Origin: Oscillospiraceae bacterium
Lineage (GTDB): Bacteria > Bacillota > Clostridia > Oscillospirales > CAG-382
NCBI GenBank assembly: GCA_015063885.1
Contig: SVTH01000006.1
Location: 62,001 to 126,000, forward strand
Reading direction: 5' to 3'
DNA: 64,000 bases
This document shows positions 1-64,000 of the stretch, piece after piece. Numbering within the stretch: position 1 is the first letter of the stretch; the number at the start of each line of letters is the position of its first letter. Position numbers and translations under genes: made by a program. A model generated the notes under the pieces. The model saw only the letters and a program-made list of their open reading frames with translations, was not told where the DNA came from and made no database searches.

Positions 1-2
1 AC

Positions 3-623
3 GTACTGTACGGAGCCTTCCCCCAAGGGGAGGACGGCGCCATCGTCATCTGCGGCACAGGCTCCTCCTGCTTCGTTCAGGTCAAGGGCACCGTTTACCG
101 CATCGGCGGTTACGGTCAGTTTGACCTGACGGGCAACGGCTACGAGATGGGGAAGGCCGCCTTCGCCCACGTGTTCCGCACCCTGGACGGCAGAGATGCC
201 TACGGCGTGCTGGCGGCAATGATGGACGAATGCTTCCCCGGCGGATGCCACAAAAACATTTTTGAGATCAACGGCTATACCAAGACCCAATTTGCTTCCT
301 TCGCCCCCAAGGTGTTCGCCGCCGCGCGGGAAAACGATCCCGCCGCATTGGCCATCCTGGAGCAAAGCTTTTCCTACATCGGGGAGCTGATCGCCACGGC
401 GTCCTCCCTCTTTGAAGGCAAGCCCTATTCCGTGGCGTTGGCGGGCGGGATCTTCAAGGATCCCCTTGCCATGGAGCTGACAAGGAAGCACGTTCCTGCC
501 CACGCCGCCCTGTTCCGCCTTGAAAAGGAGCCCGTTTTGGGGGCTGTTTCCAAGGCAAAGCATCAGCTTACGGGCAACGGAGACGTCACGCCGTTATCTG
601 CATTTCTGAAAAAACCCTATTAA
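3..623 (+). CDS. BadF/BadG/BcrA/BcrD ATPase family sugar kinase (3' part only)
   Basis: C-terminal about 206 residues of a kinase whose start lies before the window; the frame is open from base 3. The visible part has the ASKHA-fold signatures of the BadF/N-acetylglucosamine kinase group: a phosphate-binding stretch GAIVICGTGSS, followed by GGYGQFDLTGNGYEMGKAA, the local form of the family's GGxGxxxxDxGSGxxxG motif, and near the end a conserved VALAGGIF strand-turn. The family phosphorylates N-acetylglucosamine, N-acetylmuramate or similar sugars in the cytoplasm, or acts as an activator ATPase. With no radical-enzyme partner visible and HexNAc genes elsewhere in the window, a GlcNAc/MurNAc-type kinase is the better inference. 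Substrate is not proven. The stop lies 26 bases before thrS, so the two may be co-transcribed. Confidence 0.8.
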   Translation, partial: VLYGAFPQGEDGAIVICGTGSSCFVQVKGTVYRIGGYGQFDLTGNGYEMGKAAFAHVFRTLDGRDAYGVLAAMMDECFPGGCHKNIFEINGYTKTQFASFAPKVFAAARENDPAALAILEQSFSYIGELIATASSLFEGKPYSVALAGGIFKDPLAMELTRKHVPAHAALFRLEKEPVLGAVSKAKHQLTGNGDVTPLSAFLKKPY

Positions 624-649
624 GCTATAGAAAAGGAATCATCACAACT

Positions 650-2413
650 ATGAGCGATATCATCTACGACGAACTGCGCACGCTGAGACATTCCTGCTCT
701 CACGTGCTGGCGCAGGCTGTCAAACACCTTTTCCCCCACGTAAAGCTGGCCATCGGCCCCGCCATTGACAACGGCTTCTACTACGATTTCGACTGCGGAG
801 ACAGACCTCTCACCGCCGAGGATTTCGAGGCCATCGAGGCGGAAATGAAGGCCATCATCAAGGCCAATCTGAAGATCGAGCGCTTCACCCTCCCCAGAGC
901 CGAGGCTTTGGAGCTGATGAAGGACGAGCCCTACAAGATCGAGTTGATCAACGATCTCCCCGAGGACGAGGAGCTTTCCTTCTACAAGCAGGGTGATTTC
1001 ACCGATCTTTGCGCAGGCCCTCACGTCTCCTACACCAAGAAGATCAAGGCCTTCAAGCTCACCTCCGCCACCGGCGCATACTGGAGAGGCGATTCCTCCC
1101 GTAAGATGCTCACCCGTATCTACGGCACCGCATTCCTGAACAAGGAAGACCTGGAATCCTACCTGGTTGCCCAGGAGGAAGCCAAGAAGCGTGACCACAA
1201 CAAGCTGGGCAGAGAGCTGGAGTATTTCACCACCGTGGATTCCATCGGCCAGGGCTTGCCCGTACTGCTGCCCAAGGGCGCAAGAGTGGTTCAGCTGATG
1301 CAGAGATGGGTGGAGGACGTTGAGCAGGAGAAGGGTTGTCTTCTCACCAAGACTCCCCTCATGGCCAAGCGTGATCTTTACCGCATCTCCGGTCACTGGG
1401 ATCATTATCTGGACGGCATGTTCATCATCGGCGACCCCGCAGACGAAGAGAAGGAATGCTTCGCCATGCGTCCCATGACCTGCCCCTTCCAGTACCAGGT
1501 CTATCTGAACAGAAAGCGCTCCTACCGCGATCTGCCCATGCGCCTCACCGAGACTTCTACCCTGTTCCGTAACGAGGAATCCGGAGAGATGCACGGTCTC
1601 ATCCGCGTGCGCCAGTTCACCATCTCCGAGGGTCACTACATCCTCCGTCCCGATCAGCTGGAGGAGGAGTTCAAGGGCTGTCTGGAGCTGGCGAAGTACT
1701 TCCTGGATACCGTGGGTCTGCTGGAGGACTGCACCTTCCGCTTCTCCCAGTGGGATCCCGCCAACCCCAAGAACAAGTACGAAGGCACCGCCGAGCAGTG
1801 GGAAGAAGCCCAGAACACCATGGCCAAGATTTTGGACCACCTGGGCGTGGAATACACCATCGGCATCGACGAGGCCGCCTTCTACGGCCCCAAGCTGGAC
1901 ATCCAGTACCACAACGTATACGGCAAGGAAGACACCCTGGTCACCATCCAGATCGATATGCTGTTGGCTGAAAAGTTCGGTATGGAATACACCGATTCCG
2001 ACAACACCGCAAAGCGCCCCTATATCATCCACCGCACCAGCTTGGGCTGCTTTGAGCGCACCTTGGCCTACATCATCGAGAAGTATGCAGGCGCTCTCCC
2101 CCTGTGGCTGATGCCCGAGCAGGTTCGCCTCCTGCCCATCGCCGACCGTCACGCAGATTACGCTTATCAGTGCCTGGAGGTGCTGAAAAAGGCAGGCTTC
2201 CGTGCAGAGGTAGATACCCGCAACGAGAAGATCGGCTACAAGATCCGCGAGGCACAGCTGGAAAAGATTCCCTATATGCTGGTCATCGGCGACGAGGAAA
2301 TGGCAAACGGCACCGTTTCCATCCGCTCCCGCAAGGAAGGCAACCTGGGAAGCCTTTCCATGGACGATCTCATGGCGAAGATCGTGGTGGAAAGAGATAC
2401 CAAAGCAAAGTAA
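650..2413 (+). CDS. thrS: Threonine--tRNA ligase lacking the N-terminal TGS domain
   Basis: Class II aminoacyl-tRNA synthetase charging tRNA-Thr in the cytoplasm; 587 residues against about 640 for the E. coli type. The protein begins directly in the editing domain: HSCSH (His14, His18) and CAGPH (Cys121, His125) are the serine-editing metal-site motifs. The TGS domain that normally precedes it is absent, and there is no room for it upstream, since the previous stop is 26 bases away. Catalytic zinc ligands are visible at Cys278, His329 and His461. Class II motif 2 is FRNEESGEMHGLIRVRQF and motif 3 is HRTSLGCFER. The C-terminal anticodon-binding domain starts near residue 490. The start ATG follows an AAAAGGA site. 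No T-box leader fits in the short spacer, so any tRNA-dependent control would have to lie upstream of the kinase gene. Confidence 0.97.
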   Translation: MSDIIYDELRTLRHSCSHVLAQAVKHLFPHVKLAIGPAIDNGFYYDFDCGDRPLTAEDFEAIEAEMKAIIKANLKIERFTLPRAEALELMKDEPYKIELINDLPEDEELSFYKQGDFTDLCAGPHVSYTKKIKAFKLTSATGAYWRGDSSRKMLTRIYGTAFLNKEDLESYLVAQEEAKKRDHNKLGRELEYFTTVDSIGQGLPVLLPKGARVVQLMQRWVEDVEQEKGCLLTKTPLMAKRDLYRISGHWDHYLDGMFIIGDPADEEKECFAMRPMTCPFQYQVYLNRKRSYRDLPMRLTETSTLFRNEESGEMHGLIRVRQFTISEGHYILRPDQLEEEFKGCLELAKYFLDTVGLLEDCTFRFSQWDPANPKNKYEGTAEQWEEAQNTMAKILDHLGVEYTIGIDEAAFYGPKLDIQYHNVYGKEDTLVTIQIDMLLAEKFGMEYTDSDNTAKRPYIIHRTSLGCFERTLAYIIEKYAGALPLWLMPEQVRLLPIADRHADYAYQCLEVLKKAGFRAEVDTRNEKIGYKIREAQLEKIPYMLVIGDEEMANGTVSIRSRKEGNLGSLSMDDLMAKIVVERDTKAK

Positions 2414-2425
2414 TAAGTACGCGTC

Positions 2426-2460
2426 AAGGGGACTTCTTTTAGGGAAAAAGAAGCCCCCTT
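2426..2460 (+). terminator. Inverted repeat after thrS, possible weak terminator
   Basis: A 15-bp arm (AAGGGGACTTCTTTT) and its near-perfect reverse complement flank a short AGGG loop; one A/C mismatch. It starts 12 bases after the thrS stop, but no T-run follows, so it may be a processing or pausing hairpin instead of a true rho-independent terminator. Confidence 0.4.
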
Positions 2461-2483
2461 AACAAACCCCAAGAAAACCGATT

Positions 2484-3254
2484 ATGAACAGTCAAAATTT
2501 ACCCGCCTTGATCCAAGGCATCAAGCAAGAAGAGATCGATTTCCCCAGGCTGTTTGCCTCTTTCGAGGAAAAGGAATACGGCATCTTCTATTATATGGAC
2601 GACAACAAGGATTCCTACGACGGCAACCACGCCTGCCTTTACCCGGAGAAGATCACCGACCTGGGTGCGGTTCTGGAGGAGGTCACGGCCTTCTACGCCG
2701 CCCACGGCATCTCTCGGCCTTCCATTTACCATCCCTACGAAAAGGGATACTTTGAAAAGAACAAAGAGATCCTGGCATCCCACGGCTACACCCACGTGAG
2801 CAAGCCTGATCACCGTGTGATGCTTCTCACCGCCGAAAACACCATCCCGTCCGGAAACCGCTTGGAGATCACCCTCTCCACCGCATGGGACGAACGGGTG
2901 GCAACGGATATCCTCATCCCCAGCGGGGAGCCCTGGGAGATCGAAGTCACCAAGAAGCGGTTGCAGCAGGACGGCACTTATCTTTTCGTAGGTGCTGTTG
3001 ACGGAAAAGCCGTGGTCTACACCGACATCCACATCTCCCGTCACGGCAACACCCGCTACGATTACATCGTTACCGCCAAAGAGCACCGGGGCAAGGGCTA
3101 CGCAGGGGAACTGCTTTCCTACGCGGTGGAACACTGCAAAGCCCACCACTTCCCCATGTGCTGGCAATGGGCAGGCCCTTCGGAGCATATCTGCTACCGC
3201 GCAGGCTTCCGTGAAGCCTTCACCATGGAGGCGGGCTACGCCGTAAAGAACTGA
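2484..3254 (+). CDS. GNAT family N-acetyltransferase
   Basis: A 256-residue protein whose C-terminal half is a GNAT fold. The acetyl-CoA pyrophosphate-binding motif is RGKGYAGELLSYAVEHC (near residue 200), preceded by the typical core strands GTYLFVGAVDGKAVVYTDI. The last strand-helix unit carries ICYRAGFREAF, the usual 'xxYxxxGF' ending of the family. The N-terminal half (about 1-130) resembles the second, degenerate GNAT unit seen in two-domain members, but I cannot confirm that by eye. The acceptor substrate cannot be predicted. It lies 70 bases after thrS and 15 bases before bioY, so an operon with bioY is likely. The ribosome site before the ATG is poor. Confidence 0.85.
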   Translation: MNSQNLPALIQGIKQEEIDFPRLFASFEEKEYGIFYYMDDNKDSYDGNHACLYPEKITDLGAVLEEVTAFYAAHGISRPSIYHPYEKGYFEKNKEILASHGYTHVSKPDHRVMLLTAENTIPSGNRLEITLSTAWDERVATDILIPSGEPWEIEVTKKRLQQDGTYLFVGAVDGKAVVYTDIHISRHGNTRYDYIVTAKEHRGKGYAGELLSYAVEHCKAHHFPMCWQWAGPSEHICYRAGFREAFTMEAGYAVKN

Positions 3255-3269
3255 CCGAGGGGGTGCAGA

Positions 3270-3785
3270 ATGACAACCAAATACCGTCATCTCACACGGG
3301 TGGGGTTGTTCTGCGCCCTCATCGCCGTGTGTTCCCTGTTGCAAGTACCCTTCGACCCGCCCTTTACCCTGCAGACCTTCGCCGTGTTCCTATGTGCGGG
3401 GGTGCTGGGAGGCAAATGGGGATGCGCCGCCGTCCTGTGCTATTTGGCGTTGGGTGCGGCAGGGGTTCCTGTGTTTGCGGGCTTTCGGGGCGGGATCTCC
3501 CACCTCATCGGCACCACGGGCGGCTTCCTGTTGGGCTTTTTGCCTGCTGTAGCCTTAACGGGGTTCTTGCCCAAGAAGATCCCTCTGCTTCTGCGGATGC
3601 TTTGCGGACTTGCGGCGCTGTACCTCTGCGGCACGGCCTGGTATTGCCTGCTGTACGCTCCCGATACGGGAATAGGCGGCATCGCCGCGGCGGTGCTTCG
3701 GTACGTATTGCCCTTTCTCCCCTTTGACCTGGCAAAGCTGTTTCTGGCGGCAAAGCTCACCCCGCGGCTGGAAAAAAGAGCATGA
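3270..3785 (+). CDS. bioY: BioY family biotin transporter (ECF S component)
   Basis: A 171-residue integral membrane protein with about six hydrophobic segments. It is the substrate-binding S component of the energy-coupling-factor biotin importer. The family signature is clear in the N-terminal half: FCALIAVCSLLQVPF, then PPFTLQTFAVFLCAG, then GGKWG, and later YLALGAAGVPVFAGFRGG and GTTGGFLLGF. BioY works with a shared EcfA/EcfT module, which is not in this window and must be encoded elsewhere. A GAGGGGG stretch 7 bases before the ATG serves as ribosome site. The gene ends at a strong bidirectional terminator. I see no BirA operator in the short spacer, so regulation is unknown. Confidence 0.95.
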   Translation: MTTKYRHLTRVGLFCALIAVCSLLQVPFDPPFTLQTFAVFLCAGVLGGKWGCAAVLCYLALGAAGVPVFAGFRGGISHLIGTTGGFLLGFLPAVALTGFLPKKIPLLLRMLCGLAALYLCGTAWYCLLYAPDTGIGGIAAAVLRYVLPFLPFDLAKLFLAAKLTPRLEKRA

Positions 3786-3820
3786 AAAAGAAGACCTTTT
3801 TTCAGGTCTTCTTTTGTTTT
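3784..3820. terminator. Bidirectional rho-independent terminator between bioY and the convergent membrane-protein gene
   Basis: AAAAGAAGACCT and AGGTCTTCTTTT form a near-perfect stem around a TTTTTC loop, with T-rich sequence following on both strands. It overlaps the last bases of bioY and faces the end of the minus-strand gene at 3836. Confidence 0.9.
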
Positions 3821-3835
3821 GCGTATAGATCGCTT

Positions 3836-4699
3836 TTATTCTGCTCTTTCCGTAACGTTCAAGCCTGTCAATTGGGTAAAGACCGGCAATTCGTAGGGCA
3901 GGAAATACACGCCCCAGGTTTCGCCATCATGGCGGAATTCCAAAATATAGTGAGTCTTGCTGAAAATGTCCCCGAACTGGTTGACGCCGAACTTGAACTC
4001 CTTGTAAGGCGGCTCCTTGAAGGGAATAGGCTTGTTCCACCCACGGAAGACGGCGCGCTTTTCGCCCTTGCGGATGCAGGTGATCTCAGACAGCGGGATG
4101 GCGTACTTGTTGCTCACATCCGCCAGATACAGGGTGTCGTTTTCCACAAACGCCCAGGCGGAAATATTTACGAAGGTTGCCGCCGTCATGGGAGAAAGCT
4201 CACAGAACTTGAGTTTCCCGTCCTTGATCTTATACTTCCCTGCCAGCACGTCCACGTCCAAGGCGTCGGCGGGAATTCCCAGCTCCTCTGCCGCTGCAGC
4301 CGTGGCTTGATCCATACGGACAACCGTTTCCTCAAACTCGTCGCTTTCCTCCACCTTGCTCCGTCTCAGCTTTGACCAGGCAAACAGCGCAATGGCGATC
4401 ACGCCGCAGACGCCGCCGATCCAATAGAGGGCAGGCGCATTCTTGTACCCCTGCTCAAAGGTAACGTCCGCCCGCAGGATGCTCCCCGCGATCAGCAGCG
4501 CCGCAACGGCACATACGGTGTAGATCACGCGGATCCAACCGGGCAGCTTGGCCTTTTGCTCCATAGCGTCCGCCTGCTCCGTGGCTTCATTCACGTCCTC
4601 TGCCATGGAGGCGGAGGAGGATGCCACGATCAACGGGTCACCGTCGGGATGGTCGTTCTTTTTGTTTCTGGTGATATCAATACCCCAAAACGGTCTCAT
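3836..4699 (-). CDS. Two-TM membrane protein of unknown function
   Basis: A 287-residue protein I do not recognise. After a polar N-terminus rich in Ser and acidic residues (1-50), two transmembrane helices are visible at about 55-75 (VIYTVCAVAALLIAGSIL) and 90-108 (WIGGVCGVIAIALFAW). The remainder (about 115-287) is a cytoplasmic soluble domain with alternating beta-type segments, including DTLYLADVSNKYAIPLSEI and YILEFRHDGETWGVYF, that look like a PH-like/YcxB-type beta fold; this is inference from pattern only. An AGAGGAAG ribosome site precedes the ATG. The gene starts 12 bases after the Gfo/Idh stop, so it is in the same transcription unit, and it ends at the convergent terminator shared with bioY. 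Confidence 0.7.
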   Translation of the reverse strand: MRPFWGIDITRNKKNDHPDGDPLIVASSSASMAEDVNEATEQADAMEQKAKLPGWIRVIYTVCAVAALLIAGSILRADVTFEQGYKNAPALYWIGGVCGVIAIALFAWSKLRRSKVEESDEFEETVVRMDQATAAAAEELGIPADALDVDVLAGKYKIKDGKLKFCELSPMTAATFVNISAWAFVENDTLYLADVSNKYAIPLSEITCIRKGEKRAVFRGWNKPIPFKEPPYKEFKFGVNQFGDIFSKTHYILEFRHDGETWGVYFLPYELPVFTQLTGLNVTERAE

Positions 4700-4711
4700 A
4701 ATGCTTCCTCT

Positions 4712-5776
4712 TTAGCAGATATGGGGGTTCATTTCGTGGCACTTGCGGATGAGATCCAACTGCTGGCGCACCTGGAACAGCTTGATATCGTGCTCTCTGC
4801 CTTCGGACAGCAGGGCGTAGATCTGATCGTAGTAGGTCTGCACCGCCGCAATGAAGGGTGCCTGGGGGTCGCCGTCCCAGCTTTCCTCGTACCAGGTGAG
4901 CTTCTCGCCGCAGTATGCGGGCATCTGCTCCTCGTCCACGTAGAGGGGAGTGCGGATCAACTTCTGTTCGGGTGCTTCCTCGGGCTTGAAGTACTTCCAG
5001 TCAATGTGGGCCATGTTGCCCTTCAGGGTGCCGTTGGTACCCTCTACCTTGTAGGTGTAAAGGGGGTAAGCGTCGCAGGAGGAGATGTCCAGGTCGATGA
5101 CGGGCTTGCCGGGAGCGGTAACGATGAGCTTTACGTAGTCCTCGGCGTTGCCGAAGGTGTTACAGCGGTCCATCTTGCAGAAGATCTCCAGCTCCTTGTC
5201 GTAAGCGTCCAGGATGTTCAGCGCCTGGTCAACGGGGTGAGGGCCGGTGTTGGCAAGGTTGCCGCCGTTGAAATCCAGACAGCACTGCCAGTCCCAGCGG
5301 CGGGCAAAGCCGTTGAACTGAATGCCCACGTGGACGATCCTGCCCAGCACGCCGGAGGCGATGACCTCCTTCACCTTCAGGAAGTAGTTGGCGAAACGGC
5401 TCTGCTGGAACACCAGGAAGTGGCATCCGTTCTGCTTTGCGGTTTCGCAAAGATCGTCAAACTCCTCCACGGTGGGAACGCAGGGCTTCTCGCACAGCAC
5501 GTTCAGCCCGTGGGAAAGCAGATCCTTGGAGATGGCATAATGCAAATGGCTGGGAGAGGAATTGACCACCAGGTCGATATCCTTTCTCTCGAACAGCTTG
5601 GTATAATCGTCGTAAACGTCGCAGCCGTATTCCAGTGCGGCGCGGTTCATACGCTTTTCCAGCTTCTCAACGACGGCAACGACGCGGAAACGCTCCGTGT
5701 CCTTCTTCAGGTGCAGACCGTGGATATCTCTGCCGCTTCTGCCCTGGCCGATGATGGCAATGTTGAACTGTTTCAT
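4712..5776 (-). CDS. Gfo/Idh/MocA family NAD(P)-dependent oxidoreductase
   Basis: A 354-residue soluble enzyme with an N-terminal Rossmann fold: IAIIGQGRSGRDIH at residues 5-18 is the dinucleotide-binding loop. The family lysine motif is CEKPCVPTVEEF (near 95), and GGNLANTGPHPVDQAL (near 170) matches the family's GGxxxDxGxHxxD active-site segment. Members oxidise or reduce sugars, inositols or aminosugar derivatives; the exact substrate is not readable from sequence. The AAAGGAGA ribosome site lies 9 bases before the ATG. A promoter with a 17-bp spacer overlaps the end of the upstream GH20 gene. The position directly after a secreted hexosaminidase suggests a role in catabolism of the released sugar, which is inference. 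Confidence 0.93.
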   Translation of the reverse strand: MKQFNIAIIGQGRSGRDIHGLHLKKDTERFRVVAVVEKLEKRMNRAALEYGCDVYDDYTKLFERKDIDLVVNSSPSHLHYAISKDLLSHGLNVLCEKPCVPTVEEFDDLCETAKQNGCHFLVFQQSRFANYFLKVKEVIASGVLGRIVHVGIQFNGFARRWDWQCCLDFNGGNLANTGPHPVDQALNILDAYDKELEIFCKMDRCNTFGNAEDYVKLIVTAPGKPVIDLDISSCDAYPLYTYKVEGTNGTLKGNMAHIDWKYFKPEEAPEQKLIRTPLYVDEEQMPAYCGEKLTWYEESWDGDPQAPFIAAVQTYYDQIYALLSEGREHDIKLFQVRQQLDLIRKCHEMNPHIC

Positions 5777-5809
5777 AACGTGGTCTCCTTTGGTGTTTTT
5801 GTTGCTTTC

Positions 5810-5838
5810 ATATTATCAAATATGCGTGGATTTTTCAA
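5810..5838 (-). promoter_or_regulatory. Sigma-A-type promoter for the Gfo/Idh gene
   Basis: On the minus strand TTGAAA (5833-5838), a 17-bp spacer and TAATAT (5810-5815). The -35 box overlaps the stop codon of the GH20 gene. Confidence 0.55.
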
Positions 5839-8624
5839 GACTTTTCGGAAATTTTTCCCGATTTTTTCTTACCCAAGAGGATCACCAAGGCGGCAACCGC
5901 TCCCAAGGCAAGGATCCCTCCCGCTACCCAGCCCCAGGGGAAGCTCTTTTCCCCGGGTACGGGATCGGGTGCAGGTGCAGGTGCGGAGGTCTCGGGCAGG
6001 CTTTCTTCGGCGGAAACGTCCTCGGAGGTCTCGCCCTCCTCGGGGAGCTCTGCGTTGATGGCTTCCGTCACCGCCTCGCCCAGCAGGTCTGCGTTGGGGA
6101 TATACACCGTCTTGCCGGAGGTGACGTAGGCCTTCAAGGCGTTGACCGCGTCGCGGATGGCTTTTCTGCGGGGGTCGTTGCCGGGCAGCTCGGTGAGCAT
6201 TTGATAGGCCTCGTCGATCAATGCCTCGTAGGCGGAAAGATCCTGGGAATACACACGGAATTCACGGATGCCGCCGCTGTAATAGGTGTTCCACTCGGCG
6301 TGGTACCAGCGCTTGTGCTGACGGTAGCGGATATACCGCCCGGAGACGTTCTCCAATTGGATCACGTCGGTCTCCTGCTTCCGTTCTTCTCCTCCCGTGA
6401 GTGTGTAAACGGTGGTGAAATTCTCGCCGTCCTCGGAGACCTGGAGATCGTATTCTCCCACACGCTCGTTGTAGCAGATCTCCACACGGGAGATGCGGCA
6501 CACGGAGCCCAGGTCCACCAACAGCCATTGCTCGTCCTCCTTTGCGGAGAAGGAAAGGCGGGTGGATTCGTCCCCGTCCACCGCCAGGTCGGCGGTGAAG
6601 CGTCCGTCCTCCACCTCCAGCTTGGAGACGGAGACGGGGGCGTTCAAGGCCAGGTTCCGCCCTGCCACCAGGTGTGCAACGCTCTCGTAAACGGGGGTGA
6701 CCCGCAGGCTGTACAGCTTGCCCGTTACCCCCTTGCCGATGGTCTCCAGGGGGATGGTGAGGGTGGAAAGCTTGGTATCGTTTGCGTTGAGGGCGTTGTA
6801 AGGCTCAAAGCAAAGCCCGTCGTTCACCGTGAGCACGGTGGTCACCCCATCACAGGAAAGGCGCAGCTTCACCTTCTCCCCAACAGGCAGGGTGTAATCG
6901 TAGGTGAAGGTGTACACCTCGTTTTTGAAGCCGAAGTGTCCCTTGCCGTCGGCGTCCGCCAGGATCTCCACCCCGTCCCCTGCAAACAAGGGAGAGGCGG
7001 GGATCTCATCCAGGGAGATCTCAAACTCCAAGGTGTTGGGGAAGCCCAGGGCGGGGATCTCCGCGGAAAGACTGCTTTCCCCGTCCAGGACAAAGCCGTT
7101 TTCGTAGGTCAGGTCGATGCCTTCCTCAGGATAGGTGTGTCTGCCCGGGTCCGCATCCCCTGCCAGCAGGGACAGGGTCTCGTACCGCTTCATAAAATCC
7201 TCGGCAGGGATGTTCTTGGTCTCCACACCCAGCCAGGTCTTTTCCGCCACCATGCAGACCATACCCCGCAGGCGGTCGAAGATGTCGTAGCGGGTGACCC
7301 CCTTGTAGGCGGTGTGCAGGTCGTTCCAAAGGGCAAAGCAGGCGCCCTTCAATTGGGGATCGTTGGGATCCACCTTGGCGTCATTGAAATAATTGAACAC
7401 GTTCACCTGCCAGGTGTTATACATATAGGGCAGGTCAAAGTAGTCCGGGAAGCTGTAGTTGGTGGTAGGCACCGTATACAGGATGGAGTTGACGGTGTTG
7501 ATCACGTCGTAATTGCTGGCCATGGTTTCGGAAGGACCCGAAATGCCCCAATCCCAGAAGTTCACCTGGCCGATCTGCGCCACCGGAGTCTCCCCGGGGA
7601 AGCCGTTGGGCCCCATGCTGCCCCAATGGCGGGGGACGTAGCCCAAGGAATCCACGTACTTGATGAGAGCATCGGTATACTTACGCATATCCTCTGCGTG
7701 CTCTCTGGGGTATTCGTCGGTGCCGATGTGCACCACCTTTCCCACGAAAACGGGGTCGTCTCCCGTCATATATTCCGCAAGCAGGTTCTTCACGAACTCC
7801 AAGGTCTCGGGCTTGGAGATATCCAGGCATCTGTCGTTCCCCGGCAGATGGGGAGGCGGGTTGTCCGCATTCTGATAGCAACGGGAATGGAAGGGGGTAT
7901 CGATCTCCGTCACCACCGACATGCCGTATTCCAGCATCCGCTTCTGATAGGCGCGGTAGTCCTCCTTGGAATAATAGCCGTCCTTGGCGGTGAGCCCCTT
8001 CACGTCGCTTTCCAGGCGGAAGGCGGAGTAGCCGTTACTGCCCTCGTCGTTGATGTGGAGATGGATCTCGTTCATTTTGAACCACACCATGTAGCGGGAG
8101 ATCTCCTCCACGTATTCCAAGGGGATCCAGGCTCTGCCCACGTCGAGCATTCCCGAACGGATGGGATAGGAGGGGTAATCCACCGCCTGTCCCACGGGGA
8201 AGAAGCCGTCGGCATACAAGCTCTGGCAAACGGTGATACCGCCGTAGAGCAATCCCACGTCCGTGGGCGCCTTGATGACAATTTTGGTTTCCGCAGCGTC
8301 CAGAGTGTACCCCTCCTCGCCTACGGTATCAAGCAGGGACTCGTCCTTTTCAAAGATCACGCCGCTGTCCCCTGCGGTGACGATCTCCAATTCCAAGGAA
8401 AGCATCTCGCAGAAATACCCCTGCACCTTCTCCACCGCGGGAGAGGAAGACAGATCCACCAAAACCGTGTTGCCGTCTGCTAAAAACTTACCGCTTCCTC
8501 CCTGCCATTCACGGATGGCGGGCAGAACGGTGGGAGCGGGGTTCGCCTCCGCCCCGGAAGCGGGAACGGCACATACCGTCCCCAGCATCAAGCCGGACAA
8601 AAGACCGGCGAGCAATCGTTTCAT
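5835..8624 (-). CDS. Secreted, membrane-anchored GH20 beta-N-acetylhexosaminidase with a discoidin domain
   Basis: 929 residues. A signal peptide (1-25) is followed by an N-terminal GH20b-type domain (about 30-150) and a GH20 TIM barrel (about 160-480). The catalytic pair is in HIGTDEY, with Asp303 and Glu304, the neighbouring Asp/Glu that use the substrate N-acetyl group as nucleophile. A concanavalin-like region follows (about 510-640), then an F5/8 type C domain (about 645-780, DLGSVCRISRVEI), a helical segment, a Pro/Ala/Glu linker and a C-terminal TM helix (about 890-912) with a Lys-rich tail. It should act outside the cell on GlcNAc/GalNAc-terminated glycans while anchored to the membrane. 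The second ATG (8624) is preferred: AGGAGG is 8 bases before it and only 2 before the first (8630). It follows the dockerin/MORN gene by 15 bases. Confidence 0.92.
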   Translation of the reverse strand: MKRLLAGLLSGLMLGTVCAVPASGAEANPAPTVLPAIREWQGGSGKFLADGNTVLVDLSSSPAVEKVQGYFCEMLSLELEIVTAGDSGVIFEKDESLLDTVGEEGYTLDAAETKIVIKAPTDVGLLYGGITVCQSLYADGFFPVGQAVDYPSYPIRSGMLDVGRAWIPLEYVEEISRYMVWFKMNEIHLHINDEGSNGYSAFRLESDVKGLTAKDGYYSKEDYRAYQKRMLEYGMSVVTEIDTPFHSRCYQNADNPPPHLPGNDRCLDISKPETLEFVKNLLAEYMTGDDPVFVGKVVHIGTDEYPREHAEDMRKYTDALIKYVDSLGYVPRHWGSMGPNGFPGETPVAQIGQVNFWDWGISGPSETMASNYDVINTVNSILYTVPTTNYSFPDYFDLPYMYNTWQVNVFNYFNDAKVDPNDPQLKGACFALWNDLHTAYKGVTRYDIFDRLRGMVCMVAEKTWLGVETKNIPAEDFMKRYETLSLLAGDADPGRHTYPEEGIDLTYENGFVLDGESSLSAEIPALGFPNTLEFEISLDEIPASPLFAGDGVEILADADGKGHFGFKNEVYTFTYDYTLPVGEKVKLRLSCDGVTTVLTVNDGLCFEPYNALNANDTKLSTLTIPLETIGKGVTGKLYSLRVTPVYESVAHLVAGRNLALNAPVSVSKLEVEDGRFTADLAVDGDESTRLSFSAKEDEQWLLVDLGSVCRISRVEICYNERVGEYDLQVSEDGENFTTVYTLTGGEERKQETDVIQLENVSGRYIRYRQHKRWYHAEWNTYYSGGIREFRVYSQDLSAYEALIDEAYQMLTELPGNDPRRKAIRDAVNALKAYVTSGKTVYIPNADLLGEAVTEAINAELPEEGETSEDVSAEESLPETSAPAPAPDPVPGEKSFPWGWVAGGILALGAVAALVILLGKKKSGKISEKS

Positions 8625-8639
8625 AAACATATCCTCCTA

Positions 8640-9986
8640 TCATGCACCTTGATAAACGCCATAGCTCCAGACCCCGCTTCTCTCGGCGCCGGAAGCATAA
8701 ACGTATCTTCCTTGTCCATGAAGCTTCCCTTCCAGGAAGCCTCCCTCATATACGTCCCCGTTGTGCCAACGGTATACGCCCTGTCCGGTGCGGGCTCCCC
8801 GCAGGAAGGCGCCCTCGTAAACGTCTCCGTTGGTCCAGGTCATCACGCCCTGTCCGTGGAAGGTGCCGTTTTCAAAGCTTCCGCGGTAAACGGTGCCTGC
8901 GGCAAAGAAGTATTCTCCCTCCCCCGCAGGGACGCCGTATTCCAGGTAGCCTACGTATTTGTCGCCGTTGGCGTAAACCTTGGTACCAAAGCCTGTAAAC
9001 TGCTCCTCCTGCATGGCCCGATCGAAATCCTCTCGGGTCAGATGGGCGGTATCCCGCAAAAACGCCTTGGCTTGATCCGTCAGCGTGTCCCGCCAGCCCA
9101 CGGTGTAGGCAGTAAGCTCGTCCACCCGCTTTCCCGTTGCCATAATGCTGTCGGGGAAATAGGCTGCCGCCGCAGCGGAGACCTCCGCCGGGAAATACAG
9201 ATCCTTCGCCCCGTACAAATGGAGCAGCTCGTGGCAGAAGGGAGAAAGATCCGAGCTGTACAACGTCAGGAACTCCGCTCCTTCTGCGGAATGGTGGGAA
9301 TACGCCGCCGCCCTTCCCGCCTTGTTCACCACGAACACCACGGGTGCGGAGGCCACCGCCCAATCCCGCTCCAACGCCAATTGCATCTGATGCAGAGATC
9401 CAAACCCCATGGCGGCGGCAACGGGTGCCGTCCAGGTGTCTGCAGTAAACGCCTCCACCTCTGCGTCCACGGTAAGATCCCATTCCCCGTAGTACAGCGT
9501 CAGGTCCACGGCGTTCTCCCGTGCCAAGCCGTTCATACGGAGCATCTCCTCCCGAAGCCGTGCCTCGGCCTTCTCCCGTGCGGAAGCGTCCCAGGTGCTT
9601 TCGCTGTCGCTGACAAACACCAAAAATACGCACACCTTCCCCTGCAGGCGCTCGCAGTTGCCTCCGTCCTTATCCTGCAAGAGGAGATGGTTCTCCACGT
9701 GGATATCGTACCGCCCCATCACGTGGAGCTTCAACAGGGCGTAATCCACCGCGTCGATCCTGCCGTCGCCGTTGATGTCCGCCATCTCCATTCCCTGCGG
9801 AGAGAGCTGATACGTCTGCATCACGTGCCGCTTCAGCATGGCGTAATCCAACGTATTCAGCCTTCCGTCACCGTTAAGGTCCCCCAAAAAGGCTCCCGAC
9901 GCCGCGGCGCGGAAGGGAAGCGCCCCCGCAATAAGGACTGTCAGAAGGATCGCAGTCACAACCCCTCGAAATGCCCTTCGCTTCAT
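8640..9986 (-). CDS. Secreted dockerin protein with metzincin-like zinc motif and MORN repeats
   Basis: 448 residues with a signal peptide (about 1-29). Two dockerin type I repeats follow (about 32-90): GDLNGDGRLNTLDY and ADINGDGRIDAVDY, each with calcium ligands and a following LKRHVM/LKLHVM helix. A central domain (about 95-335) contains HELLHLYGAKD: His252, Glu253, His256, Gly259 and Asp262 fit the HExxHxxGxxD metzincin zinc motif, and SIM with Met282 is a candidate Met-turn. The C-terminus (about 345-445) has five MORN units of 22-23 residues, e.g. NGDVYEGAFLRG and NGDVYEGGFLEGK. This suggests an extracellular metalloprotease docked to a cohesin partner. The ATG at 9986 is chosen because AAAGGCGGG precedes it; an in-frame ATG at 10019 overlaps the promoter -10 box. 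It starts an operon with the GH20 gene. Confidence 0.85.
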   Translation of the reverse strand: MKRRAFRGVVTAILLTVLIAGALPFRAAASGAFLGDLNGDGRLNTLDYAMLKRHVMQTYQLSPQGMEMADINGDGRIDAVDYALLKLHVMGRYDIHVENHLLLQDKDGGNCERLQGKVCVFLVFVSDSESTWDASAREKAEARLREEMLRMNGLARENAVDLTLYYGEWDLTVDAEVEAFTADTWTAPVAAAMGFGSLHQMQLALERDWAVASAPVVFVVNKAGRAAAYSHHSAEGAEFLTLYSSDLSPFCHELLHLYGAKDLYFPAEVSAAAAAYFPDSIMATGKRVDELTAYTVGWRDTLTDQAKAFLRDTAHLTREDFDRAMQEEQFTGFGTKVYANGDKYVGYLEYGVPAGEGEYFFAAGTVYRGSFENGTFHGQGVMTWTNGDVYEGAFLRGARTGQGVYRWHNGDVYEGGFLEGKLHGQGRYVYASGAERSGVWSYGVYQGA

Positions 9987-10017
9987 GTTCAACCCGCCTT
10001 TCCCTTTTCTTTTTTTC

Positions 10018-10046
10018 ATTATACCACACCTTTTTCGCTATTGCAA
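10018..10046 (-). promoter_or_regulatory. Sigma-A-type promoter for the dockerin/MORN-GH20 operon
   Basis: Minus strand TTGCAA (10041-10046), a 17-bp spacer and a perfect TATAAT (10018-10023). The adjacent G makes an ATG with the end of the -10 box, which rules that ATG out as the start codon. Confidence 0.85.
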
Positions 10047-10084
10047 GAAAAAAAGAGAAAGGAACGCAAATACGTTCCTTTCAA
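10047..10084 (-). terminator. Rho-independent terminator of the BspA-like gene
   Basis: Minus-strand stem GAAAGGAACG/CGTTCCTTTC with a six-base loop, followed by TCTTTTTTTC. It lies 11 bases after the stop and immediately before the next promoter. Confidence 0.93.
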
Positions 10085-10095
10085 ATTTTTCGTTT

Positions 10096-13000
10096 TCACA
10101 GCTTCATCACTTGGCGCTTCAGCATGCTGTAGTCCAGGACGTTGATCCTGCCGTCGCCGTTGATATCCGCCCGCATAAGCTGCTCGGGGGATAAGTCGGC
10201 CAGCTTCATGACGTAGCGCTTCAGAATGCCGTAGTCCAGGACGTTGATCCTGCCGTCCATGTTCAGATCTCCCATAAGCACAGGCTCGGAGGAAGGCTCC
10301 TCGCTGTTCCACAGCAGACTTCCATCGGTGCCCCAGGACCAGCTTTCGTTCCAGGTGATGGGGGCGCAGATACGCTCCATACGGATCTCCTCCAAGGCGT
10401 TGCAGTCCCGGAAGATCCCCTCCCCCACAAAAAGCAGGGAATCGGGCAGATAGACGGTCTTCAGACTGCCGTTTCCTCCGAAGGCGCCCTCCGCCACGGC
10501 GGTGACGGGGATGCCGTCCACAGCCGCGGGAAGCACCAGGATCTTAGCGTTCCCTTGATAGCCCGTGATGCAGTAGGCTCCGTTTTGCAGCTCCAGCACC
10601 AAGCCCTCGGGACATCCGCAGGTACTGCAGACGCCGTTTTTATAGGTATGGCCTTTGGGGGCAACCGCCTCCTCCGAGGCCACGGCACCGCAAAGAGCAC
10701 AGCCGTAAACACGGCTCCCCGCGGACATACAGCCCCCTGCCGTCTCCCGCAGAAGCACCTGCTCCCCGTGGGCACAGGAAGCACTGCCGCGGATCACCTC
10801 TGCTTCACTGCCTGCGATCCAATGGATATGCCAGGAGTCGGGATCCTCGGCGGGAACCACGTACACCTGCTGTGCAGGGGTGTCGAACAGAAGGTATCTC
10901 CCCACGGATTCCACCGTGGCGGGGATCCGCAAGGAGGTCAGCCCCGTTCCGCGGAAGGCGTACGCCCCCAAAGAAAGGATACCTTCCGGCAAATAAAGGA
11001 AGGTCAGCCCCGACACGCCGTCAAAGGCGTAGGAAGCGATATGCTTGACGCTCCCGTCTGCGGGGATCACGGAGGAAACGCACCCCATCAGCAGGGTGCC
11101 GCTTTCCTTTTCCAGGATGCAATTTCCGTGGGAAGCGAAAACCCCATTCCCTTCCCGCACCCCAAGGCGGGTCAATCCCTTGCACCCGAAGAAGGCGCCG
11201 GGGGAAAGCTCTTTCAAGCTTGCGGGCAGTTCTATATAGGTCAAGCTGTCACAATGGGCAAAGGCGGCGTAGAGGATGGACTCCAGCCCCTCCGGCAGGT
11301 ACAAGCGCTCTGCGGACACACATTCCGCAAAGGCGCCCTCGCCGATAAGCTTCACCCCGGAAGGGAGAATAATCTCCCGCAGGGACGTACATTCCGCAAA
11401 GGCAAAGCTTCCGATCTCCTGCAAGGTCGCAGGGAAGGTAACGCTTTCTATCGCGGTCTTCTCAAAAGCGCCGTCGGCAATTCTGACCACGGCGCCGCCT
11501 TTGATGTAGGCGGGGATCACCACGTGGGTGCTGTCCCCCTTATATCCGATGATCTCCAAGCCGTTTTTATAGAGCATCACCGTAAAATCTTCTGCAGGAT
11601 CGGCCTTCGGGATGCCGCAATAGGCGCAGAGCCCATCCTCCCCGTAGGCGTGCCCTACGGCAAGGAGCTTGGTGTATTCCTTATCTTCTCCGCAGACAAT
11701 ACACCTCACGGAGACGTAGCCCTCCTTCCCGCAGGTGGGAGAAACGGTCTTCGTCTCATAGGTATGTCCCAAAGCGGGCAGAACCGTCTCCGTCACCGCC
11801 TTACCGCACAGGATGCAGGTTTCTCTCAAAAAGCCGGCTTCCGTGCAGGTGGGCTCCCCTCTTTGGGTGGTGAACCCGGGATGATCCTCCGTTTTGGGGT
11901 GCTCCGTATAAGCAAGCACCTCTCCGCACACCGTGCAGATCTCGCGGGTGTAGCCCGCCGCCGCACAGGTGGGCCGTACCGTCTCCGTTTGGGGACTGTG
12001 TCCCGTGGGGGAGAAGGATTCGGAGGAAACCGTTTTACCGCACACCGTGCAGACGTGCTTGATAAAGCCCTCCCCTGTACAGGTGGGAGGCGCAGTCTCG
12101 GTACGCAAAGCCCCGTGCTCCGAGGTCATAGGCAGTACGGTACGGGAAAGCTCCTTGCCACACACCCCGCAGTACGTGCGGGTATAGCCGTCCGCCGCAC
12201 AGGTGGGCTGTACCGTTTCCGTCTTTACCGTATGGCCTTTGGCGGGGTAGGTCACGGTGGTCATGGTCTTTCCACACACCGTGCAGATCTCTTTTTTGTA
12301 GCCCGGCTTCTCGCAGGTGGGAGCTAAAGCCTCGGTGCCCGTAGTGCCGTGGACGGTGGAAAGAGGCAAGGCCTTGCGGGAAAGCTCTTCCCCGCACACC
12401 GTGCAGAACACACGGGTATAGCCCGCCTTGGCGCAGGTGGAGGGGATGGTCTGAGTATGCTCCGTATGGCCGTATGCGTCTGACACCTCCAGGGAAAGCA
12501 CGCTTCCGCAAAGGTTGCACACCTCCCGACGGTATCCGTCCGTATCGCAGGTGGGATCCAGAGATTCGTTTCGGGTCTCCGCATGAGCACAGGTGTTGTC
12601 GTAGCTCCAGATGGGGGGAACCTCCACGCCCCCGTTCCATTTTTGATGCCAGCCCTCCGGCTTGGCCTCGCTGCCGCAATACAAGGCGGTCAAGGGAGCG
12701 TTATGGAAAACGTATTTCCCCACGGTCTTCAGGGAAGACGGCAGGAAAATCCCGGTGAGGGACGTCCCCTCAAAGGCGCCGTCCCCGATGGCGGTGACGC
12801 TTTGGGGGATCTCAATGGAAGTCAGACTTTTGATACAGGAAAAAGCGTAGGGCGCAATAGAGGTCACGCTTCCGTCGTCGGGGATCACAGAGGAACCGCA
12901 CCCCGCAACCAGGGCGCCGCTTCCGTCGATGATGCAATTTTCGGCAGAGCGATAGGCCTCGCATCCCTCCTCCACCGCCAAAAGGGTCAGCCCGTTACAC

Positions 13001-13428
13001 CCGGAGAACGCCTGGCTGCCCAGGCTTTGCAGGCTTGCGGGCAAAACCGCCTCGGTCAAAGCCGTACAATCCGCAAAGGCGGCTTCTCCCACGTGGAGCA
13101 GGCCGCTTCCGAAGGTCACCTTCTCAAGGGAAGCACACCCGAAGAAGGCGCCGTCCTCAATGCGCTCCAGGCAGGAGGGCAGGATCAGCTCCTTCACGGA
13201 AGCGCCCTCAAAGGCGAAAACGCCGATGGCCGAAACGGGAGCGTCCCCAAGGGTCTCGGGCACCGTCACCGTTTCTTCTGTTCCGTTGTATAGGGTGATG
13301 ACGGCTTTTCCCTCCAGGATCTCATAGGCGTAGGGCTCCTCCGCAGACACGACGGACGCCGGAACCGGACCCAAAAGCAAGCTGAAGACCAGCAGGAAAC
13401 TAAAAAACCGCAGGGGGAATCTTCTCAC
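10096..13428 (-). CDS. Secreted BspA-like leucine-rich repeat protein with Cys-pair repeats and C-terminal dockerin
   Basis: 1110 residues. A signal peptide (1-29, cleaved near VVSAEEP) is followed by a first block of LRR_5 (BspA/Treponema type) repeats (about 50-260), recognisable as 'AFxGCxSLxxVxxPxxLxxIGxxAF'. Residues about 280-600 hold eight units of a PTC..GY..xC..CG motif, two cysteine groups per unit. A second LRR_5 block (about 615-870), one more Cys unit and a short LRR_5 stretch follow. The last 58 residues are a dockerin type I with two calcium loops, GDLNMDGRINVLDY and ADINGDGRINVLDY. BspA-like proteins bind host matrix or other cells; the dockerin implies attachment to a cohesin-bearing scaffold, none of which is visible here. 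It has its own promoter and terminator. Confidence 0.9.
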   Translation of the reverse strand: MRRFPLRFFSFLLVFSLLLGPVPASVVSAEEPYAYEILEGKAVITLYNGTEETVTVPETLGDAPVSAIGVFAFEGASVKELILPSCLERIEDGAFFGCASLEKVTFGSGLLHVGEAAFADCTALTEAVLPASLQSLGSQAFSGCNGLTLLAVEEGCEAYRSAENCIIDGSGALVAGCGSSVIPDDGSVTSIAPYAFSCIKSLTSIEIPQSVTAIGDGAFEGTSLTGIFLPSSLKTVGKYVFHNAPLTALYCGSEAKPEGWHQKWNGGVEVPPIWSYDNTCAHAETRNESLDPTCDTDGYRREVCNLCGSVLSLEVSDAYGHTEHTQTIPSTCAKAGYTRVFCTVCGEELSRKALPLSTVHGTTGTEALAPTCEKPGYKKEICTVCGKTMTTVTYPAKGHTVKTETVQPTCAADGYTRTYCGVCGKELSRTVLPMTSEHGALRTETAPPTCTGEGFIKHVCTVCGKTVSSESFSPTGHSPQTETVRPTCAAAGYTREICTVCGEVLAYTEHPKTEDHPGFTTQRGEPTCTEAGFLRETCILCGKAVTETVLPALGHTYETKTVSPTCGKEGYVSVRCIVCGEDKEYTKLLAVGHAYGEDGLCAYCGIPKADPAEDFTVMLYKNGLEIIGYKGDSTHVVIPAYIKGGAVVRIADGAFEKTAIESVTFPATLQEIGSFAFAECTSLREIILPSGVKLIGEGAFAECVSAERLYLPEGLESILYAAFAHCDSLTYIELPASLKELSPGAFFGCKGLTRLGVREGNGVFASHGNCILEKESGTLLMGCVSSVIPADGSVKHIASYAFDGVSGLTFLYLPEGILSLGAYAFRGTGLTSLRIPATVESVGRYLLFDTPAQQVYVVPAEDPDSWHIHWIAGSEAEVIRGSASCAHGEQVLLRETAGGCMSAGSRVYGCALCGAVASEEAVAPKGHTYKNGVCSTCGCPEGLVLELQNGAYCITGYQGNAKILVLPAAVDGIPVTAVAEGAFGGNGSLKTVYLPDSLLFVGEGIFRDCNALEEIRMERICAPITWNESWSWGTDGSLLWNSEEPSSEPVLMGDLNMDGRINVLDYGILKRYVMKLADLSPEQLMRADINGDGRINVLDYSMLKRQVMKL

Positions 13429-13462
13429 AAAAACGACTTCCTTCTCGTTGATTTCTGACTTT

Positions 13463-13492
13463 ATTGTAACACGGACTTCGGGGCGCTGTCAA
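13463..13492 (-). promoter_or_regulatory. Sigma-A-type promoter for the BspA-like dockerin gene
   Basis: Minus strand perfect TTGACA (13487-13492), an 18-bp spacer and TACAAT (13463-13468), about 35 bases before the start codon. Confidence 0.85.
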
Positions 13493-13507
13493 GGCGAAAA
13501 AAGGTTT

Positions 13508-14833
13508 TTACACTCCGTTCACACGTAGCCCCTTGGGATAGTGGTTTTTGCCCCTTCCCCCGGAGATCTTGATGCCTCCCAGGGGCAAGCCGCAAAGGAG
13601 TACCGCCGCCCATCCGTCGGGGAGGTCACAATCGATCTCCGCCCCGGAAAGGTATTGCATCACCCGCTTGTCGTCGGGCTCCAGCTCCAATTTCCGAAGG
13701 AAACGGCTTCCGAAGCACTTAAACAGCTGATGATGGGGCACGAAACGGCGTTTTTCCACCGTGCCCAGGGTCACCCCTGCGGAGAAAACGTTCTCCTTCG
13801 GCACGGGCATGGGAGCGGAATACAGGTATTTCCCGTATTTGCACAGGGTAAGATCCCCGCCCTTTTCCATGACGGATTCCAAAAAGTCCTGCAGGATCTT
13901 CAATTCCTCGTAGGGGATCACTTCCCTGCCGTCGAGGAAGGCGGGTGCATCGCGGCGCAATCCCTCGTCGCTCCGCTTCAACAGAGCTACGAACTGCCCT
14001 TCTCCCGCCGCCTTGTGGGGGTAGAACCGCCGTGCAAGAGGCATATCCACCCCGGGAGAGGACACCGCCTGCAAACGGGTAGGCAGCTCTTCCAAGGTGA
14101 ACTCCGGGAATTCCTCCAAAAACGCCTTCACGGAGCCTTCGTTTTCCTCCACGGAGAAGGTGCAGGTGGCGTACAGCAGGCACCCGCCGGGGGCCACCGT
14201 CTGCCCTGCGTAATGCAGGATCTCCTTTTGCCTTGCGGCGCAGAAGGCGGGAGCGTTTTCCGACCACTCTGCGGGGGCGTTTTCGTACTTGCGGAACATC
14301 CCCTCTCCCGAGCAGGGGGCGTCCACCGTCACCAGGTCAAAGAAATCGGGATACCAGGCGGCAATGCGCTTGGGATCCGCGTTGGTGACCTGGACGTTGC
14401 CGAAGCCCATCCGCTCCACGTTGCCGTAAAGCACCTTACAGCGGGAGGGATTGATCTCGTTGGACACCAAAAAGCCCTCCTTCCCCATACGGTGAGCCAT
14501 TTGCACCGTCTTCCCTCCGGGGGAAGCGCAAAGGTCCAGGCACCGCATCCCCTCACGGAAGGGCACGGCGGAAACGGTGGCCATGGCGGAAGGATCCTGG
14601 ACGTAAAACGCTCCTGCGTGGTGGAAGGGGTGGTTCCCCGGCTTTTCCGTATCAAAGGTATACCCGTGTGGCAGATGGCCGATGGGAGACGTGGGAAAGC
14701 CAAGCTCCACCTCCGCCGTTTTGTACAAAGCACGGGTGGAATCTTTGTCATATTCCGCCAAAAAAGCGGGGTATTCCTCCCCCAGCAGGGAGCTCATGCG
14801 TTCCAAAAACGCTTGGGGCAGCGAGACAGACAT
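13508..14833 (-). CDS. NOL1/NOP2/Sun family 16S rRNA m5C methyltransferase (RsmF-like)
   Basis: 441 residues. It transfers a methyl group from S-adenosylmethionine to C5 of an rRNA cytosine. SAM-binding motif I is CLDLCASPGGKT (near 110). The two catalytic cysteines are in motif IV VDAPCSGEGMF (near 180) and motif VI LYATCTFSVEENE (near 230), the order seen in RsmB/RsmF enzymes. The C-terminal third matches the RsmF-type extension with a PUA-like end, and no NusB domain precedes the core, so RsmF fits better than RsmB. An AAGGAGGAG site lies just before the ATG. It is 60 bases downstream of upp with a strong terminator between, so it depends on read-through or a promoter I cannot place. Confidence 0.88.
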   Translation of the reverse strand: MSVSLPQAFLERMSSLLGEEYPAFLAEYDKDSTRALYKTAEVELGFPTSPIGHLPHGYTFDTEKPGNHPFHHAGAFYVQDPSAMATVSAVPFREGMRCLDLCASPGGKTVQMAHRMGKEGFLVSNEINPSRCKVLYGNVERMGFGNVQVTNADPKRIAAWYPDFFDLVTVDAPCSGEGMFRKYENAPAEWSENAPAFCAARQKEILHYAGQTVAPGGCLLYATCTFSVEENEGSVKAFLEEFPEFTLEELPTRLQAVSSPGVDMPLARRFYPHKAAGEGQFVALLKRSDEGLRRDAPAFLDGREVIPYEELKILQDFLESVMEKGGDLTLCKYGKYLYSAPMPVPKENVFSAGVTLGTVEKRRFVPHHQLFKCFGSRFLRKLELEPDDKRVMQYLSGAEIDCDLPDGWAAVLLCGLPLGGIKISGGRGKNHYPKGLRVNGV

Positions 14834-14851
14834 AGGGATCTCCTCCTTGGT

Positions 14852-14887
14852 GAAAAAACGGGACTGCCCGAAAAACGGCAGTCCCGT
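14852..14887 (-). terminator. Rho-independent terminator after upp
   Basis: Minus-strand stem ACGGGACTGCC / GGGCAGTCCCGT around GTTTTTC, followed by TTTTTC. It separates uraA-upp from the rRNA methyltransferase gene. Confidence 0.92.
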
Positions 14888-14893
14888 AAGTTG

Positions 14894-15523
14894 TTAAAGG
14901 GTACCGAAGATACGGTCGCCCGCATCACCCAGACCGGGCAGGATGTAAGCGTGATCGTTCAGCTTCTCGTCCAGCGCCGCCAGATAGATGGGAACGTCGG
15001 GATGGTCCTCTTCGATCTTCTTCACACCCTCAGGTGCGCCTACCAGACACATGAGACGGATATCCGTCACACCACGCTCCTTCAGCTTGGTCAAAGCGTC
15101 GGAGGCGGAGCCGCCGGTTGCCAGCATGGGGTCAACCAACAGCACGGTGCGGTTTGCAACGTCCGGGGGAAGCTTGCAGTAATACTCCACGGGAAGGTGG
15201 GTGTCGGGATCACGGTACAGACCGATGTGACCAACCTTTGCCACGGGCATCAGGGAAAGGAGACCGTCCACCATACCCAAGCCTGCGCGGAGGATGGGAA
15301 CGATGGCCAACTTCTTGCCGGAGATGCGCTTTGCATTCATGGTGCACAGAGGGGTCTTGATGGTGTAATCCTCCAAGGGGAGCTCACGGGTCACCTCGTA
15401 GCCCATGAGCATGGAGATCTCCTCCAACAGCTGGCGGAAATCCTTGGAGCCGGTATTCTGATTTCTCATGATAGACAGCTTATGCTGGATCAGAGGATGG
15501 TCGATAACGTGAAGTTGTGCCAT
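14894..15523 (-). CDS. upp: Uracil phosphoribosyltransferase
   Basis: 209 residues, the usual length. It makes UMP from uracil and PRPP in the cytoplasm (pyrimidine salvage). The PRPP-binding loop [17 protein letters not shown] is near residue 130. The N-terminal family segments ([20 protein letters not shown]) and the central [16 protein letters not shown] are intact, and the C-terminus [12 protein letters not shown] is the conserved uracil-binding end. An AAAGGA site precedes the ATG. The gene lies 24 bases after the uracil permease on the same strand, so import and phosphoribosylation of uracil are co-expressed, ending at the terminator just downstream. Confidence 0.97.
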
Positions 15524-15547
15524 GTTTCAAAATCCTTTCAAAAAAGG

Positions 15548-16894
15548 TTACTCTGCGTCCTTTTCGCGGGAGAGGATCAGGTTCACGATGATACCCAGGA
15601 TCAGAGCGCAAGCGATGGAGGTAACGGTCACCTGGCCGAAGGACAGGGACAGACCGCCGATGCCGCAGATCAGGATGGTGGAGACCACGAACAGGTTGCG
15701 GTTCTTCTCCAGGTCAACCTTCTGGATCATCTTCAAGCCGGAAACTGCGATGAAGCCGTAGAGCGCCACGCAGATACCGCCCATCACGCAAGCGGGGATG
15801 AAGTTTACGAAAGCCACGAAGGGAGCGAAGAAGGCGATGAGGATGGCGCCGATAGCGGCAAACAGAGTGGTGATGACGGAAGCGTTGCCGGAGATGGCTA
15901 CGCAAGCAACGGACTCACCGTAGGTGGTGTTGGGACAGCCGCCGAAGAAGGCACCGGCCATGGAGCCAACGCCGTCGCCCAGCAGAGTTCTGTGGAGACC
16001 GGGATCCTCCAGCAGGTCGGACTCGATGATGGAGGAGATGTTCTTGTGGTCAGCAACGTGCTCTGCAAATACTACCAGAGCAACGGGCATGTAAGCCACT
16101 GCGATGGTTACGATATAGTCAAAGGTGATCTCCTTCACACCGTCCAGAGCGGTCATGAAGGTGAAGTCGGGCAGGGTCACGAAGGTCTCCAGACCTACGC
16201 CGTTTGCCCACAGGTTTGTGAAGTTGGAGAAATCAACCAGCTTCAGGGCGTCGTTGCCCATCACGTCACCGATGACGGTGAAGATGGTAGCGGCGGCAGT
16301 ACCTGCCAGGATACCCATGATGAAGGGGATGAGCTTGATCATCTTCTTGCCGTAGGTGGAGCAGAGGATGGTCACGATCAGAGCGATGAGGCCGCAGATG
16401 AGAGCAACGTAAGGAGAGCCGGTAGCAACGTCGCCGGACTTGAGGTCGCCGACTGCGTTGCCTGCCAGGGACAGACCGATGATGGCAACGGTGGGGCCGA
16501 TAACTACGGGAGGCATCAGCTTGTTCAGCCAGTTAACGCCTGCGATCTTCACCAAAATGGCGATGATCACGTAGACCAGACCTGCCAATACGGCACCGAT
16601 GATCAGGCCGACGTAGCCCAGAGCCATGGAAACACCGCCTGCAAAAGCGGCTGCCATAGAACCGAGGAACGCGAAGGAGGAGCCCAGGAATACGGGGCTC
16701 TTGAACTTAGTGAAGCACAGATAGACCAAGGTACCGACGCCTGCGCCGAACAGAGCGGCGGCGGGGCTCATGCCGTTGCCGACGATGATCGGAACGACGA
16801 GGGTTGCGGCCATAATGGCAAGGAGCTGCTGGATGGCGAAGATGATCGTCTGACCAAACTTCGGCTTGTCTTTGACGCCGTAGGTAAGCTTCAT
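15548..16894 (-). CDS. uraA: Uracil permease, NCS2 (UraA) family
   Basis: 448 residues with about 12-14 membrane segments. It is a proton-coupled uracil importer. The N-terminus KPKFGQTIIFAIQQLLAIMAATLVVP and the segment PVFLGSSFAFLGS are typical of UraA/PyrP. The central motif with VVFAEHVADHKNISSII carries the conserved Glu of NCS2 substrate sites, and the later GGCPNTTYGES segment is the family signature on TM10. AAGGAAGG lies 10 bases before the ATG. The leader is short (about 70 bases), AT-rich and shows no PyrR-type attenuator; a GTTCGAAC palindrome at 16946-16953 inside it might be an operator, with weak support. Confidence 0.96.
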   Translation of the reverse strand: MKLTYGVKDKPKFGQTIIFAIQQLLAIMAATLVVPIIVGNGMSPAAALFGAGVGTLVYLCFTKFKSPVFLGSSFAFLGSMAAAFAGGVSMALGYVGLIIGAVLAGLVYVIIAILVKIAGVNWLNKLMPPVVIGPTVAIIGLSLAGNAVGDLKSGDVATGSPYVALICGLIALIVTILCSTYGKKMIKLIPFIMGILAGTAAATIFTVIGDVMGNDALKLVDFSNFTNLWANGVGLETFVTLPDFTFMTALDGVKEITFDYIVTIAVAYMPVALVVFAEHVADHKNISSIIESDLLEDPGLHRTLLGDGVGSMAGAFFGGCPNTTYGESVACVAISGNASVITTLFAAIGAILIAFFAPFVAFVNFIPACVMGGICVALYGFIAVSGLKMIQKVDLEKNRNLFVVSTILICGIGGLSLSFGQVTVTSIACALILGIIVNLILSREKDAE

Positions 16895-16969
16895 GGGAAA
16901 AAGACCTTCCTTGTTTTTTATTTATTCTTTTCTTTTTCAAAATTTGTTCGAACTTTGTTCTTATTTGTT

Positions 16970-16998
16970 ATTGTACCACCTGTGTCGTCTTTTGTCAA
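16970..16998 (-). promoter_or_regulatory. Sigma-A-type promoter for uraA-upp
   Basis: Minus strand TTGACA (16993-16998), a 17-bp spacer and TACAAT (16970-16975). Confidence 0.88.
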
Positions 16999-17036
16999 GA
17001 GAACGGCGGTTTTTTCTCAGCAAAAAGAAAAACGCC

Positions 17037-17065
17037 TTGCAATCGGGGGGAAACTATGATATACT
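17037..17065 (+). promoter_or_regulatory. Sigma-A-type promoter for the chromate-transporter pair
   Basis: TTGCAA (17037-17042), a 17-bp spacer and TATACT (17060-17065). It diverges from the uraA promoter about 40 bp away. Confidence 0.8.
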
Positions 17066-17090
17066 GAAAGGCAAGGAGGTTTTGGAACCT

Positions 17091-17657
17091 ATGCTTTGGA
17101 AATTGTTTTTTAACTTTTTTAAGATCGGTCTGTTCACCTTCGGCGGCGGCTACGCCATGATCGCCGTGGTGAAGGAGACCGTGGTGGATAAATTCGGCTG
17201 GCTGACGGAGGACGAGTTCATGGAGGTCATCGCCATTGCGGAATCCACCCCCGGCCCCATCGCCATCAATATGGCCACCTTCGTGGGCTACAAGAAGGCG
17301 GGGGTTCCGGGCAGTGCCATGGCCACCCTGGGCGTGGTGACCCCCTCTTTGGTGATCATTTATATCATCTCCCTGTTCCTGGAGCCCTTTATGGCCAACA
17401 AGTACGTGGCATACGCCTTCGTGGGCATCCGCTGTGCGGTAGCGTTTTTGATCCTGAAGGCAGGCTTGAACCTGCTTTCCAAGGCGGGGAAAAAACTGTT
17501 GCCCATGCTCACCTTTGGCGTTTTGTTTGTCACCCTTTTGGTGTTTGAATGGTTTGCCGTCAGCGTCAGCGCCATCGTTTGGATCCTGGCAGGCGGTGCC
17601 ATCGGCATTTACGCCTACGCTCTCCGCAGTGCGAAAGAACAGGAGGGCAAGAAATGA
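17091..17657 (+). CDS. Chromate transporter, N-terminal-type half (CHR family)
   Basis: 188 residues with about five to six membrane segments. CHR-family short proteins work as pairs; each carries the signature seen here as FKIGLFTFGGGYAMI, then ESTPGPIAINMATFVGYKK and GSAMATLGVVTPSLVII. The family was named for chromate efflux, but many gut anaerobes carry it with unknown physiological substrate. The ATG at 17091 is preceded by AAGGAGG at a good distance (about 11 bases); the frame is open far upstream but that region is promoter. The stop overlaps the start of the second half by 4 bases, so the two are translationally coupled. Confidence 0.92.
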   Translation: MLWKLFFNFFKIGLFTFGGGYAMIAVVKETVVDKFGWLTEDEFMEVIAIAESTPGPIAINMATFVGYKKAGVPGSAMATLGVVTPSLVIIYIISLFLEPFMANKYVAYAFVGIRCAVAFLILKAGLNLLSKAGKKLLPMLTFGVLFVTLLVFEWFAVSVSAIVWILAGGAIGIYAYALRSAKEQEGKK

Positions 17658-18232
17658 TCTTTTTGGAACTGTTTTTAAGCTTCTTTAAGGTGGGTCTGTT
17701 CTGCTTCGGCGGCGGCTACGGCATGCTTCCCCTCATGGAGGAGACGGTGGTTGCCAAGGGCTGGCTCACCGCGGAGCAATTCTACGATTTCGTAGGTGTC
17801 TGCGAGTCCACCCCCGGCCCCATCGCCGTAAACATGGCCACCTACGTGGGCTCCGTGACGGGCGGCCCCTTGGGAAGTATCGTGGCTACCCTGGGTACGG
17901 TGTTGCCCGCCTTTATCATCATTCTCATCATCGCCTCCATTCTGAAGAATTTCACCGAAAACAAGTATTTCAAGGGCTTTTTGAAGGGCGTCAAGCCCGT
18001 GGTCTCCGCCTTGATCCTTTCCACCGGTGCGGTACTGCTGGCAAACGCCTTCGGGTTCTTCTTCAAGCCGGAGTTCACCCCCGATTACCGCTCCATGGTG
18101 ATCTTCGCCCTGCTGTTGGGGGTCTATTTCGGGGTGAAAAAGCTGTGGAAGAAAAAGCTTTCCTCCATTTGGCTCATCGCCATCTCCGCAGGGATGGGTA
18201 TTGCCGTTTGCTCCGTAGCGGAGCTGCTTTGA
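17654..18232 (+). CDS. Chromate transporter, second half (CHR family)
   Basis: 192 residues. It is the partner of the preceding gene, with the same family segments in the same order: FKVGLFCFGGGYGMLPL, ESTPGPIAVNMATYVGS and GSIVATLGTVLPAFIII. The ATG overlaps the upstream stop (ATGA) and is preceded by AGGAGGGC. Together the two short proteins make the equivalent of one long ChrA. The C-terminal half contains a putative helix pair ending GMGIAVCSVAELL. The gene stops 8 bases before the promoter of the next gene, with no obvious terminator. Confidence 0.92.
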   Translation: MIFLELFLSFFKVGLFCFGGGYGMLPLMEETVVAKGWLTAEQFYDFVGVCESTPGPIAVNMATYVGSVTGGPLGSIVATLGTVLPAFIIILIIASILKNFTENKYFKGFLKGVKPVVSALILSTGAVLLANAFGFFFKPEFTPDYRSMVIFALLLGVYFGVKKLWKKKLSSIWLIAISAGMGIAVCSVAELL

Positions 18233-18240
18233 AAAAACTC

Positions 18241-18269
18241 TTGACGAACCACGCCCTTTGTTATATAAT
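18241..18269 (+). promoter_or_regulatory. Sigma-A-type promoter for the LytM-like gene
   Basis: TTGACG (18241-18246), a 17-bp spacer and TATAAT (18264-18269). It begins 8 bases after the chromate-transporter stop. Confidence 0.88.
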
Positions 18270-18303
18270 AAAGGAAGAATTGCTGTAAGGAAGGTATCCC
18301 CTC

Positions 18304-19911
18304 GTGTTAGAGCTTGCCAATCATAAAAAAACCGCCGCGGTGATCGCGGTATTGCTGTGCGTGCCTTTGGTGTTCGTGGTGTTGCTTTCTTTGCAGCTGG
18401 CCGCAGGAGGGATCTCCTTCGACCACGTGACGGAGGCCACCCTGGAATTGCAGGACGGCACCCGCCTCACCTTCACGGAGGAAGAGGATCTCGCCCTCTT
18501 CGGCGGGATGCTGGAGCGTGCCGCCGTCATGGAGGAGCCCGTGCGGAACGTGGGGAGCGAGACGCCCTTGCTGTTGACCCTGGGGGACGCCGTCTACGAG
18601 CTGTACCCCTCCCTCAGCCTTTCCGGCTGTATGGCATTTGACAAAAACGGCACCTGCTACCTGCTGACCAACGAGGACGCCGCCGCTTTGGTGGTGCGTC
18701 CCGAGCTGGAGTATCTCTACGACGACCACCGCCTGCCCTCCCTGGCAGTCCGTTCCGGGGCGAAGGTCTACGACATCCTGCCTTTGGATTACGTTTGGTC
18801 CTATAAAAAACCCGACGGCGTGTATTACAACGACGCCTCCACCCCCGTCTCCCAGGAGATCCTCACCTGCAACCTGTTTGCGGACTTTGAGAACCTTTTG
18901 GAGTTTTCCGTGGAGCCCTCCCACTACAGCTTCGTGGTGCGCCGTTTTGAGGACGGTGCCGACGGCTACGAGGTGCCCGTCACCTCCCTGGGCGGGTTGC
19001 ACTTCACCGGGGACACCCTGGTAAGCGTGGAGATCACCGCCACCTGGAGCCAGGCCTCCAACGCCGCCCAGTACGGGGAAGCCAGCTACCGCTTCCTGGC
19101 GCTGTACGACGTGCCTGCGGTGGTAAAGCTGAAAGGGGAGGAAAACGGCGGCATCACCCTGTCTGCGGGAAGCTACCTCACCCTGGTGGCAGAGTTCACC
19201 AACCCGCAAGAAGCCCTTTCCGTCACCTTCGGGGACCGGACGGATAATTTGAAATTCTATTACGACGGCAGAGACGGCAACAGCTACGCCTTCCTTCCCG
19301 TCAGCGCCGAGACCCCCGCAGGGGTGTACCCCCTCACCGTCCGTTCCGGGGAGACGGAATATACCTACGCCGTCACCGTGGAGGGACGTACCAACGACGA
19401 CATCCTTTCCGTAGCGGTGAACGACCGTGACTACGAGACCTACTTCACCCCCGCGTTGCTGGACGGCCTGCGGAACACCCTGGCAGAGCTCCGCGCCGCC
19501 TCCGACGGCACGCCCCATCTGAGGACCGACTTCCTCTTTACGGAAGCGGTGCAGGGAGAGGTGGCCTACGACTTCGGCACCACCGTCATCGTGGGCAACG
19601 CCAATGCGGAAAACGACGCAGGCGTCTCCTCCTTGAAGGGGCAGCTGTACCACGTAGAGCAGGGTGACGAGGTTTCCGCCGTTCAGCAAGGCGTCTGCGT
19701 CTTCGCAGGGGAGCTGGGCGCCGCCGGAAACGTGGTGGTGGTCGACCACGGATGCGGTGTTTTCAGCTACTATTGCCTGCTGGATACCCTCACCGCCAAG
19801 ACGGGCGACGAGATCTCCCGCTCCGAGGAGCTGGGTACCGTGGGCAAAAGCGGCGAGAACGGCAACTTCTTCTTCGCCGTCTCCGTGGGCGAAACCTTCG
19901 TTGCTCCGTAA
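18304..19911 (+). CDS. Membrane-anchored protein with a degenerate LytM/M23-like C-terminal domain
   Basis: 535 residues, GTG start with AAGGAAGG 9 bases before it. One N-terminal TM helix (about 12-33) anchors the protein; the rest is extracellular. Residues about 40-400 are beta-rich, with no family I can name. Residues about 440-535 follow the M23 (LytM) fold: GNVVVVDHGCGVFSYY, then KTGDEISRSEELGTVGKSG. The expected zinc ligands are replaced: the Y-x-H-L position reads YYCLL, the HxH pair reads FFF, and the upstream HxGxD site reads LKGQLY. It is therefore probably a catalytically dead LytM domain, as in amidase activators such as EnvC or in SpoIIQ-like spore channel proteins. The exact role is unknown. 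A strong terminator follows. Confidence 0.75.
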   Translation: MLELANHKKTAAVIAVLLCVPLVFVVLLSLQLAAGGISFDHVTEATLELQDGTRLTFTEEEDLALFGGMLERAAVMEEPVRNVGSETPLLLTLGDAVYELYPSLSLSGCMAFDKNGTCYLLTNEDAAALVVRPELEYLYDDHRLPSLAVRSGAKVYDILPLDYVWSYKKPDGVYYNDASTPVSQEILTCNLFADFENLLEFSVEPSHYSFVVRRFEDGADGYEVPVTSLGGLHFTGDTLVSVEITATWSQASNAAQYGEASYRFLALYDVPAVVKLKGEENGGITLSAGSYLTLVAEFTNPQEALSVTFGDRTDNLKFYYDGRDGNSYAFLPVSAETPAGVYPLTVRSGETEYTYAVTVEGRTNDDILSVAVNDRDYETYFTPALLDGLRNTLAELRAASDGTPHLRTDFLFTEAVQGEVAYDFGTTVIVGNANAENDAGVSSLKGQLYHVEQGDEVSAVQQGVCVFAGELGAAGNVVVVDHGCGVFSYYCLLDTLTAKTGDEISRSEELGTVGKSGENGNFFFAVSVGETFVAP

Positions 19912-19923
19912 ATACGATATACG

Positions 19924-19953
19924 CAGTGCGGTGAATAGCCGCACTGTTTTTTT
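19924..19953 (+). terminator. Rho-independent terminator after the LytM-like gene
   Basis: CAGTGCGG / CCGCACTG stem with a TGAATAG loop and seven T residues, starting 13 bases after the stop. Confidence 0.93.
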
Positions 19954-20053
19954 GCTTGGAGCAAGGGGGAGCCTCAAAGTTTTCCACATAAAGAACAAAC
20001 CCTATCTCCCGCAAGCCGCACGTCGCAAAACCGATTTCTCCTTCAACGCAAAC

Positions 20054-20081
20054 GGGACGCCGTGGACGTCGTCCCCTACGA
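20054..20081 (+). repeat. REP-like hairpin, same family as those beside the RAYT gene
   Basis: GGGACG CCGTGGACGT CGTCCC followed by CTACGA. It matches the copy at 46372 almost base for base, including the trailing CCCTACG. Confidence 0.75.
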
Positions 20082-20205
20082 ATACGCAAGAGGCATTGGA
20101 TAAAAATAAACCGCATTTCACGCAATGAGAAGGGTGTAAACCGGATTTTCACCGTCTTCTATGCGGGAGAATACGATGTGCTTTTCACTTACCTCGGTTC
20201 GGGTC

Positions 20206-20236
20206 CGCAGGGGGGGCGACGTCCCGCCGCCGCAGG
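20206..20236 (-). repeat. Diverged REP-like copy in inverse orientation
   Basis: Read on the minus strand it contains GGGACGTCGCCC and, after CCCTGC, GGACCCGAA, matching the right half of the copy at 45680. The left stem arm is degraded. With 20054-20081 it makes an inverted pair of REPIN type. Confidence 0.5.
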
Positions 20237-20300
20237 CGGTATCGGCGCTTCAAACCTAAGGGCAACGGTTTTTGCCGATGCATGGCTCTTTCCCGCCACG

Positions 20301-20338
20301 AAAAAAACTCCGTAAGGGCGTACCCTTACGGAGTTTTG
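20301..20338 (-). terminator. Rho-independent terminator after the Ser-Glu-Pro surface-protein gene
   Basis: Perfect 15-bp stem AAAACTCCGTAAGGG / CCCTTACGGAGTTTT with a TACG loop and more T residues on the minus strand, 12 bases after the stop. Confidence 0.93.
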
Positions 20339-20349
20339 TTATTTACGGA

Positions 20350-22494
20350 TCAAAACTTTTCCTGGCGCCACTTCACGATGAAGAGGGCGGCCGCGCCTGC
20401 GATGGCCACGAAGATGATCACCAGCGCTACGATGAGACCGGTGTTGGAGCGCTGAGGCGCCTCGGGAATGCTCTCCACGGAGCTTTCCTCTGCCTCAACC
20501 GCCACGTTGCCTACGATCTGGTAGTTGACGTCGGCGGACAGGTATTCCACGCGGATCTTATGATCGGCGCTGACGTTGCTCTCGGTGTACAGGAAAGCGG
20601 TCTTGCCGGCGGCACCTGCCACGGGAACGCCGTCCACGTACACAGCGGAAATGATGAAGCCGTCGTTTGCGGTGATGGTGAACGCCATCTCGCCCCCGCG
20701 GGAAACGGTGTTGGAGCCTGCGGGCGTAATGGTACCGTTTACAGCGGACTCAGCCTGGATCACGTAGGTATCCAGAACCTTGATGCGCACCACCATGTTA
20801 CGGGAGGTCAGGAAGCTCATACGGGTGGTCCAGCCCCCTGCCTCGGTGGTGCCGGTGCCAACCACCTTCAGGTTGGTGCCGTCCTTGACCATCAGGTCAA
20901 CGCCGTCGCCGCCGATGGCGGTGGCAAATTCCGCCAGGTTGAAGGAAGCCAGGGTGCCCTCGGGGAAGGCGGGAGTCTCGGCCAGCTCGAAATACTGGAA
21001 TACCGTCTCGGCGTCTGCGGCCAGCACGGCGTTCTTGATGATCTCGTAGTAGGAGCCGTTGGCGCCTACAGCCACGGAGAAGTTGATGTAATCCTTCTCA
21101 ACGCCCCCCACGATGCCGCCGCAGGGGATGAACCACTGCACGGAGGAGGTCTTCAGCACCACGTAGGTGCCGTCTTCTGCGGTGAGGGTGTTGATCTTAT
21201 CGAACACGGACTTGCCGATGTAGCTGTTGCCGGTGAGATCCAGCACGATCAGACCGTTGACGTCCCTCTCCCAAGTGAAGTCCTCTGCCTCCAGAGGATC
21301 GATCTCGGTGACCACAGCCTTGAAGCTGACGGTGACGGTGGCGTTGGTCGCCACGTTCTCCAGCACGTAGGTGCCGTCGGTGAGGTTCTGTGCGGTACCG
21401 CCCACGCGGAAAGCGTCTACCTGATAGCCTTCAGCGGCGTAAACGCTGATCACCAGAGATCCGCCTGCCTCCACGCTGATGGTGGTGGCACTGCCGGAGG
21501 TGATGGTGTAGCCTCCTGCGGAGACGTAACCCCCTGCGGTAGCGCAGGAAACCACGATCTGATAGGTGGTGGGGGTCACGGTGTCGGGCTCGAAGGTGAG
21601 CTCCAGAGTGGTGAGCTCGGTGATGGTCAGTCTTGTAAGAGGTCTGGAAATATCGCGGGTCTGCCCGTCCAGCTTCATAGCGGTGAGCTTGTAGCCGTAA
21701 GCGGGCGTGATGGTGATGGAAGTGGTCTCGCCGATGTTGAGCCAAACGGAATCCACCACGCGGTTGCCGGTAGCGGTCACGGTGGAATCCCCTGCGGTGA
21801 CGGAGCCTGCGCCGTTGATGGTCACACGGAGCTCAGCCTGGGCCACGGGCTCTTCGGAGGAGTCTTCGGAAGGTTCCTCGGAGGGCTCATCGGAAGGCAC
21901 GTCGGAAGGCTCATCGGAAGGATCCTCGGAGGGCTCGGGCTCATCGGAGGGGTCCTCGGAGGGTTCTTCGGAGGGAACGTCAGAGGGATCCTCGGAAGGT
22001 TCTTCGGAAGGTACGTCAGAGGGATCCTCGGAAGGCTCTTCGGAAGGTACGTCAGAGGGATCCTCAGAAGGTACGGGATCCTCGGAAGGAACGTCGGAGG
22101 GATCCTCAGAGGGTGCGGGATCCTCGGAAGGAACGTCGGGAGTCGTCTGAGAAGCGTTGATATGAAGCACGTAGGTCACGTCGTCCTCGGTGATGTCCAC
22201 GGTGTACACCAGGTTCTCATCGGGAGTAAGCTCCATGTAGTTGAACAGCTTCACGCTGTCCACCTGATACCCTTCCACAGGCTCGATGCGGACGCTCAAG
22301 GGCGCTCCTACGGGAGCCTGGAACTGGGTGGCGGGCTCATTGGCACCGTTGAAGTAGGCCAACACGCCCTCCAGGTCACCCTCCAGGGTCACCGTGCGGG
22401 TATCTTCCGGCTCTGCCAACGCTACCGTAGCAAAAACGGACAGCATGGTGAACACCAGGAACATGGCAAGGAACAATTTTACGTTACGGGTCAT
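20350..22494 (-). CDS. Large surface protein with Ser/Glu/Pro linker and C-terminal membrane anchor
   Basis: 714 residues. The signal peptide is 1-27 (cleaved after ATVALA). Residues 28-117 are one beta domain with the GYQVDSVKL segment typical of bacterial-repeat (Fn3-like/Listeria-type) modules. Residues about 118-215 are a low-complexity linker built from DPSDVPSEEPSE-type units. Further modules of the same 'GYKLTAMKLDG / GYQVDAFRVGG / GFIISAVYVDG' kind follow, interrupted by a unique domain (about 395-570). A TM helix lies at about 687-707 with a short basic tail. It is probably a wall-spanning surface protein; no ligand can be predicted. GGAGGG precedes the ATG, and it has its own promoter and terminator. 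Confidence 0.8.
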   Translation of the reverse strand: MTRNVKLFLAMFLVFTMLSVFATVALAEPEDTRTVTLEGDLEGVLAYFNGANEPATQFQAPVGAPLSVRIEPVEGYQVDSVKLFNYMELTPDENLVYTVDITEDDVTYVLHINASQTTPDVPSEDPAPSEDPSDVPSEDPVPSEDPSDVPSEEPSEDPSDVPSEEPSEDPSDVPSEEPSEDPSDEPEPSEDPSDEPSDVPSDEPSEEPSEDSSEEPVAQAELRVTINGAGSVTAGDSTVTATGNRVVDSVWLNIGETTSITITPAYGYKLTAMKLDGQTRDISRPLTRLTITELTTLELTFEPDTVTPTTYQIVVSCATAGGYVSAGGYTITSGSATTISVEAGGSLVISVYAAEGYQVDAFRVGGTAQNLTDGTYVLENVATNATVTVSFKAVVTEIDPLEAEDFTWERDVNGLIVLDLTGNSYIGKSVFDKINTLTAEDGTYVVLKTSSVQWFIPCGGIVGGVEKDYINFSVAVGANGSYYEIIKNAVLAADAETVFQYFELAETPAFPEGTLASFNLAEFATAIGGDGVDLMVKDGTNLKVVGTGTTEAGGWTTRMSFLTSRNMVVRIKVLDTYVIQAESAVNGTITPAGSNTVSRGGEMAFTITANDGFIISAVYVDGVPVAGAAGKTAFLYTESNVSADHKIRVEYLSADVNYQIVGNVAVEAEESSVESIPEAPQRSNTGLIVALVIIFVAIAGAAALFIVKWRQEKF
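21845..22135 (-). repeat. Short-period coding repeat (Ser-Glu-Pro linker)
   Basis: About 290 bases of imperfect tandem repeats of GGATCCTCGGAAGG-type units (plus strand) that encode PSEDPSDVPSEEPSE-type blocks. Such arrays can change length by slippage. Confidence 0.85.
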
Positions 22495-22579
22495 AGGTTA
22501 TCCCTCCGGAACTGAAATTACTGTAATGATCTGCGTGTCGAAAGCAAGGGAACGAGGATGCTTTTGCACGGCATACCCT

Positions 22580-22607
22580 ATTATAACACGCCCTTTTTAT
22601 TTTGCAA
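22580..22607 (-). promoter_or_regulatory. Sigma-A-type promoter for the Ser-Glu-Pro surface protein
   Basis: Minus strand TTGCAA (22602-22607), a 16-bp spacer and TATAAT (22580-22585). Confidence 0.8.
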
Positions 22608-22638
22608 GGGTTAATTGAAAACATTTTGTAAAAAGCGC

Positions 22639-24465
22639 TTACCGCTTGATGAAAAATTCCTCGTACCACACAAGGAACACGAAAACGCACCAGATCTGAC
22701 GCCAGTTGTCCTTCTTCCCCGCCACGTGCTCCTCCAAAAGCTGTAAGAGGGCGTCGGTACGGAAGAATTTTGCGGCGTGGGCGGAGGCGAACTGCTCCTT
22801 CACGCGGGAGGCGTACTGCTCTTCTCTCAGCCATGCTCTCACAGGCACGGGGAAGCCCAGCTTCTTCTTGGAGGCCACGCCGTCGGGGATGTGCTTTGCG
22901 GCGGCTTTGCGCATGGCAAGCTTGGTGCCGTTCTTATCCGCGCGGTATTTGGTGGGGATGGTGGAGGCCAGGGCGAATACCTCTCTGTCCAGGAAGGGCA
23001 CTCTCAGCTCCAGACTGCTGGCCATACTCATTTTGTCCGCCTTCAGCAGGATGTCCCCCATGAGCCAGGTATGGAGGTCGATGTACTGCATCTTGGTGAC
23101 GGCGTCCATCCCTTTCAGCTTATGGCGGTAGGGCTTGGTGAGATCGGTGGGCTTCACCTTGCCGTCGTAGTGCAGAAGCAATTGCTTCTTGAAGGACTCG
23201 CTCATCAGATTTGTATTGCCGATGTAACGCTCCTCCAAGGGCTTTGCACGGCGCAGCAGGAAGTTGGCGCCCTTCATACGGGGGAACCGCTCCGCCACCT
23301 TCCCCAGACCTCTGCGGATACACCCGGGGATCTTATCGAACCAGGCCAATGCAAAAGGCTCCTTGTACACGTTGTAGCCCCCGAAAAACTCGTCGGCGCC
23401 CTCACCGGAAAGGCACACCTTCACCTGCTTGGCGGCGTCCCTGTTCAGGAAGAACAAGGCGGCCGCGGCGGCGTCTGCCAAGGGCTCGTCCATATGGTAC
23501 TGGATCTTGGGAAGATTCTCCCAATATTCCTCGGGATTGATGTAATACACGCTGTGCTTCACACCCAATTCCTTGGAGAAAGCCTTTGCGTACTCCGCCT
23601 CGTCGTAATTGCGGTTTTCAAAGCCCACGGTGAAGGTCTTGTCCACCTTGGCGATACAGGCCACGAAGCTGGAATCCACCCCGGAGGACAGGAAGGAGCC
23701 TACCTCCACGTCGGCGATCTTGTGGGCACGGACGGAATCCGCCATCACCTTGTCGATGGCCTCCACCCATTCCTCTTCGGTCTTTTCCGTATCGGGGATA
23801 AAGGTGGGCTCAAAATACCGCTCCACCGTCAATTCTCCGTCCTTCCACAGCAGGCGGTGGCCTGCGAGAAGCTTTTTCACCCCCGTAAAGAAGGTGTCCT
23901 CCCCGGGGGAATACTGACAGGAAAGGTACAGCGTCAGTTGCGACTCGTTAAACTCTTTTTTGAACGCCGGGTGGTGCAGAAAAGCCTTGATCTCGCTGGC
24001 GAACAGCAATCTGCCGTCCCTTGCGTCGTAATAGAAGGGCTTGATGCCGAAGGGATCCCTTGCGGCAAACAGCTCCCTTTCGTTTTTGTTCCAGATCACG
24101 AAGGCGAACATCCCCCGCAGCTTTTCCGGCAGAGCGGTTCCCCACTCCTCAAAGCCGTGCAACAGCACCTCGCTGTCGGAGCGGGTGGTGAAGGTATGCC
24201 CCTTTGCCAACAGCTCTTTGCGGAGCTCCATGAAGTTATAGATCTCCCCGTTGAACACCAAGGCGAGGCTGCCGTCTTCGTTGAACAGAGGCTGTGCGCC
24301 CCCCTCCAAGTCGATGATGGAAAGCCTGCGGTGCCCCAAGGCCACCCCGTCTTCGCAGAAATAGCCTTCTCCGTCGGGGCCTCTGTGGGCGATGGCATCC
24401 GCCATGGCGCGGATGATCTGCTCTTTATTCTCCGGGTTCCCCGTAAATCCTACGATCCCGCACAT
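22639..24465 (-). CDS. asnB: Asparagine synthase (glutamine-hydrolysing)
   Basis: 608 residues. It converts aspartate, ATP and glutamine to asparagine. Residues 1-200 are a class II glutaminase with the catalytic Cys2 after Met removal (MCGIVGFTG) and conserved HRRLSIIDL and FNGEIYN segments. Residues about 215-600 are the synthetase domain with the PP-loop LSSGVDSSF, the aspartate-site segment CLSGEGADEFFGGYNVY and LELRVPFLDREV. This is the AsnB type of Firmicutes, complete at both ends. AAGGAGA lies before the ATG. It sits 206 bases downstream of polA on the same strand with a hairpin-rich spacer between, so it is probably a separate unit. Confidence 0.95.
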   Translation of the reverse strand: MCGIVGFTGNPENKEQIIRAMADAIAHRGPDGEGYFCEDGVALGHRRLSIIDLEGGAQPLFNEDGSLALVFNGEIYNFMELRKELLAKGHTFTTRSDSEVLLHGFEEWGTALPEKLRGMFAFVIWNKNERELFAARDPFGIKPFYYDARDGRLLFASEIKAFLHHPAFKKEFNESQLTLYLSCQYSPGEDTFFTGVKKLLAGHRLLWKDGELTVERYFEPTFIPDTEKTEEEWVEAIDKVMADSVRAHKIADVEVGSFLSSGVDSSFVACIAKVDKTFTVGFENRNYDEAEYAKAFSKELGVKHSVYYINPEEYWENLPKIQYHMDEPLADAAAAALFFLNRDAAKQVKVCLSGEGADEFFGGYNVYKEPFALAWFDKIPGCIRRGLGKVAERFPRMKGANFLLRRAKPLEERYIGNTNLMSESFKKQLLLHYDGKVKPTDLTKPYRHKLKGMDAVTKMQYIDLHTWLMGDILLKADKMSMASSLELRVPFLDREVFALASTIPTKYRADKNGTKLAMRKAAAKHIPDGVASKKKLGFPVPVRAWLREEQYASRVKEQFASAHAAKFFRTDALLQLLEEHVAGKKDNWRQIWCVFVFLVWYEEFFIKR

Positions 24466-24671
24466 AGTTACGTCTCCTTAATCTTTTGCGTCAAGTAGCG
24501 TCCGTGGCACGCAAAATATAATAAATTCCGTTTTTTCGGAGGCTTTGCCTTCGGAAAAACACCTTTTAAACGAGCGAAGCGAGTTCGCGCGCCGTAGGGG
24601 AAGGCGGCGATAAGCGCGCGTACCCCGCCGCGCGGTTCATGCTTGTAAAACGCAGTTTTACAAGCAGATCT
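24466..24671 (-). other. Hairpin-rich spacer between polA and asnB
   Basis: Three structures are visible. GCTTGTAAAAC / GTTTTACAAGC (24641-24665) is a perfect 11-bp inverted repeat around 3 bases, next to the polA stop. A GC-rich segment at 24588-24640 has partly complementary GCGCG blocks. A near-palindrome around GCCTTCGGAAAAA (24530-24562) contains two mismatches. None is followed by a T-run on the minus strand strong enough to call a terminator. Confidence 0.55.
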
Positions 24672-27164
24672 TTAATCTTTTGCGTCGTACCAGCTCTTGC
24701 CGATCTTGGCGTCCGCCACCAAGGGCACGGCAAACTCTGCCGCTTCCACCATTTCTCTTTCCAAAAGCGCCTTCACCTGCTGTGCTTCCCCTTCGGGAGC
24801 TTCCACGATCAATTCGTCGTGGATCTGCAGGATCAGCTTGGCTTCCAATCCTGCCTTCTTTAAGGCGTCGAACACACGGATCATGGCGATCTTGATAAGA
24901 TCCGCCGCCGTTCCCTGGATGGGGGTGTTCATGGCCACCCGCTCCCCGAAGGCACGGCGCATCTTGTTGGCCTGCTTCATTTCGGGGATCTCACGGCGTC
25001 TGCCGTAAAGGGTCTCCACGTAGCCGTGCTCTGCGGCGAAGGATTTTGCCCACTCCATATAGTCCCGAATGGCAGGATATTTCTCAAAATATCTGGCGAT
25101 AAAGCCCTTGGCCTCCTTGACGGAAACCCCGATGTCCTGAGACAGGGAATACTCCCCGATGCCGTAAATGATGCCGAAGTTCACCGCCTTGGCGGATTTT
25201 CGCATCTCTCCCGTCACCATCTCCATGGGCACGCCGTAGACCTGGGCGGCGGTGGCGGTGTGGATGTCCGCCCCCTCGCGGAAGGCGTTGCAAAGAGCCT
25301 CGTCCCCGGAAATGTGGGCAAGCAACCGCAATTCGATCTGGGAATAGTCCGCATCCACCAGAACGCATCCTTCCCTTGCCTTGAAGAACTTCCGCAGCTC
25401 TCTCCCCTTTTCCGTGCGGACGGGGATGTTCTGCAAATTGGGCTCTGCGGAGGAAAGTCTGCCCGTCATGGTCATGGTCTGCTTGAAGGTGGTGTGGACT
25501 CTCCCGTCTTCGGAGATCACCTTCAAAAGCCCTTCCCCGTAGGTGGATCTCAGCTTGGCCGCCTTGCGGTAATCCAGGATCAACTGCACCAGGGGGTCGT
25601 AGAGCGCCAGCTTTTCCAAAGTCTCCGCATCGGTGGAATAGCCGGATTTGGTCTTTTTGTAATGGGGAAGCTTCCGCTCCTCAAAGAGCACCTCTCCCAA
25701 CTGCTTGGGAGAATTGATATTGAAGGGATGTCCCGCCAAAGCGTAGATCTGCTCCGCATAGAGGTCGATCTCCTCCCCCAAAGCGGCGGTGAAGGATTCC
25801 AAGCCCTCACGGTCCAGGAGGAAGCCCTCCTTTTCCATATCCGCCAGCACGTACGCCAGAGGCTTTTCCACCCCGGTGTAAAGCTTTTCCAGGGCCTCCG
25901 TCAGAGAAGGACGGAAGGTATCGTACAACAGGAAATACAAGGCGGGATCGGGAACGTCCTCCGTCACTTCCCGGGTGGCACGGAACACGGCTCCCGCAAA
26001 GGAGATGCCGTTGTCCGCAGGGGAAGACAGGTATGCCAGCAGGGAGAGATCCTCCATCTCGCAGGCAGGTTGGATCCCCTTGTTCCAAAGTGTATGCAGG
26101 GTCTCCTTGATCGACCACACCAAGGCGGTCTTTCCTTCTGCAAACAAGGCTTCCGCCTTGTCCCAGGGGATGCGATAGCCCCCTTTGCCGTCAAAGACCA
26201 AGCAGCCATCCTCCGTGGGCAACACCCCGAAGCGGTCTGCGGGGACGGCGTCCGCCTCCGTATAAGTCACTTGCTCCGGCAATTCCGCCGCAGGGGAAGT
26301 TTCTTCCTCCCCGGGAAGCTGCTCCAGCAGCTTGCGGAACTCCAATTTCGTATACAGCTCCCGCAGGGCGGGAACGTTCTGTCCGCTGTAAAGATACCCC
26401 TCGGGGGCGGTCTCAATAGGCGCATCCAGGCGGATCTCCGCCAAGAAGCGGGAGGTGTATGCCATTTCCTTCCCCGCCAACAGCTTATCGTGCAAGGCGC
26501 CCTTGATGTCCCGGATGTTGGCGTAAACGCCTTCCACGTCTCCGTATTGGGCGATCAGCTTGATGGCACCCTTTTCGCCGATGCCCGCCACCCCGGGAAT
26601 GTTGTCGGAGGAGTCTCCCATGATGGCCTTGATCTCGATCAGGCGCTTGGGATCCACCCCGTATTGCTCAAAGATCTCCTTCACCCCGGTGATACGGGTC
26701 TCGTTGGTAGCGGCAAGGTGCACGGTGACACGGTTGTTCACCAATTGGAAGCTGTCCCTGTCTCCCGTGACGATGATGCACTCCGTCCCGCGGCGGGAGA
26801 AGTTGTCCGTCAACGTGCCGATGATGTCGTCCGCCTCAAAGCCGGGCAGCTCCACCACCTTCAGCCCCAAAGCGGCTGCAACCTCTTTTGCATAAGGCAT
26901 CTGCTGTGCCAGCTCCTCGGGCATCCCCTTGCGGTTGGCCTTGTAAAAATCGCAGGCCTTGTGTCGGAAGGTGGGCTCCTTGCGGTCAAAAGCGATGGCG
27001 GCGTACTTCAATTCCTCCCCCGCCTCCTGCACGGCGCGGCGGATGATGTTCACGAACCCAAAAAGGGCGTTGGTGGGGATCCCTTCCTTGGTGGAAAGGG
27101 GACGCACCCCGTAAAACGCACGGTTCAGAATGCTGTTGCCGTCAAAAACGATGAGCTTTTCCAT
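24672..27164 (-). CDS. polA: DNA polymerase I
   Basis: 830 residues. It is the repair and Okazaki-fragment polymerase. Residues 1-290 are the 5'-3' exonuclease (LIVFDGNSILNRAFYG at the start, and the metal-site ELPGFEADDIIGTL and IIVTGDRDSFQLV). Residues about 300-440 occupy the place of the 3'-5' proofreading domain but lack its DxE and YxxxD motifs, as in Taq-type enzymes, so no proofreading is expected. Residues about 450-830 are the polymerase: motif A DADYSQIELRLLAH, motif B RKSAKAVNFGIIYG, motif C QIHDELIVEAP. GGAGGG precedes the ATG and a clear promoter lies about 30 bases upstream. Confidence 0.97.
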   Translation of the reverse strand: MEKLIVFDGNSILNRAFYGVRPLSTKEGIPTNALFGFVNIIRRAVQEAGEELKYAAIAFDRKEPTFRHKACDFYKANRKGMPEELAQQMPYAKEVAAALGLKVVELPGFEADDIIGTLTDNFSRRGTECIIVTGDRDSFQLVNNRVTVHLAATNETRITGVKEIFEQYGVDPKRLIEIKAIMGDSSDNIPGVAGIGEKGAIKLIAQYGDVEGVYANIRDIKGALHDKLLAGKEMAYTSRFLAEIRLDAPIETAPEGYLYSGQNVPALRELYTKLEFRKLLEQLPGEEETSPAAELPEQVTYTEADAVPADRFGVLPTEDGCLVFDGKGGYRIPWDKAEALFAEGKTALVWSIKETLHTLWNKGIQPACEMEDLSLLAYLSSPADNGISFAGAVFRATREVTEDVPDPALYFLLYDTFRPSLTEALEKLYTGVEKPLAYVLADMEKEGFLLDREGLESFTAALGEEIDLYAEQIYALAGHPFNINSPKQLGEVLFEERKLPHYKKTKSGYSTDAETLEKLALYDPLVQLILDYRKAAKLRSTYGEGLLKVISEDGRVHTTFKQTMTMTGRLSSAEPNLQNIPVRTEKGRELRKFFKAREGCVLVDADYSQIELRLLAHISGDEALCNAFREGADIHTATAAQVYGVPMEMVTGEMRKSAKAVNFGIIYGIGEYSLSQDIGVSVKEAKGFIARYFEKYPAIRDYMEWAKSFAAEHGYVETLYGRRREIPEMKQANKMRRAFGERVAMNTPIQGTAADLIKIAMIRVFDALKKAGLEAKLILQIHDELIVEAPEGEAQQVKALLEREMVEAAEFAVPLVADAKIGKSWYDAKD

Positions 27165-27194
27165 GTTGCCCTCCGACAGAATACTTCAGAATAT

Positions 27195-27223
27195 AGTATA
27201 TCACAAAATCCTCCCGCCGTCAA
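27195..27223 (-). promoter_or_regulatory. Sigma-A-type promoter for polA
   Basis: Minus strand TTGACG (27218-27223), a 17-bp spacer and TATACT (27195-27200). Confidence 0.82.
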
Positions 27224-27320
27224 GGGAAAGGACGGACGGGAAGAAAAGTTCTTTTGCTCCCGGGGGATGGTTTTACTGCGGGTTGGCATGCTTAGAGACG
27301 ACGCCCCGGAAGGTGGAATG

Positions 27321-28345
27321 GCGAAAATGCTACGCATAGCACGAACTTTGTCCTACAAACGGCACCACGGTTGAAAAAACGGCAAAGCCGTTTTTAACGT
27401 CGGCGTACTGACGCTACCTTTAAGTCCGCACCCAATCGCCGACTTGGTCACCCTGAGCAAGGCAGGGAGCACGGTGTTTTCGATAGGAGCATACGGTAAA
27501 ATCCCTGCCGCGTCGAACTTCCGCGCATGGCGTGAGCCTAAGCGGAAGGCAAAAAATGCCAAGCATTTTTTGAGGGTATGGCTACACATTTGCTATGCCG
27601 CTTTTTCCCGTTCCGTCAGTTACTATAAAACAGTTCTTACGTTACAGAAAGGTACATCTAACTCCCAACCATATCCCTGCGGGGTGCTACGCACCCCTTG
27701 GTTTTGCTCCGAACGGCACTAACGTGCCTTTCCTTCTCCGCAAAACTTCGACTCCGCCGCGGGATTGCCTTTTCTTTCCTATCCTCCCCCCTTCTCCGCG
27801 GCTCCGCTCAGAATGACAGTCGAATTGATATAGCTCAATAACCGCTACGTATATCGACAACGCCACCCCTGTTTGTCACTCTGAGCGAGTGCGGGATAGA
27901 GCCGTCGCGGCTGTGCAACAATGCAACAACCCGCGCGAGTCGAACTCTTATGAGCGGCGTGAGCCCGAATAAGAGGCAAAAAATGCCAAGCATTTTTTGA
28001 GGGTATGGCTACACATTAGCACTACCGCCTTTTTCCGTTCCGTCAGTTACTTAAAACAGTTCTTGCGTTACAGAAAGGTTGATCTAACTCCCTACCATAT
28101 CCCTGCGGGGTGCTACGCACCCCTTGGTTTTGCTCCGAACGGCACTAACGTGCCTTGCTTTCTCCGCAAAACTTCGACTCCGCCGCGGGATTGCCTTTTC
28201 TTTCCTATCCTTTCCCCCTTCTCCGCGGCTCCGCTCAGAATGACGATCGTAGAGCGAGGAAGGGCAAAAACGTTTCGTGTAGTGCGAACCTTGTCCTGCA
28301 AACGGCACCACGGTTGAAAAAAGGCAAAGCCGTTTTTCTGAGCGC
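27321..28345. repeat. Mosaic intergenic repeat array, first locus
   Basis: A gene-free stretch of about 1 kb built from blocks that recur within it and at 58.3-59.1 kb. Block C (27321-27448 and 28258-28345) contains CAAACGGCACCACGGTTG. Block A (27448-27592 and 27875-28020) contains GCGTGAGCC and the hairpin CAAAAAATGC CAA GCATTTTTTG. Block B (27599-27817 and 28021-28244) ends in GCTCCGCTCAGAATGAC. The order is C-A-B-A-B-C. Translations of the minus strand give HSERSRGE-type peptides, known to me as spurious products of dispersed intergenic repeats in many bacterial genomes. No gene is called here. Confidence 0.85.
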
Positions 28346-28453
28346 CTACTGAAGCCAGGGGCAAGAATGGCAAAAACGCTGCGTATAGCACCGCACCCTC
28401 GCTCCCCAACCTCTTCAAAGCCCACATTTTTATGAAAAAAACGAGAATAAAAG

Positions 28454-28482
28454 TTGACAAACTTATGAACAAGCGGTATAAT
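28454..28482 (+). promoter_or_regulatory. Consensus sigma-A promoter for the first zinc-ribbon membrane protein
   Basis: Perfect TTGACA (28454-28459), a 17-bp spacer and a perfect TATAAT (28477-28482). Confidence 0.95.
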
Positions 28483-28515
28483 GGAACCAACAAAAATATA
28501 TTGGAGGATTTTTCT

Positions 28516-29340
28516 ATGGCATTTTGTACCAAATGCGGTGCTCCCATGGAGGACGGTGCTCAGTTCTGCACCTCTTGCGGCCATGGTGCAGGTCAGCCCG
28601 TAACGGCTTCCGGCGCTTCCGCACTCCGCGCTTTCACCGCTAAGAACAACGTTTTGATCCTGGCCCTGCTGGGCGGTATGGCTCTCAGCCTGCTCTTCGG
28701 CTTCATCGTCAACGTGGGCGGCGGCGTCTTCTCTGCCCTGGTCAGCGCCGCAATTTCCGGCATTCTGGTTTACGGCGTGTTCCTGTGCTGGTCTCAGGCC
28801 AACAAGACCGACGCATACCCCACCGCAGGCTTCACCATCGTCAAGGTCTTCACCATCCTTGAGATCGTGGCTTACTCCCTGGGCGGTTTCGTCTGCCTGC
28901 TGTTCTCCCTGCTGTTCTTTTCCGCGCAGGATCTCATTTCCGATCTGATGGAAGATCTTCTCTACGAGTCCGACGAGTTCTACGATCTGTTTGAAGAGCT
29001 GGTAGAGGCTTGGGACATCGGCGGTTGGGACGAGTTCTGTTCCATGTTCGGCACCATCTTCTTCCTGTTGGCCGCATACTGCATCGTGCTGATCTTCCTG
29101 TACTGCAAGCCCCTGCTGAAGCACATCGCCTCCCTGAAGGGCGCCGTTACCCTGGACAGCCCCGTGGTGGTTCCTCCCGTGCTTCCCATCATGATGTTCG
29201 TGATCGCAGGCGTCGGCCTGATCTCCATGTTCATGGTCCCCGGCGGCGTGCTGGGCGTGTTCTCCTCTCTCATCTCTATCGCAACCTCCGTCGTAGGCGG
29301 TCTGCTGCTTCTGAATGCAAAGAAGGAGCTCGTTCACTAA
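28516..29340 (+). CDS. Zinc-ribbon membrane protein (paralogue 1)
   Basis: 274 residues. It starts with a zinc ribbon, CTKCGAPMEDGAQFCTSCG (residues 4-22), then a short linker and about six hydrophobic helices from residue 40 on (e.g. NNVLILALLGGMALSLLFGF and PIMMFVIAGVGLISMFMV). A long acidic loop (about 140-170) lies between helices. The layout matches 'zinc-ribbon domain-containing' membrane proteins common in Clostridia, of unknown function. The ATG at 28516 is supported by TTGGAGGA 9 bases before it; the in-frame ATG at 28432 lies upstream of the promoter. It has its own promoter and terminator and is followed by a paralogue with the same architecture. Confidence 0.85.
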   Translation: MAFCTKCGAPMEDGAQFCTSCGHGAGQPVTASGASALRAFTAKNNVLILALLGGMALSLLFGFIVNVGGGVFSALVSAAISGILVYGVFLCWSQANKTDAYPTAGFTIVKVFTILEIVAYSLGGFVCLLFSLLFFSAQDLISDLMEDLLYESDEFYDLFEELVEAWDIGGWDEFCSMFGTIFFLLAAYCIVLIFLYCKPLLKHIASLKGAVTLDSPVVVPPVLPIMMFVIAGVGLISMFMVPGGVLGVFSSLISIATSVVGGLLLLNAKKELVH

Positions 29341-29354
29341 TCAAGCACCATTCG

Positions 29355-29386
29355 TCTCCCCGTCTCAAAGGCGGGGAGATTTTTTT
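29355..29386 (+). terminator. Rho-independent terminator after paralogue 1
   Basis: TCTCCCCG / CGGGGAGA stem around TCTCAAAGG, then seven T residues. Confidence 0.93.
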
Positions 29387-29414
29387 GTCCCGGCAGGGTA
29401 AGGCGGAAATGCAC

Positions 29415-29444
29415 TTGACAACCTGCGTTTTTCTGTGCTATACT
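29415..29444 (+). promoter_or_regulatory. Sigma-A-type promoter for paralogue 2
   Basis: TTGACA (29415-29420), an 18-bp spacer and TATACT (29439-29444). Confidence 0.88.
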
Positions 29445-29474
29445 GTAAACGAAGACAAAAAAGGAGGTTTTTCT

Positions 29475-30332
29475 ATGGCATTCTGTCCCCAGTGCGGCGC
29501 ACCCCTTCCGGATGGCGCCAAGTTCTGCATGTCCTGCAGCGCAAGGATCACGGCCTTTGGGTCCGAGGGCTCCTCTGCCCTCCGCATGTTCATCCTCAAA
29601 AACAGCGGGCTGATCACGACGGTGGCCGTGGGTCTTTGCATCAATCTCGTTCTCTCTTTTATCAGCAACCTGTTGGTCAACGGCGTTTTTGCCGCGTTGG
29701 TGACGGCCGTTATGTCCGGGCTGACGGTCTGGGCGCTGTTCTCCTTCTTAGGGCAAGCCAAGCGCTCCGAGACCATCCCCGCCGCAGGCTTTACCGTCAT
29801 TAAGGTAGTCGCCATCATCGAGCTGGTGGCCATGGCGCTGGTAGGCTCGCTGATGCTTTTGAGCGGGTTCGTTATCAGCTCCGAAGAAGGCGCCAAGATG
29901 GTGGAGCAGGTGCTCCGTGAGGATCCCGCCTCCCGGGAAACCTTGACGGAGCTGGGTAAGCTGCTGGGCACCAACGATTTCGGAGAGCTGTTCGGCTTTT
30001 TGTCCGTGGTGATGATTATCATCGGCGGAGTGTGCGTGGCGTTTATCTTCCTGTACGGCGTGCCGCTGATCAAGAATTGCAACGCCATGAGGGATCTGGT
30101 CACCATGAACGTCCCCGTCAAGCTTTCCCGGGTGCTCCCCGTAACGCTGTGGATCATCGTCGGTCTGAACGCCTTCAGCTTGCTTCTTATGGCGGGCGGT
30201 ATTTTGGGTATGATCTCTTCTCTGATCGCCATCGCCGTCTATTCCTGCGGCGCCCTCTTGCTGCGGAACGCTTCGCAGGAGCTCCTCTTCGAGACCACTT
30301 ACGATTTCAACCTTCCCGGAATGGAGCCTTGA
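29475..30332 (+). CDS. Zinc-ribbon membrane protein (paralogue 2)
   Basis: 285 residues with the same plan as the gene before it: a zinc ribbon CPQCGAPLPDGAKFCMSC (residues 4-21), an 'SALRMFILKNSGL' segment aligned with 'SALRAFTAKNNVL' of paralogue 1, about six membrane helices, and an acidic loop (about 140-170). It most likely arose by tandem duplication. AAGGAGG lies 8 bases before the ATG at 29475; the longer open frame upstream overlaps paralogue 1 in another frame and is not coding. Separate promoter and terminator mean the two copies can be expressed independently. Function unknown. Confidence 0.85.
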   Translation: MAFCPQCGAPLPDGAKFCMSCSARITAFGSEGSSALRMFILKNSGLITTVAVGLCINLVLSFISNLLVNGVFAALVTAVMSGLTVWALFSFLGQAKRSETIPAAGFTVIKVVAIIELVAMALVGSLMLLSGFVISSEEGAKMVEQVLREDPASRETLTELGKLLGTNDFGELFGFLSVVMIIIGGVCVAFIFLYGVPLIKNCNAMRDLVTMNVPVKLSRVLPVTLWIIVGLNAFSLLLMAGGILGMISSLIAIAVYSCGALLLRNASQELLFETTYDFNLPGMEP

Positions 30333-30346
30333 CGGCTTGATTCTGC

Positions 30347-30381
30347 GGGCCGAGTCTTAAAGGCTCGGCTCTTTCTTTTTC
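30347..30381 (+). terminator. Rho-independent terminator after paralogue 2
   Basis: GGGCCGAG / CTCGGCTC stem with a TCTTAAAGG-type loop, followed by TTTCTTTTT. Confidence 0.9.
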
Positions 30382-30421
30382 AAAAAAACGGGAAAACCCA
30401 CGGAAAACAGGGGTTTTGCGG

Positions 30422-30450
30422 TTGATTTCCACGGCGGTTTGTGATAGAAT
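30422..30450 (+). promoter_or_regulatory. Sigma-A-type promoter for the flavoprotein operon
   Basis: TTGATT (30422-30427), a 17-bp spacer and TAGAAT (30445-30450). Confidence 0.72.
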
Positions 30451-30496
30451 AAGATGTTAAATCATTCATATTTGTTTTGGGAGGAGTGTGCGAAGC

Positions 30497-31936
30497 ATGA
30501 AACCGACGGTAGCCGTCATTGGCGGGGGGGTCGTAGGTAGCCTGATCGCCAGAGAATTAACGAAATACGAGCTGAAGGTGATCCTCATCGAAGCGAGAGA
30601 GGACATCGCCACGGGAGCCACCGGCGCCAACAGCGCCATCGTCCACGGCGGGTTTGACCCCGTTCCCGGGACGCTGAAGGCAAAGCTGAACGTACAAGGT
30701 GCGGCCATGATGCCCGCCTTGGCGGAGGAGCTTGGGGTCTCCTACAAGAACAACGGCTCCTTGGTGCTGGCTTTTTCCGAAAAGGAAATGGACCACATTC
30801 GCAAATTATACGCCAGAGGGCTGGAAAACGGCGTTCCCGGTCTTTCCGTATTGAACGGAGAGGAGCTTCACGCCTTGGAGCCCAACCTGTCTCCCGAAGC
30901 TGTGGGCGCTTTGCGCTGTACCTCTGCGGGGATCGTCTGTCCCTATTCCCTTGCCATCGCCGCCGCAGGCAACGCGGCAGACAACGGGGCGGAGCTTTGG
31001 CTGTCCTCTCCCGTCACCGCCATCGAAAAGGACGGGGAGTCCTTTATTCTCACCTGCGGGGAAAAGACCCTGCAGGCGGATTACGTGGTCAACTGCGCAG
31101 GCATCCATTCCGACGAGGTCTCCCGCCTCATCGGGGACGACAGCTTTGCCATCAAGCCCAGAGCGGGAGAATATCTCCTGCTGGATAAATCCGAAGGGGA
31201 CACCGTGTCCCATACCATTTTCCAGACGCCCAACGAAATGGGCAAGGGCATTCTGGTCACCCCCACCGTTCACGGCAACCTGTTGACAGGCCCCACCGCC
31301 TTGAACATCGGGGAAAAGGGCAACACCGCCACCACCCGTGAGGGGCTGGCCTTCGTGCGGGAGACCGCTATGAAGAGCGTGCCCGGTCTGAACTTCCGTG
31401 CCGTCATCACCTCCTTCACCGGGGTGAGAAGCGTGCCGGATCGGGAGGATTTTATCATCCGCTTCTCCGAGAAGGATCCCCGCTTCCTCCAGGTGGCGGG
31501 TATCGAGTCTCCCGGGCTTTCCTCCGCCCCTGCCATCGCCCCCTATGCGGTGGATCTGTTGGCTCAAGCAGGGCTGGAGCTCACCGAGAACAAGGACTTT
31601 AACGGCAAGCGGAAGTCCTACCATTGGTTCTCCTCCCTCTCCATGGAGGAAAAGAACGCCGTCATCCGTGAGAATCCTGCCTTCGGGCGGGTGGTCTGCC
31701 GTTGCGAGACGGTAACGGAGGGCGAGATCGTGGAGGCCATCCACCGTTCACCCCGCGCCACCACCCTGGACGGCTTGAAGCACCGCCTCCGCAGCGGTAT
31801 GGGCAGATGCCAGGGCGGGTTCTGCACCCCGCTTTTGGTGGAGATTTTGGCAAGAGAGCTGAACGTTTCCCCCATGGACGTGGAAAAGGGCTCTTGCGGC
31901 AGTAAGCTTCTCATCGGTAAAACGAAGGGAGAATAA
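30497..31936 (+). CDS. GlpA-like FAD-dependent oxidoreductase with BFD-type [2Fe-2S] domain
   Basis: 479 residues. The N-terminal FAD-binding fold is VAVIGGGVVGSLIARELTKY; the DAO domain (about 1-360) includes NSAIVHGGFD and VNCAGIHSDEVS, as in glycerol-3-phosphate dehydrogenases. The C-terminal part (about 390-460) holds VVCRCETVTEGEI and GMGRCQGGFCTP, the CxC...CxxxxC pattern of BFD-type [2Fe-2S] domains. This is the large subunit of an anaerobic GlpABC-like dehydrogenase, or of a relative with another 2-hydroxy substrate. ATG at 30497 is chosen because GGGAGGAG is 10 bases before it; GTG at 30488 is too close. It starts an operon with the next two genes, 2 bases from the second. Confidence 0.9.
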   Translation: MKPTVAVIGGGVVGSLIARELTKYELKVILIEAREDIATGATGANSAIVHGGFDPVPGTLKAKLNVQGAAMMPALAEELGVSYKNNGSLVLAFSEKEMDHIRKLYARGLENGVPGLSVLNGEELHALEPNLSPEAVGALRCTSAGIVCPYSLAIAAAGNAADNGAELWLSSPVTAIEKDGESFILTCGEKTLQADYVVNCAGIHSDEVSRLIGDDSFAIKPRAGEYLLLDKSEGDTVSHTIFQTPNEMGKGILVTPTVHGNLLTGPTALNIGEKGNTATTREGLAFVRETAMKSVPGLNFRAVITSFTGVRSVPDREDFIIRFSEKDPRFLQVAGIESPGLSSAPAIAPYAVDLLAQAGLELTENKDFNGKRKSYHWFSSLSMEEKNAVIRENPAFGRVVCRCETVTEGEIVEAIHRSPRATTLDGLKHRLRSGMGRCQGGFCTPLLVEILARELNVSPMDVEKGSCGSKLLIGKTKGE

Positions 31937-31938
31937 GC

Positions 31939-33180
31939 ATGAAAAAGGAACTTGTGATCATCGGCGGAGGCCCCGCAGGCCTTGCCGCCGCCGTTGCCGC
32001 TTACGACAGCGGGATTCGGGATATTCTCATTTTAGAGCGTGATACCTCCCTGGGAGGCATCCTCCAGCAGTGCATCCACAACGGCTTTGGGCTCCACCGC
32101 TTCGGCGAAGAGCTCACGGGCCCGGAATACGCCGCACGGTACGAACAGCAGGTGCAGGAGCGGGGCATTGAATCCCTTTGCGGCACCATGGTGCTTTCCG
32201 TGTCTCCCGACAAGACCGTCACCGCCATGAACAAGCAGATGGGCATCTTCACCTTAGAAGCCACCGCCGTGGTTCTGGCCATGGGGTGCAGAGAACGTCC
32301 CAGAGGTGCCTTGAACATTCCCGGCACCCGTCCCGCGGGGATCTTCACCGCAGGCACGGCGCAGAGATTCGTGAACATGGAGGGCTACATGCCCGGCAAA
32401 GAGGTTGTGATCCTGGGCTCCGGCGACATCGGTCTCATCATGGCCCGCCGTATGACCCTGGAGGGGGCGAAGGTAAAGGCCGTTTGCGAGCTGATGCCCT
32501 ATTCCGGCGGTTTGAACCGCAACATCGTACAATGCTTGCGGGACTTTGACATCCCCCTGTATCTCAGCCATACCGTCTCCCGCATCCACGGCAAGGAGCG
32601 TGTCACCGGCGTTTCCATCGCAAAGGTGAACCAGCGTCTGCAGGTGATCCCCGAGACGGAGACCTACATCCCCTGCGACACCCTGCTTCTTTCCTGCGGT
32701 CTGCTCCCCGAAAACGAGCTGACCAAGTCTGCGGGCATTCCCCTGGACGGCATCACCGGCGGTGCCACCGTGAATCAGAACCGTGAGACCGCCTTGGAGG
32801 GCGTCTTCGCCTGCGGAAACGTGTTGCACGTTCACGACCTGGTGGACTTCGTTTCCGAGGAGGCCGCTTTGGCAGGCAACGCCGCCGCGGCGTATATCAA
32901 GGGAAACGCCCCCGCAAAGGAGATCGCCCTGGCCGTCAAGCCTGCAGGGAAGGTGCGTTACACCGTCCCCCAGCGGATCGACAGCGCCAAAGAAGAGGTC
33001 ACCCTGTTCTTCCGTGTGGGAAGCGTGGCGGATAACGCCCTGCTCACCGTGAAATGCGGGGATAAAGTGCTTCTTTCCAAGAAGAAGCGCCGTATGACCC
33101 CCGGCGAAATGGAATCCGTCCGTCTCTCCCCCGCCCTGCTTTCGGAGGCCGACGGGGATCTGACGGTCTGCGTAGAATGA
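31939..33180 (+). CDS. GlpB-like NAD(P)/FAD-dependent oxidoreductase
   Basis: 413 residues. It has two dinucleotide-binding folds: LVIIGGGPAGLAAAVAAYDSG at the N-terminus for FAD and EVVILGSGDIGLIMARRM (near 155) for NAD(P). An FAD-site segment GVFACGNVLHVHDLVDFVSEE lies near residue 290. A conserved LGGILQQCIHNGFG stretch near 35-50 resembles the family that pairs with GlpA-like flavoproteins (the sarcosine oxidase alpha/NADH-dependent GlpB substitute). The C-terminal 80 residues form a separate beta domain with basic residues. It probably carries electrons from the GlpA-like subunit to NAD(P) or another acceptor. GGGAGA precedes the ATG. Confidence 0.88.
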   Translation: MKKELVIIGGGPAGLAAAVAAYDSGIRDILILERDTSLGGILQQCIHNGFGLHRFGEELTGPEYAARYEQQVQERGIESLCGTMVLSVSPDKTVTAMNKQMGIFTLEATAVVLAMGCRERPRGALNIPGTRPAGIFTAGTAQRFVNMEGYMPGKEVVILGSGDIGLIMARRMTLEGAKVKAVCELMPYSGGLNRNIVQCLRDFDIPLYLSHTVSRIHGKERVTGVSIAKVNQRLQVIPETETYIPCDTLLLSCGLLPENELTKSAGIPLDGITGGATVNQNRETALEGVFACGNVLHVHDLVDFVSEEAALAGNAAAAYIKGNAPAKEIALAVKPAGKVRYTVPQRIDSAKEEVTLFFRVGSVADNALLTVKCGDKVLLSKKKRRMTPGEMESVRLSPALLSEADGDLTVCVE

Positions 33181-33193
33181 CAGGAGGAACCCT

Positions 33194-33544
33194 ATGAAGA
33201 CAACCGAACTGACTTGCATCGTCTGCCCCATGGGCTGTACCCTCACCGTCACCCAAAATGAGGAAGGCGAGATCCTCTCTGTGGAGGGCAACACCTGTCC
33301 CCGTGGCGTTCCCTACGCAAAAAACGAGCTGCTGCACCCTGTGCGCACCCTCACCACCACCGTGAAGACGGCAAACGGCAAGCTCTTGCCCGTAAAGACG
33401 GACAGACCCATCCCCAAGGAAAGCCTGTTTGCCGCCATGGAAAAGGTGAACGGCGTCATCGCTCCCGAAGGCGCGAAGATCGGGGACGTGTTGCTGGCAG
33501 ACCTTTTCGGCGCCAACCTGGTAGCTACCGCAGATCTTCATTAA
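33194..33544 (+). CDS. DUF1667 domain protein (iron-sulfur-type third subunit)
   Basis: 116 residues, the usual DUF1667 size. CIVCPMGCTL (residues 9-18) and CPRGVPYAKNEL (near 37) supply four cysteines in the family's metal/cluster-binding arrangement. The protein regularly follows GlpA- and GlpB-like flavoproteins in anaerobic Firmicutes, as here, and is likely an electron-transfer or assembly subunit in place of GlpC; that role is inferred from gene order. AGGAGG lies 7 bases before the ATG, and the gene is 13 bases after its neighbour. Confidence 0.9.
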   Translation: MKTTELTCIVCPMGCTLTVTQNEEGEILSVEGNTCPRGVPYAKNELLHPVRTLTTTVKTANGKLLPVKTDRPIPKESLFAAMEKVNGVIAPEGAKIGDVLLADLFGANLVATADLH

Positions 33545-33568
33545 ATACTCCCCCAAAAAGGACGTTTT

Positions 33569-34948
33569 ATGGCCAAGACTATCTCCCAAAGCGAAAACAA
33601 AATGGCGGTGATGTCGGAAGGCAAGCTCCTTCTGAACATGGCGTGGCCCCTCATCACCTCCATGCTGGTACAGGCTCTCTACAATATTGTAGACAGCATG
33701 TACGTCACCCAATACAATCCCGAGGCTTCCACAGCTCTTTCCCTGGCGTTTCCCATTCAGAACCTGCAGATCGGCTTTGCCACCGGCGTGGGCGTGGGCG
33801 TAAACGCTCTGCTCTCCCGCTTTTTGGGCGAGGGAGACAAGGAACGGGGCAGCCGCGTAGCGGGGAACGGTATTTTCCTTTCCGCCGTGGTCACGGTGAT
33901 GTTTATGCTTTTCGGCTTCTTCGGCGCACGGCCTTTCTTCGAAATGCAGTCCGACGTGCCCTTCACCGTGGAGAACGGCTCCGCCTACGTGGCTATCTGC
34001 TGTATCTTCATCGTTGGCATCGTGTTCGAGGTGCTGTTTGAGCGTATGCTCCAGGCCACGGGCAGAACCATCTATACCCTGTATACCCAGGGTACGGGTG
34101 CTGTGTTGAACATCATCCTGGACCCCATGTTCATCTTCGGCGTTCCCGCCTTGGGCATCCCCGAAATGGGCATTGCAGGCGCCGCCATCGCAACGGTGAT
34201 CGGTCAGTGGGTAGCGGCACTCCTGGCGCTGTTCTTCAACCTGAAGTGCAACAAGGACGTGGATTTCCGCCTGTCCTACCTCTTGCCCAAGTGGCATCTG
34301 GTCAAGGAGATCCTTGCCATCGGTATTCCCTCTGCCATTATGATGGCCATCGGTGCCGTGATGAACTTCGGCATCAACCGTATTCTCCAGGGCTTTTCCG
34401 AGACGGCAACGGGCGTCTTCGGCATCTACTACAAGATCCAGAGCTTCTTCTTTATGCCCCTGTTCGGCATGAACAACGCCTGCATCTCCATCGTTGCCTT
34501 CAACTACGGCTACCGCAAGCCCTCCCGCATTACCCGCACGCTGAAGCTCACCTGCGGTATCGCCTTGGGCGTGATGTTTGCGGGCTGGCTCACCTTCCAG
34601 CTGGCGCCGGACTTCCTGTTGGGGATCTTCAACCTGACGGACGAGTTCTTAACCATCGGCCGTGTGGCATTGCGGGTCATTTCCTGGTCCTTCCCCATTG
34701 CGGCGGTGGCCATCGCCCTGTCCGCCTCCTTCCAGGCGCTGGGGAACGGGTTCTATTCCACCATCGTCTCCTTAAGCAGACAGCTGTTGGTGCTGTTGCC
34801 CGTGGCGTATCTGTTAAGCCTTGCAGGCAACGTGGACCTGGTCTGGTGGGCCTTCGTCATCGCAGAGTTCGTCAGCCTTGCCGCCACCATCGTGCTGTTT
34901 ATCCGTATTTACCGCAAAAAGATCAAGCCCTTGCAGGGATTGGAATAA
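33569..34948 (+). CDS. MATE family efflux transporter
   Basis: 459 residues with 12 membrane helices, the normal MATE size. It is a Na+- or H+-coupled exporter of cationic or drug-like compounds. The N-terminal half has the family segments LLNMAWPLITSMLVQALYNIVDSMYV and GVGVGVNALLSRFLGEGD. The second half repeats the fold from about residue 240 (IGIPSAIMMAIGAVMNFGINRIL and FMPLFGMNNACISIVAFNYG). The substrate cannot be told. AAAAGGA lies 7 bases before the ATG. It is 24 bases after DUF1667 and may ride on that promoter. A strong terminator follows. Confidence 0.94.
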   Translation: MAKTISQSENKMAVMSEGKLLLNMAWPLITSMLVQALYNIVDSMYVTQYNPEASTALSLAFPIQNLQIGFATGVGVGVNALLSRFLGEGDKERGSRVAGNGIFLSAVVTVMFMLFGFFGARPFFEMQSDVPFTVENGSAYVAICCIFIVGIVFEVLFERMLQATGRTIYTLYTQGTGAVLNIILDPMFIFGVPALGIPEMGIAGAAIATVIGQWVAALLALFFNLKCNKDVDFRLSYLLPKWHLVKEILAIGIPSAIMMAIGAVMNFGINRILQGFSETATGVFGIYYKIQSFFFMPLFGMNNACISIVAFNYGYRKPSRITRTLKLTCGIALGVMFAGWLTFQLAPDFLLGIFNLTDEFLTIGRVALRVISWSFPIAAVAIALSASFQALGNGFYSTIVSLSRQLLVLLPVAYLLSLAGNVDLVWWAFVIAEFVSLAATIVLFIRIYRKKIKPLQGLE

Positions 34949-34968
34949 AAATCCCAAAAAAGCAATTT

Positions 34969-35010
34969 GAAAAGCACCCTCCGCCGGAAGGGTGCTTTTG
35001 TGTTGTTGTT
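34969..35010 (+). terminator. Rho-independent terminator after the MATE gene
   Basis: AAAAGCACCCT / AGGGTGCTTTT stem with a CCGCCGGA loop, then a T-rich tail. Confidence 0.92.
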
Positions 35011-35054
35011 TCAAAGGATCGAATTGACCGGTTGGCATGGTCCTTTTGGGAAGC

Positions 35055-35660
35055 TCACAATTCTTCCGTCTTAAAGGTGGAATATCCCTCATAATAGTAG
35101 CTGTGATCGATGCCTTTCATATAGACCTCACGGCTGTCCACGTCGGAGGTCAAGGCGTTCTTCAGGAGAAATTTGATCTCCACGTCCTTGATGGGGCTGC
35201 GCTCCATGGCAAGGAGATAGTCCTCCTTATCCACCAAGCTCCAATCCACCACCACGCCCAGCTCTTTTTTTAGAATGCAATCCAGCCAGATGCGGGTGCT
35301 TCTACCATTGCCCTCACGGAAGGGATGGGCGATATTCATTTCCACGTACTTTTCCACGATTTGCTCGAAGGTTTTCTGAGGCATTTTCTCGATGTTTTTC
35401 AGCGCCGCCTCCAGATACATCACAGGTGCAAAGCGGAAGTTGCCTTTTGCCATGTTCACGGTGCGGAGTTTTCCCGCAAAGGGGTAGATCTCCCCGAAAA
35501 GGTAGCGATGGATGGCCTGCAAAGAAGCAAACGTCCCAGCCTCCAAGTCGGCGAGAAGGCCGCTTTCAAAAAGCTCTGCCGCCTTCTTTTTGCTGATCTT
35601 CTCCTCCGCTTCCGCCAGCGCGGGAGCATCGGTAATGCCCAGCTTGTTTTCCAAAACCAT
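35055..35660 (-). CDS. Fic domain protein (AMPylase type) with C-terminal self-inhibitory motif
   Basis: 201 residues. The Fic active-site loop is [12 protein letters not shown], starting at His112, and fits HxFx(D/E)GNGRxxR, so transfer of AMP from ATP to a target hydroxyl is expected. Upstream, [27 protein letters not shown] is the conserved flap/helix region. At the C-terminus SYYYEG (Ser187, Glu191, Gly192) matches the inhibitory (S/T)xxxE(G/N) motif of class III Fic proteins, where Glu blocks the ATP gamma-phosphate site in cis. No separate antitoxin gene is next to it, consistent with self-inhibition. AAAGGAGG precedes the ATG; a good promoter lies 34 bases upstream. Confidence 0.92.
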
Positions 35661-35693
35661 ATTCTCCGCCTCCTTTGTCTTGCTTGCACGTAT

Positions 35694-35722
35694 AGTATAC
35701 CATATCCCCCATCGTTTTGCAA
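35694..35722 (-). promoter_or_regulatory. Sigma-A-type promoter for fic
   Basis: Minus strand TTGCAA (35717-35722), a 17-bp spacer and TATACT (35694-35699). Confidence 0.8.
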
Positions 35723-35805
35723 GTTTTCATATAAAATAAATGAGAATTCTTCGTCTCTTATTGCCGCCTTTTCACCCTTTTTCGCCATCTTTCATACCCT
35801 GTCAA

Positions 35806-35828
35806 TGGGCGGATGAAATTGCCGCCCA
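35806..35828 (+). other. Hairpin upstream of cotJA
   Basis: TGGGCGG / CCGCCCA, perfect 7-bp arms around nine bases, ending 10 bases before the AAGGAGG site of cotJA. No T-run follows. It could be an mRNA-stabilising leader hairpin. I could not find a convincing sporulation-sigma promoter nearby. Confidence 0.45.
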
Positions 35829-35852
35829 AAACAGAAAAAGGAGGCTTCCGAT

Positions 35853-36047
35853 TTGGAACCCTTGGATCAATTTGTGGCGGAGATGATGGCCTTTGAGGAG
35901 AGCATGTTCCCCGCCAAGATCTCCCTTGCCATGTCCTACGTGCCCAATCAGCCCTTCGAAAACCTCTACGGCGAAGACGAAGCCCTGGGACAGGGCACCC
36001 TGTTCCGCTCGCTGAACTTCCCCTTCGTGGGAGGGAAGCACCGATGA
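35853..36047 (+). CDS. cotJA: Spore coat associated protein CotJA
   Basis: 64 residues from a TTG start, with AAGGAGG 8 bases before it. Family features are visible: LAMSYVPNQPFENLY and the end 'ALGQGTLFRSLNFPFVG'. In Bacillus the cotJABC operon encodes inner-coat components made in the mother cell; CotJA and CotJC depend on each other for assembly. The stop overlaps the cotJB start by 4 bases (ATGA). Its presence is direct evidence that the organism, or a recent ancestor, makes endospores. Confidence 0.92.
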   Translation: MEPLDQFVAEMMAFEESMFPAKISLAMSYVPNQPFENLYGEDEALGQGTLFRSLNFPFVGGKHR

Positions 36048-36343
36048 ACAACGCCACTCCCTACGAAACCGCCCTGCAGCAGATTCGGGAAACCGGCTTT
36101 GCCCTTCACGAGCTGGTGCTGTATTTAGACACCCACCCCGCCAACCGCAAGGCGCTTTCTCTTTACAAGACGTACAAAAAGAAATACGACGAGCTTTACG
36201 CCGCCTTTGAAAAGAACCACGGTCCCCTTACCGCCTTCGGCGTACACGGCGACCGCTGGACCTGGACGGAGCACCCCTGGCCATGGCAGAATTGCCTCTG
36301 TACCCCCGGTGAAAACGCCCGTCTGCGGAAAGGAGACAACTGA
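36044..36343 (+). CDS. cotJB: Spore coat protein CotJB
   Basis: 99 residues. LQQIRETGFALHELVLYLDTHP and ALSLYKTYKKKYDEL match the CotJB family, and the conserved GPLTAFG...WTWTEHPWPWQ segment (about 66-88) is present, followed by about ten poorly conserved residues. The ATG overlaps the cotJA stop and GGAGGGAAG serves as ribosome site. It is probably a coat-assembly partner of CotJA and CotJC. Confidence 0.92.
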   Translation: MNNATPYETALQQIRETGFALHELVLYLDTHPANRKALSLYKTYKKKYDELYAAFEKNHGPLTAFGVHGDRWTWTEHPWPWQNCLCTPGENARLRKGDN

Positions 36344-36344
36344 T

Positions 36345-36944
36345 ATGTGGTCGTATGAGAAAAAACTGCAATACCCCGTGAATATCAAAAATCCCAACCC
36401 CGCCCTGGCAAAGCTGATCATCACCCAGTTCGGCGGCCCCGACGGGGAGCTGGGCGCCTCCCTGCGCTATCTCTCCCAGCGGTATTCCATGCCCAACAAG
36501 AACGTCATCGGCGCTCTCACGGATATCGGTACGGAGGAGCTGGCGCATCTCGAAATGATCGGCGCCATCGTTTACCAGCTCACCCGCAACCTCACCATGG
36601 AGGAGATCAAAAAGTCCGGTTTTGACGCCTATTTCGTGGATCACACCACGGGGATCTACCCCGTTTCTGCCGCAGGCGTGCCCTTCACCGCGGCCTATCT
36701 CCAATCCAAGGGCGACCCCATCACCGACATCTCCGAGGACATGGGGGCGGAGCAGAAGGCCCGCACCACCTACGACAACATCCTGCGCTTCTGCGATGAT
36801 GCCGACGTCCGTGATCCCATCCGCTTCTTAAGAGAGCGTGAGATCGTCCACTTCCAGCGCTTTGGGGAATGTATGCGCATGATCCAGGACGACCTGGACT
36901 ACAAGAATTTCTACGCCTATAATCCCAGCTTTGACAAGAGATAA
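36345..36944 (+). CDS. cotJC: Spore coat protein CotJC, manganese catalase family
   Basis: 199 residues. It begins MWSYEKKLQYPVNIKNPNP, the standard CotJC start. The ferritin-like di-metal helices are visible: GGPDGELGASLRYLSQRY, then IGTEELAHLEMIGAIVYQL (E..H pair) and, near the end, REREIVHFQRFGECM (E..H pair). These match the Mn-catalase ligand set, so it may break down peroxide in the coat. The ATG is 1 base after the cotJB stop with AAAGGAG before it. The longer open frame upstream overlaps cotJB and is rejected. Confidence 0.94.
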   Translation: MWSYEKKLQYPVNIKNPNPALAKLIITQFGGPDGELGASLRYLSQRYSMPNKNVIGALTDIGTEELAHLEMIGAIVYQLTRNLTMEEIKKSGFDAYFVDHTTGIYPVSAAGVPFTAAYLQSKGDPITDISEDMGAEQKARTTYDNILRFCDDADVRDPIRFLREREIVHFQRFGECMRMIQDDLDYKNFYAYNPSFDKR

Positions 36945-36957
36945 ACGCACAAAAGAG

Positions 36958-36987
36958 AGAGCAGGTGGGTTCCCCATCTGCTCTTTT
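36958..36987 (+). terminator. Rho-independent terminator after cotJC
   Basis: A 12-bp stem AGAGCAGGTGGG / CCCATCTGCTCT (one G-T pair) followed by a short TTTT. Confidence 0.75.
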
Positions 36988-37031
36988 GACGCTTTCGCAA
37001 CTGTTATGAGCTGTAAAGCACCAAAAAGCCC

Positions 37032-37060
37032 TTGACTATCCTGCGGGAAACGGTTATAAT
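37032..37060 (+). promoter_or_regulatory. Sigma-A-type promoter for the YD-repeat gene
   Basis: TTGACT (37032-37037), a 17-bp spacer and TATAAT (37055-37060). Confidence 0.9.
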
Positions 37061-37095
37061 GAAAATACCAAAATCGGAGTTAAGGAGGATTTTCT

Positions 37096-38280
37096 ATGAA
37101 AAAGAAGCTCTTGATCGCCCTGATCGCCCTTGTGTTAGCCGTGGTCCTTATCGTTGCGGCAGCGGTGCTCCTGCTTCCGCAGTATCATTATTCCCGTGCG
37201 CTTTCGCTGATGGAAGAAAAGAACTACAACGAAGCATACGTACATTTGAAAAAATGCGAGGATTTCAAGGACAGCAAAGAGCTCCTTGAGAACTTCGTGA
37301 CCATTTACGACGCCTACACCGTTACCAACGGCGCCGGGGAGATTCAATCCAAAAAGGAATACACCTACGACGAAAACGATAACCTGACACTTGAGCAAAG
37401 TTTCGGAAAAGGCGGTGCCGCCGGATCCAAAATCGAATATGCGTATGACGAAAACGGCAACGAGATCCTTTTGATAGCCTACAACAAAAACGGGGAGGTT
37501 ATGAGCAAAGTTGAACGAGAATACGACGAATATGGCAATGTGACCCTGGCAAACGGCTTTAAAACCATCGATCATGTTGTCACCAATTCCACCTCCAAAC
37601 ACGAATACGAATACGATTCAAACGGCAACGTGCTTCAAGAAACCACTTATGATGAAAAGGATCGGTTCAAGAGCCGCTACAGATGCGAGTACGACGAGAA
37701 TAATAACAAAACCCTTGTGATCTACTACGACGAAGAGGGAGAAGCTGAGTCCCGCACCGTATACGAATATGACGAAAACGGCAACGTGACCTTTGAAATC
37801 CACTATAACAAAAACGATGCAGTGACCACCAGCCACGAATGGGAATACGACGCAAGCGGCAATCCCACCCTTCACGTCAGCTACGACAAAAACGGAAAGC
37901 TCACGGATAAAACCGAATACACGTACACCGAAGACGGCTGGTCGTTCTTTTCCATCGCCTACGCCGACTCCCCCGAATATGGCGACCTTACGTACGAATG
38001 TAAGTTCGACAAAAACGGCAACGAGATCCTTTCGATCAGCCGTAACGACGGCAACCTTATGTTCCACGGCGAGTACGAATACGACGAACACGGCAACAAG
38101 ACCCTTGAAACCGGCTATGATGAAAACGGTAACGTTGGATATCAGTTTAAATTCGAGTACGAATACGACGAATACGGTAACATGACCCTTAAGATCGAAT
38201 ACGATAACGACGGCAACGTGAAGGCCAAAACCGAATTCACCAACCCGAGATTTACTTACAGGCCCCAAGAAGACGAATAA
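37096..38280 (+). CDS. Membrane-anchored YD-repeat (RHS-like) protein
   Basis: 394 residues. An N-terminal TM anchor (about 4-29) is followed by a short helical region (YSRALSLMEEKNYNEAYVHLKKCEDFKDSKE is split here as a TPR-like helix pair, about 33-62). From about residue 75 to the end there are eleven units of 24-28 residues built on 'YEYDENGNxTLxxxYDKNG', i.e. YD repeats as in RHS/wall-associated proteins. It is much shorter than RHS toxins and has no C-terminal toxin or core DPxG cleavage site. It is probably an extracellular beta-filament or solenoid of unknown role. Acidic overall. AAGGAGG precedes the ATG; it has its own promoter and terminator. Confidence 0.78.
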   Translation: MKKKLLIALIALVLAVVLIVAAAVLLLPQYHYSRALSLMEEKNYNEAYVHLKKCEDFKDSKELLENFVTIYDAYTVTNGAGEIQSKKEYTYDENDNLTLEQSFGKGGAAGSKIEYAYDENGNEILLIAYNKNGEVMSKVEREYDEYGNVTLANGFKTIDHVVTNSTSKHEYEYDSNGNVLQETTYDEKDRFKSRYRCEYDENNNKTLVIYYDEEGEAESRTVYEYDENGNVTFEIHYNKNDAVTTSHEWEYDASGNPTLHVSYDKNGKLTDKTEYTYTEDGWSFFSIAYADSPEYGDLTYECKFDKNGNEILSISRNDGNLMFHGEYEYDEHGNKTLETGYDENGNVGYQFKFEYEYDEYGNMTLKIEYDNDGNVKAKTEFTNPRFTYRPQEDE

Positions 38281-38310
38281 GCGCTTTCGGCACAACATAA
38301 AAAAATAGAC

Positions 38311-38344
38311 GAGGGGGCTCCCAAGGGCAGCCTCCTCTTTTTTG
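38311..38344 (+). terminator. Rho-independent terminator after the YD-repeat gene
   Basis: GAGGGGGCT / AGCCTCCTC stem (one G-T pair) with a CCCAAGGGC loop, followed by eight T residues. Confidence 0.9.
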
Positions 38345-38510
38345 CCAAAAACAGGAAAAATGTGAAACTTCCTGCGTTTTTCGTCGGAAAAATGTGAAAT
38401 TCACTTATTTTTTTGATGGAAAAATGTGAAATACGTTTTTGAAGCCGTCGTCCTCCTATTGAAGCGGTTCCTGAGAGAGCTTCCCTCCCGGGACTCCGAC
38501 GTATAAAAAC
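38345..38510. repeat. Three direct repeats with exact 32-bp period in a gene-free spacer
   Basis: GGAAAAATGTGAAA occurs at 38354, 38386 and 38418, each start exactly 32 bases after the last; the 18-base spacers differ. The rest of the spacer up to 38510 shows nothing I can name. Too short and too few copies for a CRISPR array. Confidence 0.7.
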
Positions 38511-38543
38511 AACCAAAAAAAGACCCGAGGGTCTTTTTTTGGT
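38511..38543. terminator. Bidirectional palindromic terminator
   Basis: ACCAAAAAAAGACCC and GGGTCTTTTTTTGGT are perfect reverse complements, so both strands end in a T-run. It probably ends the minus-strand tgt-to-isomerase operon. Confidence 0.85.
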
Positions 38544-38695
38544 TTGGGGTTTTGGGGGGATTATCATTACGGAGAAAAAGGGGGAGAAATCTCCGCAATG
38601 TGTAAAATCAAGGAGGATCCATGCGGAAAAAACCGCAGACTCTTGCATCCTCTGTCTTATATTTTACACACGAACCTTAATTCAACCTTAAAAAA

Positions 38696-39520
38696 TCAAA
38701 GGCAGGATTCGATAAGCGTCTTCGCCTTGGTGATGTCTGCGATCTGGCGGTCGCCGGAGATCTCACGCTCGATGACGTAAGCGCCTTGATAGTTCAGCTC
38801 CTTCAGCTTGGCGATGATGCCGGGCACGTTTGCCTTGCCGTCGCCCAGAGCAACCTCGTGACCCAGCTCGTTGCCGCAGGTGGGATACAGGCCGTCCTTG
38901 AAGTGGGTGTTACGGACGTACTTGCCGAACACCTCCAAAGCGTCCACGCTGTTTGCCTTGCCGTAAAGGATCAGGTTTGCGGTGTCGAAGTTGATGCCCA
39001 GGTTGCCGGTGCCCACGGTCTCGATGTAGCGGAGCATAGCAACGGGGGTCTCCTGGCCGGTCTCGAACAGGAACCACAATCCTCTTGCCTTGTAGGCCTC
39101 GGCGATCTCCTTGATGGCGTCTGCCACGGGCTGGAAATTGGGATCACAGGGGGATTCGGGCAGGAAGCCTGCGTGGGTGATGATGTCGGTAACCCCCAGC
39201 CATTCTGCGAAGTCAGCCGCCTTGATGAGCTGGCGGACACGCATTTCACGGTATTCTGCGGGGACGATGCCCAGGGTTGCGGGGCCTTCGGTGAAGTTCC
39301 ATGCGGCGGGACCTGTCCAGCCTGCCCAAAGGGCGGTGATCTCAATGCCGTACTTGGCGGAAGCAGCCTTTGCCTCCTCTGCTTTTTCGGGGGTGAACAT
39401 ATTCTCCACGTCCCATACGGAAAGCTGACAGCAGTTCAAGCCCAATGCCTGAAATTTAGAAAATGCTGCGTCGATGTCTGTTTGGGTTCCGTAACCCAGA
39501 AGTGCGCCGATCTTTGCCAT
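38696..39520 (-). CDS. Sugar phosphate isomerase/epimerase (xylose isomerase-like TIM barrel)
   Basis: 274 residues. It is an AP-endonuclease-2-type TIM barrel used by sugar isomerases and epimerases. Metal-site segments are in order: TDIITHAGFLPE (His), WFLFETGQETP (Glu), LGINFDTANLILYG (Asp), VRNTHFKDGLYP (His, Asp) and a C-terminal AYVIEREISGD (Glu). Substrate unknown; the family acts on keto-sugars, inosose or tagatose-like compounds. It closes the seven-gene minus operon, 16 bases after the esterase, and AAAGGA precedes the ATG. Its position next to an N-acetylhexosamine-kinase-like gene suggests sugar metabolism. Confidence 0.88.
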   Translation of the reverse strand: MAKIGALLGYGTQTDIDAAFSKFQALGLNCCQLSVWDVENMFTPEKAEEAKAASAKYGIEITALWAGWTGPAAWNFTEGPATLGIVPAEYREMRVRQLIKAADFAEWLGVTDIITHAGFLPESPCDPNFQPVADAIKEIAEAYKARGLWFLFETGQETPVAMLRYIETVGTGNLGINFDTANLILYGKANSVDALEVFGKYVRNTHFKDGLYPTCGNELGHEVALGDGKANVPGIIAKLKELNYQGAYVIEREISGDRQIADITKAKTLIESCL

Positions 39521-39536
39521 GATGTGTATTCCTTTC

Positions 39537-40334
39537 TTATTCGTATATAAATCTCGTTGCTAAGTCTACCCATTCCGCCACGGGAAGGGGGTTGCCGAAG
39601 GGTATGGCCTGGGTGACGTGGTCTCCCAAGCACAGTCCGTGATCCCCGTCTCTCCAGATATGGAGCTCGTAGGGGATACCCTGCTTCGCCAACGCAGAGG
39701 CGAAATCCAGGGAGCAGGTTGCGGGAACGGCTCCGTCTGCGGAGGTAGCCCACAGGAAGGCAGGGGGCGTTTCCCCATCCACCTTGGGAGGCAGGTTGAA
39801 CCTTTCCAGGAAGTCCTCGGGGACCTCCGTATTGCCGTAAAGGTTCTGCAGGCTGCCGTGGTTGCCATCCTTGCCCCCCCGCATCACGGGGTAGCAAAGG
39901 ATCAGCTTGTCCGGGCGGTGGTAAGCGGGGTCGCCTTCAAAGAAGCCCTCTCCCTTGTTCCAAAGGACGCCCGTGCAGGCGCACAGATGTCCGCCCGCAG
40001 AAAAGCCGCAGGTGGAAACGTTGTGAGGATCGATCCCCCATTCCTCTGCGTGGTCTCGCACGTAGGCGATGGAGGCGAAGGCCTGCTTTTGGGCGTGGGG
40101 ATAGGCGGAATCCGCCGTGTCCGTGCAGGTGTAGTCCAGCACGAAGGCACAGATCCCCCGGGCGGCAAACCGCAAGGCGATGGGCTCCCCCTCTCCCTCG
40201 TAGGTGAAGTAGTAGCCCCCGCCGGGGAAAATGATCACCGCAGGGCGCTTGCCCTTATAATAAGCTCTCTCCGTTCCGTCGGGGATGTACCCGCGGAAGG
40301 GTCTGCCCATAAGCTCCGTCGTGATATATTTCAT
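39537..40334 (-). CDS. Alpha/beta hydrolase, acetyl-esterase-like
   Basis: 265 residues. The oxyanion segment is FPGGGYYFTYEGE, the nucleophile elbow is GFSAGGHLCA (Ser in GxSAGG), and the acid/histidine end is WRDGDHGLCLGD. This arrangement fits the BD-FAE/acetylxylan-esterase-like branch that deacetylates sugars or oligosaccharides. No signal peptide, so it acts in the cytoplasm. ATG at 40334 is chosen because GGGGGAG precedes it; the frame stays open upstream into the kinase gene end. It follows the kinase stop by 13 bases. A role in removing O-acetyl groups from imported sugars is inference. Confidence 0.87.
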   Translation of the reverse strand: MKYITTELMGRPFRGYIPDGTERAYYKGKRPAVIIFPGGGYYFTYEGEGEPIALRFAARGICAFVLDYTCTDTADSAYPHAQKQAFASIAYVRDHAEEWGIDPHNVSTCGFSAGGHLCACTGVLWNKGEGFFEGDPAYHRPDKLILCYPVMRGGKDGNHGSLQNLYGNTEVPEDFLERFNLPPKVDGETPPAFLWATSADGAVPATCSLDFASALAKQGIPYELHIWRDGDHGLCLGDHVTQAIPFGNPLPVAEWVDLATRFIYE

Positions 40335-40347
40335 AGCCGCTCCCCCA

Positions 40348-41385
40348 TCATTCCGGGATCTGGGAGAACAGTCTGATCTGGGTCCTTGCACGGATCAGAT
40401 TGTGCCCGGGGAACAGGGTCTTGTAATAGGTGTCCCCGTTTAAGTAGTCCGTCAGGAAGCGCATAGCCTGCTCGTACACGATGACACGGGCGCCCAGCAT
40501 CAGGTTATCCACCTCTGCGGGGATCAGGATCCCGCCGCAGGCTTCCACGAAGCCCTCCTTGAAGGCCTTGCAGTTTTCGGAAACGAAGTTCATTCTGTCC
40601 AGCTTGGGCTCGTCCTCCGCCGCAGACGCCGCACCGCTTCTGATGGCGTCGCCGAAGTCGTACAGCACCGTACCGGGCATGACGGTATCCAGGTCGATGA
40701 CGCACACCGCTTCTCCCGTCTCGTCGTCCAACAGCACGTTGGAAAGCTTGGTGTCGTTGTGGGTCACACGCAAGGGCAATTCCCCGGATTCCAGCATGGC
40801 CACGATGCTGCCCGCCAGCTCTTCCCGCTCCTTGAGGTATTGGATCTCACGATCCACCTCGCGGGCCCTCCCTGCGGCGTCCCTTTCCACCGCCTCCAAA
40901 AAGGCTTCAAAGCGTTTTTTGGTGTTGTGGAAGTTGGGAAGCACCTCCGCAAGGGAGGATGCGGGGAACCCGTCCGTCAGACGGACGAACTCGCCGTAGC
41001 CCTTGCCCGCATGGTAAAGAAGCTTGGGATCCGTGACGTGGATGTGAGCGGTAGCCCCTTCGATGAGCCTACTGCAACGCCAATAGCCGCCGTCCTCTCC
41101 TTGGTAGAGGTAGCCTCCCTCCGTGGTCTGCAGGAACAGGGGAACGCATCTGTCGGAGCACTTTCCCTCCTCTGCCAAACGCTTCCGCATCCAATCGGTG
41201 ACGGACACGGTGTTGTCCATCACCGCAAAGGGATCGGGGAACACGTTGGTGTTCACCTTTTGCAGGACGTACCGCTTACCGTCTTCATCTCTGACGGAAA
41301 AGGTGGTATTGATGATTCCTTCCCCCAAAGGGGCAAGGCTTGCGAGATCCCCATGGGGGAGAAACGCACGTAAGATCTTTTCCAT
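40348..41385 (-). CDS. N-acetylhexosamine 1-kinase-like phosphotransferase (APH fold)
   Basis: 345 residues, APH/choline-kinase fold. The resemblance to bifidobacterial N-acetylhexosamine 1-kinase (NahK/LnpB, about 359 residues) is strong along the whole length as I remember it: GEGIINTTFSVRDEDGKRYV with the QKVNTNVFP start, the catalytic loop RVTHNDTKLSNVLLD (catalytic Asp), VIDLDTVMPGTVLYDFGD (metal Asp), MRFLTDYLNGDTYYKT and HNLIRARTQIRL near the end. NahK makes GlcNAc/GalNAc 1-phosphate in the lacto-N-biose/galacto-N-biose pathway; a phosphorylase or uridylyltransferase is not in the window, so the pathway is unproven. AGGAGA lies 7 bases before the ATG. Confidence 0.88.
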   Translation of the reverse strand: MEKILRAFLPHGDLASLAPLGEGIINTTFSVRDEDGKRYVLQKVNTNVFPDPFAVMDNTVSVTDWMRKRLAEEGKCSDRCVPLFLQTTEGGYLYQGEDGGYWRCSRLIEGATAHIHVTDPKLLYHAGKGYGEFVRLTDGFPASSLAEVLPNFHNTKKRFEAFLEAVERDAAGRAREVDREIQYLKEREELAGSIVAMLESGELPLRVTHNDTKLSNVLLDDETGEAVCVIDLDTVMPGTVLYDFGDAIRSGAASAAEDEPKLDRMNFVSENCKAFKEGFVEACGGILIPAEVDNLMLGARVIVYEQAMRFLTDYLNGDTYYKTLFPGHNLIRARTQIRLFSQIPE

Positions 41386-41404
41386 AAAAAGTCTCCTGTT
41401 TGTT

Positions 41405-42274
41405 TTACAGCAATTCCCGCAGTCTCACCGCCGCGTCGTAAAGTTCCCGCTTGGGCAACACCTTTTCCGACGCCAAGAGGGCAACCGCTTCCTTAGCGGA
41501 GATGCCGTCCTTCACCATACGGTCCACCAAAAGGGCCTCGGGAGAGAGCTTTTCCTCTTGGGTTTCCGTTTCCGATCTGCGGTTTTCCAGCAAAAGGACG
41601 TATTCCCCTTTGCCTGCGTTGGGATTGCTTTTCAATTGCGAGAGCACCCGTTCGGGGGTTCCCCGATAGATGCGCTCAAATTTCTTGGTCAGGTCGTTGC
41701 AGACGCAAACTCTGCATCCGGGGAGCACCTCCCCTACCAGCTCCACCGTATCTATAATACGGTTTGGCGACTCGTAAAACACGGAAAGGGGGGAATACTC
41801 CTTTTCCACACGGCGAAGCACCTTGCGGACATCCCCTGCCGTGCGGGGCAAAAAGCCGTAGAAGGCGAAGGACAAGGCGTTGAAGCCGGAAACGGCCACC
41901 GCCGTCACCGCCGCACAGGGACCGGGAACTGCCGTCACGGGGATCCCTGCCTCCACGGCGGCCTCCACCAGCAGATACCCGGGGTCGGAGACGCAGGGCA
42001 TCCCCGCATCCGTCACCAGTGCAATGTTTTTCCCCTCCAGCAGGTCTCGCACAAAGCCTGCCGCGGCGTTTTGCTCGTTGAATTTATGGTTGGGCAATAC
42101 CTTTGCCCCCGTAATGCCGTATTTTTCCAGCAGCATGGCGGTGGTACGGGTGTCCTCCGCCGCAATGAGATCCGCATTCTGCAAGGTCTCCAGGGCGCGG
42201 GGGCTCATGTCCCCCAGGTTGCCGATGGGGGTTCCCACCAGGGACACGGTTCCCTTTACTTCCGCCGATTCCAT
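41405..42274 (-). CDS. rsmI: 16S rRNA (cytidine(1402)-2'-O)-methyltransferase
   Basis: 289 residues, the usual RsmI size. It is a tetrapyrrole-methylase-fold SAM enzyme that modifies C1402 in the ribosomal P site. LVGTPIGNLGDMSPRALETL and LIAAEDTRTTAMLL at the N-terminus, then VTDAGMPCVSDPGYLLV and VPGPCAAVTAVAVSG, are the family signatures. The N-terminus overlaps the end of pepD by 19 bases, so translation is coupled; AAAGGA lies about 10 bases before the ATG. Confidence 0.96.
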   Translation of the reverse strand: MESAEVKGTVSLVGTPIGNLGDMSPRALETLQNADLIAAEDTRTTAMLLEKYGITGAKVLPNHKFNEQNAAAGFVRDLLEGKNIALVTDAGMPCVSDPGYLLVEAAVEAGIPVTAVPGPCAAVTAVAVSGFNALSFAFYGFLPRTAGDVRKVLRRVEKEYSPLSVFYESPNRIIDTVELVGEVLPGCRVCVCNDLTKKFERIYRGTPERVLSQLKSNPNAGKGEYVLLLENRRSETETQEEKLSPEALLVDRMVKDGISAKEAVALLASEKVLPKRELYDAAVRLRELL

Positions 42275-43749
42275 AAGCCCAAAAATCCTTTCTTCTTGGG
42301 GGTCTCTTCTGCCGCCTCTTCTTCCTCCTCGGGCTCACGGAGATCCTGCATAGCCGCCAGAGCGGACAGCAGATACCGCCAGGTGCTTGCCACGGATTCC
42401 ACGGAAAGTCTTTCCGCGGGGGTATGGATATCCGCCATATCGGGGCCGAAGGAAACGGCGTCCAGTCCGGGGATGCCGCCCGCAAACAGGCCGCATTCCA
42501 GCCCTGCGTGGATGGCCTCCACCTTCATCTCCTTGCCGAAGGAATCCTCGTACACCTTCACCATCAGGTCACGCAAGGGAGATTTCTTGCGGTATTCCCA
42601 GGCGGGGTATTCCCCTTCCGTCACCGCAGAACCGCCGAATACACGGGCGGTCTCCGCAACGAGAGCGTTCAGCGCCGTTTTCTCCGCTTCCACGGAGCTT
42701 CTCACGGAATAGGTGGCAACAAAGGCGTCTTCCTTGGTTTCCAGAATGCCGATATTCAGAGAGGTCTGCACCAGGCCCTCGATCTCGCAGCTCTCCGCCT
42801 GCACGCCGTAGGGGGCTTTTCTCAGATAGCCGCCCAGGTCGGCGGAAACCACCTCTCCCCCGTTTTCATGGAGGGTCTCCACGGTGAGGGTGACGTTCTC
42901 CTCGGGGTAGCGTGCGCGGAACTCCCCTTCACAGGCTTTGGCGGCCTCTTCTGCGCCCTCGCCCAAAACCTCCAAGGTCAAAGAGGACATGATGGCGTTG
43001 TCCGCACTGCCGCCCACGGCGGAGATCACCTTGCCGCCCCATTTGCCCAGGAATTCTCCTGCCAGCACGGCGGCGTTGGCCCGGCCCTTGTGGATCTCTG
43101 CACCGGAGTGACCGCCCAAAAGGCCGGAGAAGGTGATGCGGGAGACCTTGCCCTGCTCAAAAGAACGGGTGAAGGGCAACGTCACGGTGGTCATGGAGCC
43201 CCCTGCGCAGGAAACGGTCAAGATCCCTTCGCTTTCGGAGTCCAGGTTCAACAGGAATTTACCCTTGAGACGGCTCATATCCAGAGCCTTGGCGCCCAAA
43301 AGGCCGATCTCCTCGTCGGAGGTGAATACCACCTCCAGGGGAGGATGGTCAAGATCGTCGGAGGCGAGGATGGCCAGGCCGTAGGCCACGGCGATGCCGT
43401 TGTCTCCGCCTAAGGTGGTGCCGTTTGCGGAGATCCAGCCCTCCTCCAGGCGCAGATCCAATCCATCCTTCTCAAAATCGTGGGTGCTTTCCGCCGTTTT
43501 GGCGCAAACCATGTCCGTATGTCCCTGGAGGATCACCGTTGCGGCTTCCTCGTAGCCGGGAGTGGCGGGCTTGCGGATGATCACGTTGTTGGCGTGGTCA
43601 CGCTCCCATTCCAGCTGGCGCACCTTTGCGAAAAAGCAGAGGTAATCTGCAATCTTCTTCACGTTCCCCGAGCCCCGGGGAATGGCAGAGATCTGCTCAA
43701 AATAGTAAAATACCTTTTCGGGGTTCAAATCTGCAAGAATTCCGGGCAT
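42256..43749 (-). CDS. pepD: Aminoacyl-histidine dipeptidase (Xaa-His dipeptidase)
   Basis: 497 residues. M20-family zinc dipeptidase of the cytoplasm. Metal ligands are visible in ILQGHTDMV (His/Asp), GGDNGIAVAYG (bridging Asp), FTSDEEIGLLG (Glu-Glu) and LNLDSESEG, and the late GLECGLFAG; the lid domain lies between about residues 200 and 390. Compared with E. coli PepD (485) there is an added acidic and then basic tail (about 470-497, EEEEEAAEETPKKK). GAGGAGG precedes the ATG. It is 14 bases downstream of the C39-like gene in the tgt operon. Confidence 0.95.
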   Translation of the reverse strand: MPGILADLNPEKVFYYFEQISAIPRGSGNVKKIADYLCFFAKVRQLEWERDHANNVIIRKPATPGYEEAATVILQGHTDMVCAKTAESTHDFEKDGLDLRLEEGWISANGTTLGGDNGIAVAYGLAILASDDLDHPPLEVVFTSDEEIGLLGAKALDMSRLKGKFLLNLDSESEGILTVSCAGGSMTTVTLPFTRSFEQGKVSRITFSGLLGGHSGAEIHKGRANAAVLAGEFLGKWGGKVISAVGGSADNAIMSSLTLEVLGEGAEEAAKACEGEFRARYPEENVTLTVETLHENGGEVVSADLGGYLRKAPYGVQAESCEIEGLVQTSLNIGILETKEDAFVATYSVRSSVEAEKTALNALVAETARVFGGSAVTEGEYPAWEYRKKSPLRDLMVKVYEDSFGKEMKVEAIHAGLECGLFAGGIPGLDAVSFGPDMADIHTPAERLSVESVASTWRYLLSALAAMQDLREPEEEEEAAEETPKKKGFLGLWNRRK

Positions 43750-43763
43750 AAAAAGCCTCCTCG

Positions 43764-45809
<2,046 letters not shown>

Positions 45810-46334
45810 CTACTGTTCTTTTCCATCGAGCTCCCGATGATACCACCGAGCAGGATTGCGATTGATATAATAAACCGTTTCTTCGTAATCCCGGTGGTTA
45901 CGAATCACGTGGTCGTACCCCGACCGCTGAAGGAATTTCTCCCCTGCCGTTTTATGACACAAGGTTTTAAAGGACGACAAGAACTTGGGGACTTTTTCAT
46001 GAACCGCTTTTTCGATCTCTTTTTCTTCCCAATTCTCGCCGGTCACTGTAACGATCACGTGGATATGGTCGGGCATGATGACGTAATGATCCACAGAAAG
46101 GCCCTTTACCTTGTTTGCGCCCTGCAAAACCCTTTCCACGATCCTGCCGTATTCGGTCAATTCAACAGACAACCGATGATCATCGCTGTCGTAGGGATAA
46201 ATGCCGTTGGGATCGCTCCGAATGCGGGACAGGCATTTTTCCCGAGCCTTCGTGCAAATGGTAAGGAAACAAGACCCACTATTATTATAGTTCCAATATT
46301 CCCAGCGAAGCCTTTTGCGTAGGGTATACTCCAT
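45810..46334 (-). CDS. REP-associated tyrosine transposase (RAYT), IS200/Y1_Tnp-like
   Basis: 174 residues. HUH single-strand nuclease: MPDHIHVIV carries the HIH metal site (His90, His92), and GYDHVIRNHRDYEE holds the candidate catalytic tyrosine (Tyr140), followed by YYINRNPARWY, the usual end of the domain. The N-terminus (RLRWEYWNYNNSGSCFLTICT) is typical of short bacterial RAYT proteins. AAAGGAGG lies 8 bases before the ATG. It is flanked by REP-like hairpins at 45680, 46372 and 46511 and has no terminal features of an IS, so it is probably a domesticated REP-processing enzyme, not an active IS. Confidence 0.9.
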   Translation of the reverse strand: MEYTLRKRLRWEYWNYNNSGSCFLTICTKAREKCLSRIRSDPNGIYPYDSDDHRLSVELTEYGRIVERVLQGANKVKGLSVDHYVIMPDHIHVIVTVTGENWEEKEIEKAVHEKVPKFLSSFKTLCHKTAGEKFLQRSGYDHVIRNHRDYEETVYYINRNPARWYHRELDGKEQ

Positions 46335-46371
46335 TCAAACCGCCTCCTTTGCGAAAAAGTCGAAGCCGAAT

Positions 46372-46399
46372 GGGACGCCGCGGACGTCGTCCCCTACGA
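46372..46399 (+). repeat. REP-like hairpin upstream of the RAYT gene
   Basis: GGGACG CCGCGGACGT CGTCCC, then CTACGA. It is nearly identical to the copy at 20054. Confidence 0.82.
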
Positions 46400-46510
46400 A
46401 ATCGCACGCTGCCAAGAGAATACTCCGGCTATTGCTTACGAACAAAAATTGCACATCGGCTCGTTGCGAACGCCGGAGGATCAAATTGATCCAACAAAGG
46501 TTCGGGCTTG

Positions 46511-46536
46511 TAGGGGTCGACGTCCACGGCGACCCG
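46511..46536 (-). repeat. REP-like hairpin, inverse orientation
   Basis: Minus strand GGGTCG CCGTGGACGT CGACCC, then CTAC. The stem has T-A at the position that is A-T or G-C in the other copies, so pairing is kept. It forms an inverted pair with 46372. Confidence 0.8.
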
Positions 46537-46606
46537 GAACCGAAGGCAGCGTCTTTCGCCGGCAAAAGGATATTTTTCACCTTTGAAACGCATAAGGGAT
46601 CACCCT

Positions 46607-48457
46607 TCAACGGTCAAAGAATTTTTCCATTTCCCGGCGGGAGATGGGGTGGATGACGGGTCTGCCGTGGGGACAGAACCGCAAGGATGCGTCCTCCATC
46701 AGCCGTTCCACCACCCAGGCGTTGTGCTCGGGGGCGTTGGGGATCCCCGCCTTCAAGGCCGCCTTACAGGCCACGGTGAACAAGGCCCTGTCGCACTTTT
46801 CCGCAAAGGACACCTTGCCGCCACGGGCAAGATCGGAGGCAAACCCCTCCAGAATGCTCTTCAGGTCACGGGTGCCCGCCAGGCTCCCGGGAACGGCGCG
46901 AACCAAAACGGTATCACTGCCGAAGGATTCCACCGTAAAGCCGTATTCCTCCAGGTGGGAGGCGTTTTCCAACAGCACTGCGATCTCCTCCCCCTGCAGG
47001 GTAATGGCGATAGGCGCTAACAGCTGTTGGCTGTGAACCTCCTTGCGGGAGGCCAATTTTTCGTATAAGATCCGCTCGTGAGCGGCGTGTTTGTCGATGA
47101 AAAGAACTTCCTTTTCCGTTTCCACCACCAAAAAGGCGTTGTAGACCTCCCCCACCAAGCGGTAATAGGGCTTTGCCTCCATCACCGTCTGCACGGGAGG
47201 CGCAGGCTCTGCGGGAGGCTCTTCCTCCGGCTGGGCAAACTTCAAAAGGGTCTCCCCGGAAAGATCCTCTTCCCCGATGCGGGGAGAGAAGGCCGCACCG
47301 CCGAAGGCAGGGCGGGAAGTCGGGGAACGCATGCGACGGGAAGGCTCCCACACGGGAGGCTTGGTCTCTGAGACCGACTCTTTTTGGGGCTCTTCCTTGG
47401 GACGGAACTCCGCCTTAGGAAGATTTTTAAGCAAGGAGGGCTGCTCAAACGCCGTCTCCTCGGGGGGCAGATCCTTGGCGCCCAGGGTATTCTTCACCCC
47501 GTGGTACACCGCGGAGAACACGGGACGCTCGTCGGCGAAGCGGATCTCCAGCTTTGCGGGGTGAACGTTCACGTCCGTCATGCCGTAGGGGATCTCCAAA
47601 AACAGCACGCACCCGGGATACTTCCCGTGAGGGAGGTAGGAACGGAAGGCCTCCTCCAGCGCCGCCATCATGGTCTTGGAGCGGATGGGTCTGCCGTTGA
47701 CGAAGAACATCTGCATACTGCGGCTGCCTCTCGCTCCGTCGGGAGAGGTGACGTAGCCTCTGACGGAAACCCCGTCCAGGGAATAGTCCACAGGCTGTAA
47801 CGTGCCTGCGAAGGGTTTGCCGTACACGGCGTAAAGCACCTGCAGCAGCTTCCCGTCTCCCGAGGTGAAGAACCGCTTCTCCCCCTCCACCGTCAGGGTG
47901 AAGGAGACCTCCGGGTGGGAAACGGCGGCGGCCGCCACCGCACTGACGCAGGCGGAGCCCTCCGTGGCGTCGCGCTTTAAAAACTTTTGTCTTGCGGGGG
48001 TGTTGTAGAACAGATCCTTCACGATCACCGTGGTGCCCTCGGGACAGCCGGTGTCCACCATCACCACCCCGTTTTCGTCGGAGGTCAGCCGCGTGCCCAC
48101 GGATTCCTCCCTGTGGCGGGAGATGATCTCCATGCGGGAGACGGAGCTGATGGCCGCCAAAGCCTCTCCGCGGAAGCCGAAGGTGACGATCTCGTTCAGA
48201 TCGTTGCCATCCTTGATCTTGCTGGTGGCGTGGCGGAGGAGCGCCTTGGGAATGTCGTCACGGTAAAAGCCTTTTCCGTTGTCGGCGATCCGCAGAAAAG
48301 CCCTGCCGCCCCCCTTGATCTCCACGGAGATGCGGGTGGCGCCTGCATCCAGAGCGTTTTCCAACAGCTCCTTCAACGCACCGGCGGGGCGGTCCACCAC
48401 CTCGCCTGCGGCGATCATATTGGCAGTCTGGGCATCCAGAATGTTGATGATTCCCAT
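46607..48457 (-). CDS. mutL: DNA mismatch repair protein MutL
   Basis: 616 residues. GHKL ATPase at the N-terminus: ELLENALDAGATRISV, RIADNGKGF, RHATSKI and TFGFRGEALAAISS. A linker of low complexity (about 335-420) precedes the C-terminal dimer/endonuclease domain. The metal motif DKHAAHERILYE fits DQHAxxExxxxE of nicking MutL proteins, and CPHGRPVIHPISRREME is the conserved end. This implies a methyl-independent system with its own nicking activity; no mutH is seen. GGAGGA precedes the ATG; mutS lies 25 bases upstream on the same strand. Confidence 0.97.
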   Translation of the reverse strand: MGIINILDAQTANMIAAGEVVDRPAGALKELLENALDAGATRISVEIKGGGRAFLRIADNGKGFYRDDIPKALLRHATSKIKDGNDLNEIVTFGFRGEALAAISSVSRMEIISRHREESVGTRLTSDENGVVMVDTGCPEGTTVIVKDLFYNTPARQKFLKRDATEGSACVSAVAAAAVSHPEVSFTLTVEGEKRFFTSGDGKLLQVLYAVYGKPFAGTLQPVDYSLDGVSVRGYVTSPDGARGSRSMQMFFVNGRPIRSKTMMAALEEAFRSYLPHGKYPGCVLFLEIPYGMTDVNVHPAKLEIRFADERPVFSAVYHGVKNTLGAKDLPPEETAFEQPSLLKNLPKAEFRPKEEPQKESVSETKPPVWEPSRRMRSPTSRPAFGGAAFSPRIGEEDLSGETLLKFAQPEEEPPAEPAPPVQTVMEAKPYYRLVGEVYNAFLVVETEKEVLFIDKHAAHERILYEKLASRKEVHSQQLLAPIAITLQGEEIAVLLENASHLEEYGFTVESFGSDTVLVRAVPGSLAGTRDLKSILEGFASDLARGGKVSFAEKCDRALFTVACKAALKAGIPNAPEHNAWVVERLMEDASLRFCPHGRPVIHPISRREMEKFFDR

Positions 48458-48482
48458 AGGGAGTCCTCCGAAAATGTACTGT

Positions 48483-51050
48483 TTATAATAATTTTTTCAG
48501 TTCAAACAACAAAGTCATTGCCTCATAAGGAGACAGCATATTCAGATCCGTGGCTCTCAGCTTGTCTGCCACAGTCTGGGCGGAAAGGTCGCCGAAGGTG
48601 ATCATGCCGTCGTCTTCCTCTTCCTTGGGCTTGGGGAGGGTAAGGCCTGCGTCCAAAAGCTCTGCAAGCACCTGCTTGGCACGGGTGACCACGGGGGCGG
48701 GAACCCCTGCCAAGGCGGCAACCTCGATACCGTAGCTGTCGTCTGCCGCCCCGCGGACGATCTTCCGCAGGAAGAGGATATCGCTCCCCTTCTTCTTGGC
48801 GGCGATGTGGTAGTTCATCACCCCGGGCATGGTCTGCTCCAGGTCGGTGAGCTCGTGATAATGGGTGGCAAACAGGGATTTGGCGCCGATCTTCTTGCAG
48901 GTATATTCCGCCACCGCCTTGGCGATGGACATACCGTCGAAGGTGGAGGTACCTCTGCCGATCTCGTCGTAGATGATGAGACTGCGGGAGGTGGCGTTCT
49001 TCAGGATCTCTGCTACCTCGTTCATCTCCAGCATAAAGGTGGAGGTGCCAGAGGCCAGGTCGTCGGAGGCGCCGATACGGGTAAAGATCCGATCCACCAC
49101 GCCGATGCGGGCGGAGGATGCGGGAACGAAGCACCCGATCTGGGCCAGGAGGGTGATCAACGCCACCTGGCGCATATAGGTGGATTTACCCGCCATATTG
49201 GGGCCCGTGATCAGCAGAAGCCTGCTTTGGACACGGTCCATCAGACAGTCGTTGGGCACGAAATAGGTGTCGGAAAGCACCTTTTCCACCACGGGGTGTC
49301 TGCCCCCCTTGATATCGATCACGTCGGATTCGTCCACCTCGGGGCGCACGTAGCCCGCCTCGGCAGAGATCTCCGCAAAAGAACAAAGTACGTCCGTTTC
49401 CGCCAAAGAAACGGCAATATCCTGGAGTCTGGGCAGGGATTCCAATACGTATTCCCGCAGTGCGGTGAACAGCTCGTATTCCAAAGCGCAATCCCGCTCC
49501 TTGGCACCCAAAACCCGGGATTCCATTTCCTTCAATTCGGGGGTGAGGTAACGCTCCCCTGTGGTCAGGGTCTGCTTGCGGATGTATTCCGCGGGCACCT
49601 GGTCCACGAAGGACTTGGAGACCTCGATGTAATAGCCGAACACACGGTTGTAGCCGATCTTCAATGTACGGATCCCCGTGCGCTCCCGCTCGCTTTCCTC
49701 TATGCGGGCGATCCAGCTCTTGCCGTCGTCCAGCATGCTTCTCAGCTCGTCCACCACGGCGTTACAGCCGGGCTTGATGATGCCGCCCTCCTTTACGTTC
49801 AGGGCTGGGTCCTCGGCGATGGTCTTGGAGATGGCCTCCACCACCTGAGGCAGGGGCTCGATCCCCTTACCCAGGGAATGTAGGCGGCGGTTCTGAGGCT
49901 CGAACAGCAGGGTCTGCAGGCGGGGCAACAGGCTGAGGGTGCGCTCCAGGGTCTTCAGATCCCTGGCGTTGGCACTGCCGTGGACCAGCTTGGTGACCAA
50001 ACGGTCAATATCCACCGTCTGCTGAAGCAGCTCGCGGATCTCCCCGCGGCGGATCCCATCCTCCACCAGCACCTGTACGGCGTCCTGGCGGTTACGGATG
50101 GCGGCGCAATTCACCAAGGGCTTTTCCAGCCAGCTTCTCAGCATTCTGGCACCTGCGGAGGTGCGGGTGCGGTCGATCGCCCAGAACAGGCTTCCCTTGG
50201 CGTTCTTTCCCCGCAGGGATTCGCACAGCTCCAGGTTTCGCCGGGAGAAGCTGTCGATGCCCATATACCGCTCCGTCTCGTAGAAGGCGGGGGTGCGGAA
50301 ATGGCGGAGGTCACAGTGCATCCGCCCGTTTTGCAATTCGTTGATCAGGCTTCCCATGGCAAGGACGGCGTAGGGAGGAGCGTCTGCGGGGATCTCCCCA
50401 TAGCGGGACAGGTAGGCCTCCCTGGCCTTGGCTTCCTCCACGGCTTCCTCGGGCATTTCCGTCAGCATTGCCAGGTAGCGGTAGGACAGCTCGTCCAAAA
50501 AGGGCACGTCCATCCCCGGTGCGTGGAAGAACTCACAGGGGGTATAAGCCGCCGTCTCGGAGGTGAGTCTGCGGTTGGCGTCCTCTCCCCGAATATCCGT
50601 GGCGAACACCTCGCCTGTGGAAAAGTCCGCAAACACCACCCCGTATCCGTCGGGAGCGGGGTACACGGCGCACAGGAAGTTGTTCCGCTTCTCGTTGAGC
50701 ATGCTGGCTTCGAACACCGTGCCGGGAGTGACCACACGGGTGACCCCCCTCTTCACCAAGCCCTTGGCGGTGGCAGGGTCCTCCAGCTGATCCACGATGG
50801 CCACACGGAAGCCCTGGGACACCAGCTTTGCCAGATAGGTCTCCAAGGCGTGGTGGGGCACGCCGCACATGGGCGCCCGTTCGGGAAGACCGCAATCCCT
50901 GCCGGTCAAAACCAGCTCCAGGGCGGCGGCCGCCGTTTTTGCGTCCTCAAAGAACATCTCGTAGAAGTCGCCCAAGCGCATCATCACAAGACAGTCGGGG
51001 TATTGCGCCTTTATTTCATTGTATTGTTGCATCAAGGGAGACAGTCCCAT
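48483..51050 (-). CDS. mutS: DNA mismatch repair protein MutS
   Basis: 855 residues from the ATG. The N-terminal mismatch-binding domain carries MMRLGDFYEMFFEDA (the F-x-E form). The connector, lever and clamp domains lie in between, and the ATPase has Walker A TGPNMAGKSTYMRQ and YDEIGRGTSTFDGMS. Homodimer that recruits MutL. The start is uncertain: AAGGA lies 6 bases before a TTG (51056) and 12 before the ATG (51050), which adds only two residues if TTG is used. Gene order miaB, ylbF-type, mutS, mutL equals that around ymcB-ymcA-(cotE)-mutS-mutL of Bacillus. Confidence 0.97.
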   Translation of the reverse strand: MGLSPLMQQYNEIKAQYPDCLVMMRLGDFYEMFFEDAKTAAAALELVLTGRDCGLPERAPMCGVPHHALETYLAKLVSQGFRVAIVDQLEDPATAKGLVKRGVTRVVTPGTVFEASMLNEKRNNFLCAVYPAPDGYGVVFADFSTGEVFATDIRGEDANRRLTSETAAYTPCEFFHAPGMDVPFLDELSYRYLAMLTEMPEEAVEEAKAREAYLSRYGEIPADAPPYAVLAMGSLINELQNGRMHCDLRHFRTPAFYETERYMGIDSFSRRNLELCESLRGKNAKGSLFWAIDRTRTSAGARMLRSWLEKPLVNCAAIRNRQDAVQVLVEDGIRRGEIRELLQQTVDIDRLVTKLVHGSANARDLKTLERTLSLLPRLQTLLFEPQNRRLHSLGKGIEPLPQVVEAISKTIAEDPALNVKEGGIIKPGCNAVVDELRSMLDDGKSWIARIEESERERTGIRTLKIGYNRVFGYYIEVSKSFVDQVPAEYIRKQTLTTGERYLTPELKEMESRVLGAKERDCALEYELFTALREYVLESLPRLQDIAVSLAETDVLCSFAEISAEAGYVRPEVDESDVIDIKGGRHPVVEKVLSDTYFVPNDCLMDRVQSRLLLITGPNMAGKSTYMRQVALITLLAQIGCFVPASSARIGVVDRIFTRIGASDDLASGTSTFMLEMNEVAEILKNATSRSLIIYDEIGRGTSTFDGMSIAKAVAEYTCKKIGAKSLFATHYHELTDLEQTMPGVMNYHIAAKKKGSDILFLRKIVRGAADDSYGIEVAALAGVPAPVVTRAKQVLAELLDAGLTLPKPKEEEDDGMITFGDLSAQTVADKLRATDLNMLSPYEAMTLLFELKKLL

Positions 51051-51087
51051 AGTCAAAACCGATCCTTATTTTTGAATTCTGAAAAAA

Positions 51088-51480
51088 TCAGTGGCAGGAG
51101 GAGCAGGTGGAGCAGTTGCCGGTACAGCCGCCTTCCATTTCGGGCTGGAGGATGGACTGCATGCCTCTGTTCACGTCGTTGATGATGGCGGAGATCTCCT
51201 GCTCTGCCGCCTGCATGGCCAGCATGGTCTCGTTTGCCATGATCTCGTCGTAAAGCTCCTTCAGCTTGTTGGTGATCTGGGCCAGAAGCTCGTCGTTACG
51301 GTCTGCCTTTTCTCCCTCGTCGCGGAGCAGCTTTCCCTGGCAGTTGTATTGGTCGATGAGGGCCATCAGCTTGCCGTCGGTGGTGTAAAGCGCCTTGGCG
51401 TTTTCATATCTCACCACAGCCTCGCTGTCCCGCAGGGCGTTCAAAAAGTTTTCCAGTGCAATTCTCAATTGTTCGTTCAT
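51088..51480 (-). CDS. YlbF/YmcA family protein with a C-terminal cysteine cluster
   Basis: 130 residues, mostly helical (about 1-112), with the YlbF/YmcA pattern LRDSEAVVRYENAKALY and the long helix ELYDEIMANETMLAMQAAEQEISAII (shown in two parts in the family alignment). In Bacillus, YmcA (RicA), YlbF (RicF) and YaaT (RicT) form a complex with [4Fe-4S] clusters that directs mRNA maturation by RNase Y. Here the tail (about 117-130) has CTGNCSTCSSCH, four cysteines and a His, a likely ligand set for a cluster or metal. The place between miaB and mutS favours the YmcA/RicA role. TAGGAGA precedes the ATG. Confidence 0.85.
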   Translation of the reverse strand: MNEQLRIALENFLNALRDSEAVVRYENAKALYTTDGKLMALIDQYNCQGKLLRDEGEKADRNDELLAQITNKLKELYDEIMANETMLAMQAAEQEISAIINDVNRGMQSILQPEMEGGCTGNCSTCSSCH

Positions 51481-51502
51481 TTCGTTTTATCTCCTAAAAT
51501 CA

Positions 51503-52882
51503 TTATTTCAAAAGTTCTCCGCCCAGGGCGTACTGCTTGGCGGTGTGGATCTCCACCTTACAGAACTGTCCCTCGGGAACGGGGGTGTCGAAGGTGACGA
51601 TCTTGTTCCCCGAGCTTCTGCCCGTGGGGACGCCTTTTTCGTTTGCGCCCTCGGAAAGGACGGTAAGCACCTTCCCCACCAAGGCGTCGTTGTTTTTCTG
51701 GGCGATCTCGTTCTGCACCTCGGAAAGGTAAGAGAAGCGGCGCACCTGCTCCTCGTGGGGGATGCGCCCCTCCATTTTTTCCGCTACGGTGCCCTTGCGG
51801 GGGGAATAGATGAAGGTGTACAGCATATCAAAGCCCACCTGCTTCACCAGCTCCACGGTGTCTAAGAATTCCTTCTCCGTCTCCGTGGGGAAACCCACGA
51901 TCACGTCGGAGGTGAGGGAAACGTCCTTCACCCGCTCCTTGATGGCAAGGGCCTTTTCCAGATACTGCTCTCGGTTGTACTTGCGGTTCATGGCAGACAG
52001 GATCCTGTCGTTTCCCGACTGGAAGGGCAGGTGGAAATGCTTTGCCACCCTTTGCTGTTCTGCCATCACCCGAACCAATGCGGGAGAGGCGTCCTTGGGG
52101 TGGGAGGTCATGAACCGTACCCAATAGTCCCCTTCAAAGGAGGCGCATTTTTCCAGCAGGGCGGGAAAATCCATATCCCCGCGGTAGGAGTTCACGTTCT
52201 GCCCCAACAGCATAATGTCCTTGTAGCCGCCTTTTACCAATCCTTCCACCTCGGCAAGCACCTCTGCGGAATCTCTGCTCCGCTCGTGGCCTCTGACGTA
52301 GGGGACGATACAATAGGAGCAGAAGTTGTTACAGCCGTACATCACCGAGACCTTTGCCTTGTAGGCGCTGTCACGGCAGACGGGGGTGCCCTCGGAGATC
52401 ACCCCGAACTCACTGTGGGGCAGATCGGTGACAAACTGCTTCTGCCTGCGGGAGTTCAGAACCTCCTTTAAGATGCCCGGCACACGGTGGTGCATATCCG
52501 TCCCGAAGAGAAAGTCCACGAAAGGATAGCTTTGCATCAGCTGTTCCTGTCGGTGGGGCTCCTGGGCCATACAGCCGCACATACCCATAAGCATTTGGGG
52601 GCGTTCTTCTTTTTCTTTTTTCAGGGAGCCGATGATGCCCAGCACCCGCTGCTCCGCATGCTCGCGGATGGCGCAGGTGTTCAAAATCACCACGTCCGCC
52701 TCCGCAAGCTCCTCCGTGGGGGTGAGCCCGCAGGCTGCCAATTCCCCCAGGATCCGCTCGCCGTCGGCCTCGTTCTGCTGACACCCGAAGGTGCGCACCA
52801 TGGCCTTCTTCCCTGCAAATACAGGGCGCAGACTCTCCGCAACGGCGGCTTGCTCCAAAATCTCTTGCTGTGTGATCTTCAT
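51503..52882 (-). CDS. miaB: tRNA-2-methylthio-N6-dimethylallyladenosine synthase
   Basis: 459 residues. Radical SAM methylthiotransferase acting on i6A37 of tRNA. The N-terminal UPF0004 domain has three cysteines for the auxiliary [4Fe-4S] cluster (FGCQQNEADGERI, LNTCAIREHAEQR, CGCMAQE). The radical-SAM triad is CNNFCSYCIVPYVRG. A C-terminal TRAM domain runs from about 390. There is almost no room for a ribosome site: the ATG is 3 bases after the NlpC/P60 stop, so translation is likely coupled. Confidence 0.97.
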   Translation of the reverse strand: MKITQQEILEQAAVAESLRPVFAGKKAMVRTFGCQQNEADGERILGELAACGLTPTEELAEADVVILNTCAIREHAEQRVLGIIGSLKKEKEERPQMLMGMCGCMAQEPHRQEQLMQSYPFVDFLFGTDMHHRVPGILKEVLNSRRQKQFVTDLPHSEFGVISEGTPVCRDSAYKAKVSVMYGCNNFCSYCIVPYVRGHERSRDSAEVLAEVEGLVKGGYKDIMLLGQNVNSYRGDMDFPALLEKCASFEGDYWVRFMTSHPKDASPALVRVMAEQQRVAKHFHLPFQSGNDRILSAMNRKYNREQYLEKALAIKERVKDVSLTSDVIVGFPTETEKEFLDTVELVKQVGFDMLYTFIYSPRKGTVAEKMEGRIPHEEQVRRFSYLSEVQNEIAQKNNDALVGKVLTVLSEGANEKGVPTGRSSGNKIVTFDTPVPEGQFCKVEIHTAKQYALGGELLK

Positions 52883-52885
52883 GTC

Positions 52886-53647
52886 TTAAAAATAGGTGGC
52901 AACGGTGTGCAGTCTTGCCATCAGTTCCTTTGCGTTCTCGAAGGTATCTCTGACCACCTTCCCTGCGGAGGCGGTGGCGTGGACGAACTCCCCGTTCCCC
53001 AGATACATGGCCACGTGGCCGGGGAAGAACAGCAGATCGCCGGGCTTGGCTTCCTCAAGGGTGATCTTACGCAGGTTGGGGTTCTTATCCACGTCCGCAT
53101 CTCTCCAGATGGTCAGCCCGTTGAGACGGTAGGCCATAAAGCAAAGGCCGGAGCAATCCACACCTGCAGGGGTTCTGCCTCCCCAGCGGTACTGCACCCC
53201 AAGGTAGCCCAAAGCTTCCTCTACGATGCCCTTCCGCAGATCCTCCTCGGTGCCCACCCCGGAGGGAATGGGCTTCAGGTGCTGTTTGTGGACGTACCAC
53301 CCACGGGTGGAGGGCATGATGGCCACGCCGTAGCGGGGGATCTCGTGGGAATAGCCCACGTCCACCTTGGCACCCTTGGGCAGGGTCACCATGGGACGGA
53401 AATGATTCTTGGGCTCGGGCAACAGGTCCGCATAAGGCACGCAAACCATGCGGTTGGGAGCGTGGAGAGGCTGGATCAACGCCTTCCGCTCCACGTAGCC
53501 CTCGTAGCCGTAATCGGTGCGCACCCTTGCGTAAGCGCCCACCTCTTCCAAAATTTCACATTCGTCGCCGTAGATCATCTCGTCGGTCTGCTCTGCCAGC
53601 AGATCGGGCTGTCCCATCACGGGGACGGAGGGATACCATACTACCAT
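52886..53647 (-). CDS. NlpC/P60 family cysteine peptidase with SH3-like region, YkfC-type
   Basis: 253 residues. SH3b-like segments cover about 1-130, then NlpC/P60 (about 135-253): the catalytic Cys is in GVDCSGLCFMAY, the first His in FPGHVAMYLG and the second in FVHATA. No signal peptide or TM is visible, so a cytoplasmic role in recycling peptidoglycan peptides (as with YkfC, gamma-D-Glu-diamino acid endopeptidase) is likelier than wall lysis, by inference. ATG at 53647 is chosen because GGAAGGAGA lies 7 bases before it; the in-frame ATG 18 bases upstream is part of that ribosome site. It begins 2 bases after the malic enzyme stop. Confidence 0.88.
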   Translation of the reverse strand: MVVWYPSVPVMGQPDLLAEQTDEMIYGDECEILEEVGAYARVRTDYGYEGYVERKALIQPLHAPNRMVCVPYADLLPEPKNHFRPMVTLPKGAKVDVGYSHEIPRYGVAIMPSTRGWYVHKQHLKPIPSGVGTEEDLRKGIVEEALGYLGVQYRWGGRTPAGVDCSGLCFMAYRLNGLTIWRDADVDKNPNLRKITLEEAKPGDLLFFPGHVAMYLGNGEFVHATASAGKVVRDTFENAKELMARLHTVATYF

Positions 53648-53649
53648 AC

Positions 53650-54810
53650 TCAAATCTCCTTCCATGCACCTGCAACGGCTTTGGCAACCGTGGCAGCCAC
53701 TCTCGGGTCAAAGGCGTCGGGCAAAATACGGGTGGGACTCAGCTCGCTCTCGGAGACCAAGCCCGCCAAAGCGTACGCCGCCGCCATCTTCATTTCTTTC
53801 GTAATGGCCTTCGCCCGTGCATCCAGCGTTCCGCGGAAGATGCCGGGGAATGCCAGCACGTTGTTCACCTGGTTGGGGTAATCGCTTCGCCCCGTGCCCA
53901 CCACCAAGGCGCCTGCTTTCAGGGCTTCCTCAGGGAAGATCTCGGGGGTGGGGTTTGCCATGGCGAACACGATGGCCTTTTCCTTCATGGTCTTCACCAT
54001 GTCTCCCGTCAAAAGCCCGGGCGCGGAAACCCCCACGAAGACGTCTGCCCCCTCCACACCTTGGGGGAGGAAGCCTTCCTTCTTCGTCTTGTTGGTGCCT
54101 TTCAACAGTCTTTGCCGTTCCGGATCCATACGGGGATCCTCGCTTTGCAAAATGCCGTCCTTGTCACAGAAGATCACGTCCCCTGCACCCAGATCCAAAA
54201 GCATCCTGCCGATGGCGCATCCCGCCGCACCTGCCCCGCAGATGCAGACGGTGATCTCTTCTATCTTCTTTCCCGCCACCTTCAAGGCGTTCAACACCCC
54301 TGCGGCAACCACCACGGCGGTACCGTGCTGATCGTCGTGAAAGATGGGAATATCGGAAACGGCCTGCAGTTTCCGCTCGATCTCAAAGCAACGGGGGGCG
54401 GAGATGTCCTCCAGGTTCACCCCGCCGAAGGAGCCCAAAAGCAGCTCCACCGTGCGGACGAATTCGTCCACGTTCTGGGAGCGGATGCACAGCGGAATGG
54501 CGTCCACCCCGCCGAACTCCTTAAAAAGCAGGCACTTCCCTTCCATCACGGGCATTCCCGCCTCGGGGCCGATGTTTCCCAGACCCAAAACGGCAGAGCC
54601 GTCGGTGATCACCGCCACGGTGTTCCAGCGGCGGGTGAGATCGTAGGATTTATCGATATCCTTTTGGATCTCCAGGCAGGGCTGTGCCACCCCGGGGGTA
54701 TAGGCCAGGCTCAAGGCCTCCTTGGTATCTGCGGTGGTGCGGGAAGCGATCTCGATCTTCCCTTTCCACCGATAATGCATTTCTAAAGATTTCTCGCCGA
54801 TGGTGCTCAC
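53650..54810 (-). CDS. Malic enzyme (malate dehydrogenase, oxaloacetate-decarboxylating)
   Basis: 386 residues from a GTG start, the short bacterial form without a phosphotransacetylase domain. It converts malate to pyruvate and CO2 with NAD(P)+. Catalytic Tyr is in LAYTPGVAQPC and Lys in MEGKCLLFKEFGGVDA; divalent metal binds in FHDDQHGTAVV; the dinucleotide fold is ICGAGAAGCAIGRML. Cofactor preference cannot be read. The GTG at 54810 has GAGGA 8 bases before it; longer in-frame TTG starts upstream (54870) lack a ribosome site. First gene of the minus operon with NlpC/P60, miaB, ylbF-type, mutS and mutL. Its promoter is not obvious. Confidence 0.93.
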   Translation of the reverse strand: MSTIGEKSLEMHYRWKGKIEIASRTTADTKEALSLAYTPGVAQPCLEIQKDIDKSYDLTRRWNTVAVITDGSAVLGLGNIGPEAGMPVMEGKCLLFKEFGGVDAIPLCIRSQNVDEFVRTVELLLGSFGGVNLEDISAPRCFEIERKLQAVSDIPIFHDDQHGTAVVVAAGVLNALKVAGKKIEEITVCICGAGAAGCAIGRMLLDLGAGDVIFCDKDGILQSEDPRMDPERQRLLKGTNKTKKEGFLPQGVEGADVFVGVSAPGLLTGDMVKTMKEKAIVFAMANPTPEIFPEEALKAGALVVGTGRSDYPNQVNNVLAFPGIFRGTLDARAKAITKEMKMAAAYALAGLVSESELSPTRILPDAFDPRVAATVAKAVAGAWKEI

Positions 54811-54906
54811 GGTAGGGTTCCTCTTTTTTGATGAAAAAATTCTCTGTGATAAAACCGAATTCCTCGGCAAACACTATTTGCAAACCGAAGAAAGGAGGTT
54901 TTGGAT

Positions 54907-56310
54907 TTGAAAATGATCAAACGGATATCCGTTTTTCTGTTGGTTTTGTGTCTGTGCTCCCTTTCCCTGTCCGTTTCTGCGGCCACGGAATACCGCTGGT
55001 TCTTCAAGCCCGCGGGGCAGAAGCAACCCAGCCTTTTGGACGGGAACAATTTGTGGCAGAACTACGGCGGCATCGCCCTGGGGTCTCCCGACGAGAAGGT
55101 TCTGTACCTCACCTTTGATGCGGGATACGAGAACGGCAACGTGGCCAAGGTTTTGGACGTTCTGCAAAAGCATGACGCCAAGGGTGCCTTCTTCATCCTC
55201 CCGGGGATCATCAAGCATTCCCCCGAGGTCGTCCTCCGCATGGAGCAGGAGGGGCATTTGGTGTGCAACCACAGCACCACCCATCAGAATATGGCGTCTG
55301 TTACGGACATTGAGACCTTCCGCAAGGAGCTGAAGGGTGCGGAGGAGGCCTACACCGCCTTGACAGGCAAGGAGATGGCGCCCTTTTTCCGCCCGCCGGA
55401 GGGCACGTTTTCGGAAAACACCTTGAAATTCTGCAAGGAATTGGGGTACACCCCCGTGTTCTGGTCCTACGCCTACGCCGACTGGGACAACAATGCCCAG
55501 ATGAGTGAGGAGAAGGCGCTGGACAAGCTGCTTTCCAACCTGCATCCCGGGGAGGTGCTGCTGCTCCATCCCACGTCCGCCACCAACGCCGCCATTTTGG
55601 ACAGGTTTCTCACGGAGGCGGAAAAGCAGGGCTACCGCTTCGGCTCTCTGACGGAGCTTGCCGTGACCCCGTCCTTTGACATCACGGATTACCGCAAGCA
55701 AGGGCTGGTGTTCTCGGAAAACCCTTCCGCAGGGAAATACCTGGCGCTGACCTTTGACGACGGGCCCCACGCCACCCAAACGGCAAGGATCCTTTCCGTG
55801 CTCCAAAAGCACGGGGTGAAGGCCACCTTCTTCCCCATCGGGGAGAACGTGAAGGCACATCCCGAGCTGGTGAAAATGGCAAGTCTGCAAGGCCATGAGA
55901 TCGGCAACCACACCTATTCCCATTGCAAGGTTTCTTCTCTTTCCGAGGAGGCCTTGCAGGGGGAGATCTTGGAAACGGAATTCCTGCTGCAGGATCTCTG
56001 CGGGGTCACCCCCACGGTATTCCGCCCTCCCGGAGGAGATATCAGCAAGGAGGCTGTGGAGCTGGTAAACCGCTTGGGCTACCGCTACGTCCTTTGGTCC
56101 TGGCGGGTGGACACCCGTGACTGGGCATCCGTCTCCGTGGACAGCGTGGTGAGCACGGTGCTGAGGGGCGTGCGGGACGGGAATATCATCCTGTTCCACG
56201 ATTACGTGGCGGGGACAAGCCCTACGGCGGAGGCGTTGGAGATCCTCATCCCCAGGCTGAAGGAAATGGGATACGAATTCGTCACCGTTTCCGACCTGGC
56301 GGACCTATAA
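54907..56310 (+). CDS. Secreted protein with two polysaccharide deacetylase (NodB) domains, PdaA-like first
   Basis: 467 residues. The signal peptide is 1-26. Domain 1 (about 60-250) has TFDAGYENG (Asp71), HSTTH (His122, His126), RPPEGTFSE and ends LLLHP, the PdaA pattern in which the second Asp of TFDD is not acidic; PdaA deacetylates MurNAc during cortex delta-lactam formation. Domain 2 (about 275-465) has canonical TFDDGP (Asp284, Asp285), HTYSH (His335, His339), RPPGGDISK, RVDTRDW and ILFHD. Both sites look intact. TTG at 54907 is the best start: AAAGGAGG is 8 bases before it (ATG at 54913 would be 14 away). It diverges from the malic enzyme gene. Confidence 0.9.
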   Translation: MKMIKRISVFLLVLCLCSLSLSVSAATEYRWFFKPAGQKQPSLLDGNNLWQNYGGIALGSPDEKVLYLTFDAGYENGNVAKVLDVLQKHDAKGAFFILPGIIKHSPEVVLRMEQEGHLVCNHSTTHQNMASVTDIETFRKELKGAEEAYTALTGKEMAPFFRPPEGTFSENTLKFCKELGYTPVFWSYAYADWDNNAQMSEEKALDKLLSNLHPGEVLLLHPTSATNAAILDRFLTEAEKQGYRFGSLTELAVTPSFDITDYRKQGLVFSENPSAGKYLALTFDDGPHATQTARILSVLQKHGVKATFFPIGENVKAHPELVKMASLQGHEIGNHTYSHCKVSSLSEEALQGEILETEFLLQDLCGVTPTVFRPPGGDISKEAVELVNRLGYRYVLWSWRVDTRDWASVSVDSVVSTVLRGVRDGNIILFHDYVAGTSPTAEALEILIPRLKEMGYEFVTVSDLADL

Positions 56311-56360
56311 CTCTCCATCAAAATATTATACTCCAAACCCGCCGAAAAATCAATAGAAAC

Positions 56361-56393
56361 CCGAAAAAAAGAGCCTTTTCACAGGCTCTTTTG
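56361..56393 (-). terminator. Rho-independent terminator after the SulP gene
   Basis: Minus strand AAAAGAGCCT / AGGCTCTTTT with a GTGAAA loop and further T residues, 7 bases after the stop. It also lies downstream of the convergent deacetylase gene. Confidence 0.9.
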
Positions 56394-56399
56394 CGGTGG

Positions 56400-58028
56400 T
56401 TATTCCAGATAGGTGTTGGCAAGGGCCAGGGCGTCGTCGATGGTCTGCACCAGGCATTCCTCTCCCAGGGCCTTCACCAGTCCCGCCCGTTTCATGGCGG
56501 CGAGGGGCTGTTCCTCCACGTGGCAGAGGAGCAGGGCGACTTCCTTGTCCTTGCACAGCTTTTGGAGGGCGAACAGGTTCTTCATGGCGGTGGCGTCCAG
56601 GTAGGGCACGTCGTGCATACGCAGGATCAGCACCTTGGTATCGTTTTCTCCGTGCATATCCCCGAACTTATCCGCAGAGGCAAAGAACATAGGGCCGTCC
56701 AGCTCGATGACGGAAACACGGCGGGGGAGCTCCTTCTTCCGTCCCTCCACGTCGTGGGTCCATACCCGGAGACGGGTGTGGTCCGCCATGTGCTTCATAA
56801 AGAACACCACGGCCAGGATCATGCCCACGGCGATGGCCACCACCAGGTCAAACACCACGGTGAGGACGAAGGTAACGATCAGCACCAGAATGTCCGTGAG
56901 GGGTGCCGTCTTGCAAAGCTTCACGAAGCCCCGCCATTCGCTCATATTGTAGGCCACCATAAACAAAATGGCGGCGATGACGGGCATGGGGATATAGGAT
57001 GCCAAGGGCATCAGCGCCACCAGCACCAACAAAAGCACCGCGGCGTGCACCATCCCTGCCACAGGGGTTCTGCCCCCGTTTTTCACGTTGGCGGCGGTTC
57101 TGGCAATGGCGCCCGTGGCGGGGATCCCGCCGAAGAGGCCGGAGCAGATGTTGCCCACGCCCTGGGCGATGAGCTCGGTGTTGGAGTTGTGCTTGTCACC
57201 GATCATTCCGTCGGACACCACACAGGACAGCAGGGATTCGATCCCCGCCAACACGGCGATGGTCACGGCGTTGGGCAGCAGCTTGATCAGCAGTTCGGGA
57301 GAGAAGGAGGGCAGTGCAAAGGAGGGCAACGCCCCGTCGATGGCGTACAGGTCGCCGATGGTGTTCACGGGGATATCAAACAGGAACACCATACCCGAGC
57401 CCACCAAAACGGCAATGAGAGAGCCGGGGATCTTCTTGCTGATATAGGGCCACACGATGAGGATGGCCAAGGCCACGCCCCCCACCAACAGCGCCCAAAG
57501 GTTTGCGGTATGGATGGACTTGGCAACCGCCTCCGCCTTCTCCATGGTCTCCACGGCGTGGGTTCCTTCGGGATAGGTCAGCCCCAGGAAATCCTTCAGC
57601 TGCCCGATGGCGATGGTGACGGCGATGCCTGCGGTAAAGCCCGTGGTGATGGTGCAGGGGATGTACTTGATGAGGGAGCCGAACTTCAAAAGCCCCATAA
57701 GGATCAGGATCACGCCTGCCATAAGAGTGGCAAGGATCAGCCCCTCCATACCGTGGGTGGCCACGATCCCCGCCACGATGGTGGCAAAGGCCGCCGTGGG
57801 GCCGGAAATGTTCACACGGGAGCCCCCCAGCAGGGAGATGGCAAAGCCCGCGATGATGGCGGTGTAAATGCCCTTTTCGGGAGAGACCCCCGAGGCAATG
57901 GCAAGAGCGATGGACAAGGGCAGAGCGATGATGGCCACGATCAGCCCCGCCACGAAATCGCTGACCAATTGCTTGGCGGAATACCCCTTCAGGGTGTCGA
58001 TCAGCTTGGGACGGAATAGGTTCTTCAT
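56400..58028 (-). CDS. SulP family anion transporter with STAS domain
   Basis: 542 residues. About 12-14 membrane segments (1-410) with the SulP/SLC26 features ALPLSIALAIASGVSPEKGIYT and LLGGSRVNISGPTAAFATI in the anion-binding first repeat, then a C-terminal STAS domain (about 430-540) with ELDGPMFFASADKFGDM and ILRMHDVPYLDATAMKNL. Substrates of bacterial members range over sulfate, bicarbonate and dicarboxylates, so it is left open. ATG at 58028 has AAAGAAGG 7 bases before it; the TTG at 58046 is part of the upstream leader. It has its own promoter and terminator. Confidence 0.94.
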   Translation of the reverse strand: MKNLFRPKLIDTLKGYSAKQLVSDFVAGLIVAIIALPLSIALAIASGVSPEKGIYTAIIAGFAISLLGGSRVNISGPTAAFATIVAGIVATHGMEGLILATLMAGVILILMGLLKFGSLIKYIPCTITTGFTAGIAVTIAIGQLKDFLGLTYPEGTHAVETMEKAEAVAKSIHTANLWALLVGGVALAILIVWPYISKKIPGSLIAVLVGSGMVFLFDIPVNTIGDLYAIDGALPSFALPSFSPELLIKLLPNAVTIAVLAGIESLLSCVVSDGMIGDKHNSNTELIAQGVGNICSGLFGGIPATGAIARTAANVKNGGRTPVAGMVHAAVLLLVLVALMPLASYIPMPVIAAILFMVAYNMSEWRGFVKLCKTAPLTDILVLIVTFVLTVVFDLVVAIAVGMILAVVFFMKHMADHTRLRVWTHDVEGRKKELPRRVSVIELDGPMFFASADKFGDMHGENDTKVLILRMHDVPYLDATAMKNLFALQKLCKDKEVALLLCHVEEQPLAAMKRAGLVKALGEECLVQTIDDALALANTYLE

Positions 58029-58069
58029 AAGGTAACCTTCTTTCAAAGGGCGTTTTCATAAAGCAGTTG

Positions 58070-58098
58070 ATTATACACCCGTTTGGCAGAAAAAGCAA
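58070..58098 (-). promoter_or_regulatory. Sigma-A-type promoter for the SulP gene
   Basis: Minus strand TTGCTT (58093-58098), a 17-bp spacer and TATAAT (58070-58075). Confidence 0.82.
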
Positions 58099-58284
58099 GA
58101 GGGAAAGGGATTTTTCGGGAGGAAAAACAGTTCTTTCCCCTCGGAAGGGGTATATCTACCTCCGAGGAGATCCCGCCCGCGGCGGTTTCTGCTTGCAAGC
58201 CTGATCTCAAGAATGACCAAGTCGGCGCATTACGTTGGCAAAACGGGTAGCATCAGTACGCCGACGTGCGCCTACCGAAACCTG

Positions 58285-59140
58285 GGGAAAGAACGGCGAA
58301 AACGCTAAGTATATTGACAACACAGCGCCTTGCAAACGGCACCGCAGTTGCAAAACGACGCGTTAGCGGCGTTTTGTATAGGGCGCAAGAACGAGCAAGG
58401 CGTTGCGCGGGAAAACGCTACGCATATCGACAACACAGCGTCTGTTTGTCACCCTGAGCGAGTGCGGGATAGAGCCGCCGCGGCTGTGCACAATGAAACA
58501 ACCCGCACGAGTCGAACTTCCGCGCATGGCGTGAGCCTAAGCGGAAGTCAAAAAATGCCAAGCATTTTTTGAGGGTATGGCTACACATTTGCTATACCGC
58601 TTTTTCCGTTCCGTCAGTTACTTAAAACAGTTCTTGCGTTACAGAAAGGTTGATCTAATTCCCTACCATATCCCTGCGGGGCGCAAAGCACCCCTTGGTT
58701 TTGCTCCGAACGGTGCTGACGCACCTTTCCTTCTCCGCAAAACTTCGACTCCGCCGCGGGATTGCCTTTTCTTTCCTGTCCTTACACCCTTCCCCGCGGC
58801 TCCGCTCAGAATGACACTCCAAGGGAAAGAACGGCAAAAACGCTACGTATAGCACGAACTTTGCCCTACAAACGGCACCGCGGTTGAAAAAACGGCGAAG
58901 CCGTTTTTAACGTCGGCGCACTGACGCTGCCTTTAAACTCGCACTCAATCGCCGACTTGGTCACTCTGAGCGAGTGCGGGATAGAGCCGTCGCGGCTGTG
59001 CACAAGGAAATAACCCGCACGAGTCGAACTCTTATGAGTGGCGTGAGCCCGAATAAGAGTCAAAAAATGCTAAGCATTTTTTGAGGGTATGGTACCCCCT
59101 TCGCACTACCGCTTTTCCCGTTCCGTCAGTTACTTTCAAA
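58285..59140. repeat. Mosaic intergenic repeat array, second locus
   Basis: Same blocks as at 27.3-28.35 kb: a diverged C (58285-58380), A (58448-58590), B (58591-58815), C (58821-58959), A (58960-59090) and a truncated start of B (59106-59140). Blocks are in the same orientation as at the first locus. The A blocks keep the CAAAAAATGC...GCATTTTTTG hairpin (58549-58571; 59061-59083). The gene-free stretch before it (58099-58284) shows nothing else I can name. HSERSRGE-type peptides on the minus strand are spurious. Confidence 0.85.
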
Positions 59141-59164
59141 CAATTTGCCTGCCCACCCGCCTTC

Positions 59165-59195
59165 AAAAAAGCGCCTCCCTTGCGGGGAGCGCCTT
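59165..59195 (-). terminator. Terminator-like hairpin after the 325-residue lipoprotein gene
   Basis: Minus strand GGCGCTCCC CGCAA GGGAGGCGC with one bulged base, followed by six T residues. Confidence 0.8.
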
Positions 59196-59202
59196 TTCAA
59201 CC

Positions 59203-60180
59203 TTATTCGCCTTTTTTGCGGTTCATGTCGAAGTCGATGACGTAGGCAGAGCCGTCGAAGGTATAGATGGTGGTGGGGGCGTAATCAAAGCCCGCGTTGG
59301 TCTGATCCGGCCAAATGCCCGTGGATTGTGCCAGCTCGGAGGTCCAGGTCTCCCCCTCGGGCTTGTCTTCGCTGTACAGCTTCAGCTCGGAAACGTACAG
59401 GTTGCGGAAGTACAGCCCCAGGTCGGTACAGGCCAGGGTGATCTCCACGAAATCGCTGCAAGGGTTGCCCTCTCTGTCCAACATGGTGTCCGGCGGGTAG
59501 TCCAGCGCCGCATTGAACAGGAAGGCGGTGTTGCTGCCGTCTGCCTTGGCACCCTTCACCTCCACCAACACGGTGTCCGTTCTGCCTCTGTTCCGGCCGG
59601 TAACGGTGAGGCGGACGTACTGATCCCCCTCCATGGTAAAGGTCATGTCGTAGATATCGTCGGGCAGAGTCTTGGAGGACTCGTACCAGGTGTTGGTTCC
59701 CTCGTTCAGAGGCTCGTACATATTGTAGAACAAATGCCACTTGCCGGTCTGCCCGCTACGGCAGAAGCCAACGTCCACGCAGTTCTGCCACCACTCCCCG
59801 GAATATACGTCCACGCCGAAGAAGGCGTAGGCGTTGATAAATCTGCCGTCGGGAAGGACTCTCCGGAGCTGGGCGTTCTTCAGGTCGATGGTACCGGAGG
59901 CGCCGTTGTAGCCGATGGGAGAATAGATAGCGAAGGCGGTGCCGTCCAGGTCGCCCATTCTGCCGTTATTGGTGTAGGTGAGGCTGTCCAGCTTTCCCGT
60001 TGCACTGTCCCGCAGTTCGCCGATCACGTCGATAGACACCTCCTCGGAGCTTTCCATAGAGGATTCCTCCACGCTTTCCACAGAGAAAACACTGCTTTCC
60101 GCCTGAGAGACCTCTGCACCGCCGCAAGCGGCAAGGCACAGGCACAAAGAGGCAAGGCATACACATAAGAATTTTTTCAT
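59203..60180 (-). CDS. Putative lipoprotein of unknown function (325 aa)
   Basis: Lipoprotein signal with LCLAAC lipobox (Cys about 19). An acidic, Ser-rich tether (about 22-50: ESSVFSVESVEESSMESS) should space the rest from the membrane. The globular part (about 52-325) is beta-rich and has segments such as FAIYSPIGYNGASGTIDLK and LTVTGRNRGRTDTVLVEVKG that look like a jelly-roll or sugar-binding fold. I do not recognise a family. The ATG at 60180 follows AAAGGACGG; upstream frame is promoter DNA. It is transcribed separately from the sigma operon just upstream. Confidence 0.75.
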   Translation of the reverse strand: MKKFLCVCLASLCLCLAACGGAEVSQAESSVFSVESVEESSMESSEEVSIDVIGELRDSATGKLDSLTYTNNGRMGDLDGTAFAIYSPIGYNGASGTIDLKNAQLRRVLPDGRFINAYAFFGVDVYSGEWWQNCVDVGFCRSGQTGKWHLFYNMYEPLNEGTNTWYESSKTLPDDIYDMTFTMEGDQYVRLTVTGRNRGRTDTVLVEVKGAKADGSNTAFLFNAALDYPPDTMLDREGNPCSDFVEITLACTDLGLYFRNLYVSELKLYSEDKPEGETWTSELAQSTGIWPDQTNAGFDYAPTTIYTFDGSAYVIDFDMNRKKGE

Positions 60181-60211
60181 GGCAAACCGTCCTTTATTCG
60201 TCGTTTTCTCC

Positions 60212-60240
60212 ATTATACGGCAGAACGGCGGGTTTGTCAA
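60212..60240 (-). promoter_or_regulatory. Consensus sigma-A promoter for the lipoprotein gene
   Basis: Minus strand perfect TTGACA (60235-60240), a 17-bp spacer and perfect TATAAT (60212-60217). Confidence 0.94.
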
Positions 60241-60245
60241 GTGCC

Positions 60246-60647
60246 TTAATAGGTCAACTCGTAGTAATAAAAGCAATCGAAGATCTTTTCCAGATATACG
60301 GTGTTGTCTCCTTCTCCGTGCTCCCACTCCACCCACAGATAGCCCTCTCCCGAGGGGGTCAGCTTACCAAAGAAATCCAGCGGGTCATCCGAGGGAATGT
60401 AAAAGAAGCCGCAATACGCCGTTTCGCTTCCCATTCCCTCTCCGCCGCAGGAAAAATCCACGTATTTTTCGTTTTCGGAAATGCTCCCTACCAGGGAAGC
60501 GGCTTCGGCAAAGTCGCCTTTTTCCGCGCAGGATTCCAACAGCTCCCGATTCTCCAGTACCAGCTCCCGGATCTCCTCCTTACCGGGCATCCCGCAGGAG
60601 GTCAGGCAGAGACACAGGGCAAACAGCAGGCAAAAGGCTTTCTTCAT
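60246..60647 (-). CDS. Small putative lipoprotein in the sigma/anti-sigma operon
   Basis: 133 residues. Signal sequence KKAFCLLFALCLCLTSC with a lipobox-like LTSC (Cys about 18). The mature part has a helix (EEIRELVLENRELLESCAEKGDFAEA) split from a beta-rich half with an FDCFYYYELTY end. No family recognised. The ATG at 60647 overlaps the anti-sigma stop by 4 bases and has GGGGAAGGA before it, so it is translated with the anti-sigma gene and may be part of its signal-sensing or output. Confidence 0.72.
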   Translation of the reverse strand: MKKAFCLLFALCLCLTSCGMPGKEEIRELVLENRELLESCAEKGDFAEAASLVGSISENEKYVDFSCGGEGMGSETAYCGFFYIPSDDPLDFFGKLTPSGEGYLWVEWEHGEGDNTVYLEKIFDCFYYYELTY

Positions 60648-61243
60648 TCCTTCCCCACCCACTTTGCGTACAGGGAGGAAAAGCTCACGGAGCAAGCCAC
60701 CAGGAACAGCGACAGGGGCAAGAAGCCGAACATAAAGCCAAGCCAGGGATGCAGGAAAAGCAGTGCCGCATCGAAGGCTTCGTAATGCCAAAGTCCCCAC
60801 AGGAACGCCCCTGCGATCAGCCCCGCAGTGGTCAGCCAGGAGCACAGCACGAAGGTCTTGCGGCTCTTATACAATCTTACGAAATACCAATGGGCAAGAG
60901 ACAGCATAAATCCCGTGAAGGGGATCACGATGGCAAACGCCCAGAACCCGTTGTCCAATCCCGCGGGGCTTGCCGCCTCCTTTGCCACCCCGAAGGTGAT
61001 GGCCAGGAAGGAGATAAACAGCAGAACAGACTGGAGCAGCGACGCCTGCCATTCCTTCACGCGAGTGAACTTCTTCGTAGGCGCAGGGGTCAGCTCCCCG
61101 AAGGCTCCCTTCATCAGATCGTATTCTTCCTTACAGGCGGGACATACCGCCAAATGCTCCTCCACCAGGGTACGGGTGTTTTCGGAACAGCACCCGTCCA
61201 CGTACAGGGGGATCAGGTCACGGATCACTTCACAATGCTTCAT
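60644..61243 (-). CDS. Membrane anti-sigma factor with zf-HC2 zinc finger
   Basis: 199 residues. Anti-sigma zinc-binding domain at the N-terminus (HCEVIRDLIPLYVDGCC and HLAVCPACKEEYDL: H...C...HxxxCxxC, ZAS type), which should sequester the ECF sigma factor. About five hydrophobic segments (from about residue 68) make it an integral membrane protein. The ATG overlaps the sigma stop by 4 bases. The membrane domain probably senses a signal at the envelope; no protease site can be read. Confidence 0.88.
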   Translation of the reverse strand: MKHCEVIRDLIPLYVDGCCSENTRTLVEEHLAVCPACKEEYDLMKGAFGELTPAPTKKFTRVKEWQASLLQSVLLFISFLAITFGVAKEAASPAGLDNGFWAFAIVIPFTGFMLSLAHWYFVRLYKSRKTFVLCSWLTTAGLIAGAFLWGLWHYEAFDAALLFLHPWLGFMFGFLPLSLFLVACSVSFSSLYAKWVGKE

Positions 61244-61725
61244 AAAAACTCTTTCATCCTTTCTGCCAGCTTTTTGCCGGCACGGTGATAGATCACCCTC
61301 GCCCAGCTTTCGCTTTTTTGGAAACGGCGGCTGATCTCCCCAAGAGGCACGTCCTCCAGAGCCGCCAGCGCAAACACGGTGCGGTACGGCTCCTCCAATT
61401 CCTCCAAGGCTTCCATGGCTTGCCTGCCCATTTCCTTGCGGACGACGGTTTCTTCCAAATCCTCCGGAGACTGCAGTTCCTCCGAAAGCTCGGGAGCAGA
61501 GTGCCGTTTCTGCCTGTTGTACCAGGCGAAATAGGCGTTTTTGGCGATCTGACACAGCCAGGAGGGGGCGCTTTCTTCCTTCCGCAGGGAGGCAAGGTTC
61601 ATATAGGCCCGAAAAAAGGTCTCCTGGGTCAGCTCCTCCGCCAGGGATTCGTCCCGGCAAAGACGGCGCAGATACCCGAATACCAGGCTTTGGTTATCTG
61701 CGTACAGCTTTTCAAAATTGACCAC
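61240..61725 (-). CDS. ECF-type RNA polymerase sigma factor
   Basis: 161 residues from a GTG start. Region 2 is ADNQSLVFGYLRRLCRDESLAEELTQETFFRAYMNL (split over two helices in the family) and region 4 is LPLGEISRR-like, here VPLGEISRRFQKSESWARVIYHRAG, a DNA-binding helix-turn-helix. The GTG at 61725 has AAAGGAG 9 bases before it; the ATG at 61734 touches that ribosome site, so it is less likely though it would add only three residues. It is the first gene of an operon with the anti-sigma and the small lipoprotein. Confidence 0.9.
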   Translation of the reverse strand: MVNFEKLYADNQSLVFGYLRRLCRDESLAEELTQETFFRAYMNLASLRKEESAPSWLCQIAKNAYFAWYNRQKRHSAPELSEELQSPEDLEETVVRKEMGRQAMEALEELEEPYRTVFALAALEDVPLGEISRRFQKSESWARVIYHRAGKKLAERMKEFL

Positions 61726-61786
61726 GGCTCTCATCTCCTTTCACCTGTTAGATAGAAAAGGACGCAAAACGTTACAAGGTATTTTT

Positions 61787-61815
61787 AGAATACCCGAAAA
61801 AGTTTTATTTGTCAA
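61787..61815 (-). promoter_or_regulatory. Putative promoter of the sigma/anti-sigma operon
   Basis: Minus strand TTGACA (61810-61815), a 17-bp spacer and TATTCT (61787-61792). GGTATTTTTAGAATACC, a palindrome with 6-bp arms, covers the -10 box (61778-61794) and could be an operator. Confidence 0.6.
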
Positions 61816-61818
61816 CCC

Positions 61819-61848
61819 TTGACAGCCCCCTGCCCGCAGGAGTACAAT
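61819..61848 (+). promoter_or_regulatory. Sigma-A-type promoter for the 42-residue gene
   Basis: TTGACA (61819-61824), an 18-bp spacer and TACAAT (61843-61848). Its -35 box is 3 bp from the oppositely oriented -35 box of the sigma operon. Confidence 0.75.
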
Positions 61849-61879
61849 ACCCCGAAAAAAACCCACGGGAGGAATTGCC

Positions 61880-62008
61880 ATGTACCCGGAAGAACTGCAG
61901 GTAGGTGCGGAATACCCTATCGAAAGCGTCACCGCCGTCAACGGGGAGGGGAAAACCGTCCGTTCCTCCGTCACGGAGGCGGTGATCCTGCGAAAACGGG
62001 AGAATTGA
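61880..62008 (+). CDS. Small protein of 42 residues, unknown function
   Basis: ATG at 61880 with GGGAGG 7 bases before it and a good promoter 32 bases upstream. The protein is MYPEELQVGAEYPIES, then a polar stretch and the end EAVILRKREN. It has no TM, no cysteine and no known motif; acidic first half, basic end. Support is from promoter, ribosome site and an intact frame, not from homology. It is transcribed away from the ECF sigma operon and toward the AAA ATPase gene, with the first 41-bp repeat starting 8 bases after its stop. Confidence 0.55.
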   Translation: MYPEELQVGAEYPIESVTAVNGEGKTVRSSVTEAVILRKREN

Positions 62009-62015
62009 GACGTTC

Positions 62016-62056
62016 CATTGAGCAAAAGTGTCCCAAAGTACATTTTTGATCAATAG
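62016..62056. repeat. 41-bp direct repeat, copy 1 (imperfect palindrome)
   Basis: It starts CATTGAGCAAAAGTGTCCC and ends TTTTTGATCAATAG; identical to copy 2. Its arms (15 bases each, 13 complementary) can form a hairpin or bind a dimeric protein. It ends 3 bases before the -35 box of the ATPase promoter. Confidence 0.9.
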
Positions 62057-62059
62057 AAC

Positions 62060-62088
62060 TTGACATTTGCACAAAAATCGGGTATACT
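62060..62088 (+). promoter_or_regulatory. Sigma-A-type promoter for the AAA ATPase gene, between two repeats
   Basis: TTGACA (62060-62065), a 17-bp spacer and TATACT (62083-62088). Copy 1 of the 41-bp repeat lies just upstream and copy 2 begins 3 bases after the -10 box. Confidence 0.88.
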
Positions 62089-62090
62089 CT

Positions 62091-62131
62091 CATTGAGCAA
62101 AAGTGTCCCAAAGTACATTTTTGATCAATAG
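62091..62131. repeat. 41-bp direct repeat, copy 2 (imperfect palindrome)
   Basis: Identical to copy 1, 75 bases downstream of it. It covers the expected transcription start and runs into the AGGAG ribosome site of the ATPase gene, so it would also form a 5'-UTR hairpin. Confidence 0.9.
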
Positions 62132-62142
62132 GAGATGCGGCT

Positions 62143-63390
62143 ATGGAATTCAAACGAGAATTTTATCTATCAAAATTGATTCTGAAAAAGCACAACGGCT
62201 TGATCAAGGTGGTCACCGGGATCCGCCGCTGCGGAAAATCCTACCTGTTGTTTTCCCTGTTCAAAAGGCATCTGCTGGAAAGCGGCGTAAAAGAGGATCA
62301 CATCATTGAGATTCCCTTCGACTCTTTCGAAAACAAGCGCCTGCGGGATCCGGAGGTCTTGTATCCCTATATCAAAAATGCGATTCAAGACGGGGAGATG
62401 TACTACATCCTTTTGGACGAGGTTCAGCTTTTGGGAGAGTTTGAATCCGTGCTGAACGGATTGATCCGCATTCCCAACGCCGACGTATACGTCACAGGAA
62501 GCAATGCCAAATTCCTCTCCAAGGATATCATCACCGAATTTCGGGGCAGAGGCGACGAACTGCATATCCGTCCGCTCTCCTTTGGAGAATTCATGTCGGA
62601 ATACCAAGGCTCCAGGCGGGACGGCTGGGATGAATACGTGCTGTACGGCGGTTTGCCCCCTGTCGTATTACTCCCCACGCCCGAGCAAAAAATCGATCTG
62701 CTGAAAAAACTTTTTGAAGAAACTTATATCAACGACATTGTGGCCAGACACAACGTCAAGAACAAAGAGGAATTTGAGGAGCTGATCAATGTCCTCGCCT
62801 CGGGAATCGGCTCTCTCACCAATCCCCGTAAGATCACCAACACCTTCATTTCACAAAAGGCGAAGAAGATCAGCGCCAATACCGTAAAAAGTTATTTAGA
62901 CTATCTTTGTGACGCCTTCGTGGTCAGCCGTGCGGATCGTTACGATATCAAAGGGCGGAAATATATCAATTCTCCGCAAAAGTATTATTTTTCCGACGTG
63001 GGTCTCCGCAATGCACGGATCAATTTCCGCCAATTGGAAGAAAACCATACCATGGAAAATATACTCTTCAACGAGCTTCTGATGCGCGGCTTTAACGTAG
63101 ACGTGGGCGTGGTTTCCACTAAGTCCTTACAAGACGGCAAGCAGCAACGCAAACAGCTGGAGGTGGATTTCGTTTGCAACAAAGGTCCCAAACGTTTTTA
63201 CATCCAATCTGCCTTTTCCATGCCGGATGCAGAAAAACGAAAGCAGGAGGAAGCCTCGCTTCTTAGGATCGACGATTCCTTCGGGAAGATCATCGTCACC
63301 AAAGACACGCCTGCCCCGTGGCATACCGAGAACGGCGTTTTGGTGGTCAGCGTATACGATTTCCTGTTGAACCCGGTTTTCCTGAGCTAA
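62143..63390 (+). CDS. AAA_14/DUF4143 ATP-binding protein
   Basis: 415 residues. The P-loop is GIRRCGKS (residues 26-33) and Walker B is YYILLDEVQ (near 88-95), followed by TGSNAKFLSKDI (sensor-type Ser/Asn) and PLSFGEFMSEY. The C-terminal DUF4143 part (about 215-415) has a winged-helix-like stretch (KKISANTVKSYLDYL) and then a restriction-endonuclease-like core: FSDVGLRNARINF, NELLMRGFNVDVGVV and LEVDFVCN (D-x-C in place of the usual ExK). Members are common, often mobile or species-specific, and of unknown role. AGGAG lies 8 bases before the ATG. It ends at a terminator. Confidence 0.92.
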   Translation: MEFKREFYLSKLILKKHNGLIKVVTGIRRCGKSYLLFSLFKRHLLESGVKEDHIIEIPFDSFENKRLRDPEVLYPYIKNAIQDGEMYYILLDEVQLLGEFESVLNGLIRIPNADVYVTGSNAKFLSKDIITEFRGRGDELHIRPLSFGEFMSEYQGSRRDGWDEYVLYGGLPPVVLLPTPEQKIDLLKKLFEETYINDIVARHNVKNKEEFEELINVLASGIGSLTNPRKITNTFISQKAKKISANTVKSYLDYLCDAFVVSRADRYDIKGRKYINSPQKYYFSDVGLRNARINFRQLEENHTMENILFNELLMRGFNVDVGVVSTKSLQDGKQQRKQLEVDFVCNKGPKRFYIQSAFSMPDAEKRKQEEASLLRIDDSFGKIIVTKDTPAPWHTENGVLVVSVYDFLLNPVFLS

Positions 63391-63431
63391 GCTTCGCCTC
63401 TTTGCACAAAAAATACGTTTTTATTTGTACA

Positions 63432-63461
63432 GGCTGCCCCTTGTAAAGGGGCGGCCTTTGT
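63432..63461 (+). terminator. Terminator-like hairpin after the AAA ATPase, overlapping the next promoter
   Basis: GGCTGCCCC / GGGGCGGCC with a TTGTAAA loop (one mismatch pair), then TTTGTG. Its loop supplies the -35 box of the next promoter. Confidence 0.6.
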
Positions 63462-63469
63462 GTTATGAT
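63441..63469 (+). promoter_or_regulatory. Putative promoter for the last gene
   Basis: TTGTAA (63441-63446), a 17-bp spacer and TATGAT (63464-63469). Confidence 0.6.
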
Positions 63470-63515
63470 GCAAATAGAAAAGTGCGAATTTTCTTGCTAT
63501 ATAAGGAGTTTTTCA

Positions 63516-64000
63516 TGAGCTACTATAAGTCTTTTGCTTTTGACGGACCCTCTCCCCTGTGCGAAGCGCCTGCCAAGGAAACGGCAGATCTGCTGGCGGG
63601 AGTTCCCCATTTGGGTGTGGAATCCGACGCTCCCATCCCCGAGCAGTTTCGGACGGACCACTTCAACTCCCCCGAGCATCTCTTCAACCTCACCGACGGC
63701 ACTACCTGCAAGGTGTACGATTTCCACGATCCTGCCTGCACCCACTTCACCGCAGGCACGGGGCGGGCTGTCTGTTTCAAGCTCCCTTATCGCTCCGCCG
63801 CCACGGGCTTCTGTGCCAAATTCCTGTACCAAAAGAGTGCGGGAGTAGGCATCCCCTCCCATTTTGACGTGTATCTTTCCGAAAACGGAGAGGATTGGAT
63901 GCTGGCCGCCCGCCGTCGTTGTGTCCTCACGGAAAAGGGAGACCGCATTTTCCCCGTGGAAGGGACCTTCGACTGTGCTTTCCGCACCTCTTACGTGAAG
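63516..64000 (+). CDS. Unidentified protein, 5' part only
   Basis: The first 161 codons of a frame still open at the window edge. ATG at 63516 has AAGGAG 7-8 bases before it and a promoter 46 bases upstream. It starts MSYYKSFAFDGPSP, with no signal peptide, so it is probably cytoplasmic. Segments such as PEQFRTDHFNSPEHLFNLTDG and HFDVYLSENGEDWM resemble the loops of discoidin/jelly-roll domains in glycan-active proteins (a 'DGxxxxVYLSENGxxW' strand pair), but I cannot assign a family. Codon use is like the neighbours. Confidence 0.75.

Follow-up and report, generated by a model that had tools for sequence, protein, structure and literature searches.

A dockerin- and MORN-bearing protein of an Oscillospiraceae bacterium with a predicted zinc peptidase domain of an unnamed, M6-related metzincin family

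Introduction

The metzincins are a clan of zinc peptidases whose usual role is extracellular. The definition of the clan includes the zinc motif HExxHxxG/NxxH/D; Asp is on record as the third zinc ligand in the snapalysins, the thuringilysins and IgAse, and in IgAse a tyrosine two residues beyond this Asp (Tyr552, i.e., at D+2) is the proposed tyrosine switch (PMC12237041). That dockerins occur on peptidases and on LRR proteins is already known: in Ruminococcus flavefaciens FD-1 they are found on 16 peptidases, one of which is called a metalloprotease, and on 28 LRR proteins (PMC2930009). MORN repeats in eukaryotes are commonly assumed to target membranes; structural work has described them as modules for protein–protein interaction and dimerisation, and no vesicle binding was found for TbMORN1 (PMC7725318). 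A literature search, with most subscription journals outside its coverage, found no paper in which MORN repeat, metalloprotease and dockerin are brought together.

Here, we describe a protein of a hindgut Clostridia bacterium in which all three occur. What is new is its peptidase domain, which has no match in Pfam or NCBIfam, and the triple architecture, which is absent from the literature searched.

Gene and domain organisation

The window (the whole stretch of DNA analysed, 64,000 nucleotides) carries the gene on its minus strand at 8640..9986, as do all features and neighbouring genes described below. The product is 448 amino acids long when translated from the ATG at 9986, and an alternative in-frame ATG at 10019 would give 459 amino acids. 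The plus strand over 8640-9986 is likewise open, as an antisense frame; the first-pass annotation named no strand.

The N-terminus, MKRRAFRGVVTAILLTVLIAGALPFRAAAS (residues ~1-30; 9897..9986), appears by inspection to be a signal peptide, with a basic start, a hydrophobic core and an end with small residues. It is followed by a type-I dockerin module (residues ~34-90; 9717..9887), which matches Pfam Dockerin_1 at residues 34-87 (E 5e-16, 59 bits vs a cut-off of 22.9), and whose part of the AlphaFold model aligns with known dockerins at VIA Z 12.6 and 12.2. The dockerin had been read as a pair; it is one module with two duplicated calcium-binding loops, DLNGDGRLNTLD and DINGDGRIDAVD. At the C-terminus is an array of MORN repeats (residues ~332-448; 8643..8993), matched by Pfam MORN (E 7e-17, 60.7 bits vs a cut-off of 22.5), modelled as a series of hairpins corresponding to the MORN units, and aligning with MORN proteins at a best VIA Z of 18.1. 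The array thus stands as first described, and its five units are four full ones of 23 residues plus a short fifth.

Between the dockerin and the MORN repeats lies a domain of about 235 residues (94-329; 9000..9707), supported by an alignment of 86 rows, by the AlphaFold model and by fold matches. Pfam scores the dockerin and MORN parts of the protein far over the cut-offs and finds nothing between them, and the sole NCBIfam match of the protein is to the dockerin part of a cellulosomal enzyme. Matches of single family members in these databases, such as those to TNT, KapB and IL8, were judged to be due to chance.

The peptidase domain

The middle domain contains the zinc motif HELLHLYGAKD (residues 252-262; 9201..9233). 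Translated in all six frames (127,996 residues), the window contains HExxHxxGxx[DH] only this once. Among the 86 aligned domains, the only invariant residues are His252, Glu253, His256, Gly259, Ala260 and Asp262 of this motif, Tyr264 (9195..9197), which stands at D+2 from the third ligand and is a candidate tyrosine switch, and Met282 of the Met-turn SIM (9141..9143). At the level of sequence, these eight residues make up the full metzincin signature. As identity within the alignment falls to 22% while the catalytic residues and the Met stay invariant, a chance origin of the motif is ruled out. The distance from the Asp to the Met is 20 in 56 of 85 copies. The first-pass annotation had assigned the zinc site and the Met-turn to exactly these positions (H252, E253, H256, G259, D262 and Met282), and had made their conservation in homologues a check on its reading; the conservation was found.

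The way in which relatives were collected bears on these figures. One of the two patterns used in the scan of GTDB genomes was HE[LI][LF]H[LQ][YF]GA, and therefore the conservation of the motif in that scan is partly built in. The open reading frames from the whole-domain search were not chosen by motif, and 27 of 30 retain HExxHxxGxxD. In the other three (L017, L020 and L027), the losses of the His, Glu and Asp positions go together; the Met and the remainder of the domain are retained, and these members are likely to be pseudo-enzymes. A reading of the GxC common near the start of the domain as a cysteine switch was rejected, since Ser or Ala stands there in many members.

The AlphaFold model of the domain, built on the family alignment, is of high confidence (pLDDT 96.6, pTM 0.93) and has the fold common to metzincins, i.e., a β-sheet, a backing helix and an active-site helix; the zinc motif and the Met-turn that also characterise the clan are those of the alignment. 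In Foldseek, metzincins rank first, with modest scores (best E 8.5e-4, TM ~0.4-0.5). VIA-align gives Z scores of 9-11 over about 150-200 residues against many metzincins, where rows differing by less than one Z unit are to be taken as ties: 6o38 (which we take to be CpaA, a metzincin in a chaperone–substrate complex) is the best match at Z 11.1 over 158 residues with 13% identity, followed by snake-venom adamalysins (Z ~10), ulilysin (9.6), B. fragilis metalloproteinase II (9.5) and InhA2 (9.3). A search of PDB sequences with the family profile returned chance matches only.

At the level of profiles, the domain is linked to M6, the family of immune inhibitor A and thuringilysin. Against 14 M6 domains of the same order, hhalign reports a probability of 95.8% (E 8e-9), over the catalytic half only: the match spans HExxHxxGxxDxY, the Met and a downstream GW, and Asp is the third ligand in both. 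However, no accessory domains of the InhA type were seen in the window protein, which has no match to TIGR03296 (M6; curated cut-off 110.8 bits) and none to Pfam Reprolysin (Reprolysin_3, Reprolysin_4 and Reprolysin_5). Among the 86 members, 20 match TIGR03296, weakly (best E 1.2e-3), and 13 match Reprolysin_5 (best E 5e-6). As the window protein reaches no curated M6 or reprolysin score, the domain was not filed as M6.

Other described metzincins share some of these features. CpaA has a similar fold but a different architecture, and adamalysins (M12B reprolysins) are also alike in fold, whereas their third ligand is His rather than Asp. IgAse (an M64 igalysin) is, like the window protein, a multidomain metzincin from gut Firmicutes with an Asp ligand and a Tyr at D+2; however, its motif, HExxHxxxGxxD, is longer by one residue and its flanking domains are unrelated. 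The window domain is a separate, M6-related and so far unnamed metzincin family. Conservation, the high-confidence model, fold matches and the profile link to M6 together support the original prediction of a metzincin protease.

Dockerins and cohesins in the genome

The genome carrying the window has 23 dockerin matches, which sit on LRR, GDPD, F5/8-type-C and SH3/Big_2 proteins, among others. It has two cohesin domains, on two adjacent proteins (L136:8769-12394, on contig C10 of this genome), both of which are secreted and have one cohesin and one dockerin each. These two single-cohesin proteins answer the question of whether cohesins are present in the same genome, and are candidate partners of its dockerins. 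A scaffoldin with several cohesins was not seen in this genome. A cohesin match is present in 21 of the 24 genomes of the genus; none was detected in two that carry the gene (G003 and G010, drafts of 90-91% completeness), from which divergent cohesins could have escaped detection. With both cohesins and dockerins encoded in the genome, the proposed docking on a cohesin is plausible, although the multi-cohesin scaffold is not borne out and G003 and G010 lack a detected cohesin. The situation resembles that of R. flavefaciens FD-1 in that both peptidases and LRR proteins bear dockerins. It differs in the lack of a visible multi-cohesin scaffoldin in the genome described here, and in the MORN repeats, which the account of FD-1 does not mention (PMC2930009).

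Distribution and evolution of the family

In a whole-domain search of 197 relatives, the peptidase domain was found in 26 genomes. A scan of genome contigs with a single sequence gave no match, and the alignment-based scan of GTDB, which was partial, gave 178 confirmed candidates, from which 80 loci were kept. These are mainly from Clostridia of ruminant and other herbivore guts; outlying loci are labelled Prevotellaceae, Bacteroidetes, Chloroflexi, Planctomycetes, Kofleriaceae and Leptospiraceae, so that several phyla are represented. A distant relative with 24% identity is found on a contig classed as viral (L165, IMGVR_UViG_3300027806_000037). An origin as a phage family was considered and rejected, because the viral contigs yielded this one relative only.

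By a simple pattern count, C-terminal MORN repeats are present in about 32 of 85 copies of the domain, including one (L073) that appears to have a Gly-rich tail rather than MORN. Counts of architecture categories are rough, because signal peptides were called by a rule based on hydrophobicity, which overlooked some clear ones. Besides the dockerin, the N-termini joined to the peptidase–MORN unit include SLH domains (L051), lipoprotein-type signals, and a zinc ribbon with a transmembrane (TM) segment. Peptidases without MORN are found fused to LRR_5 (L067) or to Sel1 repeats (L068). Two loci (L040:197-4600 and L051:7809-12652) have three peptidase genes in tandem each; those of L051 are two lipoprotein-like proteins and one with SLH domains. 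A separate group consists of standalone members in which a Met directly precedes the domain and no signal peptide is visible by inspection (for example L060, L071, L075, L053, L049, L046 and L057); these are candidate intracellular metzincins. Some members without a signal bear MORN repeats (L042, L061, L072, L077 and L080); L061 is from the cultured Anaerofustis stercorihominis.

In the tree, the dockerin-bearing copies form one clade (support 1.00), all within this genus, and are sister (0.98) to proteins with the zinc-ribbon/TM, peptidase and MORN architecture. All copies in the dockerin clade retain every catalytic residue, and their domains are 57-62% identical to that of the window. The genome itself has a second copy of the domain (L004, C6:44939-45592), with a zinc ribbon, a TM segment, the peptidase and at least seven MORN repeats, which belongs to the sister group. 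The tree and the varied N-termini suggest that the peptidase–MORN unit is the older one and that the dockerin was probably acquired a single time, in this genus. The combination had been called unusual: this is true of the triple, which as far as seen is limited to one clade of the genus, but not of peptidase with MORN, which is common in the family. We put at about even odds the wider proposal that peptidase–MORN is a standing module re-anchored by swaps of its N-terminus (dockerin, SLH, lipoprotein, zinc ribbon/TM), within a large unnamed metzincin family of gut bacteria that includes a clade of signal-less, intracellular members.

Gene neighbourhood

The gene lies in a conserved cluster, between two other genes. 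Upstream (10096..13428) is that of a secreted BspA-type LRR_5 protein with a C-terminal dockerin, in which Cys-rich units of the form TCxxxGYxxxxCxxCG are repeated between the LRR blocks. Downstream (5835..8630) is that of a GH20 hexosaminidase with an F5/8-type-C domain and, by inspection, a C-terminal hydrophobic anchor. A Gfo/Idh/MocA oxidoreductase (4712..5776) is next in the cluster; the assignments of all three are from Pfam. The peptidase gene is separated from the LRR_5-dockerin gene by about 77 bp and from the GH20 gene by about 10 bp. The LRR_5-dockerin gene adjoins the peptidase gene in L033, L035 and L036 also, and the GH20 gene is its neighbour in L033, L034 and L036; the order is intact in L033 and L036, whereas L034 and L035 lie at contig ends and show part of it. 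Compared with their counterparts in the window, the oxidoreductases (in L033, L034 and L036) are 96-97% identical and the GH20 proteins 79-91%, against 57-62% for the peptidase domain and 49-61% for the LRR protein. Thus, the two dockerin proteins diverge fastest. In the wider family outside the genus there is no recurrent partner gene, only ABC-type or housekeeping genes or clusters of close relatives.

Proposed function

With its active site conserved in almost all relatives, the window protein is probably an active protease that is retained close to the cell surface. The reading that we prefer, with a probability of roughly 0.6, is that of a secreted zinc metallopeptidase of the unnamed M6-related family, held by its dockerin on a cohesin, with the MORN repeats as spacer and interaction surface, which together with the LRR_5-dockerin protein and GH20 cleaves glycoproteins decorated with N-acetylhexosamine. 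His252, His256 and Asp262 would be the zinc ligands, with Met282 forming the Met-turn and Tyr264 a likely tyrosine switch, as both conservation and the predicted fold strongly suggest. From what is known of such families, Glu253 would be the general base in zinc hydrolysis. The dockerin may attach the enzyme to a cohesin at the cell surface or in a small secreted complex, and the MORN array may be a rigid β spacer with a surface for protein interaction or dimerisation, which would place or pair the enzyme, in line with the structural work on MORN repeats (PMC7725318). Cleavage of glycoproteins in the animal hindgut, alongside the LRR_5-dockerin protein and the surface-anchored GH20, is the most tentative step, suggested by the adjoining GH20 gene and by the gut habitat of the relatives.

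The substrates could instead be the bacterium's own. A sheddase or maturation enzyme that trims the dockerin-bearing and LRR proteins of its own surface, rather than proteins of host or diet, would fit the co-encoded, large LRR_5-dockerin protein and the close paralogues L004 and L037, whose zinc ribbon and TM segment make them look membrane-anchored; and since some family members have no visible signal peptide, substrates need not be external. However, the adjoining GH20 hexosaminidase points to external glycans, and we consider such a self-directed role unlikely, though it is the best of the alternatives. Far less likely is that the MORN repeats tether the enzyme to lipids of the membrane or envelope, as the first-pass annotation proposed and as the common assumption about eukaryotic MORN repeats would have it: the results for TbMORN1 and the description of MORN as a protein-interaction module (PMC7725318) speak against it, and within the family the N-terminal part supplies the anchoring and varies while MORN stays, so that the proposal is unsupported. 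Equally improbable is a protein that retains the fold but does not cut, be it a pseudo-protease or a zinc-binding adhesin, for although the loss of the HExxH and Asp positions in L017, L020 and L027 means that inactive forms do arise, the dockerin-clade copies keep every catalytic residue despite their divergence from the window domain.

Implications

Because the copy of the domain in the window falls outside all Pfam and NCBIfam models, annotation pipelines are likely to label enzymes of this family as hypothetical or as MORN proteins. If the preferred reading of an active peptidase holds, the herbivore gut Clostridia would have a sizeable set of unrecognised proteases, at the surface and possibly also inside the cell. 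The pairing of peptidase and MORN repeats offers a testable case for an extracellular role of MORN in bacteria.
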